Source: Bryum argenteum (lineage: Eukaryota > Streptophyta > Bryopsida > Bryales > Bryaceae). From it: a stretch of 64,000 nt of DNA. The stretch covers positions 20,674,364 to 20,738,363 of the forward strand of contig CM073322.1 of the NCBI GenBank assembly GCA_037043015.1, given 5' to 3'. The notes under the pieces were generated by a model, which saw only the letters and a program-made list of their open reading frames with translations, was not told the origin of the DNA and did not search any database. The position numbers and the translations under genes are program-made. Of the stretch, positions 1 to 64,000 are shown one piece after another (within the stretch, counting starts at the first letter, position 1; each line of letters opens with the position of its first letter).

Positions 1-68
1 GAATATTACTTTCTTGTTGTTTAGCTTGAGGGTGCAATACTAATAGTGGTATGAGTGGTGATGTGCAG

Positions 69-395
69 CATGTCTGCTATCGGGTACTATTGCTCCGTGG
101 AGAAGGTGAAGGGCAAAGAAGGCGAGGACAGAGTTGTGATAATCATGAATGGAAAATTCTTGCCACACACTGAACAGGTAAAGCTCTTTGTTTAGAAAGA
201 CCATGCGTGTATAAGTTCAGAGCAGCTTGGTTCGTAATTGCTTTTCTGTGTTCTTTCCTAGAGATATCACACTATCACAGTCACAGTAAAAGTGAAAATC
301 CAGGTAACGCTTTGAAGGATAATATCTAATAAGAGTGCTGATGAGGTGTGCAGAAAGCGGAGGGAAATGTTGCAACATTGGCACCCATCTCGTAA
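69..395 (+). CDS. 3' end of an unrecognised protein-coding gene (three exons, partial)
   Basis: Three short exons can be joined: 69-177, 262-303 and 354-395, each bounded by cag or tag acceptors and gtaa donors, ending at TAA 393-395. The frame stays open across both joins and reads through [15 protein letters not shown], then [14 protein letters not shown], then [13 protein letters not shown] at the C-terminus. The first exon starts one base before an in-frame ATG at 70, so that ATG could be a start, but the preceding acceptor suggests more coding sequence lies upstream of the window. The tail is basic with alternating beta-branched residues, as in a beta strand. I do not recognise the family. 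It converges on the ABCG gene that ends at 887. Confidence 0.5.
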
Positions 396-886
396 GATGG
401 TACCCATCTTAACACAAGGTGGACAATGCGAAAGGAAACAGGGGAAGTTTCGGCGAACTTGTTTTGTGTACAGGAACTGATACCTCCTCATTAATAAAAT
501 AAAACATGTGAGTTTATATTTGATACATATGGTTTATGGTCCTTGTCATGTCAAACTGTCGTATGTGAGCCTCTTTCAGAGATTTAGAATCTAGCGAGTC
601 GATGGTCTCTGCAATTTCAAAATTTGAAAACAGGACGCTGACAATGGCATGCTATGAGAGCAGAGTTCTGTGCTCGCCGAATGAGGGCTGTTAAGAAATA
701 TTTAGAAATTTGGACTTAGCTTTGATTGTCTGTAAGCTCAACTGCTTCCATCAACTGTACATACAAATGTTCGCAGTGCGATAAAGAATACGTAGACATC
801 TGCACTTTATTGACAGGTAATCTTATGACGAAGCTCCTGAAGTACTTCACTGGTAACTCACTCGTCTTGAGAATACAACTATCATC
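396..886. other. Convergent intergenic region / 3' UTRs
   Basis: This 490-bp AT-rich stretch lies between two convergent genes. AATAAAATAAAA at about 492-503 could serve as a polyadenylation signal for the plus-strand gene. I see no other gene or repeat. Confidence 0.4.
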
Positions 887-3800
887 CTACTTTCGTATAG
901 AATTCGTGTGCCATCTGAGAGATATATAGAAGAAGAGGCGGTAGGCAATAACGAAGCAGAGCATGGGAACGATGCAAGACCACATCTTCACCTTTTGCAG
1001 ATCGAAGCTTGCGAGGACTTGAGCCGAATCCTGATTGTTGTACCATATGACGTTTTTCTGGTGCGAAAATTCATTGTACATGATTGCTTCGTAGGGATAC
1101 TTGAATATGGATAAGTAGTGGAACCATATCCAGTAGTTCGGAATCGCAGATCTGCACAAACCCGGCCACGCTTAAACCCTTTACCCTACGGACTCGCAAA
1201 ATCTTGCAAAAGACAGCATGATTGATTGAGAATGCATAGTTCCAAACTCTTCACATACTTGGAAAAGAGCAAAATTTACCAGATTTTTCATATGCGGCAT
1301 AAGAGAGGAGTGCGAGATGAGCACCTGAGAATGTAGAGTCCGGAGAAGAGATAGAAGAAGGCGCAGATACTGGAGACAGCGGGCTGGCCAGTAGCCATAT
1401 CCGGCACGAGACTGGCAATGAAGGCTACGAATGCATCGGCGACACAGAAGGTGAGGAACAGCATGAGGATGTAGAGGAGAATGACGTCCCAGTCGTTCAC
1501 CATGCCCACCAGGAAGTAGGACGTGCAGGTATAGATTAGTGATAATAGTAGCAGAAACGGCAAGCTCACAATCGGTTTGGCCAACACGTAGACGGAGGTT
1601 CTGTATGCCCCTCGCGACGTCTCTCGGGTGAACACCTGCCTCTCGTTGAGAAACACTGGGAGAGAATCCACGGCTGTGAATACGATGAACGCCAGCGTGA
1701 AGCTCGTGAACCCCTGTCTTTGGGTTACTCCTTTCCGATCCTTCTTCGCGTGCAGGTAGAGTGTGCCCATCACTAGGCTGCACAGCACCTGCCATTCACA
1801 TTTGCAATATGAACATCACAGCTTGCTCATCACTTACATCAGCTAACTGCAGCCTTTCCGCTACTCCTAGGCTAGTCACAGAGAATATGGAATACTCAAT
1901 CATATTGAGTTAAAAGACAAACTTTCGATCATTATTTACCGACTCCGATTGACGAAATCCTATCAACTCTAACAGTGGTTTTCATAATGCAGTCAGGAGA
2001 ATGTTGATTGGAAACTGACAGCACGGTCTTGTTTGGTACTAGCTCCACATTGATGGCTGTTGTTGATACCAGAACATTCTAAAAGGTTACATTTCTAGAC
2101 GAAAATGAATGATTGCACGCGGATTGATAGTAGTTGGGAAAAAGCAAGTCATATCATCACTTACAACATATCGACACAAACACTAATTGATTTGACTTTT
2201 GACAGTGGTATTCGTTGAGTGGAAACTGAGAGCCCGGTTAATTAGCTTTGAAAATAATGGATGTTATGGATGTCAATGAGCAACATATTCAAGAAAAGTT
2301 TCCAACGCTACACGAAAATGAGGAGTTTCTAGATGACTGTGCAATTTGCTGGAGGATTGATAGGAGAGAGCACATACTGCGAGGACAACGCGAATAATGA
2401 ATATAGATGGATTGCGGCAAAACGTGAGCCACTCCCGGTGCATGAGAATGGCGAGCTCTGCTGGAAACGAGTTTGCGAACACGGGTTGTTCGTTCTCCGA
2501 ACCGTCCGTCAACATATGCTCAGGTGTATACGGCACTCGATTCTCCTCAATCGCATAAGCCTTCCGCTGCAAACAATCACCTCCCTCGTCAGCTCCTCAA
2601 CTATCTAACTCCACAAACAACAGTAAACACTCGAGAATGCTTACTTGATACTCTACAAGACGCTGAAGACCGTCCGGGTAGTCTTGCGCCGCCTCGATAA
2701 GATCCAATGCATACTCAACCACATTCACGTGTGCGGGCATCCCACGCTCAATGCAGTTGAAGTAGGTGACCATGCCAGCGACGGGGCCATGGTAGACAAC
2801 ATTGCCTTTGGCCAGGATGAGAAACTTGTGAACAGTGGCGAGAATTCGGTAGCTAGGTTGGTGAATGGTGACGAGAACTGTTCGCTTACGCTGCACTGCC
2901 ATTTGCGACAGGATCTGCAGCACATGGAGAGCCGAGGAGCTGTCCAAGCCGGACGTAGGCTCATCCAGGAACAACACTGCTGGGTCGTGAATCAGGTCCA
3001 CTCCGATCGACACTCGCCGCCTCTCGCCGCCTGACAATCCCCGGAGACTCAACAATCCACCCTGTGCAGCCATGCATCTCGATTAGTAATTGCATTAATG
3101 TTGTTGATATTTAGTTCTTGCACTAGAATCACCGACTCTTGCAGTGCTAGTAACGACGGCTTCTATCTTAGAGGCCATGGCGCCGATGGTAAGACCCTCC
3201 GACAGCCCAGAAATGGAAACTGTTCCTTCCTTAATTGTAGAACATTAACAGTCTTGAAGAATGGCCATCGTGGCCGCCCTAACATACCATAGAACCATCT
3301 AATCTTGCACTGTTTGCAGATTCAACAACCATATAGAGTGCCTGTGCCTACTGTGAGTTCATTTGTACGAAGGTCTTTGATATTGTCGATCATAGCTCAC
3401 CTTCATGTCTCCAACATATGTGTCAGCGCAAGAGGTGAGACCAAGCATGTCAATCAGGGATTTCACTCGCTGTTTCTTCTCCGCCATTTTCATGCTTCCC
3501 GGAAGCCTGAGGCGAGCGCTGAACATGAGCGTTTCTCGTGCAGTCAAATGTGGATACAATGCATCATCCTGCGAACAATTAAATCCAGTCCGTGTCACAA
3601 ATCACGAGTAATCAAATTTTGAGTAACAAACCACAAGTGTGGTGAGCCCATACCTGCTGAACGTAGCCGGAGAGACGCTTGAAGGTCGAATCCATGGGCT
3701 TGCCATTGACAAGAATCTGCCCTCGCAGGGCCTTACGATCGATACGGCCCGCCAAAGCGTCCAGAAACGTAGTTTTGGAGGAACCGGAAGGTCCAGCAAT

Positions 3801-4165
3801 GGCCAGCACTTCACTAGGTCTTGCCTCAGTGGTGACATTGTTGAGCAAAACTCTCTCCCTCGTCACGCCTTTTCTCTCTTTCACTACAACCTGGCATCAA
3901 AACACCCAAGAGAGCAAAACCCTTCAGAGCACCGTTCGATTCTTTAGCACAAGAAAACACCCACCACGGTTTTAGCACAGTCTTATACCTTGTAAGTAAG
4001 GTCGTGGACAGAAAGCTCGTAGCCAGCAGATCGTTCCGGAGTGAGAGGAAACGTGTGCGCAGGGTGATGGGAAGGAGCAGGTCTCACACTGGTAAAACCT
4101 GCTGCAGGTGCTGATTCTCTACTGCTTCTTCCATAGCCAGGCCTGCCGTCATACTCAAAAGCCAT
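887..4165 (-). CDS. ABCG half-size transporter (white-brown complex, ABCG5/10-like), paralogue 1
   Basis: Predicted plasma-membrane ABC exporter half-molecule, one nucleotide-binding domain followed by one membrane domain, needing to dimerise. Model: complement(join(887..1151,1325..1788,2378..2566,2645..3061,3401..3568,3654..3890,3989..4165)), 638 aa. Visible motifs: Walker A GPSGSSKT at about 92-99, signature LSGGERRR near 203, Walker B VLFLDEP near 223-229, then the H-loop TIHQPS. The membrane half (about 335-638) includes the conserved [19 protein letters not shown] and [19 protein letters not shown] blocks. The family norm is 600-750 aa, so it looks complete. The motif mix ([18 protein letters not shown]) resembles the plant ABCG4/5/8/10/23 group, whose members move waxes, hormones or other lipophilic compounds; the substrate here is unknown. 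Oddities: Ser replaces the third Walker A glycine, and exon 4 has five more codons at its start than the paralogue at 14106-16847. Intron 5 is the longest (589 bp). Confidence 0.93.
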
Positions 4166-5776
4166 CCCCTGAAACTGGAATCTTTGCTATTACGAGCGAG
4201 TCATATTCTTGCGATCGATATTTCTTGTGTTGCGATCAAAATCTGTCAAGAATGCCAAAGATGGATGGCTCGCTAGCTGCAGCAGTGGAGCTGCGGCAGT
4301 GGAGTCCGAGATTGGAGTGGTGGACTCTGTCTGTCTGCAAAAGGGGCTGGCTGGTGGTCACCCACTTCTCATTACGAGCCTGGGTGCAGTTGATCTGAAG
4401 AGGAGCTTGCAACAATGGCATAGCAGCCAGCGCCTGGAGTAGCCAGCCAGCCAGGGCGACGCCGTGTTACTATGAGCAGCTGCAGTGAAGGAGCATAAAG
4501 GCCTCCTTGTTTCAAACGTACTGTAGCATACATTATCATTTTACAACCTCGTCACAACCTCCTGCTAAAACCCTCATTCCAGTTTAACCCTTAAACGCCC
4601 ATGGGGTCTGAAACAAAATTGGATCACAACATCATTCTTTTTGGACTTGGGCATCATGAATTGTGCACTTTTTTGAGCTTGGACATCATAAATGAACCAA
4701 TCAATGATGAGCATGCAATCTCCTACAAGGTTTTGTGCAACCGCAACCTACCTACCACAATCCTTCAAAAGCACAAAAATCATTCAGACAAATTGTGAAT
4801 TGAATTGTAAAGTTTCACTTTTTGGATGCATTATAAGTAGGTGACCAGATTGACATCAAAATATAAGTGAAAAGTTGAGTAGAGTGAGAGCTACAAAGGA
4901 GATTTTGATGGAAAAAAAAGTCCCTTGGGGCTTCCTTGCATGGGTGTTTGAGTGTTAAATGAAAAAATTCTGCATCAATGGCACTTCTAAGGGAGTTATA
5001 GTTCACTAGAAAAAGTGATCGTGTATGTGTGAATCTATGTCATTTTGGCCAAGACAGCTGCCACAAAGCATCAGGGATATAAAAGAATGTGGCATGATAT
5101 TGTTAGGGATACAGATTTTGGGATGGTAGAATGGCACTTGGAAAGAGTTTATTATGATGGACTTTTCATTAAAGTATGGTTGTAGGGCAAGCAGAGATCT
5201 CTATAAGAAACTCGGGATTAAGTAGATGTATCGTGCTATCATTTCGGAAAATCTCTTGAGAATGGACTTATACACATAGGAAAGGGGTGTTCTATATATG
5301 TAAAGTTTGACATTAGTTGAGTTGGGACCCTACAACAATTCATCCTAAGCATGTAGGCAGCTTTGGGTTGAACGTGATGTAAGGATAATGGTGGCTACAT
5401 TTAGGTGGAATGGCCTCTACTTATACTCCAATTTAAAGTTTTCTTTGTGTCTATCAGGAAGGTTAGAAATAGCCTTTTTCACTCCGAGTTAACAAATTGG
5501 AACGTTCATTAAGACTTTTATGCACAACTCTAACGGGATATTACTTATGATAACAAGTACCATGATGGAATCGTGCATATAAGCCATACAAATTCTAAGG
5601 TATTAAAGGTTGAAATTGATAGGTGCACCTTACAATACCTCATAGTCTAGGTACCCTCATTTCATATTTTCAAGGCAAAGTACCAAAGTTCAAAGGAATG
5701 CATAGTCTACATACGATGATGAATTCAAATTGAAAGTGACAGAGAACAGGTTGGAAGTACCGGTTGAACTTACGAG

Positions 5777-5895
5777 ATAATGTTCATCGAGTCTGCTATT
5801 AAAGATGTGTCATAGACCCTATCGAGTTGTGAGAGCACCAAGACAATATGAGGCCAATTACTCATGTAGGTAACGACAGACTCGATGAACATTAT
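5777..5895. repeat. Perfect 19-bp inverted repeat, possible hairpin
   Basis: Positions 5777-5795 (ATAATGTTCATCGAGTCTG) recur as the exact reverse complement at 5877-5895, separated by 81 bp. The pairing does not extend into the flanks, so it is a discrete stem. It could be a MITE remnant, a small-RNA hairpin or chance. Confidence 0.55.
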
Positions 5896-6059
5896 TGTTC
5901 ATAACCGGCCACAAAATGGAAATTGAGACGTAAATGGTCAATCCAAGTGTCAATCTAGTGCAAAAGTTGCTTCTATGTTGTGGCACTAAGTGTTGAATGA
6001 TCAATGTGAAGGTGTGCATTATCTGTATAATAACAGAACTAGGTTTGTCCAGGGATCCT

Positions 6060-6135
6060 TCCTACCCACCAAAGTACCAACCTACCAGCATACAAACCTA
6101 CCAACCTACTAACTTACCAACCAACCTACCTACCT
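6060..6135. repeat. Degenerate CCTACCAA simple repeat
   Basis: A run of imperfect units of the form accaacctacc and acctaccaac with occasional substitutions. Simple sequence, no coding potential. Confidence 0.7.
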
Positions 6136-6848
6136 TCTCTTATGTTTTTATTATTATGAAAAAGGGGTTTTTTTTTTTAAATAAAAAATAATAACATAGT
6201 ATTGTTTGAGGAAATGGTAAACACGGGATACTTTTTTCCAAGTACCATATAAAGAGCTTACCGGTCGGGACAACGGGGACCTTACGAGTGATGAATAATG
6301 ACATTGCTCTTTAGAAGCCAATGAGCGGGGGGAGGCCATGTTGTTGAAATTTACACTCGTGGCCATTACGTTGCATCTCAAACATGTACTTGGAACTGAG
6401 TTTTCAATCTACAGGTCCGAAATATTTTCTGTTGCTCTTTCATGAAGTGGACGTCACCAGAAACTAAGATTGCAATTCATGGAATGTAACGTGCATGATA
6501 AGCGAGCTCCCAAGGTAGGACCACATGTCGGCTCAATTTCATACTTCCAAGCCGATCCTAGCCTGCAGTGTGAAGGAGATGATGGTTTTCGTAGTACCAT
6601 GTGCATAACAAGCCATCAATCAGTCTGACTCCAAGATCGACTCCATACGGAATGCAATATTGGTTCGTTCCCCTTGTTACGGCCCTTTCACATTGCCATC
6701 CCAATCAAATGCTTGTGAACGTTCCTTTGTTCTCGGTGTGTTTGTAATGACTAGGTGCATGGCTATGGTGCATTCATCGGTCCATGTCTATCTTCTTCTC
6801 AATTATTTTGCATGCACCCCAATACGAACGAATGTATTAAGGTAACAT

Positions 6849-6874
6849 GATAGATAGATAGATAGATAGATAGA
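6849..6874. repeat. (GATA)n microsatellite
   Basis: About six and a half perfect GATA units in tandem. Confidence 0.95.
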
Positions 6875-6974
6875 AACTACGGTCCCTTTCTATGGGGCCG
6901 GCGTAGCGTGAATGAAGTGTCCGTTCGTAATGGATGCTCTTTAAACAGGGGGTAAATTTGGACAATACTACTTC

Positions 6975-7225
6975 CTCTTTTGGAGGGTGGACACTATAAC
7001 TAAGCTAGTTACAAGTGCCTTGAAGATACTTGATATTGTACCCCCTAAATGGCTTTCAGGTATCCATACAATAAGGTCCAAGAACCTCGGCCCTACCATA
7101 GTTGGGTGGACTATGGTGGTGAGCACCACGCCGACATAGGGAATAGAATCCACAATCTCTAACTTCATTGTGTGACCATGAGCTCCAACCACCAAGCCAA
7201 GGCATGTGGTGCCCTGCCCTTTAAT
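6975..7225 (-). mobile_element. tRNA-derived SINE-like element, copy C (3'-truncated or diverged)
   Basis: Read on the minus strand it begins with an A-box-like TGGCTTGGTGG followed by a B-box-like GGATTCTATTCCC, then shares the block GTGGTGCTCACCACCATAGT and the following segment with the copies at 22054-22729 and about 33675-34030. It lacks the 3' part ending in TTCTCTTCTTCTTC seen in the other two. SINEs are RNA polymerase III transcripts retroposed by LINE enzymes. No target-site duplication could be fixed here. Confidence 0.6.
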
Positions 7226-9154
7226 GTAATATGCTTTGAACTCGAGCAATTTTCAGTTCAACAAGTAGTTACATAAAATATTGGAAGGTGATGTCATAGG
7301 TGAACCATAAGCCAATCAAGTTGTGGTGTACATATGAGGATGAACTAAGATCATTCTCATAGCTTATTCAACCTAATCCTCGGTTTAACCCCAAATGGGT
7401 TTTGGAGGTTCTTGCTAGAGAAAACTTCACCCCGCCAACTTTGTCTATTATAATCACACTAACAACAATTCAAATTTGACATGTGAGTAATATGTCAAAG
7501 TCAACCTTTGAGATTGAGTTAAGGTTGGACTTTTTTCCAAATAGTACTTGGACTGGGATTTTTTGAACTTAAAGTAGAGGAAGGTCAAATTTTGTGATTT
7601 AGGCAATTGTGGGCTATAGTCCTTGTTCGATGGGATAAATGGTTTTTTTTTTTTTTAAACGCTATTTTATATTAAAAGGGCTACACTGATGGTTGAAAAA
7701 CAGGGGTCATCAAGCATTTACTCATGTCAGAAGTTGGCCATGATCACCGATGTACTTGTTGGTTCTGAAGGTCCAACTTATGTACCAACACACATTAAAG
7801 GCACACCGCGCATGTCGGGCATTCCACCCATGGCCACCGCGTAACTTCACTTGCTTGCAAGACTCCATCCGCAACAAGAAAAAAAAGGTAACAACAATAA
7901 GACACTGCACCTTCATTTAATAGGTCAGAAGCAGTTAATAGACTTACGGTGAAGTATTATCCCCTACGACCGAGCATGCCAAGTGGGGTACTTGGTCATA
8001 ATTTTAAAATATCATCTTCTGATGTTTTTAAAATTTTGTCTTTGTACATGCATTCTTGTTTATGAGTGAAAGTGTTGTCATTTGATTACTACATTAATTG
8101 TTTCAAAAAAAAAAAAAAAGTTTTGTCATTCATTCGGTGTTTATTGTCCGTCTGTTGTTTGTTACTTTACCTTTACACTAATTAGTGTGTATACTCTATG
8201 GCATAGGCGAGTTCAAAAGAAGATTGAAATCGTTAAAAAATAAGGATATTTTTTTAGTCTTTTAATGTATTTTTTAGAAAAGGTAATTGGTACTCAAAAG
8301 AACTGGAATTGGCACTGAAACGGTTGAATCGGTTTAAAAATTAAATTATTTAACAGGAGGGTGTCGAACTAGCCTATGACATACGTTACTATAGTTTACT
8401 ATAATATCTCGATTGATTGTATGAAACCAATGGAAATGTTTCATAATATATTAGCATTTGGATGGTAACCCCTAAACACGTTTTTGGTTATTCAATGATT
8501 TTGGGAAAATACAGTTTAGCTCGACTCAAGCTCTGAAATTGATAATTTGAATATATTTCCATTATAACGATATACATACGTGTTCATATGTATAAGTGTG
8601 TCTAGCTAGCTTCACACAATTCTTCAATGAATGTCGGCTAGTAAGTACTTCACGAGCAATGTCAACAAGCAATGATGGGAGCATAGCCGCATAAGTATTG
8701 CCAAAATTGGAGGCAAGTCATGATGTTGCAATTGCGGGATTGTTGCGTGACTCACAAGAAAAGACTCGTAACAAACAAGCACCGGCCATAAATTTTGTCG
8801 ACCTAAGGGCCAAGGGAGACTTTGCGCTGTTAGTACTGAAATTCCTCGTTCAACAACCCAACCCACCATCTCCGCAAAAATACAAAAAGGTCTATGTTAA
8901 CGAAATCCATACATGCATGTTCTAGAATGTTGCATAGACGGTAGCGTAGAATAACAAGTTGTCGTTGAAGGTGAATTTATGTTTAGGGCCATTCATTCAT
9001 AATGGAAAAAAGTGCGGTGCAGTCTGGCATATTGGTTGTTGGAATTTATGAAACTGCAGGTACGCATGTGTGGCCTCACATCACCTCCGTTGAATTTTGT
9101 GGACATTTGGTCTCAAACATTATTTAATACATTGCTTGAAGAAAGAAAGAAAAA

Positions 9155-9155
<1 letters not shown>

Positions 9156-9194
<39 letters not shown>
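9156..9194. repeat. Poly(A) tract, 39 A
   Basis: An uninterrupted A run, preceded by gaaagaaagaaaaac. It could be the tail of a retroposed sequence, but I found no body of a known element upstream. Confidence 0.9.
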
Positions 9195-9195
<1 letters not shown>

Positions 9196-12100
9196 AAGGA
9201 ATACTTATTCATTTACTTTTTGTATACAAGCCCTTTATGGAGAGATATGTATGTTGTCTTTAAAGACATTACTCACTAGATGAGTAAAGGCTCATGATGA
9301 AAGGCAACTATTTCAATGAATCCTCGTAGTTCATCTAACAAAAACAAAAAGTGATGTCTATATTAGAAAGTACAAATTGTAGTAGGAAAAGAATAAATTT
9401 CAATTAGATTTTTTTAAAATTTTTTTCGAGTGGTTATTGTTTTAATGTTTGAACAAGGGAAGAGTATGTCATTTGTGTTATGGAGCATATAATTAGATGT
9501 TGTCATGCAACCGTGAGGTCGGTCCTTTTGTCAACGTTACTACTCCTACTTTTGTGTATGAATGAGTGATATACGGTTTTCCACGTTCTTCTTCTTTGTC
9601 TTCTTTTCTGAGTGAGTCAAAACATGCTCAACACCAAAATGTGTACAATTCATTAGTAGATAATGGTGTCCAAAACTTGTCCAGAATTACATAGAAACAC
9701 TATTATTTTCTCCTACAACTTCGTGTTTCAAATCAATAATCACAGCTACCAAAATTCAATCAATTTTTAATACTGTTGTAGATCAACCTATACTAGTATT
9801 GAATTAGTAAAAATTACAATCTATAATCATTAATTGAATGACACAATATTATAGAAAAAAACAAGCACCTCGACTTAATTTCGGACATGTAATTACACAC
9901 AAATTTTGGACATCATTTTCTACTAGTGAATGCAACCATGGACGAGATTAGGGACAAACATTTGTACTAACCTTGCGCCATATTTCAACCATAATACGAG
10001 GAGATAATCCACATTCTTTGACGTACATAATTGTATAATTTTGTAGGAAGAATGATGATATTCGAACTCGCGTAATAGCATGAAATGCGGTAGAAAAGAG
10101 TTTGTGGGTGTTGCTTTAATTTTTTTTCTCCCGGCCGCGAAGAAACTTCCCTAAGCCGCATTATTTATGGTATGGTGCTCTATAATGGCTCAATTTTCAG
10201 CACGAGAAATCTACAGGGATGTCACTAGTACAAGCAATTTTCGTGCATGGGGAAAACTAGTAGAAGAATAGAGCAAGTGGAATCATCATTTTTGGACTCT
10301 TCTACAATGAGTTATGAATTTTTGAAGTTGAAAGTATAGGTGTTCCTAAAATGGTGCCCTAAAAAGATACCCTATAATGTCTGCGGTGAGTACATGATAC
10401 TATTGCGTGGGGAATCTATTATGTACCTCTGACTCAAGATTACTAGGGCTCCATTTTCGGCACTGCGCCATTTTTGGCACTGCTACCATACATGCATGAT
10501 TGCCACCCCTCCGAAAAAGCTAAACATAAACACACCCGTTCCTCACATGGGAAGCTTTAAGTCATATCTACCCATTCATTCATTGAGTGTTTTGTTAGGT
10601 AGACAACTTGTTTCTTGATGGGCCTTTGAAATTCCCAAAGTAGACTACTTTTCTTATATGCAATGTAATAAGTGTTTTTCTTGGAAAATAATGGATAGGA
10701 CATGCATTTTTACCCCCATGATGGAGTCACAATCCTGCAAAAGCATCTTTTTTTTGCCTTTGAGGTTTGACGATTATTATTTCGATAGAAATAACAACTT
10801 TTTTTCTATAGGAAAAATTAAAGTTTTATAAAAATGCCAAACATCTGCACATAGTCCAATTTTTTTCAGACATTGACATTATGATAGGGGGGCTCTTGAA
10901 AACCCACCTACCCCTTTCACTGGTCAGGTGGTATTTCCAAGATACCTAATTCAGTTTGTATGATTGACTTTTTGGTTCCTTGATGGAAATCTAACTACAA
11001 TATATTTGTTTATCCTAAGTTAGAATATGTGGTAGAATATACCTCCACGATTCGACCCAAGTTAGCTATGCAACTACATAGTAGATACACTAATATACAT
11101 AAACATGTTATAAGTTTTTACTGTTGTTCAATAATTTTACCCACTATATTGGCCAAAATGGGGGTCCTTATATAGTATCGGAATCAATGCTCTTGGTAAA
11201 TTCTTTTAAACGAAAGTAAAAACTTATAGCATTTTCAAATCTTATAATAATCTAACACTAATTATCAAATTTAGTGTAGTATCTAAATGCACTAGATTTA
11301 TTTGGCTGAGGTTTTGTAGGTGTTAGGGTAAGTGCACCTATTTTCAGCCATTCACCATAGAGTGATTACACGTGTAACTTACTGTTTTTTTAAATGATTA
11401 GTAAGTATATAAGTATAAGAGACGAGGTTTCCCTTTTTTTTTATTGTATTTGAGCAGTGAAGTACAAATTTTGGAAGTGACTTATATAGTCGCTCACCCT
11501 TCTGCATGTACATGTGAGGAACATAGTATTAAAAGAAATTTTCATTTCATCCCATGGAAATCTTCATTTTGGGTTGTTCGATTGTGGAGGGTCGTTTGGA
11601 TATAAGTTCTCTTACCCTAGCAAATCTCACTCTGGTGAAAACTTATCGTCCTCGGCTTTGTATTGGTATCTTTCGTTTAAAGACTATCTAAAGAGATATC
11701 TCAATAGAATATGTGGTAGAAGGAAAAAGTAGTATGCAAGAACATCATATGTGCTGAATGGTTCAAAAGGGTGAGCTTTGAGGGTTTGGAGGTTTGTACT
11801 AGAAAGGTACATTGAACAACTTGGAGTAAGTAAGGTTGAGAGAAGGTAGGGGTAAATGTGTATATGCAACTGGTTAGGCTCTAGTAAGCAACTTACAATA
11901 GTTCTCGCATCTCCAAGTCTTAGTTGTTTATTGCTTGCATGTTGTTGTTGGAGTTTTCTTCATATAATATATGTGATTGAAATTTTGTCCAACTGTAATG
12001 TATTTCTCAAAAGTGTGTTCCGTAGGAATTGTCACTTTTGCTAAAAATATCACATGGTAAGAGGTATATGGTCAATTATGATAGGGTGGAAACTGTAGGG

Positions 12101-14105
12101 CGATTACAATTACTAAAACAACAATATAGTAGGAGAATTCAAGCAAGAGATACATGACAACTTCTAATTTCAAATTTCAATGTATCCCCCTCCTATATAC
12201 TTTTATAGTGATTTGTGTTAAATAAAGTAGATTGCTTATCAATAATAAAAAAATCAATGATGCCTAACTAGACTTATAATTAACCAAAAGTTACATAATA
12301 GTTTTGCAATCCAATTTCCATGTACTCACAACAGACAATAGAAGGTGCCATTTTAGGTCACCATTTAAGAAACATTTGTAAGTTCGGCTTCAAATATCAT
12401 GCCAAAGTGTAAAAAAGTTCAAAAATTGACGATACCTTTCCCCTTACTTTGCCCATGCACAAAAATTGCTTACATTGCTAACTTCATCACGAAATTCCTA
12501 CCCTGAAATTAGAGCTATTATAGAGTAGGTTACCTCAAACCTATGTATGGCTTCCGCCCAAAACTCAAAACTAATTCAAATTGAATCCAAAGTTTATGAT
12601 ACCAATTAGTAACATCTCCTACTTACATTACACCTAACCCCAATTTCATTGAAACGGCCGTATTCCGCTAAAATGGCACTCATCAACTATTAGAACGATA
12701 GTCCAGAAAATACGTGATATCACGGAATTTGTAGGTGATATTACAAATACTTGATATGACAGAATTTGTAGGTGATATTACTATATATGATTGATATTAT
12801 ATAAATATGAGTAATTTCAGAGTAATATGTGTGATATTACACTATAAACCATCTTGTAGGCATGCAAATGCAAGTTTTGATGCAACAAAATGGTACATGA
12901 CGTAGTGTCATATTGACAGAATTGAGGTTACATTTTTTCAAAAGCATGGATACTCTCAAATGAGCTTGTGAATCTCTAGCAGTAATTGAGCAAGTTAGCT
13001 TAACTTAGGGCATCCTCTATCTATGCTCCACGAGTAGCACTTTTGCGAGGCAGCAACGACTCTTTGCTCTAACCCTACGCTACAAAGCGATTGAACTCTT
13101 TTGACTACGTCACTTCTCGTCCTCTAGCCCATGTTTTTGTCTTTTTTCTTGGAGCTTGGAAGCTCGGCCTCACGTTATAGAAGGTCAACTACGTTTATGG
13201 TTGGAACTACAAAGTCTCCCACATCTACTCTATTAGTTCTACCGGGTTCTGTGATGACTGCCATTGGTTCTACTAGATTGCCGCATCTACTCTATTGGTT
13301 TTGCTGAGTTTTATGAAGACTCTCACATTCACGCTATCGTGAAACCGTCATCCGTGCATGCTAGGTTGGGGCAAGTTCTACGGTAATGAACCCGCCATAT
13401 TGCCATATTTACAGGATAATTTTATTCCACTCAAAATGCAGTTGAAGGGGAGGTGAAGGAAGGGTACTTTGCCATTTCAAGATTGAGGATACCCTTAGTA
13501 ATTAGTAATCAAGAAACCAGATTGATGAACATGAGGGTACTGATTGTCACATCCATTAACGATTCTCCCATGCAAAGAGAGCAGTGGTATATGTATTAAT
13601 GCAATCTTGCATCATGTGCAGTTGTTTAATTAACTGACGGAGATAGGTGTCTCCACCTTCCGTCTCCAGGCCCTCATCACTCCACCTCCCTCCCTTACGG
13701 CGCCTTCCGGCCAGCCCCCCTCGATCGACATTCCGAAAGACTGCAGGCTGCAAACCTTCATGGACCCAAAGCCTCCCTCCCTTACACCAGACGAAGCTCT
13801 CAAACCATAGCCACACGAACATTGCTTCTTCCCTTCCTTGCTCACTTGCATGCATGCAAACATCAGCACTTTGATCGACTCAAGCACACTCACGTCCAAG
13901 ATCTCAGTTCCAGCAAGATCACTGCTTCGATATCTCTTCGAAGGTCGAACAACAGCTGCAGTTTGCTGAGATGCGTGCATGATCCCAGTTAGCTTTGTCT
14001 GAATCTCGTTTGTGGGTTCTGGAGTTGGAGGACCAGGCCTGCCAGGCTTTCCTGTAGTTTAGATATGTAGCTAGGTGATGTGAGACCTGCAGTACGAAAG
14101 CTGCG

Positions 14106-16847
14106 ATGGCGAACAGTTACGAGATATCGCAAGCAGGCGTCAGGCAATCTCCGGCAATCTTGGAGAGCCTCCGCAGCTTTCCACCAGTGGGGAACCCGGC
14201 GTGCCCGTCTCCGGCTTACCAAGCTCGCCTCAGTCTCTTGAATTCTGCCGATGTCTTTCCTCCCACGCCTGCCCGCGCTACTCTTTACGAGATCACCGTG
14301 CACAACTTGACATATAAGGTACGCTCTCATTCCCACCCACGCCATGGCCTCGCCAATGTTCGAGCTTTAGGGCCTCTTAAATAACAAATGAGTTGGGTGC
14401 TGAAGCGCATGCACCGTTTTTTCGAACAGCAGATTTTCGTGTTGTGATTAGTTATGTGTGCTAGAAAGGTTGTGATGGAGCTGCAACGACTTGGGTGTAG
14501 GTGGTATCGAAGTACAGCAGAGAGAAAGAGGAGAAAATCTTGCTCAACAATTTGACAGCCCGCGCGAATCACAGTGAGGTGCTCGCCATTGCAGGCCCTT
14601 CGGGCTCCTCCAAGACGACCTTTCTTGATGCTTTGGCGGGACAGATCAAACGCTCGAGCTTGAAAGGGCAGATCCTTGTGAATGGAAAGCCTATGGATTC
14701 CAACTTCCGGCGCGTCTCCGGCTTTGTGACGCAGGTAGCCCTCAATCCATCACTTGCAAAAGCACAACATCCACTCGAACGATAATCCATCAATGTGATC
14801 ACATACTATTTCGTTCCCGCAGGATGATGCCATGTACCCGACCTTGACCGCCCGCGAGACGCTCATGTTCAGTGCCCGCCTCCGACTCCCAGGCACCATG
14901 ACGATCGAGGAGAAGCGAAATAGGGTGGAGTCTCTGATCGAGATGCTGGGCCTCCGGGATTGTGCAGACACATACGTGGGCGATGAGAAGGTAAACAATG
15001 CAAACCTTTGCAAACCCTGATTGGTGTGCGCAATCTTTGGCTCATTGCGAGTGGCGTGCAGATTAGGGGGGTGTCAGGAGGAGAGAGACGGCGAGTCTCC
15101 ATAGGAGTGGACCTGGTTCACGACCCGGCGGTGCTGTTGCTAGACGAGCCGACCTCCGGGCTCGACAGCACATCGGCCTTGCATGTGATGCAGATCTTGA
15201 GCAACATGGCCGTCAAGCGCAACCGAACCGTGCTTTTGACCATTCACCAGCCCAGTTACCGCATTCTCGATACTATCAACAAGTTCTTGGTGTTGTCACG
15301 AGGAAATGTGATCTACTACGGCGACGTCCCTGAGATGGAAAAGTACTTCAACGATCTGGGTTACAGCATGCCGGAAAATGTAAGCCGCTCCTGTCATTGC
15401 AAAACACCCCTAACTTTTCTATTTTTCAAGTGAGGCTTTATATTGATATGGTAGTCCTGTGCAGATGAGTGTGGTGGAGCATGCTTTGGATATCATCGAG
15501 GAGGCTCAAGACCAACCTGAGGGTATCACACACCTCGTCGAGTCCCAGGTAACGCCCTCCACTTGGCTCTTAATTAGCAAATTACTTCCATGTTGCGAGT
15601 GTACATATTTCGTGAGGTTCTCCTTCTTCAATCAGTATATTGAAATAGGGCGAAGAGTTATATGTATTGCAAGCTGCTATTGGCTTCGATTGCATGCTGA
15701 GGGTTTACTGTGCTGCAGGTGAAGTACCAACAGAATCAGGATGCCTTGAGGCTTGTGGCCATAGGAAGTCCGCTCATCGGCCAATACGACGATATAAGCA
15801 AGCCTTCATTTGCAACTTCAATGATGTCAGAAATGTGGGTGCTAGCACACAGATGTCTGCTCACAACCTGCCGCTCGAGGCTCCTCTTTGTCACTCGGAT
15901 CAGTCTCCAGGTGGGTCTCCTTATGAAAAGAAACTTGAAACTGAATTTGTGTATCATTTGCATTTACTGATTGTGAGAGTTTGTGTGCAGATTGTGGCGG
16001 CATTGATAATAGGAAGCTTGTTCTTTAACTCCGGTCACGACTACAAGGGAATTCTGCAACGCACAGGCTACTTCAACTTCGCCCTGGTCACGATCATCTT
16101 CAGCTCCAACGAAGCGCTCCCCATCTTTCTGAACGAGCGCCACATTTACATACGAGAGTCGTCACGAGGCGCATACAGAACGTTGCCATTCGTCATTGCC
16201 CAAGCGCTCGTCATGCTGCCATTTCAGTTCCTGCTCGCCTCCATCTTCTCTACCATCTCGTACTGGATGGTCGGTTTGGTTCCGACTGCCACCGCCTTCC
16301 TCACCTTCATCGGTATCGTCTTCCTCACGCTTTGTGTATCGAACTCGTTGGTGGCATTTATTGCCAGCGTCGTCCCGGACGAAAACGGTGGCCAGACTGT
16401 TATCCTCTGTATCTGCGCCATGTACTACTTGCTCTCAGGCTTCTTCGTCCAAAGGTGCTCACACTCTCTGCCTTCTCCCAGTTTTACTATCCCAGTTTTA
16501 TGGCAGTTTACCATAGTAGTTCGAATGTATCGCATTCTTAGACTTATGCTGAGTACGAGTTTGGTGCTTTGGGCAGAACGGGCATTCCCTGGTACTGGAT
16601 ATGGCTACACTATCTGTCAAGCTTCAAGTATCCATACGAGCTGATGCTGGCGAACGAGTATGGCCATCTCCGGAAAGTATGGTGGTTCTTCGGCGTCGAC
16701 TCCCAGCGAGTGCTGGAGTATTTCGATGCAGGCAAAGTGGCGGATCATTTGTGGATCAATTACGTGGCCATGTTGGCTTTCATAATCGGCTATCGTGTGC
16801 TCTTCTACCTCTCACTGAGGTTCTTCACGAAAAACGTTCGGCAGTAA
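14106..16847 (+). CDS. ABCG half-size transporter (white-brown complex, ABCG5/10-like), paralogue 2
   Basis: Predicted ABC exporter half-molecule of the plasma membrane. Model: join(14106..14318,14501..14734,14823..14990,15062..15379,15465..15548,15719..15910,15991..16454,16577..16847), 647 aa. Walker A GPSGSSKT at about 103-110, Q-loop region FVTQDDAMYP, signature VSGGERRR at about 209-216, Walker B VLLLDEP near 229-235, H-loop TIHQPS. The membrane domain carries ALPIFLNERHIYIRESSRGA and IPWYWIWLHYLSSFKYPYE. Exons of 168 and 464 bp have exactly the same length as in the minus-strand gene at 887-4165, and splice phases match, so the two are duplicates. The one difference is an extra intron here (15380-15464), falling after GYSMPEN; the other copy reads straight through. 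The unusual Ser in Walker A is shared. Substrate unknown; lipid, cutin or hormone export is typical of the group. Confidence 0.94.
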
Positions 16848-19133
16848 TTGCTGCCAGCTTCAATAATTAATTACTTGTATACAAAGTCTCTTACTCATAA
16901 GCCGCTGCAACTAAGTGAGCAGAAGCTGTTAGTACTGATTAGTCAGTGTACACATGTAATAAGTGAGTCCCTCGTTGATACTTTAATACTTCTTACTCAA
17001 ATTGAAATTCAAATGGGTACTCATCATAAGAGCTCTGGTGCTATTGTCAGAGATGTTTGCAGTTCACATGCGTGCTTTGATTGTTTAGCGGCATTAGCCA
17101 TTAATGATGACCCACTTCGTGTTGTAGGTAATGAACTTGCATGTATGTTAGTACAGCTGTTGTAACGATCGTACAGCGACCCGGTCAGCATGCATTGAAG
17201 TGAGTATCACTGTATGTCTGGTGTCCGATGCAGAAGAGATTGAATGGCACTCATGACAGCACGGTCACGCTTTCGTTCCACGACACGAAGTTACTACAGC
17301 CGGTGGTGACTCGTTTTCTCTTGCATCATTCTCTTTGACTTTCCACTTGTGCCGCCCGGGACAACTAATGTCTGTTGCATCGAGCTATTCAAACTCCGCT
17401 ATCATTCGATGCACCACTGTAAGGATTCTGCGAGGAGTGAATGGTGAAATCATCATACATTTTGTTCCGAGGTTAAGAATTCAAACAGCAAGAATCGGTT
17501 CATTCTTCGAAATCGTCCCTACTCCGAGGCCCAAATTTAAGGTTTCGAACCAATATGCAGTCGTTGATGGGCACGCCTGCCAAATCCTACATAACCGCAT
17601 TTTGTATATAACTCGGTTAATCCAGTAAACGGCGGTAGTTCACAAGAATGGCGGCTTAAGGGTGGTTGGAATTTTGAACAAAAGTGACTGGAAGTATGTC
17701 AATTGGACCATTCAGGGCGAGTGAATAAGGCTACGACCGAGTCCCAAAAAAGTGAACAGAATGGTGCTTGGAACAATGCCGTTTACTGGGATTTTCAGAG
17801 ATAAATTCTGATAATGGAGCAGGGGGTTTGCAATGTTACAAACGTTGTTCAAGTCTAGCAACATCTTGGTACTTTCACAAGTAGCATCTTCAACCTCAAA
17901 TTATACAAGATTATAAATGACATTGGCTGGTGATTTGATAACACTTGTGAAGCACGTAAAGAAAACATGTGTTGCAGATTGTAGAAGTGGAGGAGTATGG
18001 ACATGAGAAGTATCTGGTTCGGACGAACTTAGAAATCTTGAAATCAAGTGAAAGAAGATCGAATGATGCCAAGATCATGTCGAGATTTTATGCGTGACAT
18101 TCTCTGGATCGATAAATGGCTTGCTTTGACCCGAAATTGCAGTACTGATATGGAGAGGGAGCTGGAATGTGGAGTGAATGGATCTAACCATGGTAGGTAT
18201 CTCCAACCAATTTGAGTGATTGTATCGGAAATAATAGCTGAAGCCCCGGCAATTGTGCGACGTCCGGAGATCGATATTGTGCGACTAATACTCTTTTTGC
18301 TTGTCATTTTCGCTTGTGCAGCTGTGACGACTTGCAATTGATAGTCTTGCCCTTCATATCGAATAGGCCGCATGGGTGCTCGTGTTGCTAGAAGCAGTTG
18401 GCTATGCCATATTGTAGTAATTTCTTCTTTCAATTGGATGCTCGGTAGCAGTGTTCAATCCGGGGCCGTATCGAAATTGCATTGCATCGCATCTGGTTCT
18501 CTGTCTCAACTGTTCTCGACTGGATCGTTTGAGTAGTAGGTGGGCACAGGATTTCAGAATAAAGTGCTGATGTGTTGAGTGCTCGATCAGCGATGGTGAA
18601 TCAATCGAGGTTCTATTGCCTAGAAGTGGTTTAAGGTACTAGACATACGAGCACAGACGCATCCTCGGGAATTGAACACTTTTGAGGTGGTCAAAACTCA
18701 TCAAAAACAAAGAGAGAGTAATATTACAATGGATATTTAATAACAGTATGGAATCTGATACCCTTTTGGAAGCATAATTAAATAAGCACCTTTTGTGAGT
18801 AAATGATGGTTACTCTACGTCCAAATTTCACTTTGAAATATATATTGTGGTATGAACGGAATTGCCCAGGGGAAGAAAGTATCACCTCCTCAAATGGAGA
18901 TGCCATTCAGCTGCTGGAAAGTACAGTAACAGAACTTCTGCTAGGGTTTAGGGTTTAAGGATCCGGCACAACGTTACCACGAAATGGCAATCTGTGATTG
19001 ACAGTCATCGAGCTGACTGTTTATTACAAGGAGTGACCGGGTTCTGCTAAAATTCAGCGTTCGAAGCTACAACACAAAGAACCTATGACAGGCTGTGATT
19101 ATCAGAAACTTTCAGTCGCTGGCCTATCAGATT
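16848..19133. other. Intergenic region downstream of ABCG paralogue 2
   Basis: No gene is supported. An open stretch at about 16950-17165 (+) reads like protein (it includes SSHACFDCLAALAINDDPLR) and could be a gene fragment, but it has no convincing start or splice sites. Another open stretch at 18044-18433 (-) begins without an ATG. A telomere-like GGGTTTAGGGTTT lies near 18944. Otherwise nothing recognisable. Confidence 0.4.
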
Positions 19134-19335
19134 CTCTACTAGTATTTAACCCCATTTATTACTACGTTTGTGTTTCCATAAAAATCACATTTGGGGAGTA
19201 GCTCAAGCTACTTTTCTTCTAAAATGTAACAACGCATACCTTTAGAAACCACGTAGCATAACGTAGCTTGAGCTACTCCCGAGCGCGGCTTTTGTAAAAA
19301 CACAAAACATAACATATGATTAAATTCTAGTAGTG
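19134..19335. mobile_element. Small foldback MITE, possibly CACTA-related
   Basis: The two ends pair: CTACTAG near 19136 with its complement near 19330, and GGGAGTAGCTCAAGCTAC at about 19196 with GTAGCTTGAGCTACTCCC at about 19263. Long stretches between these blocks also align in inverted orientation, giving arms of about 70 bp. The outer end reads CACTACTAGAA on the minus strand, which resembles the CACTA superfamily terminus. No clear 3-bp target duplication is left. Confidence 0.6.
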
Positions 19336-19396
19336 AGTGTGTCTATACATTGTAGAATAGAATTTGCTTTACGTTTAGTTGATTCATTGTATGAAC

Positions 19397-20155
19397 GAGT
19401 GGGAGTGTTGAATGTATTACAGAGTATGTTCATTCACTGATCAAGTAGTTTGAATTCTTAGTTAGTTACGGATGAATTCTGTCAAAGTAGGTGTAGATGA
19501 ATACTGTCCATAGCTCTACCTTCCGGATGTTCCTATGAGGGTTGTACCTCCGAGGTGCTTCTAGATGTTTCGGAATGAAGAGAGTATGTATCTCTCTCTG
19601 CTCATTTCCGATCATCTTGTGCAGGTGTAGCGTAGCAGCGAAAAGAATGAGAGTCCAAGCGATAGGTTCTTAGTTCTTGATAATACTGAGATGCATTTGG
19701 ATAGTGATCACTCCGCGTGGAATATGCACAAAACGATCTAAAGAGACATTGCTTTCTTAGTGACGTTGTGATTTGTGTTTTAGCTTACAGAAAATTCTTT
19801 AGGTTTTGTCTCTTTATATCGTTCTGTGCATATTGCACGCGGAGTGATCACTATCCAAATACATCTCAGTATTATCAAGAACTAAGAACCTATTGCTTGG
19901 ACTCTCATTCTTTTCGCTGATACGCTACACCTGCACAAGATCGGAAATGAGTAGAGAGAAATACATATTCTCTTCATTCCGAAACATCTAGAAGCACCTC
20001 GGAGGTACAATGCTCACAGGAACATCGGGAAGGTAAAGCTATGGACAGAATTCATCTACACCTACTTTTACAGAATTCATCCGTAACTAACTAAGAATTC
20101 AAACTACTTGATCAGTGAATGAACGTACTCTGTAATACATTCAACAGAGTGGCAG
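19397..20155. mobile_element. 741-bp foldback transposon with 9-bp target-site duplication
   Basis: The left arm (19406-19748) is repeated in inverted orientation as the right arm (19807-20146), with an unpaired centre of about 58 bp. The ends are TGTTGAATG and CATTCAACA. Immediately outside lie GAGTGGGAG (19397-19405) and GAGTGGCAG (20147-20155), a 9-bp direct repeat with one mismatch, as Mutator-like elements make. It encodes no transposase, so it is non-autonomous. The arms differ at only a modest number of positions, suggesting a fairly recent insertion. Confidence 0.8.
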
Positions 20156-22042
20156 CAGCTGCAGCTGTGTTGCATTATTTGCACGAAGGAGCAGGCTGAG
20201 ATCGATCGGCGGAGATGCAAAAGTCGGCATGGTTGTAGGTAGTGATTCTTTGGTACCTACTGTGGGTGATTCTCCGGTAGTGATTCTGAGGACATGCGGT
20301 GTCCACTCAACTGAATTTGGGGAGGGGAAGTGTCTCAGAAGGTGAGCAAGCGCGCACAAGCCTCCGAAGCGGAGACACATGAGCTCCACAAAAGTGAAAA
20401 AGAACATTCATGCCGTGAAACAGGCGTCACGCGGTCATGCATTTGGTGCAAGAAGCATGAAAGTGAGGTTGCTAATATTAGCAACAACAGCTTGCCGAAG
20501 AACATTTTGCAATCATTGCTGATGCAGGTTATGTACGAAGGTGAATCTGATGATGCAGCCCCTGCTCATTGCTGGCTGATTGCATACAAGCAACGTCGCA
20601 ATGCCGACTTGCCGAGAGCTGATGAATGCCACAAATCAAAGCAATGCAATGCAAGCTAACAGCTAGGGAGCAAATCTTTTCTCACAATCTACCCGGTGGT
20701 AGGTGAGGTAGCCTGCTCAAATGATGGGCAAAGTGCAATCAGAGCATTCCCACCAATGGAAAACCGAATTGTAAACTAAATGAACAGTAGTTCAGTATAG
20801 GGTGGAAATGCTCCACCAACCGGCAAAACCCGTGAACTGAACTACTATTCATCCATATTTTTCGATGTGACCTGCAAAAGCGAGCCCTTTTGCAGGGAAG
20901 AAGGCTAACCTGACCTACGAATAAGACAAAACTGATTTTTCTCTGGAGGAAACTACGGGGCTTGGTTTTTGCCCCGCAGGGTGAATTAGATTTGCCGAGA
21001 TGCTGACTTCCTGGCGCCCCTCATTGCCAATGCTGACACGGGATTTGGTAGAACCACGGCTACCGTCAAGCTGGCCAAGATGTTCGTGGAGCGAGGCGCT
21101 GCTAGAATTCACATGGAGGATCAAGCATCCGTCACAAAGAAGTGCAGTCACATTGGGTGGGGCTCCTCCTATGCCCTCACTATTCGTGGTGATGGATTTC
21201 AGTAGATGCGTATGCTGGATTCAGTTCAGGGCGCCCTATGGGTGGGCATGCCCTCAGGTGCAGTATCAAAAGTGAAAGTCCAGGGTGAAGTTTCTCGAGA
21301 ATTACATAAAAGCCTCAAAGTGAATCTATTAGATTCTGTCGTTTTATCAACACTCTGTCTGATACGAGTCTGATTTTTAAATTTTTACGGTACTTTTAGA
21401 AAGGTCAAGAATGATGATTTCAGTAAGACTGAATACTCTACCAATGTAGACAAATTGTTCGCATGGCTAACTTCTCTGTTGTAGATTTGCCATGCACAGA
21501 TCTGATTGTGCTTTTATTTTGCAAGGGACACTTTTCTACTCACAAATTTTACTATTCCCAACAAACGAAAATTTGTTATGAATAATTCATCTCTCTCTAT
21601 ATCACCATGGCTTAGGGCTAGTTCAAAATATGTGGTTGCAAGCTTCATTAAAACTGTACATCATGCAAAGTTGGAAGTATAAGCAGATATATACGTCTCT
21701 AGCTAGTGTTTACTTCACCTATATATAGTAACTTACCAAGGGCAAGTAGTTGCAAGCTCGCTTCTACTGTTCCACTTGGGGTCCACTCATCTCGTATACT
21801 CAAACCACATATGTACCAATCGAGAAGAATGCCACCGTTCCATCAACTTCATTCAATCAAAGTCCAAGAGACCAAGAGTCTCACTTTCAACCAACCACAT
21901 AAACAATTTCTCCTAACTTTCTTGTCCGTCAGACTTCTCCATAGTAGTGAAATCCTAACGCCTTAGTATAGCTTCAATGCACCCTAGATCTTTAGTTTGA
22001 GTCACCCACAAGCAAAAAAACAATATATCGAGTGTCTTGTTG
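20156..22042. other. Intergenic region with a minor hairpin
   Basis: No supported gene. At 20748-20860 the sequence AACAGTAGTTCAGT pairs with ACTGAACTACTATTC, and the surrounding text (GAGCATTCCCACCAATGG and GGTGGAAATGCTCCACC) looks like a decayed MITE. The open frames at 20330-20659 and 21000-21275 lack motifs or convincing starts. Confidence 0.4.
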
Positions 22043-22053
22043 TTGTAGACTTG

Positions 22054-22729
22054 TTAGGCACCACCAACCAGCCTTGGCTTGGTGGTTCGGGCTTATGGCC
22101 CCCAATGTGAAGGTCGTAGGTTCTATTTCCCAAGCCGGGGTGGTGCTCACCACCATAGTCCACCCAACTATGGTGGGGGGTTCTTGAACCTCGTTGTATG
22201 AGTACCTCAAAGCCCTTTGAGGGAATACCATGTCGGGTATCTTTAAGATTCTAGTGACTAGCTAGGAATTAGCATAGTGTTCACCCCGAGAGGGGTTGGT
22301 ACTCCTGCCATTGGTGTGATGACCTTTGGGCATACATCCCAAAATGGCGTGGACAGGATGTCCCATGCTGGTACTTACCAGCGTGGTTGCCCGCCCATAC
22401 TCATGTCCGGCCAAAAAACGATCATTATTTTTATTTTTTTCATTTTTCGAGGACTCCAACCACTTTTTTTGAAATTCTGAGTTTGGAAATGGGATCTAAG
22501 ACCCCATTTCACCCTTGAAGACACTCGTTCGTGGCATGATGAGTGACATCTACCATTCAAAAATAGGGGGCAAATTGACCCCCAACTTTTTATTTGCCCG
22601 GGCAGGGTTGTGGGGCAGGAAGGCAAGCACACCAGCGTGGGGATGTCCTGCCAAATCATCCAAGAATAGGTGGAACAAACACTCTATTCACATCCATCTC
22701 AAAATAGGTTAGAGTTTCTCTTCTTCTTC
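22054..22729 (+). mobile_element. tRNA-derived SINE, copy A, interrupted by a nested insertion
   Basis: The element has an A box TGGCTTGGTGG (22075-22085) and B box GGTTCTATTTCC (22119-22130), spaced as in a tRNA promoter. It ends in a pyrimidine tail TTCTCTTCTTCTTC. A perfect 11-bp direct repeat TTGTAGACTTG flanks it at 22043-22053 and 22730-22740, the signature of target-primed insertion. Comparison with the copy at 33675-34030 shows that 22340-22656 is an extra insertion; without it the element is about 360 bp. No coding capacity is expected. Confidence 0.78.
22340..22656. mobile_element. Putative MITE nested inside the SINE
   Basis: This 317-bp block is absent from the otherwise collinear SINE at 33675-34030, where catacatcc runs directly into aagaatagg. 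It is flanked by CATCC at 22335-22339 and 22657-22661. Its ends are imperfect inverted repeats: GGACAGGATGTCCCATGCTGG-like sequence at the left (about 22349) and CCAGCGTGGGGATGTCCTGCC-like sequence at the right (about 22632). The superfamily is undetermined. Confidence 0.6.
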
Positions 22730-23059
22730 TTGTAGACTTGGTCTACGTCAAAGTAGGAATCACTCGGACGACAAGGTGGGTCCTGAATGATCCCTCTTTC
22801 CATGACTCACTCCACAGCTGTTTTCTGGTGGAAATGGAATATTCTAGAGAAGCAAAAGACAAACAATTAAATTTTGACCGAGGCTGCCAAAAGCACATAA
22901 AGCTTGTAAAATAGTGCAGCAGACAAATAGGCTGACTGGAGATCCTTCGTTTTACCGTTTGCTTGTCACAAGCTTTGAATCTTCTTAACAAGGTGGGGGT
23001 GGCCTATAGTCGAAGATACAAGTGTATATTACAAAGAAAATTTAATCAAGTAATTGGGC

Positions 23060-23300
23060 ACCCGTAAATGAGTGCTATGAGCGTTTCTCAAAGCCCCATC
23101 AACCAATGAGATTTTTTTATTCAGAATCCCTAGAATGAATTTTCGATATGACCCTGGACAACAATTTTGATAATTTTGAATTCAAGAATGGGGCGTGCTG
23201 TCTCAAGTTACTTCAGGGGCTTTCTCCTTGACATTTTAAGCCTAAACATTAAAATTTCAGGGGCTCTTTACCCCTCCCCCTCCCTTGCCCCAGAGAAATG
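23060..23300 (+). mobile_element. Diverged copy of the Mutator-like MITE family
   Basis: It shares the order of blocks with the better copies at 34259-34479 and 38755-38972: TTTTGATAATTTTGAATTCA, then a segment ending aaatttcaggggctctttacccctcc. The terminal inverted repeats are eroded, so the ends are approximate. Confidence 0.5.
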
Positions 23301-25315
23301 CACTGATTTTGAAATCACTGATCCGAGTAACTTTTGAAAGGTACATTGAAACCCCTTCTTAAAATAATATCTCACCTTTTTTTAAAAATCCCTCATGTCT
23401 CATTTACTCCAAGTTCACCTTTGGACCACACAACTAGTCTTGATATTGTCTTTCATACCGAAGTGATGTTTCCTTTTGTGGCGTATAGTTGCGTGTTGTA
23501 TATCGATTGGCCGTATACGGGCATTCTTCAATGCACAATGATGAATGATAAAATCTATGTTAACCAAACTCAATGAATTTTTATGAATCTCAATGAAAGT
23601 TATGACCAGTTGCTCATACAATGAGAAATGGACCATGTAGAATAGGTGGTCAAAAGCATATCCTCTCTAATTGGCGTTGGTTTTAGGTGTTTCTACGCAA
23701 TATGCAATTCCTCATACCGTAGCTGATTCGGCAGATAATAATTCTAGAAATAGATGCCTAAAATTTTGGGAAATTGTTGGCATCTTTTGCCGAATATTAT
23801 ATAAATTATAATTCAAAGTTGCCGAAAAGTGGGAATTTCTTACTTTACACTAGTTTTCAAACAATGTTGGAAGGTTAATTGGTACGGTTCTCATATGGGT
23901 ACCACTAAGACGCGTCTCATTATGTGTGACCTATGTGTAATTCATAATATATGTGCCAAAAATTCCATTTTTTAACTACATGTATACAACTATAGCCATG
24001 TCACCTATAATACCATATGGTAAGAATAATTTTTCGATAATTTTTTTTTTTATCAAAAAGTAGTTTAAAAAAATCACACTATTTTGGAGGGGGTACCCAT
24101 ATCAGAACCGTACAGGTGAAAGTAATGTGAATTTCAATGAGAGAAGATTTTTTTTTTTGTAATCAAGCCCACTTACATTAGTCCACAAACAATACGGGTT
24201 AATGTAATACGGGTTAGAAGTAGCAAGAATTTAGGTGAGGCTTTTGAAATGTTTTGGACACATATTTTTGAAGTCCAATTGCGCATAGGAGATGAAGTTT
24301 TATGGAATTGTGTCAAACTAACAAAAGTTGAGAAATCAAGCCTTCTTCCACGTCCAACAAGTTTTGTGTCAAAAAAAGTTTTTATGCAAAAGATATGGAC
24401 AAAACAACACAGTAGTGTAAAGGTCCATGTATCAAAATGCATTCCGAACCGTTTCTCGAAGCTCATTTGTGCATAGAAGTTCAATTTTTTTGGAAATTTT
24501 CCGGTCTAAGAAATGCTTAGAAATCAAGTAATCTTTCACCTCCAACAAAATTTATGTCATTTGAAGACTTTGTGCAAAAACTATGGGTGTTTAAAAATTG
24601 AAGACTAACTAGGTGCTTCACCTCAAAGTTCAAATATCCCACATGCATTGTTGGATACAACTTTACTCCTCTACTATAAACCAGAGAGCATTGTAAACCT
24701 TGGAAGACATAAATCTAACATGTCAATTAATGGAAGAAAGGTGGGCTTGATGGCAAGCCGAATTTTATAAAATTAAAGGAGAAAACTGCCGAAATTATCA
24801 AATTATTTTTTTAAGGTGCCGAACCCAGTTTTTGAACTTTAATTATTTATATAGCTGCGGTAGTACGGTACCATGGAGTGTGTTTCTACGCAATGTGCAA
24901 TTCCTCATACGGTACCATGGAGTGAGGGAGTGAGAGAACTATCCATGAGTGAAGTGACTTTCCATCCGCTTGATGCTAGCTCTACGTCATCAAGGAATGA
25001 TTGATTATATCCGTTTCACCAAGGACAATCATATATCATGAAACTATCCATGGGAAAAGGCCGGGGAACAAATGTACTGGATAATCATCCTAGTAGGTTC
25101 ATATTCTGCTGCTTCCAGAATGTTGAAATATTGTTGTACCATGATCATGACTTTACATGTTTTCAGATGTACAGTACATATGAGAGAGAAATGGACCATG
25201 AACTCATATTGACAAGTAAGTCGTTTTTAAGTCAAGTTGCTTGACTCTCCTGGCGAACTTATCATCACATTGTGGTATCATATAATAACCCCTCCCTGAG
25301 CAAGGCCAGAAGTGG
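23301..25315. other. AT-rich intergenic region with a small duplicated insert
   Basis: No gene. A segment of about 30 bp (gtttctacgcaatRtgcaattcctcatac) occurs at about 23689-23720 and again at about 24881-24913. The second copy sits between two copies of CGGTACCATGGAGTG (about 24866 and 24916). Short fragments containing tgccgaa recur across the region. The open frames are short and motif-free. Confidence 0.45.
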
Positions 25316-25462
25316 AGACTTGGAAAGACTTGGAAAGACTTGGAAAGACTTGGAAAGACTTGGAAAGACTTGGAAAGCTGCTCTTGAAAGACTTGGAAAG
25401 ACTTGGAAAGACTTGGACAGACTTGGAAAGCTCCTCTTGAAAGACTTGGAATGACTTGGAAA
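25316..25462. repeat. 10-bp minisatellite (GACTTGGAAA)n
   Basis: About a dozen units of GACTTGGAAA in tandem, interrupted twice by the near-identical spacers gctgctcttgaaa and gctcctcttgaaa, so a higher-order unit of about 60 bp is also visible. Because 10 is not a multiple of 3, all reading frames repeat as 10-residue blocks and stay open on both strands. Confidence 0.92.
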
Positions 25463-25984
25463 GTACTGATCCTCCTCATGCATTTGCAATGGCATTGTGC
25501 ATCACAAGTGTAGCATGGCACAAGACATGCAACAAGAATCCCAAGAAGACCCCTGAAAAGGGATCAAACAGAATCCCAAGAAGAACAAACTTCAGTGAGA
25601 AGAGAATTGGTGTTCAGATGAAGTCTTGGAGCATGGCCATTTTTGCCCTAAAAATAGCACGAAACGCAATTATTATATGTTTGTCTTCAGGAAGGAGGGC
25701 CACCATTCAAGCACAGAACGTTATTCACCTTTGGGGCATATTCAAAATCCACTACACGCCTCCTCTGGTGGCGTGCATGGAAACCACTCGGCGATCTTGT
25801 TCAGAAGTTGTTCTCTATGTTTGGAGAGAAGCCGCTGGAAATGAGAGGAGAAAACAAGCGGTCTGGAACACATGCAGTGGGAACGGTGGGGAACTCATGA
25901 TGGGAATGCATACATTGCGAGTATGGGTGGGGTTTTAAAAATATTCGAGGCTCTCAATTCTAGAAAGGAGTCAACTAATTTTAG

Positions 25985-26415
25985 TGCTAGTCTTAACCCC
26001 TAAGTTTAGTTGTGTTATTGGGACTTCAAATTTGAGAAACTGTGATTTTCAACCACTATGCACTCCCGGGGGTATGACCTAAATTTATTTAGTTTTTTAA
26101 GACTTCTAACCGTAAGATCTTGTACTTAACCCTACTTGTAAGAACTGGTTCAAATTTTAGCCGTCAGATGTTTTGCATTTGTGAGATCGTAACGTTCAAA
26201 GTTTCAGCAAAAGTTTTTTTTGGCATTGTCCGGGAGGCATGGTGCAAATAGGCCAAATGGCAATTTGATGATTGTTACCCCAAACATTTTGCTCATATTT
26301 TTTTTCATGTAGGAAGTTTTCTACGCATGTGCAAAAAATTTCATCTCGATTCCTCTTTTAGAACCTTCATCAAAAATGTTTTTCTACATGAAGGTTAGAA
26401 ATGTCACTTTGTGGT
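25985..26415. repeat. Dispersed AT-rich repeat, copy 1 (partner at 43195-43620)
   Basis: Blocks shared in the same order with 43195-43620: cttaacccctaa, aaccgtaagatct, catttgtgagatcRtaac, caaaagttttttt, and catattttttttcat followed by ccttcatg. No coding capacity and no terminal repeats found, so the class is unknown. It is followed by an A26 tract at 26462-26487. Confidence 0.6.
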
Positions 26416-26420
26416 TGAAA

Positions 26421-27580
26421 TAGGATAAAATCATGTGTAAGCATGGGAGTTTAGAATAATGAAAAAAAAAAAAAAAAAAAAAAAAAACGGTGAAAGTACA
26501 CCTTTGTGGTTATGTGAATTGTTGTTACAATTTGTGAGTAAAAATTGTAAAATCTCAATTACAATGAATTTCTAATGTCAAATTAGTGAAAAATGATAAA
26601 TAACTTCGTAAGGCACCTTAGCAAAGCCGGGCCCTTCCTTAACCCCCTTCAATCACCTTGCAATGAATGGCCAAAGATGTCAAATGGGAAAATGTAATCA
26701 AAATTACATGCCATATATGGCTGCAAAATCTCACATACATCGATGAGCCTTGCCTTGAAGAACCACATGAGCTGTGAAATTAAATCAATCTTTGGTGATA
26801 AATCTCGAAGTTCCATAATTATATTGTCATTCCAAGTGGGCCATCTTACACACTGTATGGAATTTAGTGCAAATGGTTAGCGCATTTAGAGAGTTAGGTG
26901 AACAATCGCCTCTTGAGAAATCATGGATTATGCATCTCCTCTCTAAACCCCATGCCAATACCTAATTTGCATATGCAAACCGCACAACTCCCCATGTCTT
27001 GCCACCATCTCCCATTGGCCTAAAGCTCCGCCTGTTCTGTCCCATTTCGACTCAAAAACTTCAAAATGCCATAAAAGAGGCTAAAAAAAGGATTTACTTT
27101 TAAAAAAATTACCACATGTTCATTATGGATATATCTACCTTCAGTAAAAAAATAGCAAAAAATATTAATCTTTACTACTTCAATTTCACTGCCTAAAATA
27201 GCCAAAACCTGTTTCGAGTTTTAAGGAAAGTTAGGAGTTAAGAGCAAGGGTAGCCATGCTCTTGGCATCATGAGTATGGAATTGTTTTGGTTTGGAACTT
27301 TTAGAGGAAGTTGTAGATGAAGAGTAATGCACAGTGCCTAAAATTGATTGATGCAACATCAAATTGGTTCAAGTACACCCTATAACCCAGAGGTACATAA
27401 TAGTTGCCAAGTCCAATTTTTCATCTATTGACACTAAAGACTTCAAGGTGTCATTCTACGACACCATTTTAGGAACCCCTGTAAGTACTACTTTCAGCTT
27501 CAGAAAATTCATAACAAATTGTAAGAGAGTCCAAAATGAATGATTCTACTTGATCTAGTCTTCCACTTACTTTCTTGATA

Positions 27581-27581
<1 letters not shown>
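26421..27581. other. AT-rich intergenic region
   Basis: It contains an A26 run at about 26462-26487. I see no gene, no recognisable element and no structured repeat in the rest. Confidence 0.5.

Positions 27582-27633
<52 letters not shown>
27582..27633. repeat. Poly(A) tract, 52 A
   Basis: An uninterrupted A run, long enough to be a retroposition tail or an expanded homopolymer. No retroposon body is evident next to it. Confidence 0.9.
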
Positions 27634-27636
<3 letters not shown>

Positions 27637-27654
27637 TGAAAAAAGGAGAATGAT

Positions 27655-28045
27655 CACTAACTTTGAGGAACCCAAAGTATGCTAAATTTTCCATAATGGA
27701 TAATGTTTTCATGATCTCCTTGATTATAGTTGAGTCAAGCAAATGCCTCGACTCAACTACAATGAAGGAGACCATAAGGCTCAAAAATGATTGATTGACT
27801 AGTCATCAATTAGTTAAGGAGAAAGGAGGAAAAAAGGGGAGGGTAAAAAAAAGAATGATGAAGATCTACATTAGAGAATTGAGCTTAAACTTGTTCAGGT
27901 CCTAATCCACTTTACACTACAAGAGTGACCACCACTCAAGAAGTTCTTCTTGATTTATCACGATCACGGCTTTTGGCCAAGCCATTACCATGAAAATGAT
28001 TTTAATTTTCTTGGTCCATAGTGTAAAGGGACCCTTAACTTGGAT
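27655..28045. repeat. Dispersed foldback-type repeat, copy 1 (partner at 37620-38190)
   Basis: An internal palindrome is visible: a block reading ATGATCTCCTTGATTATAGT near 27709 is answered in inverted orientation by ACTACAATGAAGGAGACCAT near 27757. The same blocks, plus ccactttacactacaagagtgac and ccatagtgtaaaggga, recur in order in 37620-38190. No coding capacity; class unknown. Confidence 0.55.
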
Positions 28046-28479
28046 TTGGCAAATAGCCCACACGTCTTGGTCCCTTTAAATTTTGGTCGGTCACCTACTA
28101 AAACTTTAATTTCAAAAATGAAGTGTTCATTTCATAATCATAAAAGAAGAGCACATTATGGCGTGTGCGGAGCATGGTAAACCCTGAGGACGAAGGGCTT
28201 TACAGCACTTTGCTGGGGGAGTCTCTTTTCGGCATGTTGTGCAGCACTTTACTCTACACCATCAACAGTTGAGTTGACGATGGCCGAGGGTCCTCCGGGT
28301 CCATCCTCATGGTGCGCACTGTTCCAGCAGATATGCACGAAGCATACGTGGCTGCATGTTCAAACTTCCAACGACCAGCCGTGCAGCCACATCCTGAAGT
28401 CCGGATCCCCGGAACAAATGAAGCTCGCGACTCTCGAGGCCTGGAGTGTGACGTCAATCGCAAAAGCAACTACTCCGAC

Positions 28480-28900
28480 CCAGAAAGGAATCACCAGAAG
28501 CGCTGACTCATAGAAGCAATCACCCAGTCCTGGAAAGTCCTGGAAAGTCCTGGAACTTACCAGAAGCGCTCACGGAAGCAATCAGCCCCACCCAGAAGCG
28601 CTCACGAAAGCAATCAGCCCCACCCAGAAGCGCTCACGAAAGCAATCAGCCCCACCCAGAAGCGCTCACAAAAGCAACCACCCAATTGACCCCGAGCCGG
28701 CAAAACGGAACTGAAAAATCACCAGAAGCGCTCACAAAAGCAACCATCCTAATCCCGAAAGCGGAAATGGGAAAAAACTAGAACGCTCACAAAAGCAACC
28801 ATCCTAATCCCGAAAGCGGAAATGGGAAAAAACTAGAACGCTCACAAAAGCAACCATCCTAATCCCGAAAGCGAAAATGGGAAAAAACTAGAACGATCAC
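28480..28900. repeat. Two interleaved minisatellites (32-bp and 55-bp units)
   Basis: From 28561 a 32-bp unit starting cagaagcgctcacg repeats about four times. From about 28730 a 55-bp unit starting aacgctcacaaaagcaacc repeats three times almost exactly. Both share the core GCGCTCACRAAAGCAA. A 10-bp repeat, cctggaaagt, sits just upstream at about 28530-28555. Diverged relatives of the core (gcgcttacggaagcgatcac) lie at about 29066, so the array may have grown from that sequence. Confidence 0.88.
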
Positions 28901-29922
28901 AAAAGCAATTACCCATTACACAGTGCTGTTGTTTCTTCAGGCAGTAACACATATGTATGCTTCAATTGATGATACATTGACTGTTTTCGGAAATGAAGAG
29001 AAAGAAAGCTATCACCTATTCGCCACGACCCCGGAATATGGGGAATTTCTGAAGTTACTAGATGCGCTTACGGAAGCGATCACCCCGACCCGGAAAGGGG
29101 AATCAGGAAATTACGAGAAGCGCTCGGGAAACGGGAATGTAGCAGTGTCACTCGCATCCTGCAGCTCGTGGAGTCACCACGTGGACTGGGTCGCTGCCAC
29201 CTGGTGACGGCGCTCATGTTTGGCAGCTGCCCCGACGGGCCGACTCCGACTCTCCTACTCCACTCCGGCCACTTTTTCTAGATTCGACCGTGCCGCTCCT
29301 TCCCACTCACTTGCCTTGTTCGCAGTGCCATTCCTTCCCTCATCGCCCTTACTTACCTCACCGCCCTTCCAGGTGTACACCCTCATCTGGCAGTGCGAAT
29401 CGGTCACCGGGCTCCCGGGGTAGGTCATGACGTTCTATCTTTTGCTAGAAGACACCTTCTGTCGACGTCGTTACTCCTTTTCCTTTACTTTCCACCCCAA
29501 CGTGGGCACCTGGTTGGCCCCCAGGGCACCTGAATCCTCCCTCACTCAAGTTCGTTCTTGCAGTTGCTTAAGAGCAAGATTTCATGCCCTGTCTCTCTTA
29601 GAATCGGCAGCAGTGCCGAATTATGCAGGGCAGGGAATTCGGTGACTAGCGTTCGCAAGGGCGGGCGTGGAATGTAACATAGTGAATTCGGACTCTTGTC
29701 TCAGAGGGTCGGCTAGAAGAACAGTCTAATCTCAATACCAGGATCCTCTACCATTCGTTTGCGGCACAACAAAAGAAAATTTTCTAGGTTGGCTTGTGAG
29801 TTATCCAGAGGCAGTGATTCAAGTTTTCGGAGGCCTGTGAAGTGGAGGCAGTGTTTCAAGTTTCCGGAGGCCTGTGAATTAGAGTCTGCGTTCGGGGATT
29901 TGAGTGGGGTAGTGTCGTGAAA
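28901..29922 (+). other. Probable 5' UTR and promoter of the ATL gene, with a possible exon fragment
   Basis: At 28940-29207 an open frame follows a cttcag acceptor-like site and encodes a plausible peptide containing DDTLTVFGNEEKESYHLF, but I cannot place it in a gene. The GC-rich segment 29220-29640 and the region to 29922 probably form the promoter and leader of the RING gene. An imperfect 30-bp direct repeat (tcaagttttcggaggcctgtga and tcaagtttccggaggcctgtga) lies at 29818-29877. Confidence 0.4.
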
Positions 29923-31230
29923 ATGTCGTCGTCTCCATATGCTGGAGGTACTTCGCCAAATGGGAACTATAATCCGTATAACAACATGAATGGTGGGAAG
30001 TTCAATCCAACCATGGCCGTGATAATTATTGTCTTGATAGGGGGTTGTTTCGTGCTCGGGTTCGTATCGGTATTCGTTCGGAAATGCTTGTCGGGGAACC
30101 GGGGTACTACAACGCCGACCTCGGGTAACGGGGGCTGGAATCCGAAGTCGCGCGGTTTGGATAAAGAAGCTGTTGACGCGCTACCCATCGTGCACATCAC
30201 CGACTTGGACGACAAAGACGATCGCGAGTGTCCTGTATGTTTGACGGAATTCGAGCCCGAGGATAACTTGCGCTTGCTGCCGGTTTGTAAGCATATTTTT
30301 CACCAGGAATGTATCGACGCGTGGTTCGACGCGCACTCAACTTGCCCGCTTTGCCGAGCTAGCTTGACAAACGTCGCGAGCTACAAACCTGGCGGCGAGC
30401 CGTTCGCAGCCCGCGAACCCGCGGTCCCGGCGACTGTTATTGAGTCCTCTGAGAGCAACGACATCGACATTGAATTGCAACCCACTGCTCCTGAGCGAGG
30501 TAAGCAACCAACAATGGCTTTACGACTATTAATGTGGAATTTGTTATTTTCTTAAGAGTCCCCGATTCGATAGTGGTCCTTTTTATGGATACTGAGTTGG
30601 CTTGGATGATGGGCAGATGCAAGTGAGACGGCTGCGAGCACGGCGCCCGTGGGAGGGGCGATTTCACGAGAGGATTCGCTAACGAGCGCGCGAGGAACAT
30701 TGTCGCGAAACTCGCAGTCGTTCAAGCGCGCAGCGCGTGGCACGACGGCTTTGGAGAAGGCGCAATCATTGGGTGCTGCGAACCGGAAGCCCCCAACAGC
30801 GCCGCAGAGCGGTACCAGGAAACCGCCCATGACACCTGCCCCGGCCACGACAGGCATCCGCCGGTCGTCGTCCTTGGGAACAGACCTCATAGCGCTGAGG
30901 AGCCTACTGATGGGCGGCGACCAGTCTGCCAGCACCCGCTTGGCGTCAGGTCCGGCCGCGGCCGCGGCGCAGCAAAACTCCTGGTTCGCGCGACCCAGAA
31001 GCATGGACTCGTCCCGACCCCTTCCTCGCACGCATTCGACCGAGAATTGGTCCTCCATCGACTTAGAATCTGCGAAGCCTTCAAACGAGGGTGAATCTTC
31101 CACTGCAGTCCAGGAGCGAACGTGGTCGGATCGGTTCAGCTTGGCTAGCATACGCGGCGCCATGTTCCCTCTTAGTAGAACCACTTCCGATATCACTACG
31201 CGCATGAACAGCTCACGCTTGCCAGTGTAA
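29923..31230 (+). CDS. ATL-type RING-H2 E3 ubiquitin ligase, membrane-anchored (gene 1)
   Basis: Predicted E3 ubiquitin ligase anchored in an endomembrane or the plasma membrane. Model: join(29923..30499,30617..31230), 396 aa; ATG 29923 is the first in frame. An N-terminal hydrophobic segment (about 31-52, MAVIIIVLIGGCFVLGFVSV) is followed by a basic stretch, the ATL GLD motif (78-80) and a RING-H2 finger (about 103-144) with CPVC, the CKHIFH histidine pair and a final CPLC. The order TM, GLD, RING-H2 defines the plant ATL family. The second exon encodes a Ser/Arg/Ala-rich, probably disordered tail of about 200 residues, long for the family and a likely substrate-binding or phosphorylated region. 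ATL ligases act in defence, carbon/nitrogen and hormone responses; the substrate here is unknown. A similar architecture is found at 40611-42432. Confidence 0.92.
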
Positions 31231-33674
31231 TATCATTCCCTTTCAGATTACTCAACAGGAAGCAGTCGCGAAGCGAGCATCGACTAGGAGGATATCCAGC
31301 GAGCACTGACTGGGAGGAAATCAAGCGACCGCTGGACAGGAAGAATTGGAGCGAGCGACTATGCTTTTCTGTGATCGGTTTGGCTTCATCGGCATTCCTG
31401 TGATGTGCTTAACTGCTCAATCGCTGCAGCTTTGCTTTCCTCAAAGTTGAGGATCATTGAACTCTCCAGTCTTTTCATTCATGCCTGAAGAAGGCCATTT
31501 TTTTGTACAGAGAGAGGAGTTGTAGAAATCGGTGGGCGTGTATAGACAATTGGATCAAATTCTTTTAGAGAAAGGACGGAGAGTGTTCAGCAGAATCACC
31601 GTCGGTGATTGAGCTTTCAGCATGTAGCACACTGCAATCAGCTTGCAGTGACAATTTTAGCAGAGTATGTACATATATCATAATCTTTCTATTGTATCAA
31701 GTGTCTTTGGACACTGCTCAACTTATAACCATTACGAATGTTACATGTTCGTTTTTGAACTTTCGAACGGAAGGAATCGTACTGGATTGGTCAGAGCTTG
31801 TAGAGGGAAGGTTTGAATCATGTGATCACTAATTCTTAGACGGGAATACTGTAGCCCCTGAACTTTCTAGCGGTCGTTTTTATACATTTTGGATGAAAAA
31901 TAGAAACTTCGAAGAGCCCTAAGTTCTTCATCCAAAGTTCATTTTTGACAAAGTCACTTGGGTTGGGTCTCAAATCAAACCTACTTTGTGTGGCAAAAAT
32001 TGCAGACCCGTACAATGAAGTTTGAATTGAATGGTATGCATTCTAGTGACAACAACTTTTGGTTTTGAGATTTCAAATATTGGTCATGTTTTATCATTGC
32101 AAGTCGACTTTGTGAATCTAAAATACTTTTTCATAAGTGAGATCTTTATATGCACCTCAAAAACTTTGTATTTGGAATTTTTTTGATCCAAATAAGTTCA
32201 GTAGTGGATGTGCCACGAGGTTTCTACGACGAAAAAAAGGGAAAAAATGGATGAAGCTTGAGGAGCTATTTCTCCTTCATTCAACCTTAGATTTCAAATT
32301 TTTTTCTGGGGATAAATTCAAACTCGAGTTTAGTCGTAGTGGTAGAATCTTGACTTGGTTGAAGGTGTTCTAAGGATAAGGCGTAGGCTTGAGTGGAAGA
32401 GGTGTAGTTTTGACCTACTTTTCCTTTGTAATTTTTTTGATAAGTCTTACCATTGCAAGGCTAGTGTAGGATCCAATGAATTTTTTTGATGAATTATTTT
32501 GGCACAATTGTGTTGTTTAGATGAAGGCGAACAACTTCTCAGTCGATGATATTTTGATTGCAATTGTTTTGTTGGTAGAATTTTCACTCCAAACTCAAAA
32601 TGATGAAACTACATAGTTTGTTTTTAGTACCAATACGTTTCGATCTCCCAATCTATGACTTAAAGTTTGGTCCACATGATCTACAATGAATCTTCTATAA
32701 TTTGGGCGGTTAAGATCTAAATAAGGTACCTTCATTTTCATCTGTAACACTTTTCGTGAAAATATGTTTTTTTGTTATAAATAAGGCAAGGACGTTCGAG
32801 GGCTCATTCTTATTTTTTTGCATTGCCACAAACATCAGGCCCTCAAATAAGTCAGCTCCAGATACTTTCTCCGGCCCACAAGCAAGTTAGCTTCAGAGGC
32901 TAATACACAGGGTGGTGTATCGAGAGGTTTCCAGAATTGACTTGAAGTTACCTCTAGAAACTTCTGTTAAGTCTGTTATCCTGTTACTTAGATAAATTAC
33001 AATATGCCCGGTTTGACTAATCTTGAACTTCAATCTGTTTGGAATTTGAGAGAGTTATCGACATTCCGACGTTGCAAATCATTGAACAGTTCAAGTGCAG
33101 CTTCAGGACTTAGCAGTATAGTTGGAAGTCTTATCATAGATCGATGGGTAGAGGTGCGCGATCACCTACGAATTGCTCATAGTCCGAATATTGATATGTT
33201 TTCGCAGGATTTTGCTTGTACTTGAGATTGAACGCAATGCTGGTCAGCTTGGGTATGATTCATCGATCGTCGTGTTCTGTATGCACTCAATACATCATTC
33301 CCCAATAATATTCAAGTGAAAGTCTAGAAGTCTTGTCCATTTATCTGTTTTGTCAAGTCTTCTGTTGCTCACAACATAGTAAGGTTGATAATATTAATAT
33401 TCGTGAGGAGGTTAAGATATCGGAGAATGAAGCAGAACGGTGTTGGCAAAGGAGGTAGGCATGGAAGAGGGTGCAAGGTAAAGATTGAAGGAGGGTGTGA
33501 GGCGGAGGAAGAGGACATCTGATGAAAGCCATACAAGAATATGGCAGTGTTGGCTATTGTCTTGAAGCCGACTTTGTGGAGTGAACATGTTGAGCATGTT
33601 GAGATGAAGGAGTATGCTGATACTCACCGTCTATTTGTGCTCTTGACAAACATTTAGGTGAGTTAAAGTTCCAT
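31231..33674. other. 3' UTR of the ATL gene and AT-rich intergenic DNA
   Basis: Three partly similar gcgagcNNNcgactRggaggaa-like segments lie at 31270-31350, just after the stop codon. The rest is AT-rich without a recognisable gene or element. Confidence 0.45.
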
Positions 33675-34030
33675 AAGAAGAAGAAGAGAAACTCCAACCG
33701 ATTAAAAGGTCGGTGTGAATAGAGTGTTCGTTTGACCTATTCTTGGATGTATGCCCAAAGGTCATCACACCAATGGTGGGATTACTAACCCCTCTCGAGG
33801 TGAACACTATGTTAGTTCCTACCTAGCCACTAGTGCCTAGGAGATACATGACATGGCATCCTTCCAAAGGTCTTTGAGGTACCCATACAACGAGGTCTAA
33901 GAATCCCTCACCCTAGTTGGGTCGAGTATGCTGGTGAGCACCCCGCCATCATGGAGAATAGAATCCATAAACTCCTCATTGGGGCCATGAGCCCTAACCA
34001 CCAAACCAAGGCCTCTTAAAGACCCACCAT
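33675..34030 (-). mobile_element. tRNA-derived SINE, copy B (uninterrupted)
   Basis: On the minus strand it starts near the A box TGGTTTGGTGG (33999-34009), has a B-box-like GGATTCTATTCTCC (about 33953-33966) and ends in TTTCTCTTCTTCTTCTT. It is collinear with copy A at 22054-22729 except for the nested insertion there, so it gives the empty-site arrangement. Length is about 355 bp. Confidence 0.75.
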
Positions 34031-34258
34031 ATTGCCCTTAGAGCTAGTTTCAAGTGAGAACCTACCCCATGATCTTTTTACAAGTTTGATGAAATCTAGC
34101 CACCTCCATCTCTATATAAATACTATATATACATACATACAGGAAGTCATCTTTGGAACCTTGGATGATATGGTGAACTAATTAGTTCAATGAACTACTT
34201 GGTTTTTAAAAAAGGAATGTGAAAAGACTTGAATCAACTAGAATTCCTATGTTTTAAC

Positions 34259-34479
34259 GAGCGATGGTTCGTGGTGGCTAATAGGGAGGTACCCCTAGAA
34301 TCTGCGAAACCCTCCTCTGGAGACCATTTTTGATGATTTTGAATTCAGAAATGAAGCATGTGACCTTGAATTATTCTAAGGGCATACTCCTCGACAAATC
34401 AAACCAATACATTAAAAACTAGGGGGCAACCAATTTACCCCTCCCCATCCTCCTTGGTAGCTGCTACGTACGCTTACCC
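34259..34479 (+). mobile_element. Mutator-like MITE with 9-bp target-site duplication
   Basis: A 221-bp non-coding element. The 5' end GAGCGATGGTTCGTGG pairs imperfectly with the 3' end CCTTGGTAGCTGCTACGTAC and its continuation CTTACCC. TGTTTTAAC (34250-34258) and TGTTTTGAC (34480-34488) flank it, a 9-bp duplication with one mismatch. An inverted relative lies at 38755-38972 and a diverged one at 23060-23300. Confidence 0.75.
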
Positions 34480-34751
34480 TGTTTTGACGTGCTCATTTAA
34501 TACTGCCGCAAATAGTATGACCCGCACTATTTGAACTACACAGTAAGATTAGGTCATCGGAACCTCATCCATACCTGTAGACGACTGGAAGCTGGTACCG
34601 AAGCTCCTCTGCAACATTCGCGCAAGCCATAGTTGAATTTTGCAGTTAGAAGGAGCCAGCAGTACCGCAAATTTGATGGAATAGGTGGAAGAAGAAGAAG
34701 TATCTTCACGCTCAGAAATCCGTGTGAATTCTAAAATCTTGAGGGCTGAGC

Positions 34752-36225
34752 ATGGCGCTGCGCAATCAATTGCTGTTCGGCAACCATCGCCATTCGGGGG
34801 TAGCGGCACCTTTCAGCGACTGCTTGCCCGGGAAGCCATTGGGCACGCGAGCACAGCGCTTGGCCATTCGCAGGTCGGTGCTTCTGTGGGGCGCCAGCGC
34901 GCATCTCGACTCCTCCGCTGGTTCTGCTGTCACAACGGATCGCGCTGGAGGTGGTGGCGGATCATCAATCAAGCTGGACGAGGTTTTTGATTCTGCGCCA
35001 CGGACCACCACCCGGAAGGAGCCGTTGAGGACCCTGGATTTCGTCAAGTACCACGGAATCGGCAATGACTTCATCATGGTAAGCATGGCTCCTTTGCTTT
35101 TTTAGGGTTCAGGGTTTAAGGGAATTTGACTTTCTCGTAGACACTTCACGCCATTTCTACGTTCTTTGTAAGGATGTTTAGAGGAGCCGATGCGTTTCAT
35201 GTCTCCGGTGTTTATTTGATCGATACTCTCATTCAGAACCCTCGAGCAGTTGAAAACATGAAACCTGTTGCGATAGCCATGTATGTATGCTACGAGTGTT
35301 TTCTCTTCTGGTCTTGCTTGAGGGAATGTGGTTGAATGTGATAAATGCAGGTTACAGCCCTAACGTAGTGGCGAATTTGAGTCTGTAGTGATAATCGAAT
35401 TGTATATGTTACTGAGCATTGCAGGTCAACAACCTTGATTTTCCGGAGCCTATCATAACGCCAGCAGAGGCAGCACGCTTGTGCGACCGGCATTTAGGAA
35501 TCGGTGGCGATGGCGTCATCTTCGTCATGCGAGATGGGGAGAATTACCAAATGCGGATCTACAACTCCGACGGCAGTGAACCCGAGATGTGTGGCAACGG
35601 AATCCGGTGTGTTGCCAAATTCCTCTCCGAGCTCACGAACACACCAGCACCGACGAGCTTCAAAGTTCTTACCCTTGCCGGGTACATGATCCTTGAAATG
35701 CGAGAAGATGGCCAGGTGTGTGTTGACATGGGACCTCCTTACCTGGAAGCGGCGGAGGTGCCAACATTACTGGCTGAGAAAGGGGAGGTTGTGAAAGCAC
35801 CCTTGGTGGTCGATGGCAAGACCTGGTTGGTGACATGCGTGAGCATGGGCAATCCGCATTGTATTACTTTTGGAGAGGAAGGAGGGCAGGGATTGAATGT
35901 GGATGCGCTTCCTTTGGAGCGAATCGGCCCTCTGTTTGAGCATCACGAGATGTTCCCTGCGAGAACGAATACCGAGTTTGTTGAGGTGCTCTCACGTACA
36001 CATCTGAAAATGCGCGTGTGGGAACGAGGTGCTGGTGCTACTCAAGCCTGTGGGACTGGAGCTTGCGCATTGGTGGTTGCTGCTGTCAAGGAAGGCCGTG
36101 CTGAAAGAACCTGCACGGTGGATTTACCTGGTGGACCTTTGGAAATTGAATGGAGGGAAGCAGATAACCGTATCTACATGACTGGACCTGCGGAGAGAGT
36201 GTTCCAGGGCTCAGTCATGCTCTGA
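34752..36225 (+). CDS. dapF: Diaminopimelate epimerase, chloroplast-targeted
   Basis: Converts LL- to meso-2,6-diaminopimelate, the penultimate step of lysine synthesis in the plastid. Model: join(34752..35078,35425..36225), 375 aa, close to the plant norm of about 360. The first about 90 residues are a Ser/Arg/Ala-rich presequence consistent with a chloroplast transit peptide. The catalytic domain begins at [15 protein letters not shown]. The two catalytic cysteines are seen in MCGNG (Cys about 165) and ACGTGAC (Cys about 318); other family blocks include [12 protein letters not shown] and [16 protein letters not shown]. The single intron interrupts just after GNDFIM. DAP epimerase uses no cofactor, so both cysteines must be present, and they are. 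Intron 1 carries a telomere-like gggttcagggttt motif near 35105. Confidence 0.97.
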
Positions 36226-37619
36226 TCGATTTCTCAATGCGGCAATTTTGCATAAAGCTCGCATTAATCCAGCCAACTTCATCGTTGAGAGGCAAGCTGT
36301 AATTCGATTGTAACAAAAAAAAAAAAAAAAAAAAAAAAAGTAAAATTTTACCGTTTTAATTTCAATGTTATTATTTTCGTTTGCAACAGTGGACGCTTCG
36401 AGGCCAATCGCATGATCTTCGAAGTTGTTCCAGGTGGGCAATTGCTTGCTTTTTCAAGGCAGGCATTCCGTATTTAGTTGTACAGCAAAAACATCATGCA
36501 GATATTTGGAAACTGTTTGGAATGTGTGCTGCCCTACGGAGGAGTAGTTGAAGTACTTTTGTTGGAGTCTCGGGAGTGGAGGCGTTGGTTAGAACAGGGA
36601 CGCATCTGCTGTCTTCTTGTGTAATGTGTATTTCGTGACTGCGTTTTTCATTATGGCGATTGCAAGAATGTAGAAGCTGTAGAACGTTAGGATTTTGAGT
36701 AAGTGTTCATCGAGTAGGTGGAAGCCATCGTACAGTAGGACGCCCATTTTTGTTGTTTTGTTACGGATCAAGAATTTGTCACCTCAATGGTGATCCCTTT
36801 TGCTGAACAGACTTTCTTGATCGAGACGACACTAGAAGAAGACAAGGTAAGAACGCCAGAACTTTGTGAGAATTAGGTGACTTACGTACTCCAGATTGGC
36901 ACTTTGAGATTGAAATTTGTTCTGTCTTACTCGAGAGAGGGAACCTGAACATTGTGTGGTCTTAATCATTGACGGTCACGTTTTGGGAGAACTGCAAATT
37001 CAGGTTTATGTTGTTTGGCTTTGGTGTTGATGATTATGTATTAAAAACCGTAGACTAGTACTTCTTAGCAAGAATTACATGTGCCTCCCACTAGCTCAGA
37101 ATGTTAATAATCTTGATGACTTTTCTTTCTACAGCTGTAGAGTACGATCCCATTGGACCTTAGAAGTGCAAGTTTTTCTACCTTACAGCAGGCTGCTCAT
37201 GCTCATGCTTTACCACGGGTTTTACTCTGTTTACGTTCTTACCCAACTTTAACGGCAACTTGCAGGAATAGTGAAACAGTCGGTTGCCAAATTGTCGAAG
37301 GCATATGCTAATCAAAGTAGACCCATGGCGACATGAGCATGTCTATGACTTGGACCACCACAGGTCACATCTTGCAATTGCCTTGTCAAAAGCTACTGTA
37401 AAGCTACTGTAGGTTGAGTTGCTTGTGTAGGAATTTCACGCATGTTTCATGAATGGAATCTCTCATGTGGCCTATATAGTTTTGGGTTGACTAGATACGA
37501 CATAGCCTCACACTCTAAAAGTCCCTCTAAAAGTGGCCCTTAGCCGCAGACAAATTAAGCTTAATTTTCTATTATAAATCCTCATCATTCTCTCTTTTAC
37601 CTTCTTTCTTTTGAATACT
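36226..37619. other. dapF 3' region and AT-rich intergenic DNA
   Basis: An A25 run at about 36315-36339 follows the dapF stop by 90 bp. Open frames here are short and without motifs. I see no gene. Confidence 0.5.
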
Positions 37620-38190
37620 AGCCAATCGATGATTTTTGAGCCTCATGGTCTCTGAGATTGCAGTTGAGTGGAGGCATTTGCTACTAAATTTTCCATAACA
37701 TTATTCACTGTGGAAAATTTAGTATACTTCGGGACCTCGAAATTAGTGGTCATTCTTCTTTTTTCAAGATGGTGTAAAGCCAAGTGGAACCGAGAAAAGT
37801 TTACTCTCCAATCACAAATTTTACAATTTCATGGTCATGGCTCTTAGTTCATAGTGTAAAGCACCACCCCTAAAATTATAGTCGAGTGAAAACAACTGCC
37901 TCAACTCAACCATAATCTAAGAGATCATGAGTCTCAAAAAAATCATTGACTAGTTAGTGTTCAATTCTTTTAAGATATAGGAGGAAGAAGAAGAAGAGGG
38001 TAGCTCCGGGAATGATGAGGTTTTTACATTAGAACTTGTCCTCGTTAAAATCCACTTTGCATTACAAAGAGTGACAAATCCACATGAAAATTAACCTTTG
38101 ATTTTTGATGGTCATGACTCTTGATCATGAAAATGATTTAATTTTTGTGATTATGGCTCTCGGTACATAGTGTAAAGGGAAGCTTAGGAC
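37620..38190. repeat. Dispersed foldback-type repeat, copy 2 (partner at 27655-28045)
   Basis: It contains the same blocks as 27655-28045, and within itself the segment around 37645-37680 (catggtctctgagattgcag and following) recurs in inverted form around 37880-37930. A further pair, ctaaattttccataa and tggaaaatttag, lies at about 37685-37725. Two copies of catagtgtaaag (about 37850 and 38165) also belong to the unit. Confidence 0.5.
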
Positions 38191-38754
38191 CGATTTACAC
38201 TATGGTGGAGATTCCACCAGTCATGAAATTAAGGAGAAATCTCAAATTTTATCGCTTGAAATTGAGGCTTTTGAAATGTTATTGGCTAAAAATGAATTTT
38301 CTTGCCCAACTGTATGAACTTGTTGGCGAAATCCGAGGTTTCCATAAGAACATTCCATATTGGTAATTGCCATCTCTTCAACATTATTTGAAGAGTTTTG
38401 GGGAAAAAAAAAATCTCCTTTCGAAGTATCTCCTTGTTGAGATAAAACATAGTTATTTAGCCATAGAGTTCATGAAAAGGTGCAATATGATTTTGAAGTT
38501 GCCTCTGGGAATCTTTTGAATGCGGGGTGGGGGGTGCGTCAACTGTTTCAAAAGCAAGGAGGCGCTTGCCCACATCAAGCATGCATCTCCCAAATATTCC
38601 ACCATCATGCAACGCTCCATACTCTAAACACTAGACACTACTCTAAATATGTAGATTAGTGTTTGATTTTTTATAAGATTCGAAATTTTTGCTTTTGATC
38701 AAAAAAATTACCAGGAGCGTTGATTCCAATAGTATGGAAGGAACCCCATCTTGG

Positions 38755-38972
38755 GGTAAGCATTCGTAGCAGCTACCAAGGAGGATGGAGGAGGGGTAAT
38801 GAGCCCCCTAATTTTTTGATGTGTAGACATTAAATGCCAAGGAGTAGGCTTCCAAGGGTAACTTGGGGTCACAGACCTCAAATTTGAATTCAAAATTATC
38901 AAAAACGGTCTTGTGAGGGAGGTCCCCACAAATCTAGGGTGCCTCCTTGGTAGATACCACGAACCATTGCCC
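38755..38972 (-). mobile_element. Mutator-like MITE with 11-bp target-site duplication
   Basis: A 218-bp element with terminal inverted repeats of about 30 bp. The left end GGTAAGCATTCGTAGCAGCT continues into ACCAAGGAGG, and the complement of the right end reads GGGCAATGGTTCGTGGTATC continuing into TACCAAGGAGG. CCCCATCTTGG flanks both sides (38744-38754 and 38973-38983). Duplications of 9-11 bp are typical of Mutator-like insertion. It has no coding capacity. Confidence 0.8.
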
Positions 38973-38983
38973 CCCCATCTTGG

Positions 38984-40610
38984 CCGATGTAGAGTGCAAA
39001 AATATTGCCCGACAGTAAAAACGTATAACATGTTTACATCCGTGAGAAATTACATGAGCCTGCCGACATATGCGCTTCACTCATGCCAGCGAAAGGCGAA
39101 TAAGAACCGGAATCTCACCTTCACTTTACCGAAACAATCATGCCAGGATGAGAAAGTGCGTGGGCACCATTCATGATATGACAATTCCGTAACTTCGTTC
39201 TCGTAGAGCTTTCACAAAGTTACGTACTACTGTATTGATAAATCGACCATTCACTTGTGTCTGTGCAAGTTGATAGCTAGAGAGACGCGAGAATCATGCG
39301 CCGGCGCTTGCAGGACCCAGTCCCGTCCCCTCTCGGTTGCAAGGAAGCCCCAGAGAGCGTGACAGGCACGAATCAGCACGAATTGGCTCAGCCTTTACAC
39401 TAGACCACCCCATGTTCCCTTTGTAATAAATTATCAATAACGAGTGTAGTGGCTCCGGGATTCCTGCGCCCTGCTTTCTCGCAGCTCTGGAGTCAATCCC
39501 TCATCCAGACAATGCTAGTGCTGCTAGTCGGCTACCTTTCCTTTAGTTTCCTCATTTGGACGACCTCGGGCTCACGCAATCAATCTTCGACTCGACTCGA
39601 CTCTTCCCAGAGTCGATGGTTCGATACCCGTGGAGTTCGAGGAAGTGGGATTGCTGGCTTCTGGATAGCGCAGGCTACAGATTCGGGGTTGCGGATTCGG
39701 AGAGAATCCGTGGTTTGGGACGATCAGTGGAGCCAGGTTAGTCGAGACTTCTCTTCCCGCTTCGCATCACGTGTGGCTTACGCACTTTGTTGCGTGAGTG
39801 TGTAGCATTTCAAAGGATTCGTTGGGTGTGGAGAATATGTGATGGTATCTGAGAACAGTGTCGTTTGAAACGGATGGGAGGTGGGCAATTCCGTCGGGAC
39901 GGGAGAAATCTCCTTCTGGACCCTGTCAGAGTGTCAGCTGAGAAGGAGGGAGCCTCAGGTGGCAGTTAGTGGTATCATCCCTGTTACATCGGAATCTGGG
40001 TTACATTTTTAGAATCCGAACTCGATAGCGGAAGGATTTTCAATCGTAGCCGGGATGCATGTCTCTAGCTTCTTTAGTGATTTGCGAATGCGTGGTTGAT
40101 AATTTTAGCTCAACGGTTCATATGAGAGCATTACCAGATTTAGATCAACAGTGATTCGCGATAGTAGGGCAGTCTTTGCCGCGGCGTCAATCTCGCAGTT
40201 GCTCACTTGGGAGCAGAAAATCTAGGTTTTGCATTGCGAGTGTGCTGCCCCCGTGCTTGTTGCAATCACCTGATTGATTGTGGATGTCGGATTGTTTCCA
40301 GCGTGCGGCTATGGCGGAATGAGGAGTTTCCCCTTGCAATCTATGCGAGATCCGGGCTTGCTTCACTCACCGGTGATAGTCGGGGTGTCCGAGCAATTTC
40401 AGATGACTGCAATCTAGAGACCAGGGATAGATGGAATTGAATCAATTCTTCTTGGAGTACTCCGTGGAGCGTTGTACAGATCTGGTGTGGGATGAATCTT
40501 GTTTATCTGAGGTTCGTTCGCTCTCTCTTGCTTGCTGCTGTATTGCAATTACTCTTCATTCGGGGGCTTAGCGTTTTGTTGCAGCAGGTAAGGCTCAGAT
40601 CGATGCCACG
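38984..40610 (+). other. Likely promoter and 5' UTR of the second ATL gene
   Basis: From about 39300 the base composition rises to that of the neighbouring genes. Phrases such as cgttttgttgcagcaggtaaggc (about 40571-40593) look like splice sites, so the leader may contain an intron. A non-ATG open frame at 39449-39805 contains a hydrophobic stretch but no motif. No separate gene is claimed. Confidence 0.4.
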
Positions 40611-42432
40611 ATGCGCATTAGTACGATGAATGGGAGGTACCCCATACGAATGCAGTATCTCGACAGTGGGAACAGCACCGAGTTCCGGAATCCTGCGCCG
40701 GTGAGTGCTCCAGGGCCGCCGAAAGCGAGCGCATTCAGTCCGGCAGTAGTGGCAGTGATCGGCGTACTAGCTGGCGCTTTTCTAATCATCAGCTACTACC
40801 GGATCTTCCTCAAGTACTGCAATAGCCATCACCTAAGCATCTGGGGCACCCGGAGCGACACCCGAAATGGAGGCCCATCAACCATCGTAAGGCATCGATC
40901 ATTGCCTGGAGAGTGTACAATGATTGGCCATTCAGGGATTGCCTGGAGAGTGGAGAGAGATTGATGAGGTGGAGCATGGGTGATGCAGGTGCTTATGGAG
41001 GAGCATTCGTGGCCTCCAGACGCGCTCGGCTTGGACGAGGCGCTGATAAGTCGAATTCCGACGTGCAAGTACAAAGCGGGCGAGGGGATAGTGGACGGCA
41101 CGGAGTGTTCGGTCTGCTTGGGCGAGTTTGAAGAGGGCGAGGAGCTCCGCATCTTGCCGAAATGCAACCACCCGTTTCACATTCCTTGCATCGATACTTG
41201 GCTGGCGGCGTCCTCGACGTGCCCCTTGTGTCGAGTGAATATTGTTTTGGCCGCCGCCGTGCCGTATGCTTTGTTGCCGGTTGAACGTGAGCCCCCTGTT
41301 GGCCCCACAATGTCGTTCGTTCCTGCCGCGGCCGCGAATCCCATGCAGGCCCTCATCAACCATGAGATCGAGATGCTACAGGAGCAACATGTGCAGGAGT
41401 TTTTGGAAGCTGGCCAACTCTCTGGTCCTCCGTCCCGTCGCTCCAGTCGTAGCTCCTCTTTCGGTAACCCCAATTTTCATACTGTTCATCAACTCCGCAT
41501 CAACCACAAAGTAGTTGATCGTATTGCAACAAAGCTGGTGTCCTTTTTGATCACGTTGTCAGCTATTGTAGGGATGTAGGATCATTATCGTCGTCTTCTA
41601 GCCTAAACCCTAACATAATCTAGAATCGGATGTGTGTGCAGCTCCGGAAATGATGACACCAGACACGCACCGAATAGACATGCCAGAAATGCAACCCACG
41701 AGAGAAACTCCCAGACCTCCGGTAGTGCAAAGGTCAGTCTCTCACAGACAGGTCGCAAACAAGCCGACGGGGAGGCTCTACAGCCGCGCTCGGAGCGGCA
41801 ACAGAAAGCACCCACTGTCATCACCGCAAAGGAAGCGCTTCGCTCGGTTACTGACCGGATCATCTCGATCAACAGGGTCCAGTTCCATGAATCAAGTAGT
41901 CGTCGAGCTTCTGGCACAAGAAATCTTCCAAACCAGCACTAGCACTAGCACCATCAGCACCTCCGACCCTGGCAAACTGCCCAGAGCCACAAGCAGCACC
42001 GGCACCAGCAGCACTGGTACCACCAAAAAGATCCGCCACGATAACGCAAGCTTCGAGCTCATGTGGTCCATCGACGAGCAGGAGAATCCTCTCATGTGGT
42101 CCGTGAACGAGGACCCAGGATCGAGGACTCTTACGGAGCAGTGCTGCTGCTCGAGCTCCGAGGACGAGATGGAGGATCTGGCTGAGCGATTGGCGGATTC
42201 CATGGATCTTCGGAGCAATCCGGGGTCTGATTCTGAGGACTATCAGGATGTGCCTGCTGTGACTAAGAGGATGGTGAGGTCGAATTCTTCGGGGAGTGCG
42301 TGGCCTAGCCAGCGGCATTCGCTCAATCACTCCATGTCCAGGTTGAAACGATATGGATCTGCAAGCTCCTTGCGGAGGTTTGAGAAGGTCCATGCTTCGG
42401 ATCCTGTCTTTGAGATGTTTGAGGTTGATTAG
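40611..42432 (+). CDS. ATL-type RING-H2 E3 ubiquitin ligase, membrane-anchored (gene 2, ATL51-54-like)
   Basis: Model: join(40611..40886,40989..41463,41642..42432), 513 aa. Start ATG 40611; Met6 is an alternative. One transmembrane segment (about 44-62), then the GLD motif in [12 protein letters not shown] (about 106-108) and a RING-H2 finger (about 132-173) with [20 protein letters not shown], the HPFH histidines and CPLC. The stretch [20 protein letters not shown] closely matches my memory of the Arabidopsis ATL51-54 subgroup. The long C-terminal half is Ser/Thr-rich with an acidic patch ([11 protein letters not shown]) and is probably disordered. Intron 2 holds a telomere-like cctaaaccctaac motif. 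An out-of-frame ATG (40603) just upstream starts a very short frame and may lower translation. The two ATL genes here differ in exon number (2 against 3). Confidence 0.92.
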
Positions 42433-42699
42433 AATGCTTCACTACAGATGTAGCAAAACCATGCAATTGGATACTCCTCTGTCTCTGAAAAAACACCATG
42501 ATCTGCCAAAAATGGTTGGATTTTCTTATTCCAATCGGCATGAGGTTTTTACAGAGTGAGTTTTAAAGTATTATTAGGATTTGTTCATTAATATTACATC
42601 TTGGAATCTTTGTGAGCACTAGTGTTACAACCAAATTTTGGTGTTTCTCAGAGATAGAGGAGTAGGATGTAGGATATAGATCTTTGCATCTTTAATTGT

Positions 42700-44800
42700 G
42701 ACTAGTATGCCCTTGTGGTCCCCAAATCATAATGTCACAGAACAAAACCCTAAAATTAGTACCTGCCTTAGATGATAGATTATGTAACTCCAAACCACAT
42801 GATTCTTACAAGGTTGGGGCCTCTTACTTTGCTGCTGTATCTAAAATTAGGTCATTTTTGTAATTTATGGTGATTTGGGGGCTATAAATACTTGTAAATT
42901 CAACATCTCGGGATCCGTCGACTTGTTTCACACTCCGCTTGTTTTCTATATTTCTACAAAAAAATTGGCTTTTAAAAACACCCCATGCACCCTGATCCAA
43001 CCGGCAGTTCCCATTATCATACTCATAGTGTCACTTACAAATCAAATAAAAACAAAACAAATTGCTTGCCTCAGATAATAAACTTGTACCCATGATCATA
43101 GTGTCACTTACAAATCGAATAAAAATAGAACAAACTGCTTGCCTTAGATAATAAACTTGTATGTTGCCACACTCATACAAATGATTCCTAGTATATTTTG
43201 AGGCCCTTAACCCCTAAAAATCCAAGCGTTTTCAGGACTTCCAAAACCAAAAACTGCAATTTTCTACCACCTTGTTCGAATTGAGACATGGTCAAAATTT
43301 TTATTGCTTATTTGTACTTTCAACCGTAAGATCTCAAACCTACCTACTATCACTACTACCATGTGGAATTTCAATCGTTGGATCTTTATCATTTGTGAGA
43401 TCATAACACTCAAAGTTGGTGCAAAAGTTTTTTCGGGGATTGCTCGTGAGACATTGTTTCCATGGAGCAAAGAGAAAATTGAAGATTGTTACTCCAAGCA
43501 TAATTCCCATATTTTTTTTCATATGGGTAATCAAGTTGGGTACACTCATGCAAAATTTTGGAAACTAATTCCATTTTTGTGACCTTCATGCAAATTGTTT
43601 CGTAAAAGAAGGTCTAAAAACAACGATATAGTAAAACATGCATTTTATTCGATATATTTGGCTTAATTAAAGATCCCAACGGCGAGTAGGTGCCTTTATG
43701 AGTTTGTGAAATTTGAGAAGAAAAAAATTGGGAAAATTCCAAAACCTTAAATTTTGACAAATTTTGTAAGAGTTAATTTAATTAGAAATTACCAGAAATT
43801 TTGAAGATTGTTTTTGTAATTTTTGAGGGCTGCCCTTGTGAAATTGACAAACTTTTTGACTTGGGTCACTTTGGAACTCAAGTAGTGCTTTGTTCATGAA
43901 CATATTCCCAAAAAAAGTTTTCAAATAAAGACTAAATTTAAACTGCCCTTTTTGGACTTCAAATCTAAAATTTCTAGATGAAGGTTCTAAAATTGGAATT
44001 TGGATTTGCAAATTTTACCACATGCACTTTGCGGTGGTAAAAATTTTAGGAAATAATATTACTTTATCCGCTTCATCTAGGCTGCCCGAAATAAGAAACC
44101 TCCACTTTGGTGGCCGTGGATCTTTAGGGGTTAATACTTCAGATTTCCATATCTCCGGATCCGTCGACTTATCGCACAATCCAATTGTTTTCCACATTTC
44201 TAGAAAAAATCCACTTTCAACGACAAATCATGCGCCCGGATCCGAGCAATGCTTCTCAAGATTATTGTGTCAACTCGCAAACCAAAAAAAAAAAAGAACA
44301 AACTATGTGCTTCAAATTGATAAATTAGTATGGCCCGTAGTGTTGCCACGGATTTATAGTCAAATTTTGTATACTAAGTAAGTTATCTTAAAAATGATAA
44401 AAAGAATAAGAAGTTTCTATAATTAGGTCATTTTGTAATTTCTAGTGATTTGGGGCCATAAATACTTCAAAGTTCATTATCCTGAGACCTATTGACCCGT
44501 TTTGCAATCCGTCTGCTAACCACAACTCTACTATAAACCCACTTCCAACGACACCTTACGTGGCCCGATCGGATCGGCGACCTCGCCAGATCATAATGTC
44601 ACAAAACAAAAAAAAACTACGTGCCTTAAAAAATGGGCTACGTTGCTCTAGATGACCTGATTTTTAAGTGGTTGGGTTCTCTTGCTATTTTGCTGGATCC
44701 AAACTTAGGTGTTTCTGTCATTTTTGTCACTAAGTGTTACTCGCAAATCAAAACAAAACAAAGTACTTGCCTTAATAAATAGATGGTTCTTTTTTACCTA
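42700..44800. repeat. Cluster of diverged, partly tandem repeat units
   Basis: Several same-orientation copies share blocks in order: gatttggggNcataaatactt, a ggatccgtcgactt-type block, a run of aacgacac or aaaacaccc, tgtcacttacaaatc followed by aaaacaaac, and tgccttaRataa. Copies start near 42710, 42870, 43085, 44110, 44445 and 44715. One short duplication (43020-43080 and 43085-43155) is nearly perfect. No coding capacity. The origin is unclear: fragments of one element or local duplication. Confidence 0.55.
43195..43620. repeat. Dispersed AT-rich repeat, copy 2 (partner at 25985-26415)
   Basis: Collinear with 25985-26415 over about 400 bp, including cttaacccctaa, caaccgtaagatct, catttgtgagatcataacac, gcaaaagttttttc and catattttttttcatatgg. 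It lies inside the repeat cluster of this region and may have been inserted into it. Confidence 0.6.
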
Positions 44801-45977
44801 ATTGGTTTTTCCTTGTTCATAGTAATCTCTTTCGTTTGGTCATGAAGGGTCTATTGCTATTGTATACTTGTTAATGGATAGAATGTCTACTTTATGTGTG
44901 GAGTATTATCATGTGCCGTTTGGTAATTCAAAGGTTGATGGTAAGACTAGTATGCACATTTTTCTTAAAGGTTACTAATGTTTGGTGGCCAAGGGTGTAA
45001 TGCAAACTTGTGAATGGATGTATGGTCTATATGTGGAATCTTATCATGTGCCTTTTGGTGACTAAGAGGTTGGTGATAAGTCTTGTGTCTCTTGGTAACC
45101 ATATTTCCTATTCAAACGCTCTTGTCAAAACGAAGTGGAGTAAATTGCTTCTCTTTAGGAGGTTTCAGTGAGGAAAACATGTTAGATTCATGTTAACTTG
45201 TGTTAAATTGAATGTGAATGCACATGGATTTGACTAGGGAACACAAATGGAGGCCAATCTTCCATTGTTTCTGCTACAAAGAAACACACCTAGACTCTTA
45301 TTATTCAAAAAATTGAGAGACTCTTAACTTCATGAAGAAATTGTCTCCAACTATGGAGTAAATGTTTTGGCGAGCTCATTCATCAAGGTTAAGTGAATCA
45401 AGTAAATTTTAAGTCGGTTTCTTCATTTCAACTAGCTTTGGAGGAATCAAGAAGAGTTCTTTCACTTCGCAGAGTAATTATGTAAGTTCAATTAAGCTTA
45501 TATGAGCAAAAACAAAGAGATTGCGGCTAGAAATTGCAAAGTATGATATAATAACCAAGATATGACTTGACTAGACAAAGTGGACTACAAGAATCCTTTT
45601 CTACATAACTTTCAAGAGTATTACAAGAATGGCATTACTTTGATGCAGGAATTATGAATGATGAAGATGACTCTGATATTAAATGTCAACCTTCAATCCC
45701 TATGATACAAGGCTCAACTTGAGTTTTTGAGCCAAACTATATTTGAGCTAATTTAGCTAATAAGAAAGGAATTTGAAAGTGGATTGTTGTTTGTTCGGAC
45801 CAGAAGCGTAAGAAATGTGATCATTGTAGCTAGTTGAATGATGAACCTAATAACTTGAAACAATGATCACCTAATATTTGTAATCATGATAGATGTTTAG
45901 ACATATGTAAATTGAAAATCATGATATTCAAATTCAACTAATTGTAAGCTTATAATACTCCGTTCAATTGTAGACTT
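44801..45977. other. AT-rich intergenic region upstream of the cyclophilin
   Basis: No gene or clear element. Two related segments (tcatgtgccgtttggtaa and tcatgtgccttttggtga, about 44910 and 45050, each preceded by tgtggaNtRttatcatgtg) suggest a local duplication of about 140 bp. Confidence 0.45.
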
Positions 45978-46963
45978 ATGGTGAATCCGCAAAATCCAAA
46001 AGTGTTTTTTGACATTGTAATTGGAGGTACTCCAACTGGCCGAATTATCATGGAGTTGTATCAGGACACATGTCCAAAAACTGCTGAGAACTTTAGGTAT
46101 ATGTGTCCTTGTAAGAAACAATTCATCATTTGAAGTTCTTTATCAACAATCTTGTCGTTGTTTTCAAGTCTTCTAGTTTATTGTTTTAATTTCTTTCATA
46201 GTTCTTTCTATTTTCCTTCAATCTAAGTAAATTATTTAGTTTTTAAAGATTTAGTCATGATATGTCAATGTTTTTAGTAGAAATAACATGTTACTACTAG
46301 GTAATATTTACTACCAATAGTCTAAACAATAGATTGTGAAGCAAATATATAAATGATCTCAAAGTCTTTTGAGGGTTTTTCTTTGATATGGTTACAATAA
46401 TTTTTCACCATTTTCTATGTAATGGTATGAAGAATGTGGCAAAATTTTTAACGCGTAAAAATAGATGAATGTAGTTAGTGATATCGTCAAGAGTTTTTAC
46501 AAAATCTTTCAAGAAGAAAATTAGAATCATAGAAATAACTCATTGATACTATTGTAGATGTTTGTGTACTGGAGAAAAAGGAATTGGCAAGAGTGGAAGA
46601 AATTTACACTACAAAGGCTCAGCATTTCATAGGGTGATTCCTGAGTTTATGTGTCAAGGGGGAGACTTCACCAAGGGCAATGGCACTGGGGGTGAGTCCA
46701 TCTACGGGCTCAAATTCCCAGATGAAAATTTTGTGAGAAGGCATAGTGGACCTGGTATAGTCTCTATGGCCAATGCTGGACCCAATACCAATGGCTCACA
46801 ATTTTTCATCACAACCGTTCCTACTCCTTGGTTGGATGGCAAACATGTTGTACTTGGCCAAGTCATTGAAGGCTTCAATATTGTTAAAGCAGTTGAAGCC
46901 ATTGGCTCTAGTGATGGCAAACCTCGAAAAGCTGTCGTTATTGCCAATTGTGGCCAAATTTAA
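45978..46963 (+). CDS. Cyclophilin A-type peptidyl-prolyl cis-trans isomerase
   Basis: Catalyses cis-trans isomerisation of Xaa-Pro bonds; cytosolic type, no targeting peptide. Model: join(45978..46096,46558..46963), 174 aa, matching plant cyclophilin A (about 172). It starts [17 protein letters not shown]. Active-site blocks are all present: [16 protein letters not shown] (Arg and Phe), GSQFFIT (Gln and Phe), and [13 protein letters not shown] (Trp and His). The plant-specific loop [11 protein letters not shown] is also present. One 461-bp intron splits the gene after AENF, inside the Arg codon. The coding sequence is richer in A and T than the other genes in the window and sits in a repeat-rich stretch. 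It has no frame lesions, so it is probably functional. Confidence 0.95.
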
Positions 46964-47911
46964 CAACACCTATATACTTTTGAAACCTTAGTCACCCTCG
47001 TTGGTTCATTGCAAAATTTCTTCTAAGAAATTTGCAAATTGCATTGGTTGAATTTAATAACCGACAACATCAACAATTGTGGTGTTGTATTTTTGAGCAC
47101 TTGTTTCTTTTTTACACTCTGTAACACATTCCAAAAAATATAGAAATGTCCCCTTCAAAAAACGAAAAAATTCAACTGTAAGCATAATTTAAGTGAACCA
47201 TATAAAATGTTGTACATGCTGAACATAAGTCTTTTCTACACAAAACTACTATGATGTCCATTAATAAAGAAGAACTTCTTTATACAAAATTGAGACAATT
47301 CCACTTGTCAAGACTCATCAACTATGTTATGATCTTTGTAGTCTTAGTTTCTATGAAATAGAAATGATGACTTAAATTAGTAGGCAAGAGAATTATCTAA
47401 TAAGCTCAAATTTAAACAACTTTTGATTACCATTCTTTCCAATTGTGAAAACTCATTTTATTTTACTGAGATTGCATGAATGCAGTCCTCAAATTTGGAT
47501 AGTTTTGTAACTATAGTTTTATAGTTTCTCAATAAAAATGTAAGGCTGGTTTACGACGATCGCAATAATTTTAGGAAGACTCCAAAGCACTTCTGTACAC
47601 AACGATATTAACAGTAGAGTAACTGCTCAGAATCCGTTAAAAAGTCCAGAAACATGTTAAGAGTATTCTGAATTCGAGAATCATCCGGGGGTAGAATGCA
47701 CAACAATCAATGTCACTTACACCGTATATCTCAAAAGAGTGTACTCAATTACACTATGAAGTAGGAGTGCACAACAATTGCAGCGTGAGTGAGACCAATA
47801 CAGAGCCCACTCATATTGACATATCACAATCGAGAAATATTATACTCTGTTCCAAAGATCGCTGGCTGACTTTGTTAGCAAGTTTTGAATTGGTCAAGGC
47901 CTATAGTACAG
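46964..47911. other. Intergenic region, cyclophilin to the plastid-protein gene
   Basis: An AT-rich stretch that includes the 3' UTRs of the two convergent genes. No gene, RNA or element recognised. Confidence 0.5.
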
Positions 47912-50054
47912 TTATACAATCGTCCAAAGCTGTTCAGTAGAGGTATCAGTATATCGTACTTTTTGAGAAGCTGAAAAGCCACAGGCTCTCAGATAAGCAC
48001 CTACAGCCAATGCTGCGAAGTCGTTGAGGAGAAGCGCACGTCTACTGGCGAGAGCTCGCACTCCCCATTGAGTGGCGCTACCTTCGACTTTCACCTGCAA
48101 AAGCAGTATCTAAGATCTCCGAGAAAGACCTTACTTCTGCACTAAGAAAGGACACAGGACTCCCATACAGTGGTCCGAGCCTACAGTAAATAATTGGCTA
48201 ATTTTATCATGCAAAACTCTTTGGTGACTGTTTGCAAAACAATGATCTGTCTGATATATCTGCATGCAGATGAGCACCTCGTAAGAATGGAGAGTTTCCA
48301 CGTTGAAGGCGATGTGCTTACCCTTAGTTTACCTCCTGGACTGTTCGCTGAGAATTGCACTGGTTCTACACTCGCCTTCAGAGCATAGCCTTTGTCTAAA
48401 AACACTTGCATCAACTTCTTTACCCCTTCCGTTGCCTGTGGATTTCCCATGGATCTAAATTAGAATCTGGGACCTTCCACAAATGAATGGATACTGTTAA
48501 GAGCTTGTATCTTCAAGTTCATGGAGGTGTGGGTCAACGTCAAAGGAAACTGTATAAGTACAGATGGAAATGCATGTGAGGGTGCCTCGTGAGGTTTAAC
48601 TCAGCTAAAAGGAAATCAATATTAAAGTGGTGACAAGTGCTCACGGCTAGGAAGTCTGATGACGCTGGTGGAGGCGCATTAAAAACTTCATTCTCAAATC
48701 CATCCACAAGCTTCTCATACAGCAAGTCACCTGCTTTATTCATGAAAGCTGCTGGTAAGAGAGTGTTGTCTTTCAACCGCTCGTCTCTTCTCACGGTGCG
48801 AGACTCCCCATCTGACCCCACCTTCTCCTACAAGAAGAAAGATATTACAAGATTATTACGAAGAAGAGGCTGAAAGTGTAAAGTGTAGGCATCCCTGCGA
48901 TAGTGACGTAGAGATGGTAGCTTATCACTACGGGTACTAGTTTCATTCAGTAAATTCGCACAAATGAAAGTACCTGAAATACCACTTCCCCGGATATTAT
49001 TCCATTTGAGATTGCAGCAAATTGCGAGAAGCTGATGAAATCAAAGTACAACTGCAAAATGCACAAAAGGTGTAAGAGAGCTGACATGATCGACAGTTGT
49101 AAGTCTCAAATAAGGACATAACTACTCTGACAAACTGAAAAAATCTCCTTCTCAAAGGAGCTTCAAAATTGGAAAGAAAGGAACGGGGCTGAAATATACG
49201 AACACAAGGCAGAACTTTCTAATTCTGCTAGCAAGAAAGTCCTTCCATTGGCATGATTCCATGCGTGGAAGAAAACCTCTTCGGAATTGGTTACAAGAGG
49301 GTACAACACCAGCAATTTCTAGCTGTACATATCAATGAATAACAGATGACTGAGAAACTATTATTTGCTACAATTTTCAATGACTCTCTCCTCATCTGAA
49401 AGCCAATGTGTGGCTGAAGAAGTCGAGAGGTGAAAGCCAGGGAGGATGATAACGGACCGAAAGAGAGAGGAAGGAGGGCACAAACAGGATCAGTAAGATC
49501 TCCATATTTCACTCGAAGAGGCCGACACTGTACTGCGTAAGGCTCCAATTCACTCTGTCGCAGCTTCCAAAACTACAATCACATAGAAGACTAGCGTGAG
49601 TACATGTGATGGCTTCATATTAAGCCTTTTCCAAAGCTCCCATTGACTGCACCAAACTCACTTTAATCTGAAACTTGTCCATGGCAATGAAGTCCAAAGC
49701 GTCGACAGCTTCGTAAGCTGATCGCATAAGAAGCACAGCAAATTTCAAGTTCAGCATCTTGCGAGGATACAACACAGGCTCCGGTGGCAGAGGCAACGAA
49801 AAAGAGCTGAATGCGTCTTCAAATTCGTAAGCGACATCAAAGCTGGCTCTAGCGACGGTAGCCTTCCGGCTATTTATCGAATCCGGTTTGCACGTAAAAC
49901 TTCCTGCCCTAAGCTTAAAATCCTCATGACCACTGCACACCATCCTCCGCCTGTCACATGAAATACCACTTCTGCTAATGCCAGGGCCATATCTTTGCAC
50001 GCTGTTTGCAGAATCCAAGAGATTCGTGATAAGCGTGGCACCAATAGACGCCAT
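47912..50054 (-). CDS. Predicted chloroplast-targeted protein of unknown function
   Basis: Model: complement(join(47912..48094,48322..48435,48645..48827,48974..49051,49486..49572,49662..50054)), 345 aa. All joins are phase 0 with GT-AG borders, which supports the model. I chose ATG 50054 because the frame upstream has no ATG before a stop; the resulting N-terminus (MASIGATLITNLLDSANSVQ) is Ser/Arg-rich and fits a chloroplast transit peptide. Notable segments in the mature part: LKFAVLLMRSAYEAVDALDF, YGDLTDPLYFDFISFSQFAA, VRRDERLKDNTLLPAAFMNK and a C-terminal LRACGFSASQKVRYTDTSTE. It looks like a conserved single-copy plant protein, but I cannot name it, and no catalytic motif or membrane segment is evident. 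It is divergently transcribed from MSH2 across 805 bp. Confidence 0.85.
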
Positions 50055-50859
50055 CACGACAATTCCACCAACAGCCCCGCAATTCACCGCCACTGTCTCA
50101 ATTTCTGAGCTCAAAGACTCTCCAGCAAATTGAGCTTCTGCTTGTCGACTAATCCATACACTTCAAAACAATCATTTCAATTTAAGCTCCATGATGGAAA
50201 GGCACAATTGCTCGGATCCGCCATGGCCACGGGTGGTGGAAGCTCAAACCAGATTGTGCTTCATCCTCCAACGTTCTTTGGATGAACTCTGGCACGAAAG
50301 ATGAATGTAGCACGAATCGGCACTGTCATGAGCGCCGCCGTCGCATTTCTCATCGATGTCTGCGCAAAGCGGCCGTCTGTTGGACGGAGTTCTCATGCCC
50401 GAGCCATGCTCGCTGGTAATTCACGTACCGTTGGGCGGAGGTCATTTCCATCAGTTGGGAGGACAGAGCGGGAAGACTTGTTTCTTCGAGTTTAACGACT
50501 AAGGGCGCCATTCGTAAAAAAGCGACGGTGGTCCAGTTGCTGCCGCGAAGGATTTCTGGAGGAGATCCCTTGCGTTCGAAATTGCTGAAGCTGGTGAGAA
50601 GTTTGTTATGTTCGAGATTGTGTAGGTTTTGAATTGTGCTTCGTCTAAATTCTATTAATGTTGTGCGATGGTTTGTTCGACTAGTGCTGGAAAGAGTTCA
50701 GATGGCTGCAATTTCTGGTTAGAGAGGCGTGTAGCTCAATTTCTGTATTGGCGGCCTTTATCCCCGCTACAGGAGCTCGGGGAACGGTCGCTTTTGAAGT
50801 CTGTGGCAGCGAAGTTCGTTTAGGGAGCTCGAAGATTTTGGCGCGAGTTTGATTGCGAA
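50055..50859. promoter_or_regulatory. Shared 5' region between the plastid-protein gene (-) and MSH2 (+)
   Basis: An 805-bp interval separates the two divergent start codons and must hold both promoters and leaders. GC content is higher than in the surrounding intergenic DNA around 50320-50480. A 64-codon open frame at 50301-50495 (+) has no motif and is more likely chance or an upstream ORF than a gene. Confidence 0.5.
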
Positions 50860-53800
50860 ATGGATTCTGATGACTTGGAAAACGGCGGTGAGCCGAAGTT
50901 GCCCGAGCTAAAGCTAGGTGAGTCAAATCAATGTGTCTTTTTAGAAAATCGGTTAGCTTTTCAAGTAGCAACAAATCGTTGTCTAGAGCTTCGGGAGTGC
51001 GATCGGATTTTTGCCCAGCCGCTGGGAGGATGCTGATGATAAATTGCATTGATTTGCTTTGACGTGATTGATGTATGCAGATGCAAAGCAAGCGCAGGGG
51101 TTCATATCTTTCTTTCGCAAGCTTCCCGAGGTTTGGCCTCACCCTATTCTAAGACTGGATGCCTTCAGTTCTTTCATCGGTCTTGTGCATTCAGCTGCGA
51201 GTTGTTCGATCATCGAGTTTCACAGGATATTCGTACAGGAATATCGTCTTCAGTTTTAGGAAGCCTCGAACCTCCAGATTGCGGTTCTAGCATCCTGGCT
51301 GTGTCACAGGCTATTGTCGCACAAATCTCTAAGAACATGTCAAGTTTTGCAGAGAAGGATTATCGTGGAATTGAAAAGCTAGTATTGTTTTGATGCCTAG
51401 TGTACCTAGGTCCAATGACATTATCTCGTTTTTGGACGTCCTGCTAGTCCCGATCCTGGTAAATATGTATGTGTCCAATATGTATGTGGTCTCGATTCTA
51501 TGTTTCAATAACCACATTTACAGCCTTCTTTTTGTGTTGGGGGGTTTTGTGTTAACAGCCGGGCTAATGCCGTGAGTAATGCTTGCAGAATGAACAAGCT
51601 GTACGCTTCTTTGACCGCAAGGTAAGTGCAGAGATGGCGTTGGACATTTTTGACGTTGTAATATCTAGTCGTTCGTGTTTGTGTTAGTAAGATTCTCACT
51701 GGCTCTTAGAGTTTGATTGAAGTCACTAAGTCTCAGTTTTTGATTTCTACGGCAGCCTCCATTTTAAAGTGCAGTCCCGTTCTTGCTCATTGATATCACT
51801 GGTTCTTCATTTTATTCTTGGCTAACACCTTCCTGTGTTCACTTTATTCTAGGATTATTACACTGCTCACGGTGATAATGCAACCTTCATAGCCAAGACC
51901 TACTATAAGACGCTCGCAGTGCTCAGACAGCTTGGCAACGGGGCTGATTCTTTACCTGGAGTAACCATCAATAGAAACATGTTTGAGACCATCGTGCGAG
52001 ATTTGTTGCTAGAGAGAACTGACTGCATAGTTGAGCTTTATGAGGGCAACGGAGCAAAGTGGCAACTCGTGAATAGCGGAACTCCTGGCAAGCTTGGTAG
52101 TTTTGAAGAGGTCCTATTTGCAAGCAACGAGATGCAGGTAAAATCAGGTTACTGCCCTTTGACTTCGTATTGTTTGCTTTAGCTTCGGAGCAGGTATTGG
52201 ACTGTTTTGAGAGGCATTCATGTCATTGAAACAAAAGTCATCTTTGAAGTTTCATCACTAAAGTCGTTATTAGTGACGCTTACAACCCTCTATATTGCAG
52301 GAAACTCCAGTAGTCATGGCAGTGAATGTTCTTACACGAGAGAATGAGCGTTGCGTTGGAATAGCGTTCGTGGATATGACAAAGAGGCAACTTGGAATGA
52401 CGGAGTTCTTAGATGATGACCTTTATACAAGTTTAGAGTCGGCCATGGTAGCTTTGAGCTGCCGTGAATGTGTATTACCCCAGTCAACGTCTGCTAAGTC
52501 TCCAGATGACCGTAAACTTCGTGATGTCATGGCCCGGTGCAACGTCTTAGTCACCGAGAAGAAGAAATCTGAGTTCAGGTACAGTTCCGTTCTGCAGTCA
52601 ACGGCTTCCCACACATCACAGGAGGAGGGTAATTCCATTCCCAACTGTTAATGTAATGGTACACGTTTTGTGCAGGGCGCGAGATGTAGAACAAGATTTG
52701 AAGCGCTTAGTAAAAGGTCCTCCTGAGCAACATAAAGAAGTGGTGGCAGCATCTGAATTAGCGGCTGCTGCTCTTGCCGCACTTCTGTCATACACAGAAC
52801 TCCTCTCTGATGACACCAACCATGGGAAGTATGTTATTCAGCCTTACAGCCTAGACCTTTACATGCGATTGGATGCAGCAGCGTTACGAGCTCTAAATGT
52901 TACTGAGAGCAAAACAGATTCCAACAAGAACTTTAGTCTCTTCGGTTTGATGAATCGGACGTGTACACAAGGGATGGGAAAGAGATTGTTGAACCGGTGG
53001 TTGAAGCAGCCCCTCGTGGATGTTGCTGAGATAACTCGAAGGTTAGATATGGTACAAGTTTTTGCAGAGGGCGTAGAATTGAGACAAGACTTGCGGTCGC
53101 ACTTGCGGCGGATGCCTGACATTGAACGCTTAGTCAGTAAGCTTGAGAAGCGCAAAGCTGGGTTGCAAGATGTTGTGCGACTTTACCAGGTGCTGTGGCT
53201 GACTACGGTTATTGCTTACTATTATTCAACCTCTAAATATGCTACAGTTGTGATTCTTTAGGTGTAAAACTCTAGGTGTTGGGGGTGGTTTGTTAGTTAA
53301 GGGCACCCAATTAGCATACAACGTGTTTCAAAGTTTTTGTCTTGCGAATTCCTTTTTCTGATTTATCCTAATTTCTCTGACTGAATGCAGACCAGTTTGC
53401 GGTTGCCTTTGATCAAAACTTGCCTATGCAAGTATGATGGAGAGTTTTCGGAATACGTTCAAGAGAAGTATGCGAGTCATCTTGAAGAATGGACACAACC
53501 GGATCACTTAGGGAAATTCGATGGATTGATTGAGGCAGCTGTCGATCTGGAGTCGCTTCAAAATGGTGAGTACATTATTGCTGCAGATTACGATAGCAGT
53601 CTTCAAGAGCTCAAGACAGGACGTGATAGTGTGGAGAAGCAGATACTCAAAATACACCAGCAAACAGCGGATGAGTTGGGACTTCCTGCAGAGAAGGCGC
53701 TGAAGTTGGACAGAACTACCCAGTATGGACATGTATTTAGGATAACCAAGAAGGAAGAACCAAAGATTAGGAAAAAAATGAACAGTCAATTTATCACGTT

Positions 53801-56400
53801 GGAAACGAGGAAAGACGGAATAAAGTTCACAAATGCAAAACTACGAAGACTGAGCGAGCAGTACACAAAGTTGACAGAGGAGTATTCTAGCACACAGAGG
53901 GAGCTTGTCGCGAAGGTTGTGGATGTTGCAGCAACCTTTATTGATGTAAGTCCTCCTTTCACACACAAAGTCCTGTTGGTTTGTGATTACTGGTGATCAT
54001 TTACTACGTACTAAATCACTCAACGCAATCCGCCAAGCGCGTAATGATTAGATCATGTGTTATACTAAGGGCTCCTACCCCTCTGCCTTCTTCAATGTGT
54101 TATATTAAGGACTTCTACCCCTCTGCAGATTTTTACAGGAGTTGCCGTTCTTTTGGCCGAAATGGATGTACTGCTCAGCTTTGCTGACCTATCTTGTTCC
54201 TGTCCAACTCCTTACGTTAGACCCTCCATCACGTCTGCGGTAAGTATCTCAGTCACTCTCCCTTTGCATACTGAAGGGTACACAGGAATTCCTTCGTATA
54301 TATATATTCTTAAGACCACTTAAGTATCAACGCTGTAGTTCTTATTCTGTATAAGATCTCATGTGGTTCGAGTTAGTAGTAAGCATGGACTGACTTCATC
54401 TAGCGGATCTTGAACTCTATTGCACGTTGATTTTAGGACGAGGGAGATATAGTCTTGGAAGGAAGTCGGCACCCGTGTGTGGAAGCTCAGGACGATGTCA
54501 ATTTCATTTCGAACGATTGTCGATTGGTAAATTATTGCGGACATTTTGTTCCTCTGTTACGGTATTAGATTTGATAGCCAAAGTTTTGCATGATCTTCTT
54601 GGACTACTTGGACCTTGCTTGTCGACAGTTTATTTTCTAGATTTATGCCTGTTGTTTGTTCAGAAGGCCATCTTAAATTTACTTGTCCCTGAAAACGCAT
54701 TCTCTTAGGTGCGAGGGCAGAGCTGGTTCCAGATCATCACAGGCCCGAACATGGGTGGGAAGTCGACTTTCATCCGACAGGTGATTTATAATCTGTTTTT
54801 GAGCGTATGCTACTTGTGCAAGGATAAGTACCGAACCAGACTCTTGCTCTGGCTTCCATGTCAACGTCATCTGTTCTCGAAATCCTGATAGTATTTTTGA
54901 GCTCTGGCATTCAAAACGCAAAAAATTATTTTTGTTTTTGACAAGGAGTATGGAAGCACTCTCTTTTTCGCGTTGATTTCATACTGCCGATTCTTAGGTG
55001 CCGCTTCTTGATCATCAATGTTAAACATTAATTTCTCGTGCCATGCAATCCTCAAGCAGGTGGGTGTGAATGTGTTAATGGCTCAAGTGGGATGCTTTGT
55101 ACCATGCGACCGAGCGGAGATCAGTGTGCGTGATTGCATCTTTGCACGTGTTGGTGCTGGAGACTGCCAGGTGCTGATACTCAGACTCAGACTTGCTCAT
55201 CTTTGTAAATGTATGGGGTGTTGTGCCAGTTGAAATTGCTCCCGCTGCTAGGGGAAAATTGCCGCTTACAAGTTTAGAGCCTTGTCCTCTGCAGCTACGA
55301 GGAGTGTCAACATTTATGGCTGAAATGCTGGAAACAGCCAGCATCATTAGGTCTGCGACAGAGCGGTCATTGATCATTATTGATGAACTTGGTCGGGGCA
55401 CCTCAACTTATGATGGATTTGGTAAATTATTCCAAACACTCAGCTTAGAAAGGCTCTTGCGTTTTGGTTATTTTCTCCTAGAAGCGAATACAATATCTGC
55501 TTATACGTTTGTGTATCCGGAATCCCCTCTTTCCAAATACAGGGTTAGCATGGGCGATCTGCGAGTATTTAGTGGAGGTCACACGGGCACCCGTTCTTTT
55601 TGCTACACACTTCCATGAACTGACAGCCTTAGCACACTCAAAAGCCCCACCTGTGCATGGACCCCCCAAGGGACCACCGGTGGGGATCGCGAACTATCAT
55701 GTCAGTGCTCACATTGATACAAAATCACAGAAGCTTGCCATGCTCTACAAGGTAAAAATTTCCTGGACCGACTACATGATTGTAGCTATCGACAGGAAGT
55801 ACACGATAGTAACTAGTAATTATCATGTCTTCTGCAATTAAGCACACGCATTACCTTGTCAGTCAAGTCAATAACCTAAGCTCTTCCTCTTCTAGCACTC
55901 ATAACCTGTACTGCGAAGCTCACCTGTTCGGTTGAATCTGCAGGTTGCAGAAGGGCCATGTGACCAAAGCTTCGGTATTCACGTGGCTGAGTTCGCTCAT
56001 TTTCCTGAAAGCGTTGTTGAACTCGCCAGACAGAAAGCAGCAGAATTAGAGGATTTCTCGGGCACCAGGAAGGACGTGTCGAACGATGGGGTGCGATCCT
56101 AGTATCTCAAAAGCTTTCATCAGTATCTTGCTCATTTGTGCCCTAACTTCTGCGCAATGAAAGATGTTTAAAAAATCCTTTGAATGTTATCATCAACAGG
56201 TCGGCACGAAGCGAAAGAGAGAAAACGGTTCTGATGACAAAGTACAAGGAGCAGGGCGTGTGCGAAAATTTCTTCAGGACATAGCAGCATTGCCCGTGGA
56301 CAAAATGAGTCGCGAGGAAACTTTTGTGCAGCTCAAAGCTCTAAAGAGTGACTTTGATAAAGATACTGCAAGCAATTCATGGTTGCAGCAGGTGGTTTAG
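50860..56400 (+). CDS. MSH2: DNA mismatch repair protein MSH2
   Basis: Nuclear MutS homologue; with MSH6, MSH3 or plant MSH7 it recognises mispairs and starts repair. Fifteen exons: join(50860..50917,51081..51130,51589..51621,51853..52137,52301..52578,52676..53189,53391..53945,54129..54239,54437..54526,54709..54780,55060..55170,55295..55421,55543..55751,55944..56090,56200..56400), 946 aa against about 937 in Arabidopsis. The N-terminus [18 protein letters not shown], the connector block [20 protein letters not shown], clamp [20 protein letters not shown], Walker [11 protein letters not shown] (about 669-678) and Walker B with signature [17 protein letters not shown] (about 746-762) are all present, followed by [12 protein letters not shown]. 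Each exon joins its neighbour in frame and tracks the plant MSH2 sequence from end to end. The only notable difference is a Pro/Gly-rich insert, [11 protein letters not shown], after the [12 protein letters not shown] block. Confidence 0.97.
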
Positions 56401-57088
56401 TGCAGGAAAGGCAAGATCATAGACCCGTGGAGGAGCTCTCAAATTTCTGATGAGGATTTTGGTTCTGCGTGTCATGAAGCTCATCTCCAGGGTAGGCATT
56501 GAAGTTATACCTTGAGGTGTTAAACTTCTCAAGGACCCCAAACTGTATAGTACATTTTACCCACATCAATTTCTGTCTACCTGTTCGGAACTGTAACTTC
56601 TGATGAATCTAGTAAATGAGAAACAATAGGGTCGTAGTGGCGAAGATCTGGCGCAGAGTTTTGGCTTGCTCTACAGATTTTATATGAGGAATTATAGAAT
56701 ATCAACATGAGGTTCACTAAAGAGAAAAGGATACTATTACTACATGACGATCAGATAATTGAATTGCAATTTCCAGATTTCATGTATATTTCCGAATGTA
56801 TGTCAATTGAGTAGTCTTTGAGTCCTGATGGTCTTCAATCGCCGCCCCCGTCCCCAGATTTCAGGTTCTACAATAAAAGGTAAAGATCCCCAATCGCATG
56901 TAAATACAGACAAGAGGTTTAGTTTCATTTACAACATCTATTGTTGATTGAGTATATGTGATATTTCTAAACAGTGATTTCAATTACTTTCAGACGTGAC
57001 CAGAATCAAATTGTGGAGGCTCTTGAAGTGATTAGACTTTCACTATACTTGCTTCATTTACATTTGGTATCAGACTTTTTTGGAAGAA
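56401..57088 (+). other. MSH2 3' UTR and spacer
   Basis: Includes AATAAAAGG near 56872 as a possible polyadenylation signal and otherwise no recognisable feature. The end may contain the leader of the next small gene. Confidence 0.4.
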
Positions 57089-57469
57089 ATGACTAAGTAT
57101 TGCTTGTGCTCACCACCTAATCACAAGGGCTCATTCCGTTGCCGTCACCATCGAAGAAATGAGAATAAGCAAGACATCAAGCATGAAGAAAAAAGATCGC
57201 TTTCTCCTCCTGAATCATTTGTTAGTTATTGCGCTTGTGCACCAACTACTCACCCTGGATTATTCTGGTGTCAATATCATTGCACACTAGAATCATTTTG
57301 GAATGGACAACCACTTCCATCGTCTCCACCCGAATCATTTACTCTTTACTGTGCTTGTGCACCGACAACTCACCCGGGATCATTTCGATGCCGTTTTCTA
57401 TACTCAGAAAATTTCTTTTGGAATGGCCGTACAATTCCATTTTTGATAGAAGAAGACACATACTGGTAA
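57089..57469 (+). CDS. Small protein with three Cys/His repeats (CxCAPTTHPGxFxC type)
   Basis: Single-exon frame of 126 aa from ATG 57089. It contains three copies of a motif: YCLCSPPNHKGSFRCRHH (4-21), YCACAPTTHPGLFWCQYH (47-64) and YCACAPTTHPGSFRCRF (87-103). The last two sit in nearly identical 40-residue units that begin SPPESF and end with SFWNG or FFWNG. The spacing of Cys, Cys, His, Cys and His suggests metal binding or disulphides. From memory, a single C-terminal CxCSPTxHPGSFRCxxH motif marks plant serine-rich-like proteins of unknown function; three tandem copies without the Ser-rich part are unfamiliar to me. The C-terminal repeat has lost its final His. Function is not inferred. 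It lies between MSH2 and the tract carrying the plastid-type tRNA. Confidence 0.65.
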   Translation: MTKYCLCSPPNHKGSFRCRHHRRNENKQDIKHEEKRSLSPPESFVSYCACAPTTHPGLFWCQYHCTLESFWNGQPLPSSPPESFTLYCACAPTTHPGSFRCRFLYSENFFWNGRTIPFLIEEDTYW

Positions 57470-57543
57470 ATATTTAGTAGGTATAAGCTATGACCTTTTA
57501 ATTATTTTTTAGCATTTCAAATTATAAGTATAAATATATACAT

Positions 57544-57994
57544 GCCCTTTATCAGATTTGAACCGATGACTTACACCTTAGAGCGTCTCCACTGGGAGCC
57601 ATTTCTGACGCGCCGACTGTACTTCTGGTGCAGAATTGACACTATACAGCCCACCGCAATTGCGCCAATGGCATTTTCTGACACCAACTCTATTTTTTGG
57701 GTTATGCCAACAGAAACTTAGTGCAACCCAAATATCAACGGTATGTGAACATTGGTCAAGGTCAAAAATAAAGTGACTTTGTGCATGGATGGAGGAGGAG
57801 AGGTTGGCGGGTCCGGAGGCGTTATTTTAGAGATGACGTGACTATGCCGGGGAGACACAATTTCTGAACACTGATGTGTTACATGAGAACAGGAAAAGAT
57901 GCCACTTTAATATGGCGGTTGGCGTACCCGATGCCAGGGGAAGCAGTGGAGACGCTCTTAGCATGGCGTTACTCTACCACTGAGTTAGAAGGGC
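57544..57994 (-). pseudogene. Plastid-type tRNA-Thr (trnT-GGU-like), split by a MITE
   Basis: On the minus strand the two halves, 57994-57958 and 57580-57544, together form a 72-nt tRNA: acceptor GCCCTTC pairing with AAAGGGC, D arm ACTC-GAGT, anticodon stem ACGCC-GGTGT, T arm ATCGG-TTCAAAT-CTGAT. It matches, from memory, chloroplast trnT-GGU closely. The anticodon loop reads ATGCTAA, so the anticodon would be GCT rather than GGT, and the acceptor pair 7:66 is C:A. A 377-bp transposon with TTA duplication interrupts the loop. It is almost certainly inactive, and most simply a transferred organellar fragment. Confidence 0.85.
57578..57960. mobile_element. PIF/Harbinger (Tourist-like) MITE with TTA target-site duplication
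   Basis: A 377-bp element (57581-57957) with perfect terminal inverted repeats GAGCGTCTCCACTG, flanked by TTA on both sides (57578-57580 and 57958-57960). A 3-bp TTA/TAA duplication and GAGC-type termini are diagnostic for PIF/Harbinger MITEs. It is non-coding and its base composition is more GC-rich than the AT-rich tract it entered. Confidence 0.88.
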
Positions 57995-58200
57995 AATTTT
58001 AGTTTATTATTTGAAAATAAATATAAATATAGTTTGTGACAAAAAGGATATATTTGTCAACTTAAATTCGTCAACTTACATGAAGAATATTATTAAATCA
58101 TTGACTTACAGTAACTTTATTGATATTTTTCTCTATTATTTATCGAATTAATTTAAATAAACCTTTTCTTATTTTATCATCAAATAAAAAAAATCTAATG

Positions 58201-58599
58201 AAATCACATCCGGAGTAAAACCCTAGGGGAGCCTTTTGTCCTTTAGAGCTCAATCCATTCTATCACAGTCAAAATACTGGTCTTCAAGAATCCAGGGTTC
58301 AGGGTTTATGCTTCGTCTTCGTTTCAGAGAGTTCGTTAAACCCTAGTTCATGTTCTGGTTTTGGAGCCTCGGAAACAATCGTAGTTGATTGTGGTAGGTC
58401 GTCAGAATTGAGATCCCGCTTTCCTCATTTGGGGGCACCTGAAACGTCCGTGCAATAGATTGAGACATATAACAATTTTGGGTTTTTGAGACATGGAGAG
58501 GAAGCGAGTTGGTGTAGGCGTGGGAGCACATTTCCACGAATAATGAGATACATCATCGCAATCTAATTCAGGGTTTAGGGTTTTGGGTTTCCAGGAGCC
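58201..58599 (+). promoter_or_regulatory. mTERF4-like promoter/5' UTR with clustered telo-box motifs
   Basis: AAACCCTA-type motifs (telo boxes), or their complement, occur at about 58218, 58340 and 58572, with a related gggttcagggttt near 58294; another cluster lies in intron 1 near 58752. Telo boxes are common in promoters and leaders of plant housekeeping and translation-related genes. Their role here is inferred only from position. Confidence 0.5.
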
Positions 58600-60532
58600 A
58601 TGCTCCGGGGAATTTTGAGATCGCAGGGGTCGAAACTGCTGCTGGATCGCTTGAAGGCATCACATTCCGCACCATGGCCACGACGTTTTCATAATTCCGC
58701 GCCCACGCCGGCCCTGAAGACGGTACTTATCCCTGCTCAATCTTTTCAGTCGAGGTTTAGGGTTTAGGGAGATCGATGTTTGTTTGATGTGAATATTGTT
58801 TGTCCGAATGCAGGCAGGATTGTGGAGGACAAAGCCCAATCATCGAAGGTTGTCATCGTCTGCAGAGCTTGCTGAGCAGGCAGTTGATGAAGGCAGCGAA
58901 GATGGATCTACAGTTATGGAGTATCTGCAGTCACTGGGAATCAACACAACAGCTTTGGGCGACTTGGAACTGCCAAAGTTAAGGTCAGTAATGAAAGAAC
59001 GCATCGATTATCTACGAGATGTCATTGGACTAAGCATCAAGGACATCAACGACTACCCGCTCATGATCGGGTGCAGTGTGAGGAAGAACTTAAGTCCCGT
59101 TGTGCAGTATCTCCTAGATCTTAAGGTGACGAAAAACTCCCTTGCTGTTTTAGTCCGAAAGTATCCGCAGGTGTTGCACACGAGCGTGGCCATCGACTTG
59201 GTACCGAACGTGCGCTTCATCCAAGGCCTGGGCATCGAGCTCAAGCAGGTAGGGTCCGTTTTGACTCGGTATCCTCAACTACTGGGGTTCAGAATCGAGG
59301 GAACCATGAGCACATCCGTTGCGTACCTTGTCATGATCGGAGTTGACAAGCGACAAATCGGGCCACTTTTAACAGAGAAGCCAGAGATTATGGGCATGCG
59401 CGTGGGTAACAATTTGCGGCCCAAAGTGGAGTTCATTGTGAGCTGTGGTCTGCCGCACCTTGTGGTGGGCAAGATGATCGAGAACAGGCCCTTCATCCTG
59501 GAGTACGATGTCGAGGACAGGATGCGACCTGCTGTCGATGCGCTTCTGGAACTGGGCGTCCGCAGAGAGGCCCTTCCGGGAATGCTCATCCAGTACCCGG
59601 AGGTTTTGGGATTAAAGGTGAAAGACAAAGTGGAGGCGAAACTGCCGTGGCTTATCAACAAAGTCGGAATTCGCAGAGAGGACATGCCAGCAATTCTTGA
59701 GAAGCTTCCACAGGTCCTCGCTATCAGTGTGCCCACTGGTACCAAGCGAGTGCATGCTCTCCGGGCGCTGGGGTTGACAAAAGAACAGGTCGCTACCATG
59801 ATAGTGGCTTGTCCTCAGTTACTCGGTTTGAGTATGGACAAGCGAATCGTCCCGAATGGGGCCTTCATGGTGAAGGAGATGAAGGGAGACATCAAAGAAT
59901 TGCAGGACTTTCCCGCATTTTTGACATATGATCTTGACACACGGATTCGACCCAGGTTTCAAAAGATTACAGAGAAGGGCATCACTTCTTATTCTTTAGC
60001 ATGGATGCTTAATTGCAGTGACGCTAGATTTGAGGAGAGGTTGAAAGCGGGCTACAGTCCTGAAGAAGTGGATGCCAGTTTTGACACTGTCGGTCGTCTT
60101 CGTGTTCACGAAGACGTGCCTAGCGATGACGAAGATGTGAACAAGCAACTCCGACCCATTAAACTGAGAACCAGAGCTTCACCTCGAGCTCACCATGACG
60201 AAGAAGTGAACAGGCAACAGCGCGTTACACGGAGCACCAGAGCTTCACCTCGAGCTGCCCACGATGACGAAGATGAGAACGGGCACCGGCGCGTTACGCG
60301 GAGCACCAGAGCTTCATCTCGAGCCGATGCTGGTGATGTGGGTCGTCCTCCTCGTGTCCATGCAGACGTGCGTAGCAAGGAGGACGAGGACCGATTCGTT
60401 ACGCTGAAGACGAGAGCTTCACTTCGTGCTGATGCTATTGTGGGTCGTCTTCGTGACGACGAAGAAGATGCACCTCGAGCTGACTCTGATGAGAGATCAC
60501 AGATGCGATCATCACGAACTAGCAGATGGTAG
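58600..60532 (+). CDS. mTERF-domain protein, chloroplastic, mTERF4 (BSM/RUG2)-like
   Basis: Nucleic-acid-binding helical-repeat protein; the Arabidopsis relative (BELAYA SMERT/RUGOSA2) is needed for plastid group II intron splicing and chloroplast development. Model: join(58600..58722,58814..60532), 613 aa. The first about 60 residues are basic and Ser-rich, a likely organelle presequence. About nine consecutive mTERF repeats follow, marked by recurring YPQVLH, YPQLLGF, KPEIMGMRV, RPFILEY, YPEVLGL, LPQVLAI and CPQLLGLS. The block DFPAFLTYDLDTRIRPR then SLAWMLNCSDARFEERL is the mTERF4 C-terminal signature. After it comes an extra tail of about 140 residues with repeats TRASPRA, TRASSRA and TRASLRA between acidic DDED stretches; this is longer than I recall for the family. 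AATAAA at 61060-61065 may be the polyadenylation signal. Confidence 0.9.
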
Positions 60533-61228
60533 GAGCTTTTCTAACAATTCTTTGCATAAAGTAAGGTACTTTGGTCACTCGGTTTTCATATGCTGCCGCT
60601 CGCTCAGTCGAAAGACAGGAGCCTTCATGTTTTTGTCCTATTCTGTGTGTTAGCCTGGTGCCTGATTGTCAAACTTCAGCAGTCACACAGAATCGATTTC
60701 TTCAGCTGGCTATGTAATCGGGATTTCTCCATGATTACCAACTTGTGCCGCCCTCTAAAACGACGGGGTCACGAGAATTACATTTTAGAGATTCCCTGCA
60801 ATTATCCTAGAGATCCCAATCTGTAATCGTATACATCAAACACTTTCATTGCGTGTGCGACTCAATCTGTCATACTTCTACTTTACATCCTCGAGTGTAC
60901 CACTCGCGTTTGCTTATTGGTGTCTTGCTGAATGTACCATTATTTGTCTATTTTCACGTCTTTGTGTACGCGTCTCATGTTCTGGTGTACGAGTAGATGG
61001 CATCGTGCATGCAAGTGGGATGTTTGAATTGGTCCTGTTGTAACATCGTATGTAGCATTAATAAAGGGAGCGAAGATTTTGTGTAACTGTCGCTTGCGTT
61101 GAATCTTTCGTACAAACCTCGTGAAGTTTCATAATCTGGTTTGTTTACTTTCTAGTCCAAAACCTCCAGATTTACAAATTTAGTTAGGCGGACCCGTAGC
61201 TTATGTTCAGATGCTGGAGGTGAGCTTG
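60533..61228 (+). other. mTERF4-like 3' UTR
   Basis: No gene is seen. Ends near the AATAAA at 61060. Remaining sequence is unremarkable. Confidence 0.4.
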
Positions 61229-61702
61229 CTACATACTTCCAACTCCAGCACCGGATGCTGAAACCATGTTCCATAAGCTTAGTGCCTGCCTCTCGATCAA
61301 GCGGTCAGAAATTTGCAACAATTTAACTGCATGGCCATCATCGTCTGTTTGTTTGTTTGCCGATATTACCTGAAATGCAATGCAATGCCGCAGGTGAACA
61401 ATCAAGCGAGTCAGTATTGGCAGGTTCTTATGTAACGTACACTGTCTGTGGAAAAGCCATTTCAAATCCGGCTGGAAGTCAGGAGAATTTCTGTGTGGTC
61501 CCATTGGCTGCTTCACACATGTACTTTCCATAACTACTTCCATATCTACTCTTTTGAAATTTGGATGCTCTCCGGTGCCTGTCCTTTCTTGCATTGGCTC
61601 TTCGCCACTCACTAACTCATTCAAACTTAGAATGTCAAGAGTTCTGCAGTCTTGACACACTAATAACTCGGTTCTCGATCGAAAGCCCCATTCATTCAAC
61701 AT
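61229..61702 (-). CDS. Doubtful hypothetical ORF, 157 aa
   Basis: An open minus-strand frame whose first ATG is at 61702; the frame extends upstream without another ATG. The product contains LLVCQDCRTLDILSLNELVS and QCTLHKNLPILTRLIVHL, but matches no family I know. A donor-like cag/gtaata at about 61373 falls inside the frame, so part of it may be intronic. It could also be a chance frame. Confidence 0.25.
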   Translation of the reverse strand: MLNEWGFRSRTELLVCQDCRTLDILSLNELVSGEEPMQERTGTGEHPNFKRVDMEVVMESTCVKQPMGPHRNSPDFQPDLKWLFHRQCTLHKNLPILTRLIVHLRHCIAFQVISANKQTDDDGHAVKLLQISDRLIERQALSLWNMVSASGAGVGSM

Positions 61703-62000
61703 TGCAGCAATTCCTGCTGCAATCTCACAACTACTCAAACCAAGCACTTACAATTGTTCACAAAGCCATCTCAAGCAAATGAAAAGATTAAGCGACGGCT
61801 GAGAGAGAAGAAAATGAAATCATGTCCGAAAGAGGATTAGCGATCACACTAGTCCTCGACTGAAGTAGGAATCACATCCAAAGGCTGGAAGGAAGACTGA
61901 GAGGATAAAAGCATGAGAATGCAGTGAGAGCGTTCTTCAGTCGTCAATCACATACATGCACCTCGATTGTAGATAGCCATCTAAATCGACTGAAAGGGCT

Positions 62001-62513
62001 ATGGCGATGAGTTGGGGCATGAGAACCAGAGCTGCGGCAGCGGCAGCGGCAGCGGTGATAATGGTGGTGACAGTGCTAGCAGGGCAATGTGACGCGCACA
62101 GCTTCAACATAACGAACGCCTGCAACAGGACCATCACACTGTCCACGGGAGCGGGCAATTGGAGCATCGGAGCAGGGACAACAGTGAACATCAGCACACC
62201 GCCAGCGATGTTCTTCACGCGCATTGTGAATGTCACGCTCCCTGCCGTCAACGTGCTCATCACTGTGGGCGTTCCCGGAGGAATCGTGCTGTTCATCGAC
62301 AAGCTCACTGGATTGCAGAAGCTGGTGATCGGGTGCAGCGGCACTCCTGGCACCTGCGTTACACTGACTGTTACTTTTGTGATTCTGCCGTGGTTGCCGT
62401 CTGTTACTGTTTCGCTCGGCCAGATCTGCCCTCTCGAGCTGCCGCCGCTGCCGTCCATTCCGCCCATGTCTCTGCCTCCCCTGTCTGCGGTATCGCTGCC
62501 GCCCATTTCGTAG
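62001..62513 (+). CDS. Small secreted protein with Pro-rich C-terminus, unknown function
   Basis: Single-exon gene, 170 aa. The N-terminus has a basic start, an Ala run and a hydrophobic core ending VLAGQCDA, a clear signal peptide with likely cleavage after DA. The mature part begins HSFNITNACNRTITL and has at least five N-glycosylation sequons in its first half, four cysteines that could form two disulphides, and beta-rich alternating sequence. The C-terminal 30 residues are Pro/Ser/Leu-rich (LPPLPSIPPMSLPPLS), suggesting cell-wall association. The opening FNITNAC resembles the start of thaumatin-like folds, but the rest does not clearly follow, so I leave the family open. AATAAA at 62556-62561 is a plausible polyadenylation signal. 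The Ala run is encoded by a gcggca microsatellite, likely variable in length. Confidence 0.65.
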   Translation: MAMSWGMRTRAAAAAAAAVIMVVTVLAGQCDAHSFNITNACNRTITLSTGAGNWSIGAGTTVNISTPPAMFFTRIVNVTLPAVNVLITVGVPGGIVLFIDKLTGLQKLVIGCSGTPGTCVTLTVTFVILPWLPSVTVSLGQICPLELPPLPSIPPMSLPPLSAVSLPPIS

Positions 62514-63890
62514 GTGTGTGCATGCTTCCGCTGCAGCTGAAGCTGTTCAAGCTTGAATAAAGAAGCAACCGTAACCATTGAGTATGACACGATTGTGTGA
62601 TGGCACAAAGTTTATGGAATCAACACGAGTCTGAATAATTTTCTCTCATTTTTTCTTGCTTCACATCGGTTCTGATTCGCTTCCTGTTTAGATCAGTATG
62701 GAACGCATTTTACTCACGGCATTGGTGCATTGGAGATGATCGTTGCAAAGATAAACGAACCTTAAAATTTGTAACCTTGTTCTTTGACGATGGGAACATT
62801 CGAAAATTATAAGCTTTGGAACATCCCGGAACCAATAATAATTTCCACCACCCGATCGAGCTTTTCCCTCAATACTAACATGAGTACGTTTCTTTCACAC
62901 TAGCAACATACATATCAGCGTTTATAAAATTCATAGAAACGTACTTGAATCTATTTTCGATTTTAATCTCAAACCCAGATTACCAATCAGATCTCTGTTG
63001 TTGTAGTATCCTCAATCCACATGAGGAAGCCAATTCTTCAACTGGATTCATTAATCACCCGATTAACAGCAGGACCCGGTAACAGCATTTAGGTTTCAAA
63101 AGAATAATCTGATACCAGATTTGCAGAGTGTATGTATGTTACTATCAACATGCATCCAGCCCTAATTGCAATTCGGATAGAAGACTCAAATTTCTAGCTA
63201 TTGCAGCACGACAACCTTTTTGTGAAATCTGAAATGTGAAATGCAAAGAGAGCTTCAGGTGTATTTTCTATTCTTGGGTTTGATAGACGAAATCTTTCAA
63301 CAACATGCTTGCAGATAGAAGTTTTGATAAGGTACCATTTCAAGGTGCAATTATTCTGAATTTTCATGTTTATCAGTCCGGGTGCAACTCAAATGCAATC
63401 AAAACTGAATCCCCTAACCATGCCAGTGTTTTCAAGTCGGAGCAAGAATCAAACTCCTGCACAATTCCTACTGTTTTCTATCAACCAAAAATCAGAGTTG
63501 AACACAAGTCACGTATGTGGGGTCAGAAGCATTTGTCAAACCGCAAGAACAATGATCTTTCTTCACCTGACTTGCTATCTGTAAACAACTTTTTTCAACA
63601 TCGAAAAGTCTCACCTTCGAAGCACTCTTGAAAGTCTTTCCGTGCATGTTGAAATTAATATATGGACTCTGGCAACAGTTTCATTATCATGCTATTTGGG
63701 AACCGCGTCTTAGCTCGAAGCGTAATGTAGAAAAAATCGGACATATTTTACAATATGCTCTTTCCATTCCAGGAGTACTTGCCAATATTACAAAATTCAC
63801 TACATTGCCATAGCTAACTCACAGGCCCATTCTACAAAATACAGCTACATACATGATGTGGTCAAAGAATCAAGTTCTCAACATCATAAT
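62514..63890. other. Intergenic region before the right-edge gene
   Basis: No supported gene. An ATG-started frame at 63305-63631 (+) of 108 codons has AT-rich, motif-free content and is not claimed. The part near 63800 is probably 3' UTR of the minus-strand gene at the edge. Confidence 0.4.
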
Positions 63891-64000
63891 TTACTTGCCC
63901 TTGGGCATCACGTTGGCGAAGCTGGCCTTGGCAGCGGCCAAGTTCTCCTTCGCCTTCGTCACGGCGGCGTCGGCAACGTTCTGCACGTTCGAAGCTCCAG
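63891..64000 (-). CDS. C-terminal end of an Ala/Lys-rich helical protein (partial, runs off the window)
   Basis: On the minus strand the last 35 codons before the TAA at 63891-63893 read as an amphipathic Ala/Lys/Asn-rich helix including VADAAVTKAKENLAAAKASF and ending VMPKGK. GC content and G/C third positions are high, unlike the flanking DNA, which supports real coding. Repeating KAKENLAAAK-type sequence is common in LEA-like and other small helical proteins, but 35 residues are too few to name it. Confidence 0.65.
   Translation of the reverse strand, partial: GASNVQNVADAAVTKAKENLAAAKASFANVMPKGK

Follow-up and report, generated by a model that had tools for sequence, protein, structure and literature searches.

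The window, by which we mean the whole 64-kb stretch of DNA that was analysed, can be read as nuclear DNA, since MutS domains fall on separate exon-like ORFs and are accompanied by mTERF, ABC transporter, cyclophilin, DAP epimerase and RING matches. These assignments come from Pfam, which gave matches in 9 of the 10 ORFs scanned; MutS domains III, IV and V are spread over three exon-like ORFs, and parts of an ABC transporter lie on two. In character the genes seem to us to be those of a land plant. The claim, made earlier from the letters alone, that a plastid-type tRNA sits here in nuclear surroundings is supported, as to the setting, by these genes. The mTERF ORF (58793-60532) adjoins the trnT locus. 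A further ORF of 145 aa (57032-57469) carries three repeats of a cysteine/histidine motif (CxCxPxxHxGxFxC-like) as well as an internal DNA repeat, in which 57203-57320 and 57323-57440 are 71% identical, and it has no Pfam match. Elsewhere in the window, 741 bp at 19406-20146 align over their whole length with their own reverse complement at 89% and contain perfect arms of 98 and 64 bp; this segment, which starts with TGTTGAATGTAT and ends with ATACATTCAACA, is a large foldback or inverted repeat pair. Finally, two regions with ABC-transporter-like ORFs on opposite strands (1288-3858 and 14530-16644), whose DNA is 64-75% alike in three inverted pieces, are probably an inverted duplicate.

The features of the trnT locus itself, in which a tRNA gene is divided into two halves by an insert, are collected in Table 1.

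Table 1. Parts of the split trnT locus and its surroundings, in window coordinates
Feature	Position	Strand	Description
AT-rich flank, other side	57470..57543		possibly plastid spacer
3' half of plastid-type trnT	57544..57580	-	anticodon loop end, anticodon 3' strand, T arm, acceptor 3' strand
TTA target site duplication (TSD), copy 1	57578..57580		the two halves overlap by exactly these bases on the plastid gene
MITE-like element	57581..57957		377 bp, 48.5% GC
Terminal inverted repeat (TIR), left arm	57581..57594	+	14 bp
Terminal inverted repeat (TIR), right arm	57944..57957	-	14 bp, perfect match to left arm
TTA target site duplication (TSD), copy 2	57958..57960		same 3-base overlap on the plastid gene
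5' half of plastid-type trnT	57961..57994	-	acceptor 5' strand, D arm and anticodon 5' strand, with the loop as far as the target TAA
Very AT-rich flank	57995..58204		17% GC, single change-point block; possibly plastid spacer of the same insert

When the insert and one TTA were removed by script, ARAGORN called a cloverleaf with anticodon GCT in the joined halves. It measures 71 nt without the discriminator base and 72 nt with it, and in its acceptor stem C faces A at pair 7:66 (standard numbering). The sequence-only reading had proposed exactly this, namely that two halves on either side of a TTA-flanked 377-bp insert make up a cloverleaf in which the anticodon reads GCT in place of GGT and one acceptor pair is lost; its coordinates hold, and both the anticodon and the lost pair are as it described them. 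On unjoined sequence no tRNA was recognized, either by ARAGORN in the raw 64-kb window or by the same program with its intron options on a 660-bp stretch, and Rfam gave no match at gathering level across the window or at E values up to 1 within 57441-58100. Dinucleotide shuffling of the joined 280 bases yielded a tRNA in none of 2000 trials. Random deletions of 380 bp across the window did so once in 3000 trials, and the single tRNA obtained, with anticodon gct, we take to be the trnT site itself, since its anticodon and coordinates are those expected from deleting 57577-57956, which leaves the identical joined sequence.

When contigs of bacterial and archaeal genomes were scanned with a sequence pattern, seven of them matched. 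With the trnT-GGU of one, a contig of 43 kb from a MAG filed under Clostridia (CAMUZI010000007.1; G001:C7, hereafter L004), the joined tRNA shares 65 of 71 bases, and with the other six, which are labelled as bacteria, it shares 52-55 of 71. Over 8 kb of L004, ARAGORN detects trnD, trnY, trnE, trnT-GGU and trnS-UGA, and two long ORFs exceed by far the cut-offs of the NCBIfam equivalogs psbD and psbC, with Pfam in agreement. The five tRNA genes and psbD/psbC follow one another as trnD-trnY-trnE-trnT-psbD-psbC-trnS, so that trnT lies between trnE and psbD, and this we take to be the order of plant plastomes. As an observation in its own right, L004 is an apparent plant plastid contamination of a public bacterial genome.

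On this contig, both halves fall within trnT: the 5' half with its adjoining TSD matches G001:C7:27621-27657 (92% identity, E 1.2e-8), and the 3' half matches G001:C7:27655-27691 (92% identity, E 6.6e-9). The two therefore overlap by exactly 27655-27657, which reads TTA, and an exact overlap of three bases on the plastid gene is what a 3-bp target duplication predicts. The joined tRNA also equals, at 53 of 58 bases, a Cynodon plastid trnT fragment from a repeat that is described as partial trnT in an excerpt of PMC5472289, and, at 18 of 20 bases, a Juniperus trnT-GGU/psbD primer given in a passage of PMC5980425. The locus had no match in a plasmid collection, and two strict trnT patterns gave 0 and 0 matches among viral contigs. 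Judged by these likenesses, both halves are plastid-type trnT, and the resemblance to chloroplast trnT-GGU that had been noticed at first sight is confirmed by the placement of both inside the trnT between trnE and psbD. The copy in the window is, however, a pseudogene and not a working member of plastid trnT-GGU: its anticodon is GCT, its pair 7:66 is C-A and the gene is split.

Six differences from the trnT of L004 were counted, in linear numbering, some of which may be native to the species' own plastome. C5T and G67A are partners of one acceptor pair, so that pairing is kept; A67 is also present in the Cynodon fragment, which stops short of position 5. T7C, at a position outside the Cynodon fragment, abolishes pairing with the A of linear position 65 (standard 7:66), and G34C converts the anticodon from GGT to GCT. 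Three of the changes (G34C, C40T and C61T) differ from both L004 and Cynodon, and two of these (G34C and C40T) from Juniperus as well. C40T and C61T lie at CpG sites of the plastid trnT, two other CpGs of which are intact in the window copy. An excess of C/G-to-T/A changes in the NUPTs (nuclear plastid inserts) of 17 species was linked to methylation by the authors of PMC6376042, according to an excerpt of that paper. Methylation would likewise be a candidate cause of the decay seen here, for which two CpG changes are too few to make a test and to which T7C runs in the opposite direction.

The TIR of the inserted element is GAGCGTCTCCACTG. With arm starts 60-900 bp apart and a minimum length of 14 bp, perfect inverted repeats occupy 8 diagonals across the window, of which some belong to a single foldback; only the 57581-57957 pair is flanked by matching TTA/TAA. 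This, with the TTA by which the halves overlap on the plastid gene, supports a transposon-like insertion into a target TAA inside the anticodon loop, where the sequence-only reading had placed it. The DNA strand of the element folds better than shuffles do, a weak signal (z -2.38, with 2 of 100 shuffles as good).

With the Tourist-like PIF/Harbinger MITEs, such as mPIF and mPing, the element shares a 3-bp TTA/TAA duplication, a 14-bp TIR and a length of a few hundred bp. Matching descriptions of the TTA duplication, the TIR length and the size of Tourist-like MITEs occur in excerpts of PMC2213677, PMC6327408 and PMC2836001; the first of these gives a TIR range of approximately 14-25 bp for PIF/Harbinger (Tourist) MITEs and the second describes mPIF as 364 bp long with 14-bp TIRs. 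Unlike them, the element has no known transposase partner, no second copy of its 377 bp within the 64-kb window, and no G(N)5GTT in its TIR, a motif that the Medicago study PMC2213677, in the same excerpt, ascribes to most PIF-like elements and not to Pong-like ones. As far as TIR sequence is a guide, the missing motif lowers the case for membership of the PIF/Harbinger superfamily without excluding it. The structure, that is, TSD, TIR and size, nonetheless suggests a Tourist/PIF-Harbinger-like MITE, and the name "Harbinger MITE" under which the insert had first been entered is therefore apt in these three respects but weakened by the absence of the motif and of a second copy in the window. 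Around the target, the observed ACC-TTA-GCA fits 2 of the 6 outer positions of CWCTTAGWG, presumably the 9-bp extended target consensus of PIF, and the plastid-like GCC-TTA-CCA fits 1 of 6, which decides nothing on the order of events. The consensus was not found among the literature matches listed, nor were the strings GAGCATCTCC and GAGCGTCTCC. A single copy does not reveal in which order transfer, decay and insertion took place, a matter that had been thought open to study at this locus.

To either side of the tRNA halves the DNA is unusually poor in GC. Taken together, 57470-57543 and 57995-58200 (280 bases) have 17.5% GC. Contiguous 280-nt stretches, sampled at steps of 20 bases, are all richer (minimum 24% GC), a comparison that favours the flanks in that the two pieces were chosen after reading. 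At 140 nt, the lowest values of the window fall in this flank (18.6% GC from 58051), with near rivals at 9091 (19.3%) and 27501 (20.0%), and the spacers beside trnT in L004 have 26-29% GC. The AT-richness hints at plastid spacer, and in our view it is likely that the plastid insert extends beyond the tRNA. In alignments of the flanks with the L004 spacers, however, no score rises above chance (an equal score is reached by 328 of 500 shuffles in one case and by 402 of 500 in the other). A comparison of 13 kb of the L004 contig with the window at E 0.01 matched nothing except trnT, and 8 kb of it at E 0.5 gave, besides trnT, only three weak matches of 16-30 bases. The match to plastid DNA that had been expected of the locus was thus obtained for the tRNA halves, inside trnT, but not for the flanks against the spacers of this contig. 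An A/T-rich direct repeat, in which 57524-57538 and 58017-58031 match at 14 of 15 bases, encloses the tRNA and the MITE together; as good a match is reached in 5 of 500 flank shuffles, and an account by way of a NUPT does not need it.

We consider it highly probable that the locus is a dead NUPT carrying trnT-GGU, later split by a Tourist/PIF-Harbinger-like MITE. Plastid DNA with trnT-GGU, comprising at least the 71-nt gene and perhaps some spacer, would have been copied into the nuclear genome between the small cysteine-motif ORF and the mTERF gene. The functionless copy would have drifted, with changes in its anticodon and in one acceptor pair, and the two C-to-T changes at plastid CpG sites would be expected if the insert was methylated. 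At some stage of this decay, a non-autonomous Tourist/PIF-Harbinger-like element would have targeted the TTA/TAA of the anticodon loop and so split the gene.

The transfer was presumably direct from the plastid. Since the flanks do not align with the single plastid contig compared, there is also room for an insert of the tRNA only or for a route through the mitochondrion, in which a chloroplast-like mitochondrial trnT would have reached the nucleus as a NUMT and undergone the same MITE history. We hold the latter to be improbable. Plastid-derived tRNAs are a frequent topic of the plant mitogenome literature among the matches listed, and flanks with no match to the L004 plastid spacers would suit such an origin. 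However, the GC content of plant mitochondrial DNA is usually above 40%, and that of the flanks is far under this level, although they may lie outside the insert.

The direct repeat around the tRNA and the MITE, together with the naming of plastid tRNA genes as a source of SINEs in an excerpt of PMC11110229, could instead be taken to mean that a tRNA retroposon relic is present, in other words a plastid-type tRNA copied in the manner of a SINE and bounded by a 15-bp duplication. This origin is hard to credit, as the repeat consists almost entirely of A and T amid sequence that is itself A/T-rich and lies 5 bp from one end of the tRNA but 22 bp from the other, and no SINE body is seen between its copies. 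To the idea of a live nuclear tRNA gene, whose anticodon loop would contain the MITE as an intron to be removed, we give practically no credence. The RNA fold predicted for the uninterrupted transcript, with no shuffle control, does keep the cloverleaf arms and places the TIR stem on the anticodon stem. Yet T runs such as TTTT terminate Pol III transcription, and the transcribed strand of the insert contains both TTTT and TTTTT; moreover, the insert adds about 380 bp to the distance between the A- and B-box regions, pair 7:66 is lost, the anticodon is changed, and the intron options of ARAGORN detect no tRNA. It is very unlikely that the split trnT copy is able to function, and in all likelihood no mature tRNA is made from it.

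As a probable dead NUPT, the locus belongs with a body of earlier observations, cited here from excerpts: in Moringa, the NUPT features listed include 912 nuclear tRNA genes of plastid type (PMC11110229), and the NUPTs of 30 angiosperms lie closer than expected to some transposon superfamilies (PMC12572781). What the present copy has in common with these is a plastid tRNA gene in nuclear DNA; it differs from them in that a single small element has split the tRNA and in that only the tRNA itself was matched to plastid DNA. Among the matches listed for a literature query combining NUPT, MITE, tRNA and insertion, no title describes such a case. NUPTs with plastid tRNA genes are well known from earlier work, and plant genomes commonly contain MITEs; put together, the two make a neat new instance of kinds already described.

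A different significance would attach to the locus if the window came from a lineage that lacks plastid trnT-GGU (Lycopodiaceae, perhaps Selaginella). According to an excerpt of PMC6590440, all six Lycopodiaceae plastomes of that study lost trnT-GGU and all five of its Selaginella species lost most plastid tRNAs. In such a lineage, the gene would be gone from the plastid and the nuclear copy would be its fossil, which may at one time have acted as a nuclear-encoded bridge until the MITE ended it, an origin that we regard as distinctly improbable. Unless the plastome of the species is indeed without trnT-GGU, a dead NUPT split by a MITE leaves general ideas unchanged. It nevertheless offers, at one locus, a clear case of a plastid gene that was copied into nuclear DNA, decayed and received a transposon-like element, in which the 3-base overlap of the two halves on the plastid gene displays the target duplication directly, and orthologous sites could date the insertion of the element relative to the decay.
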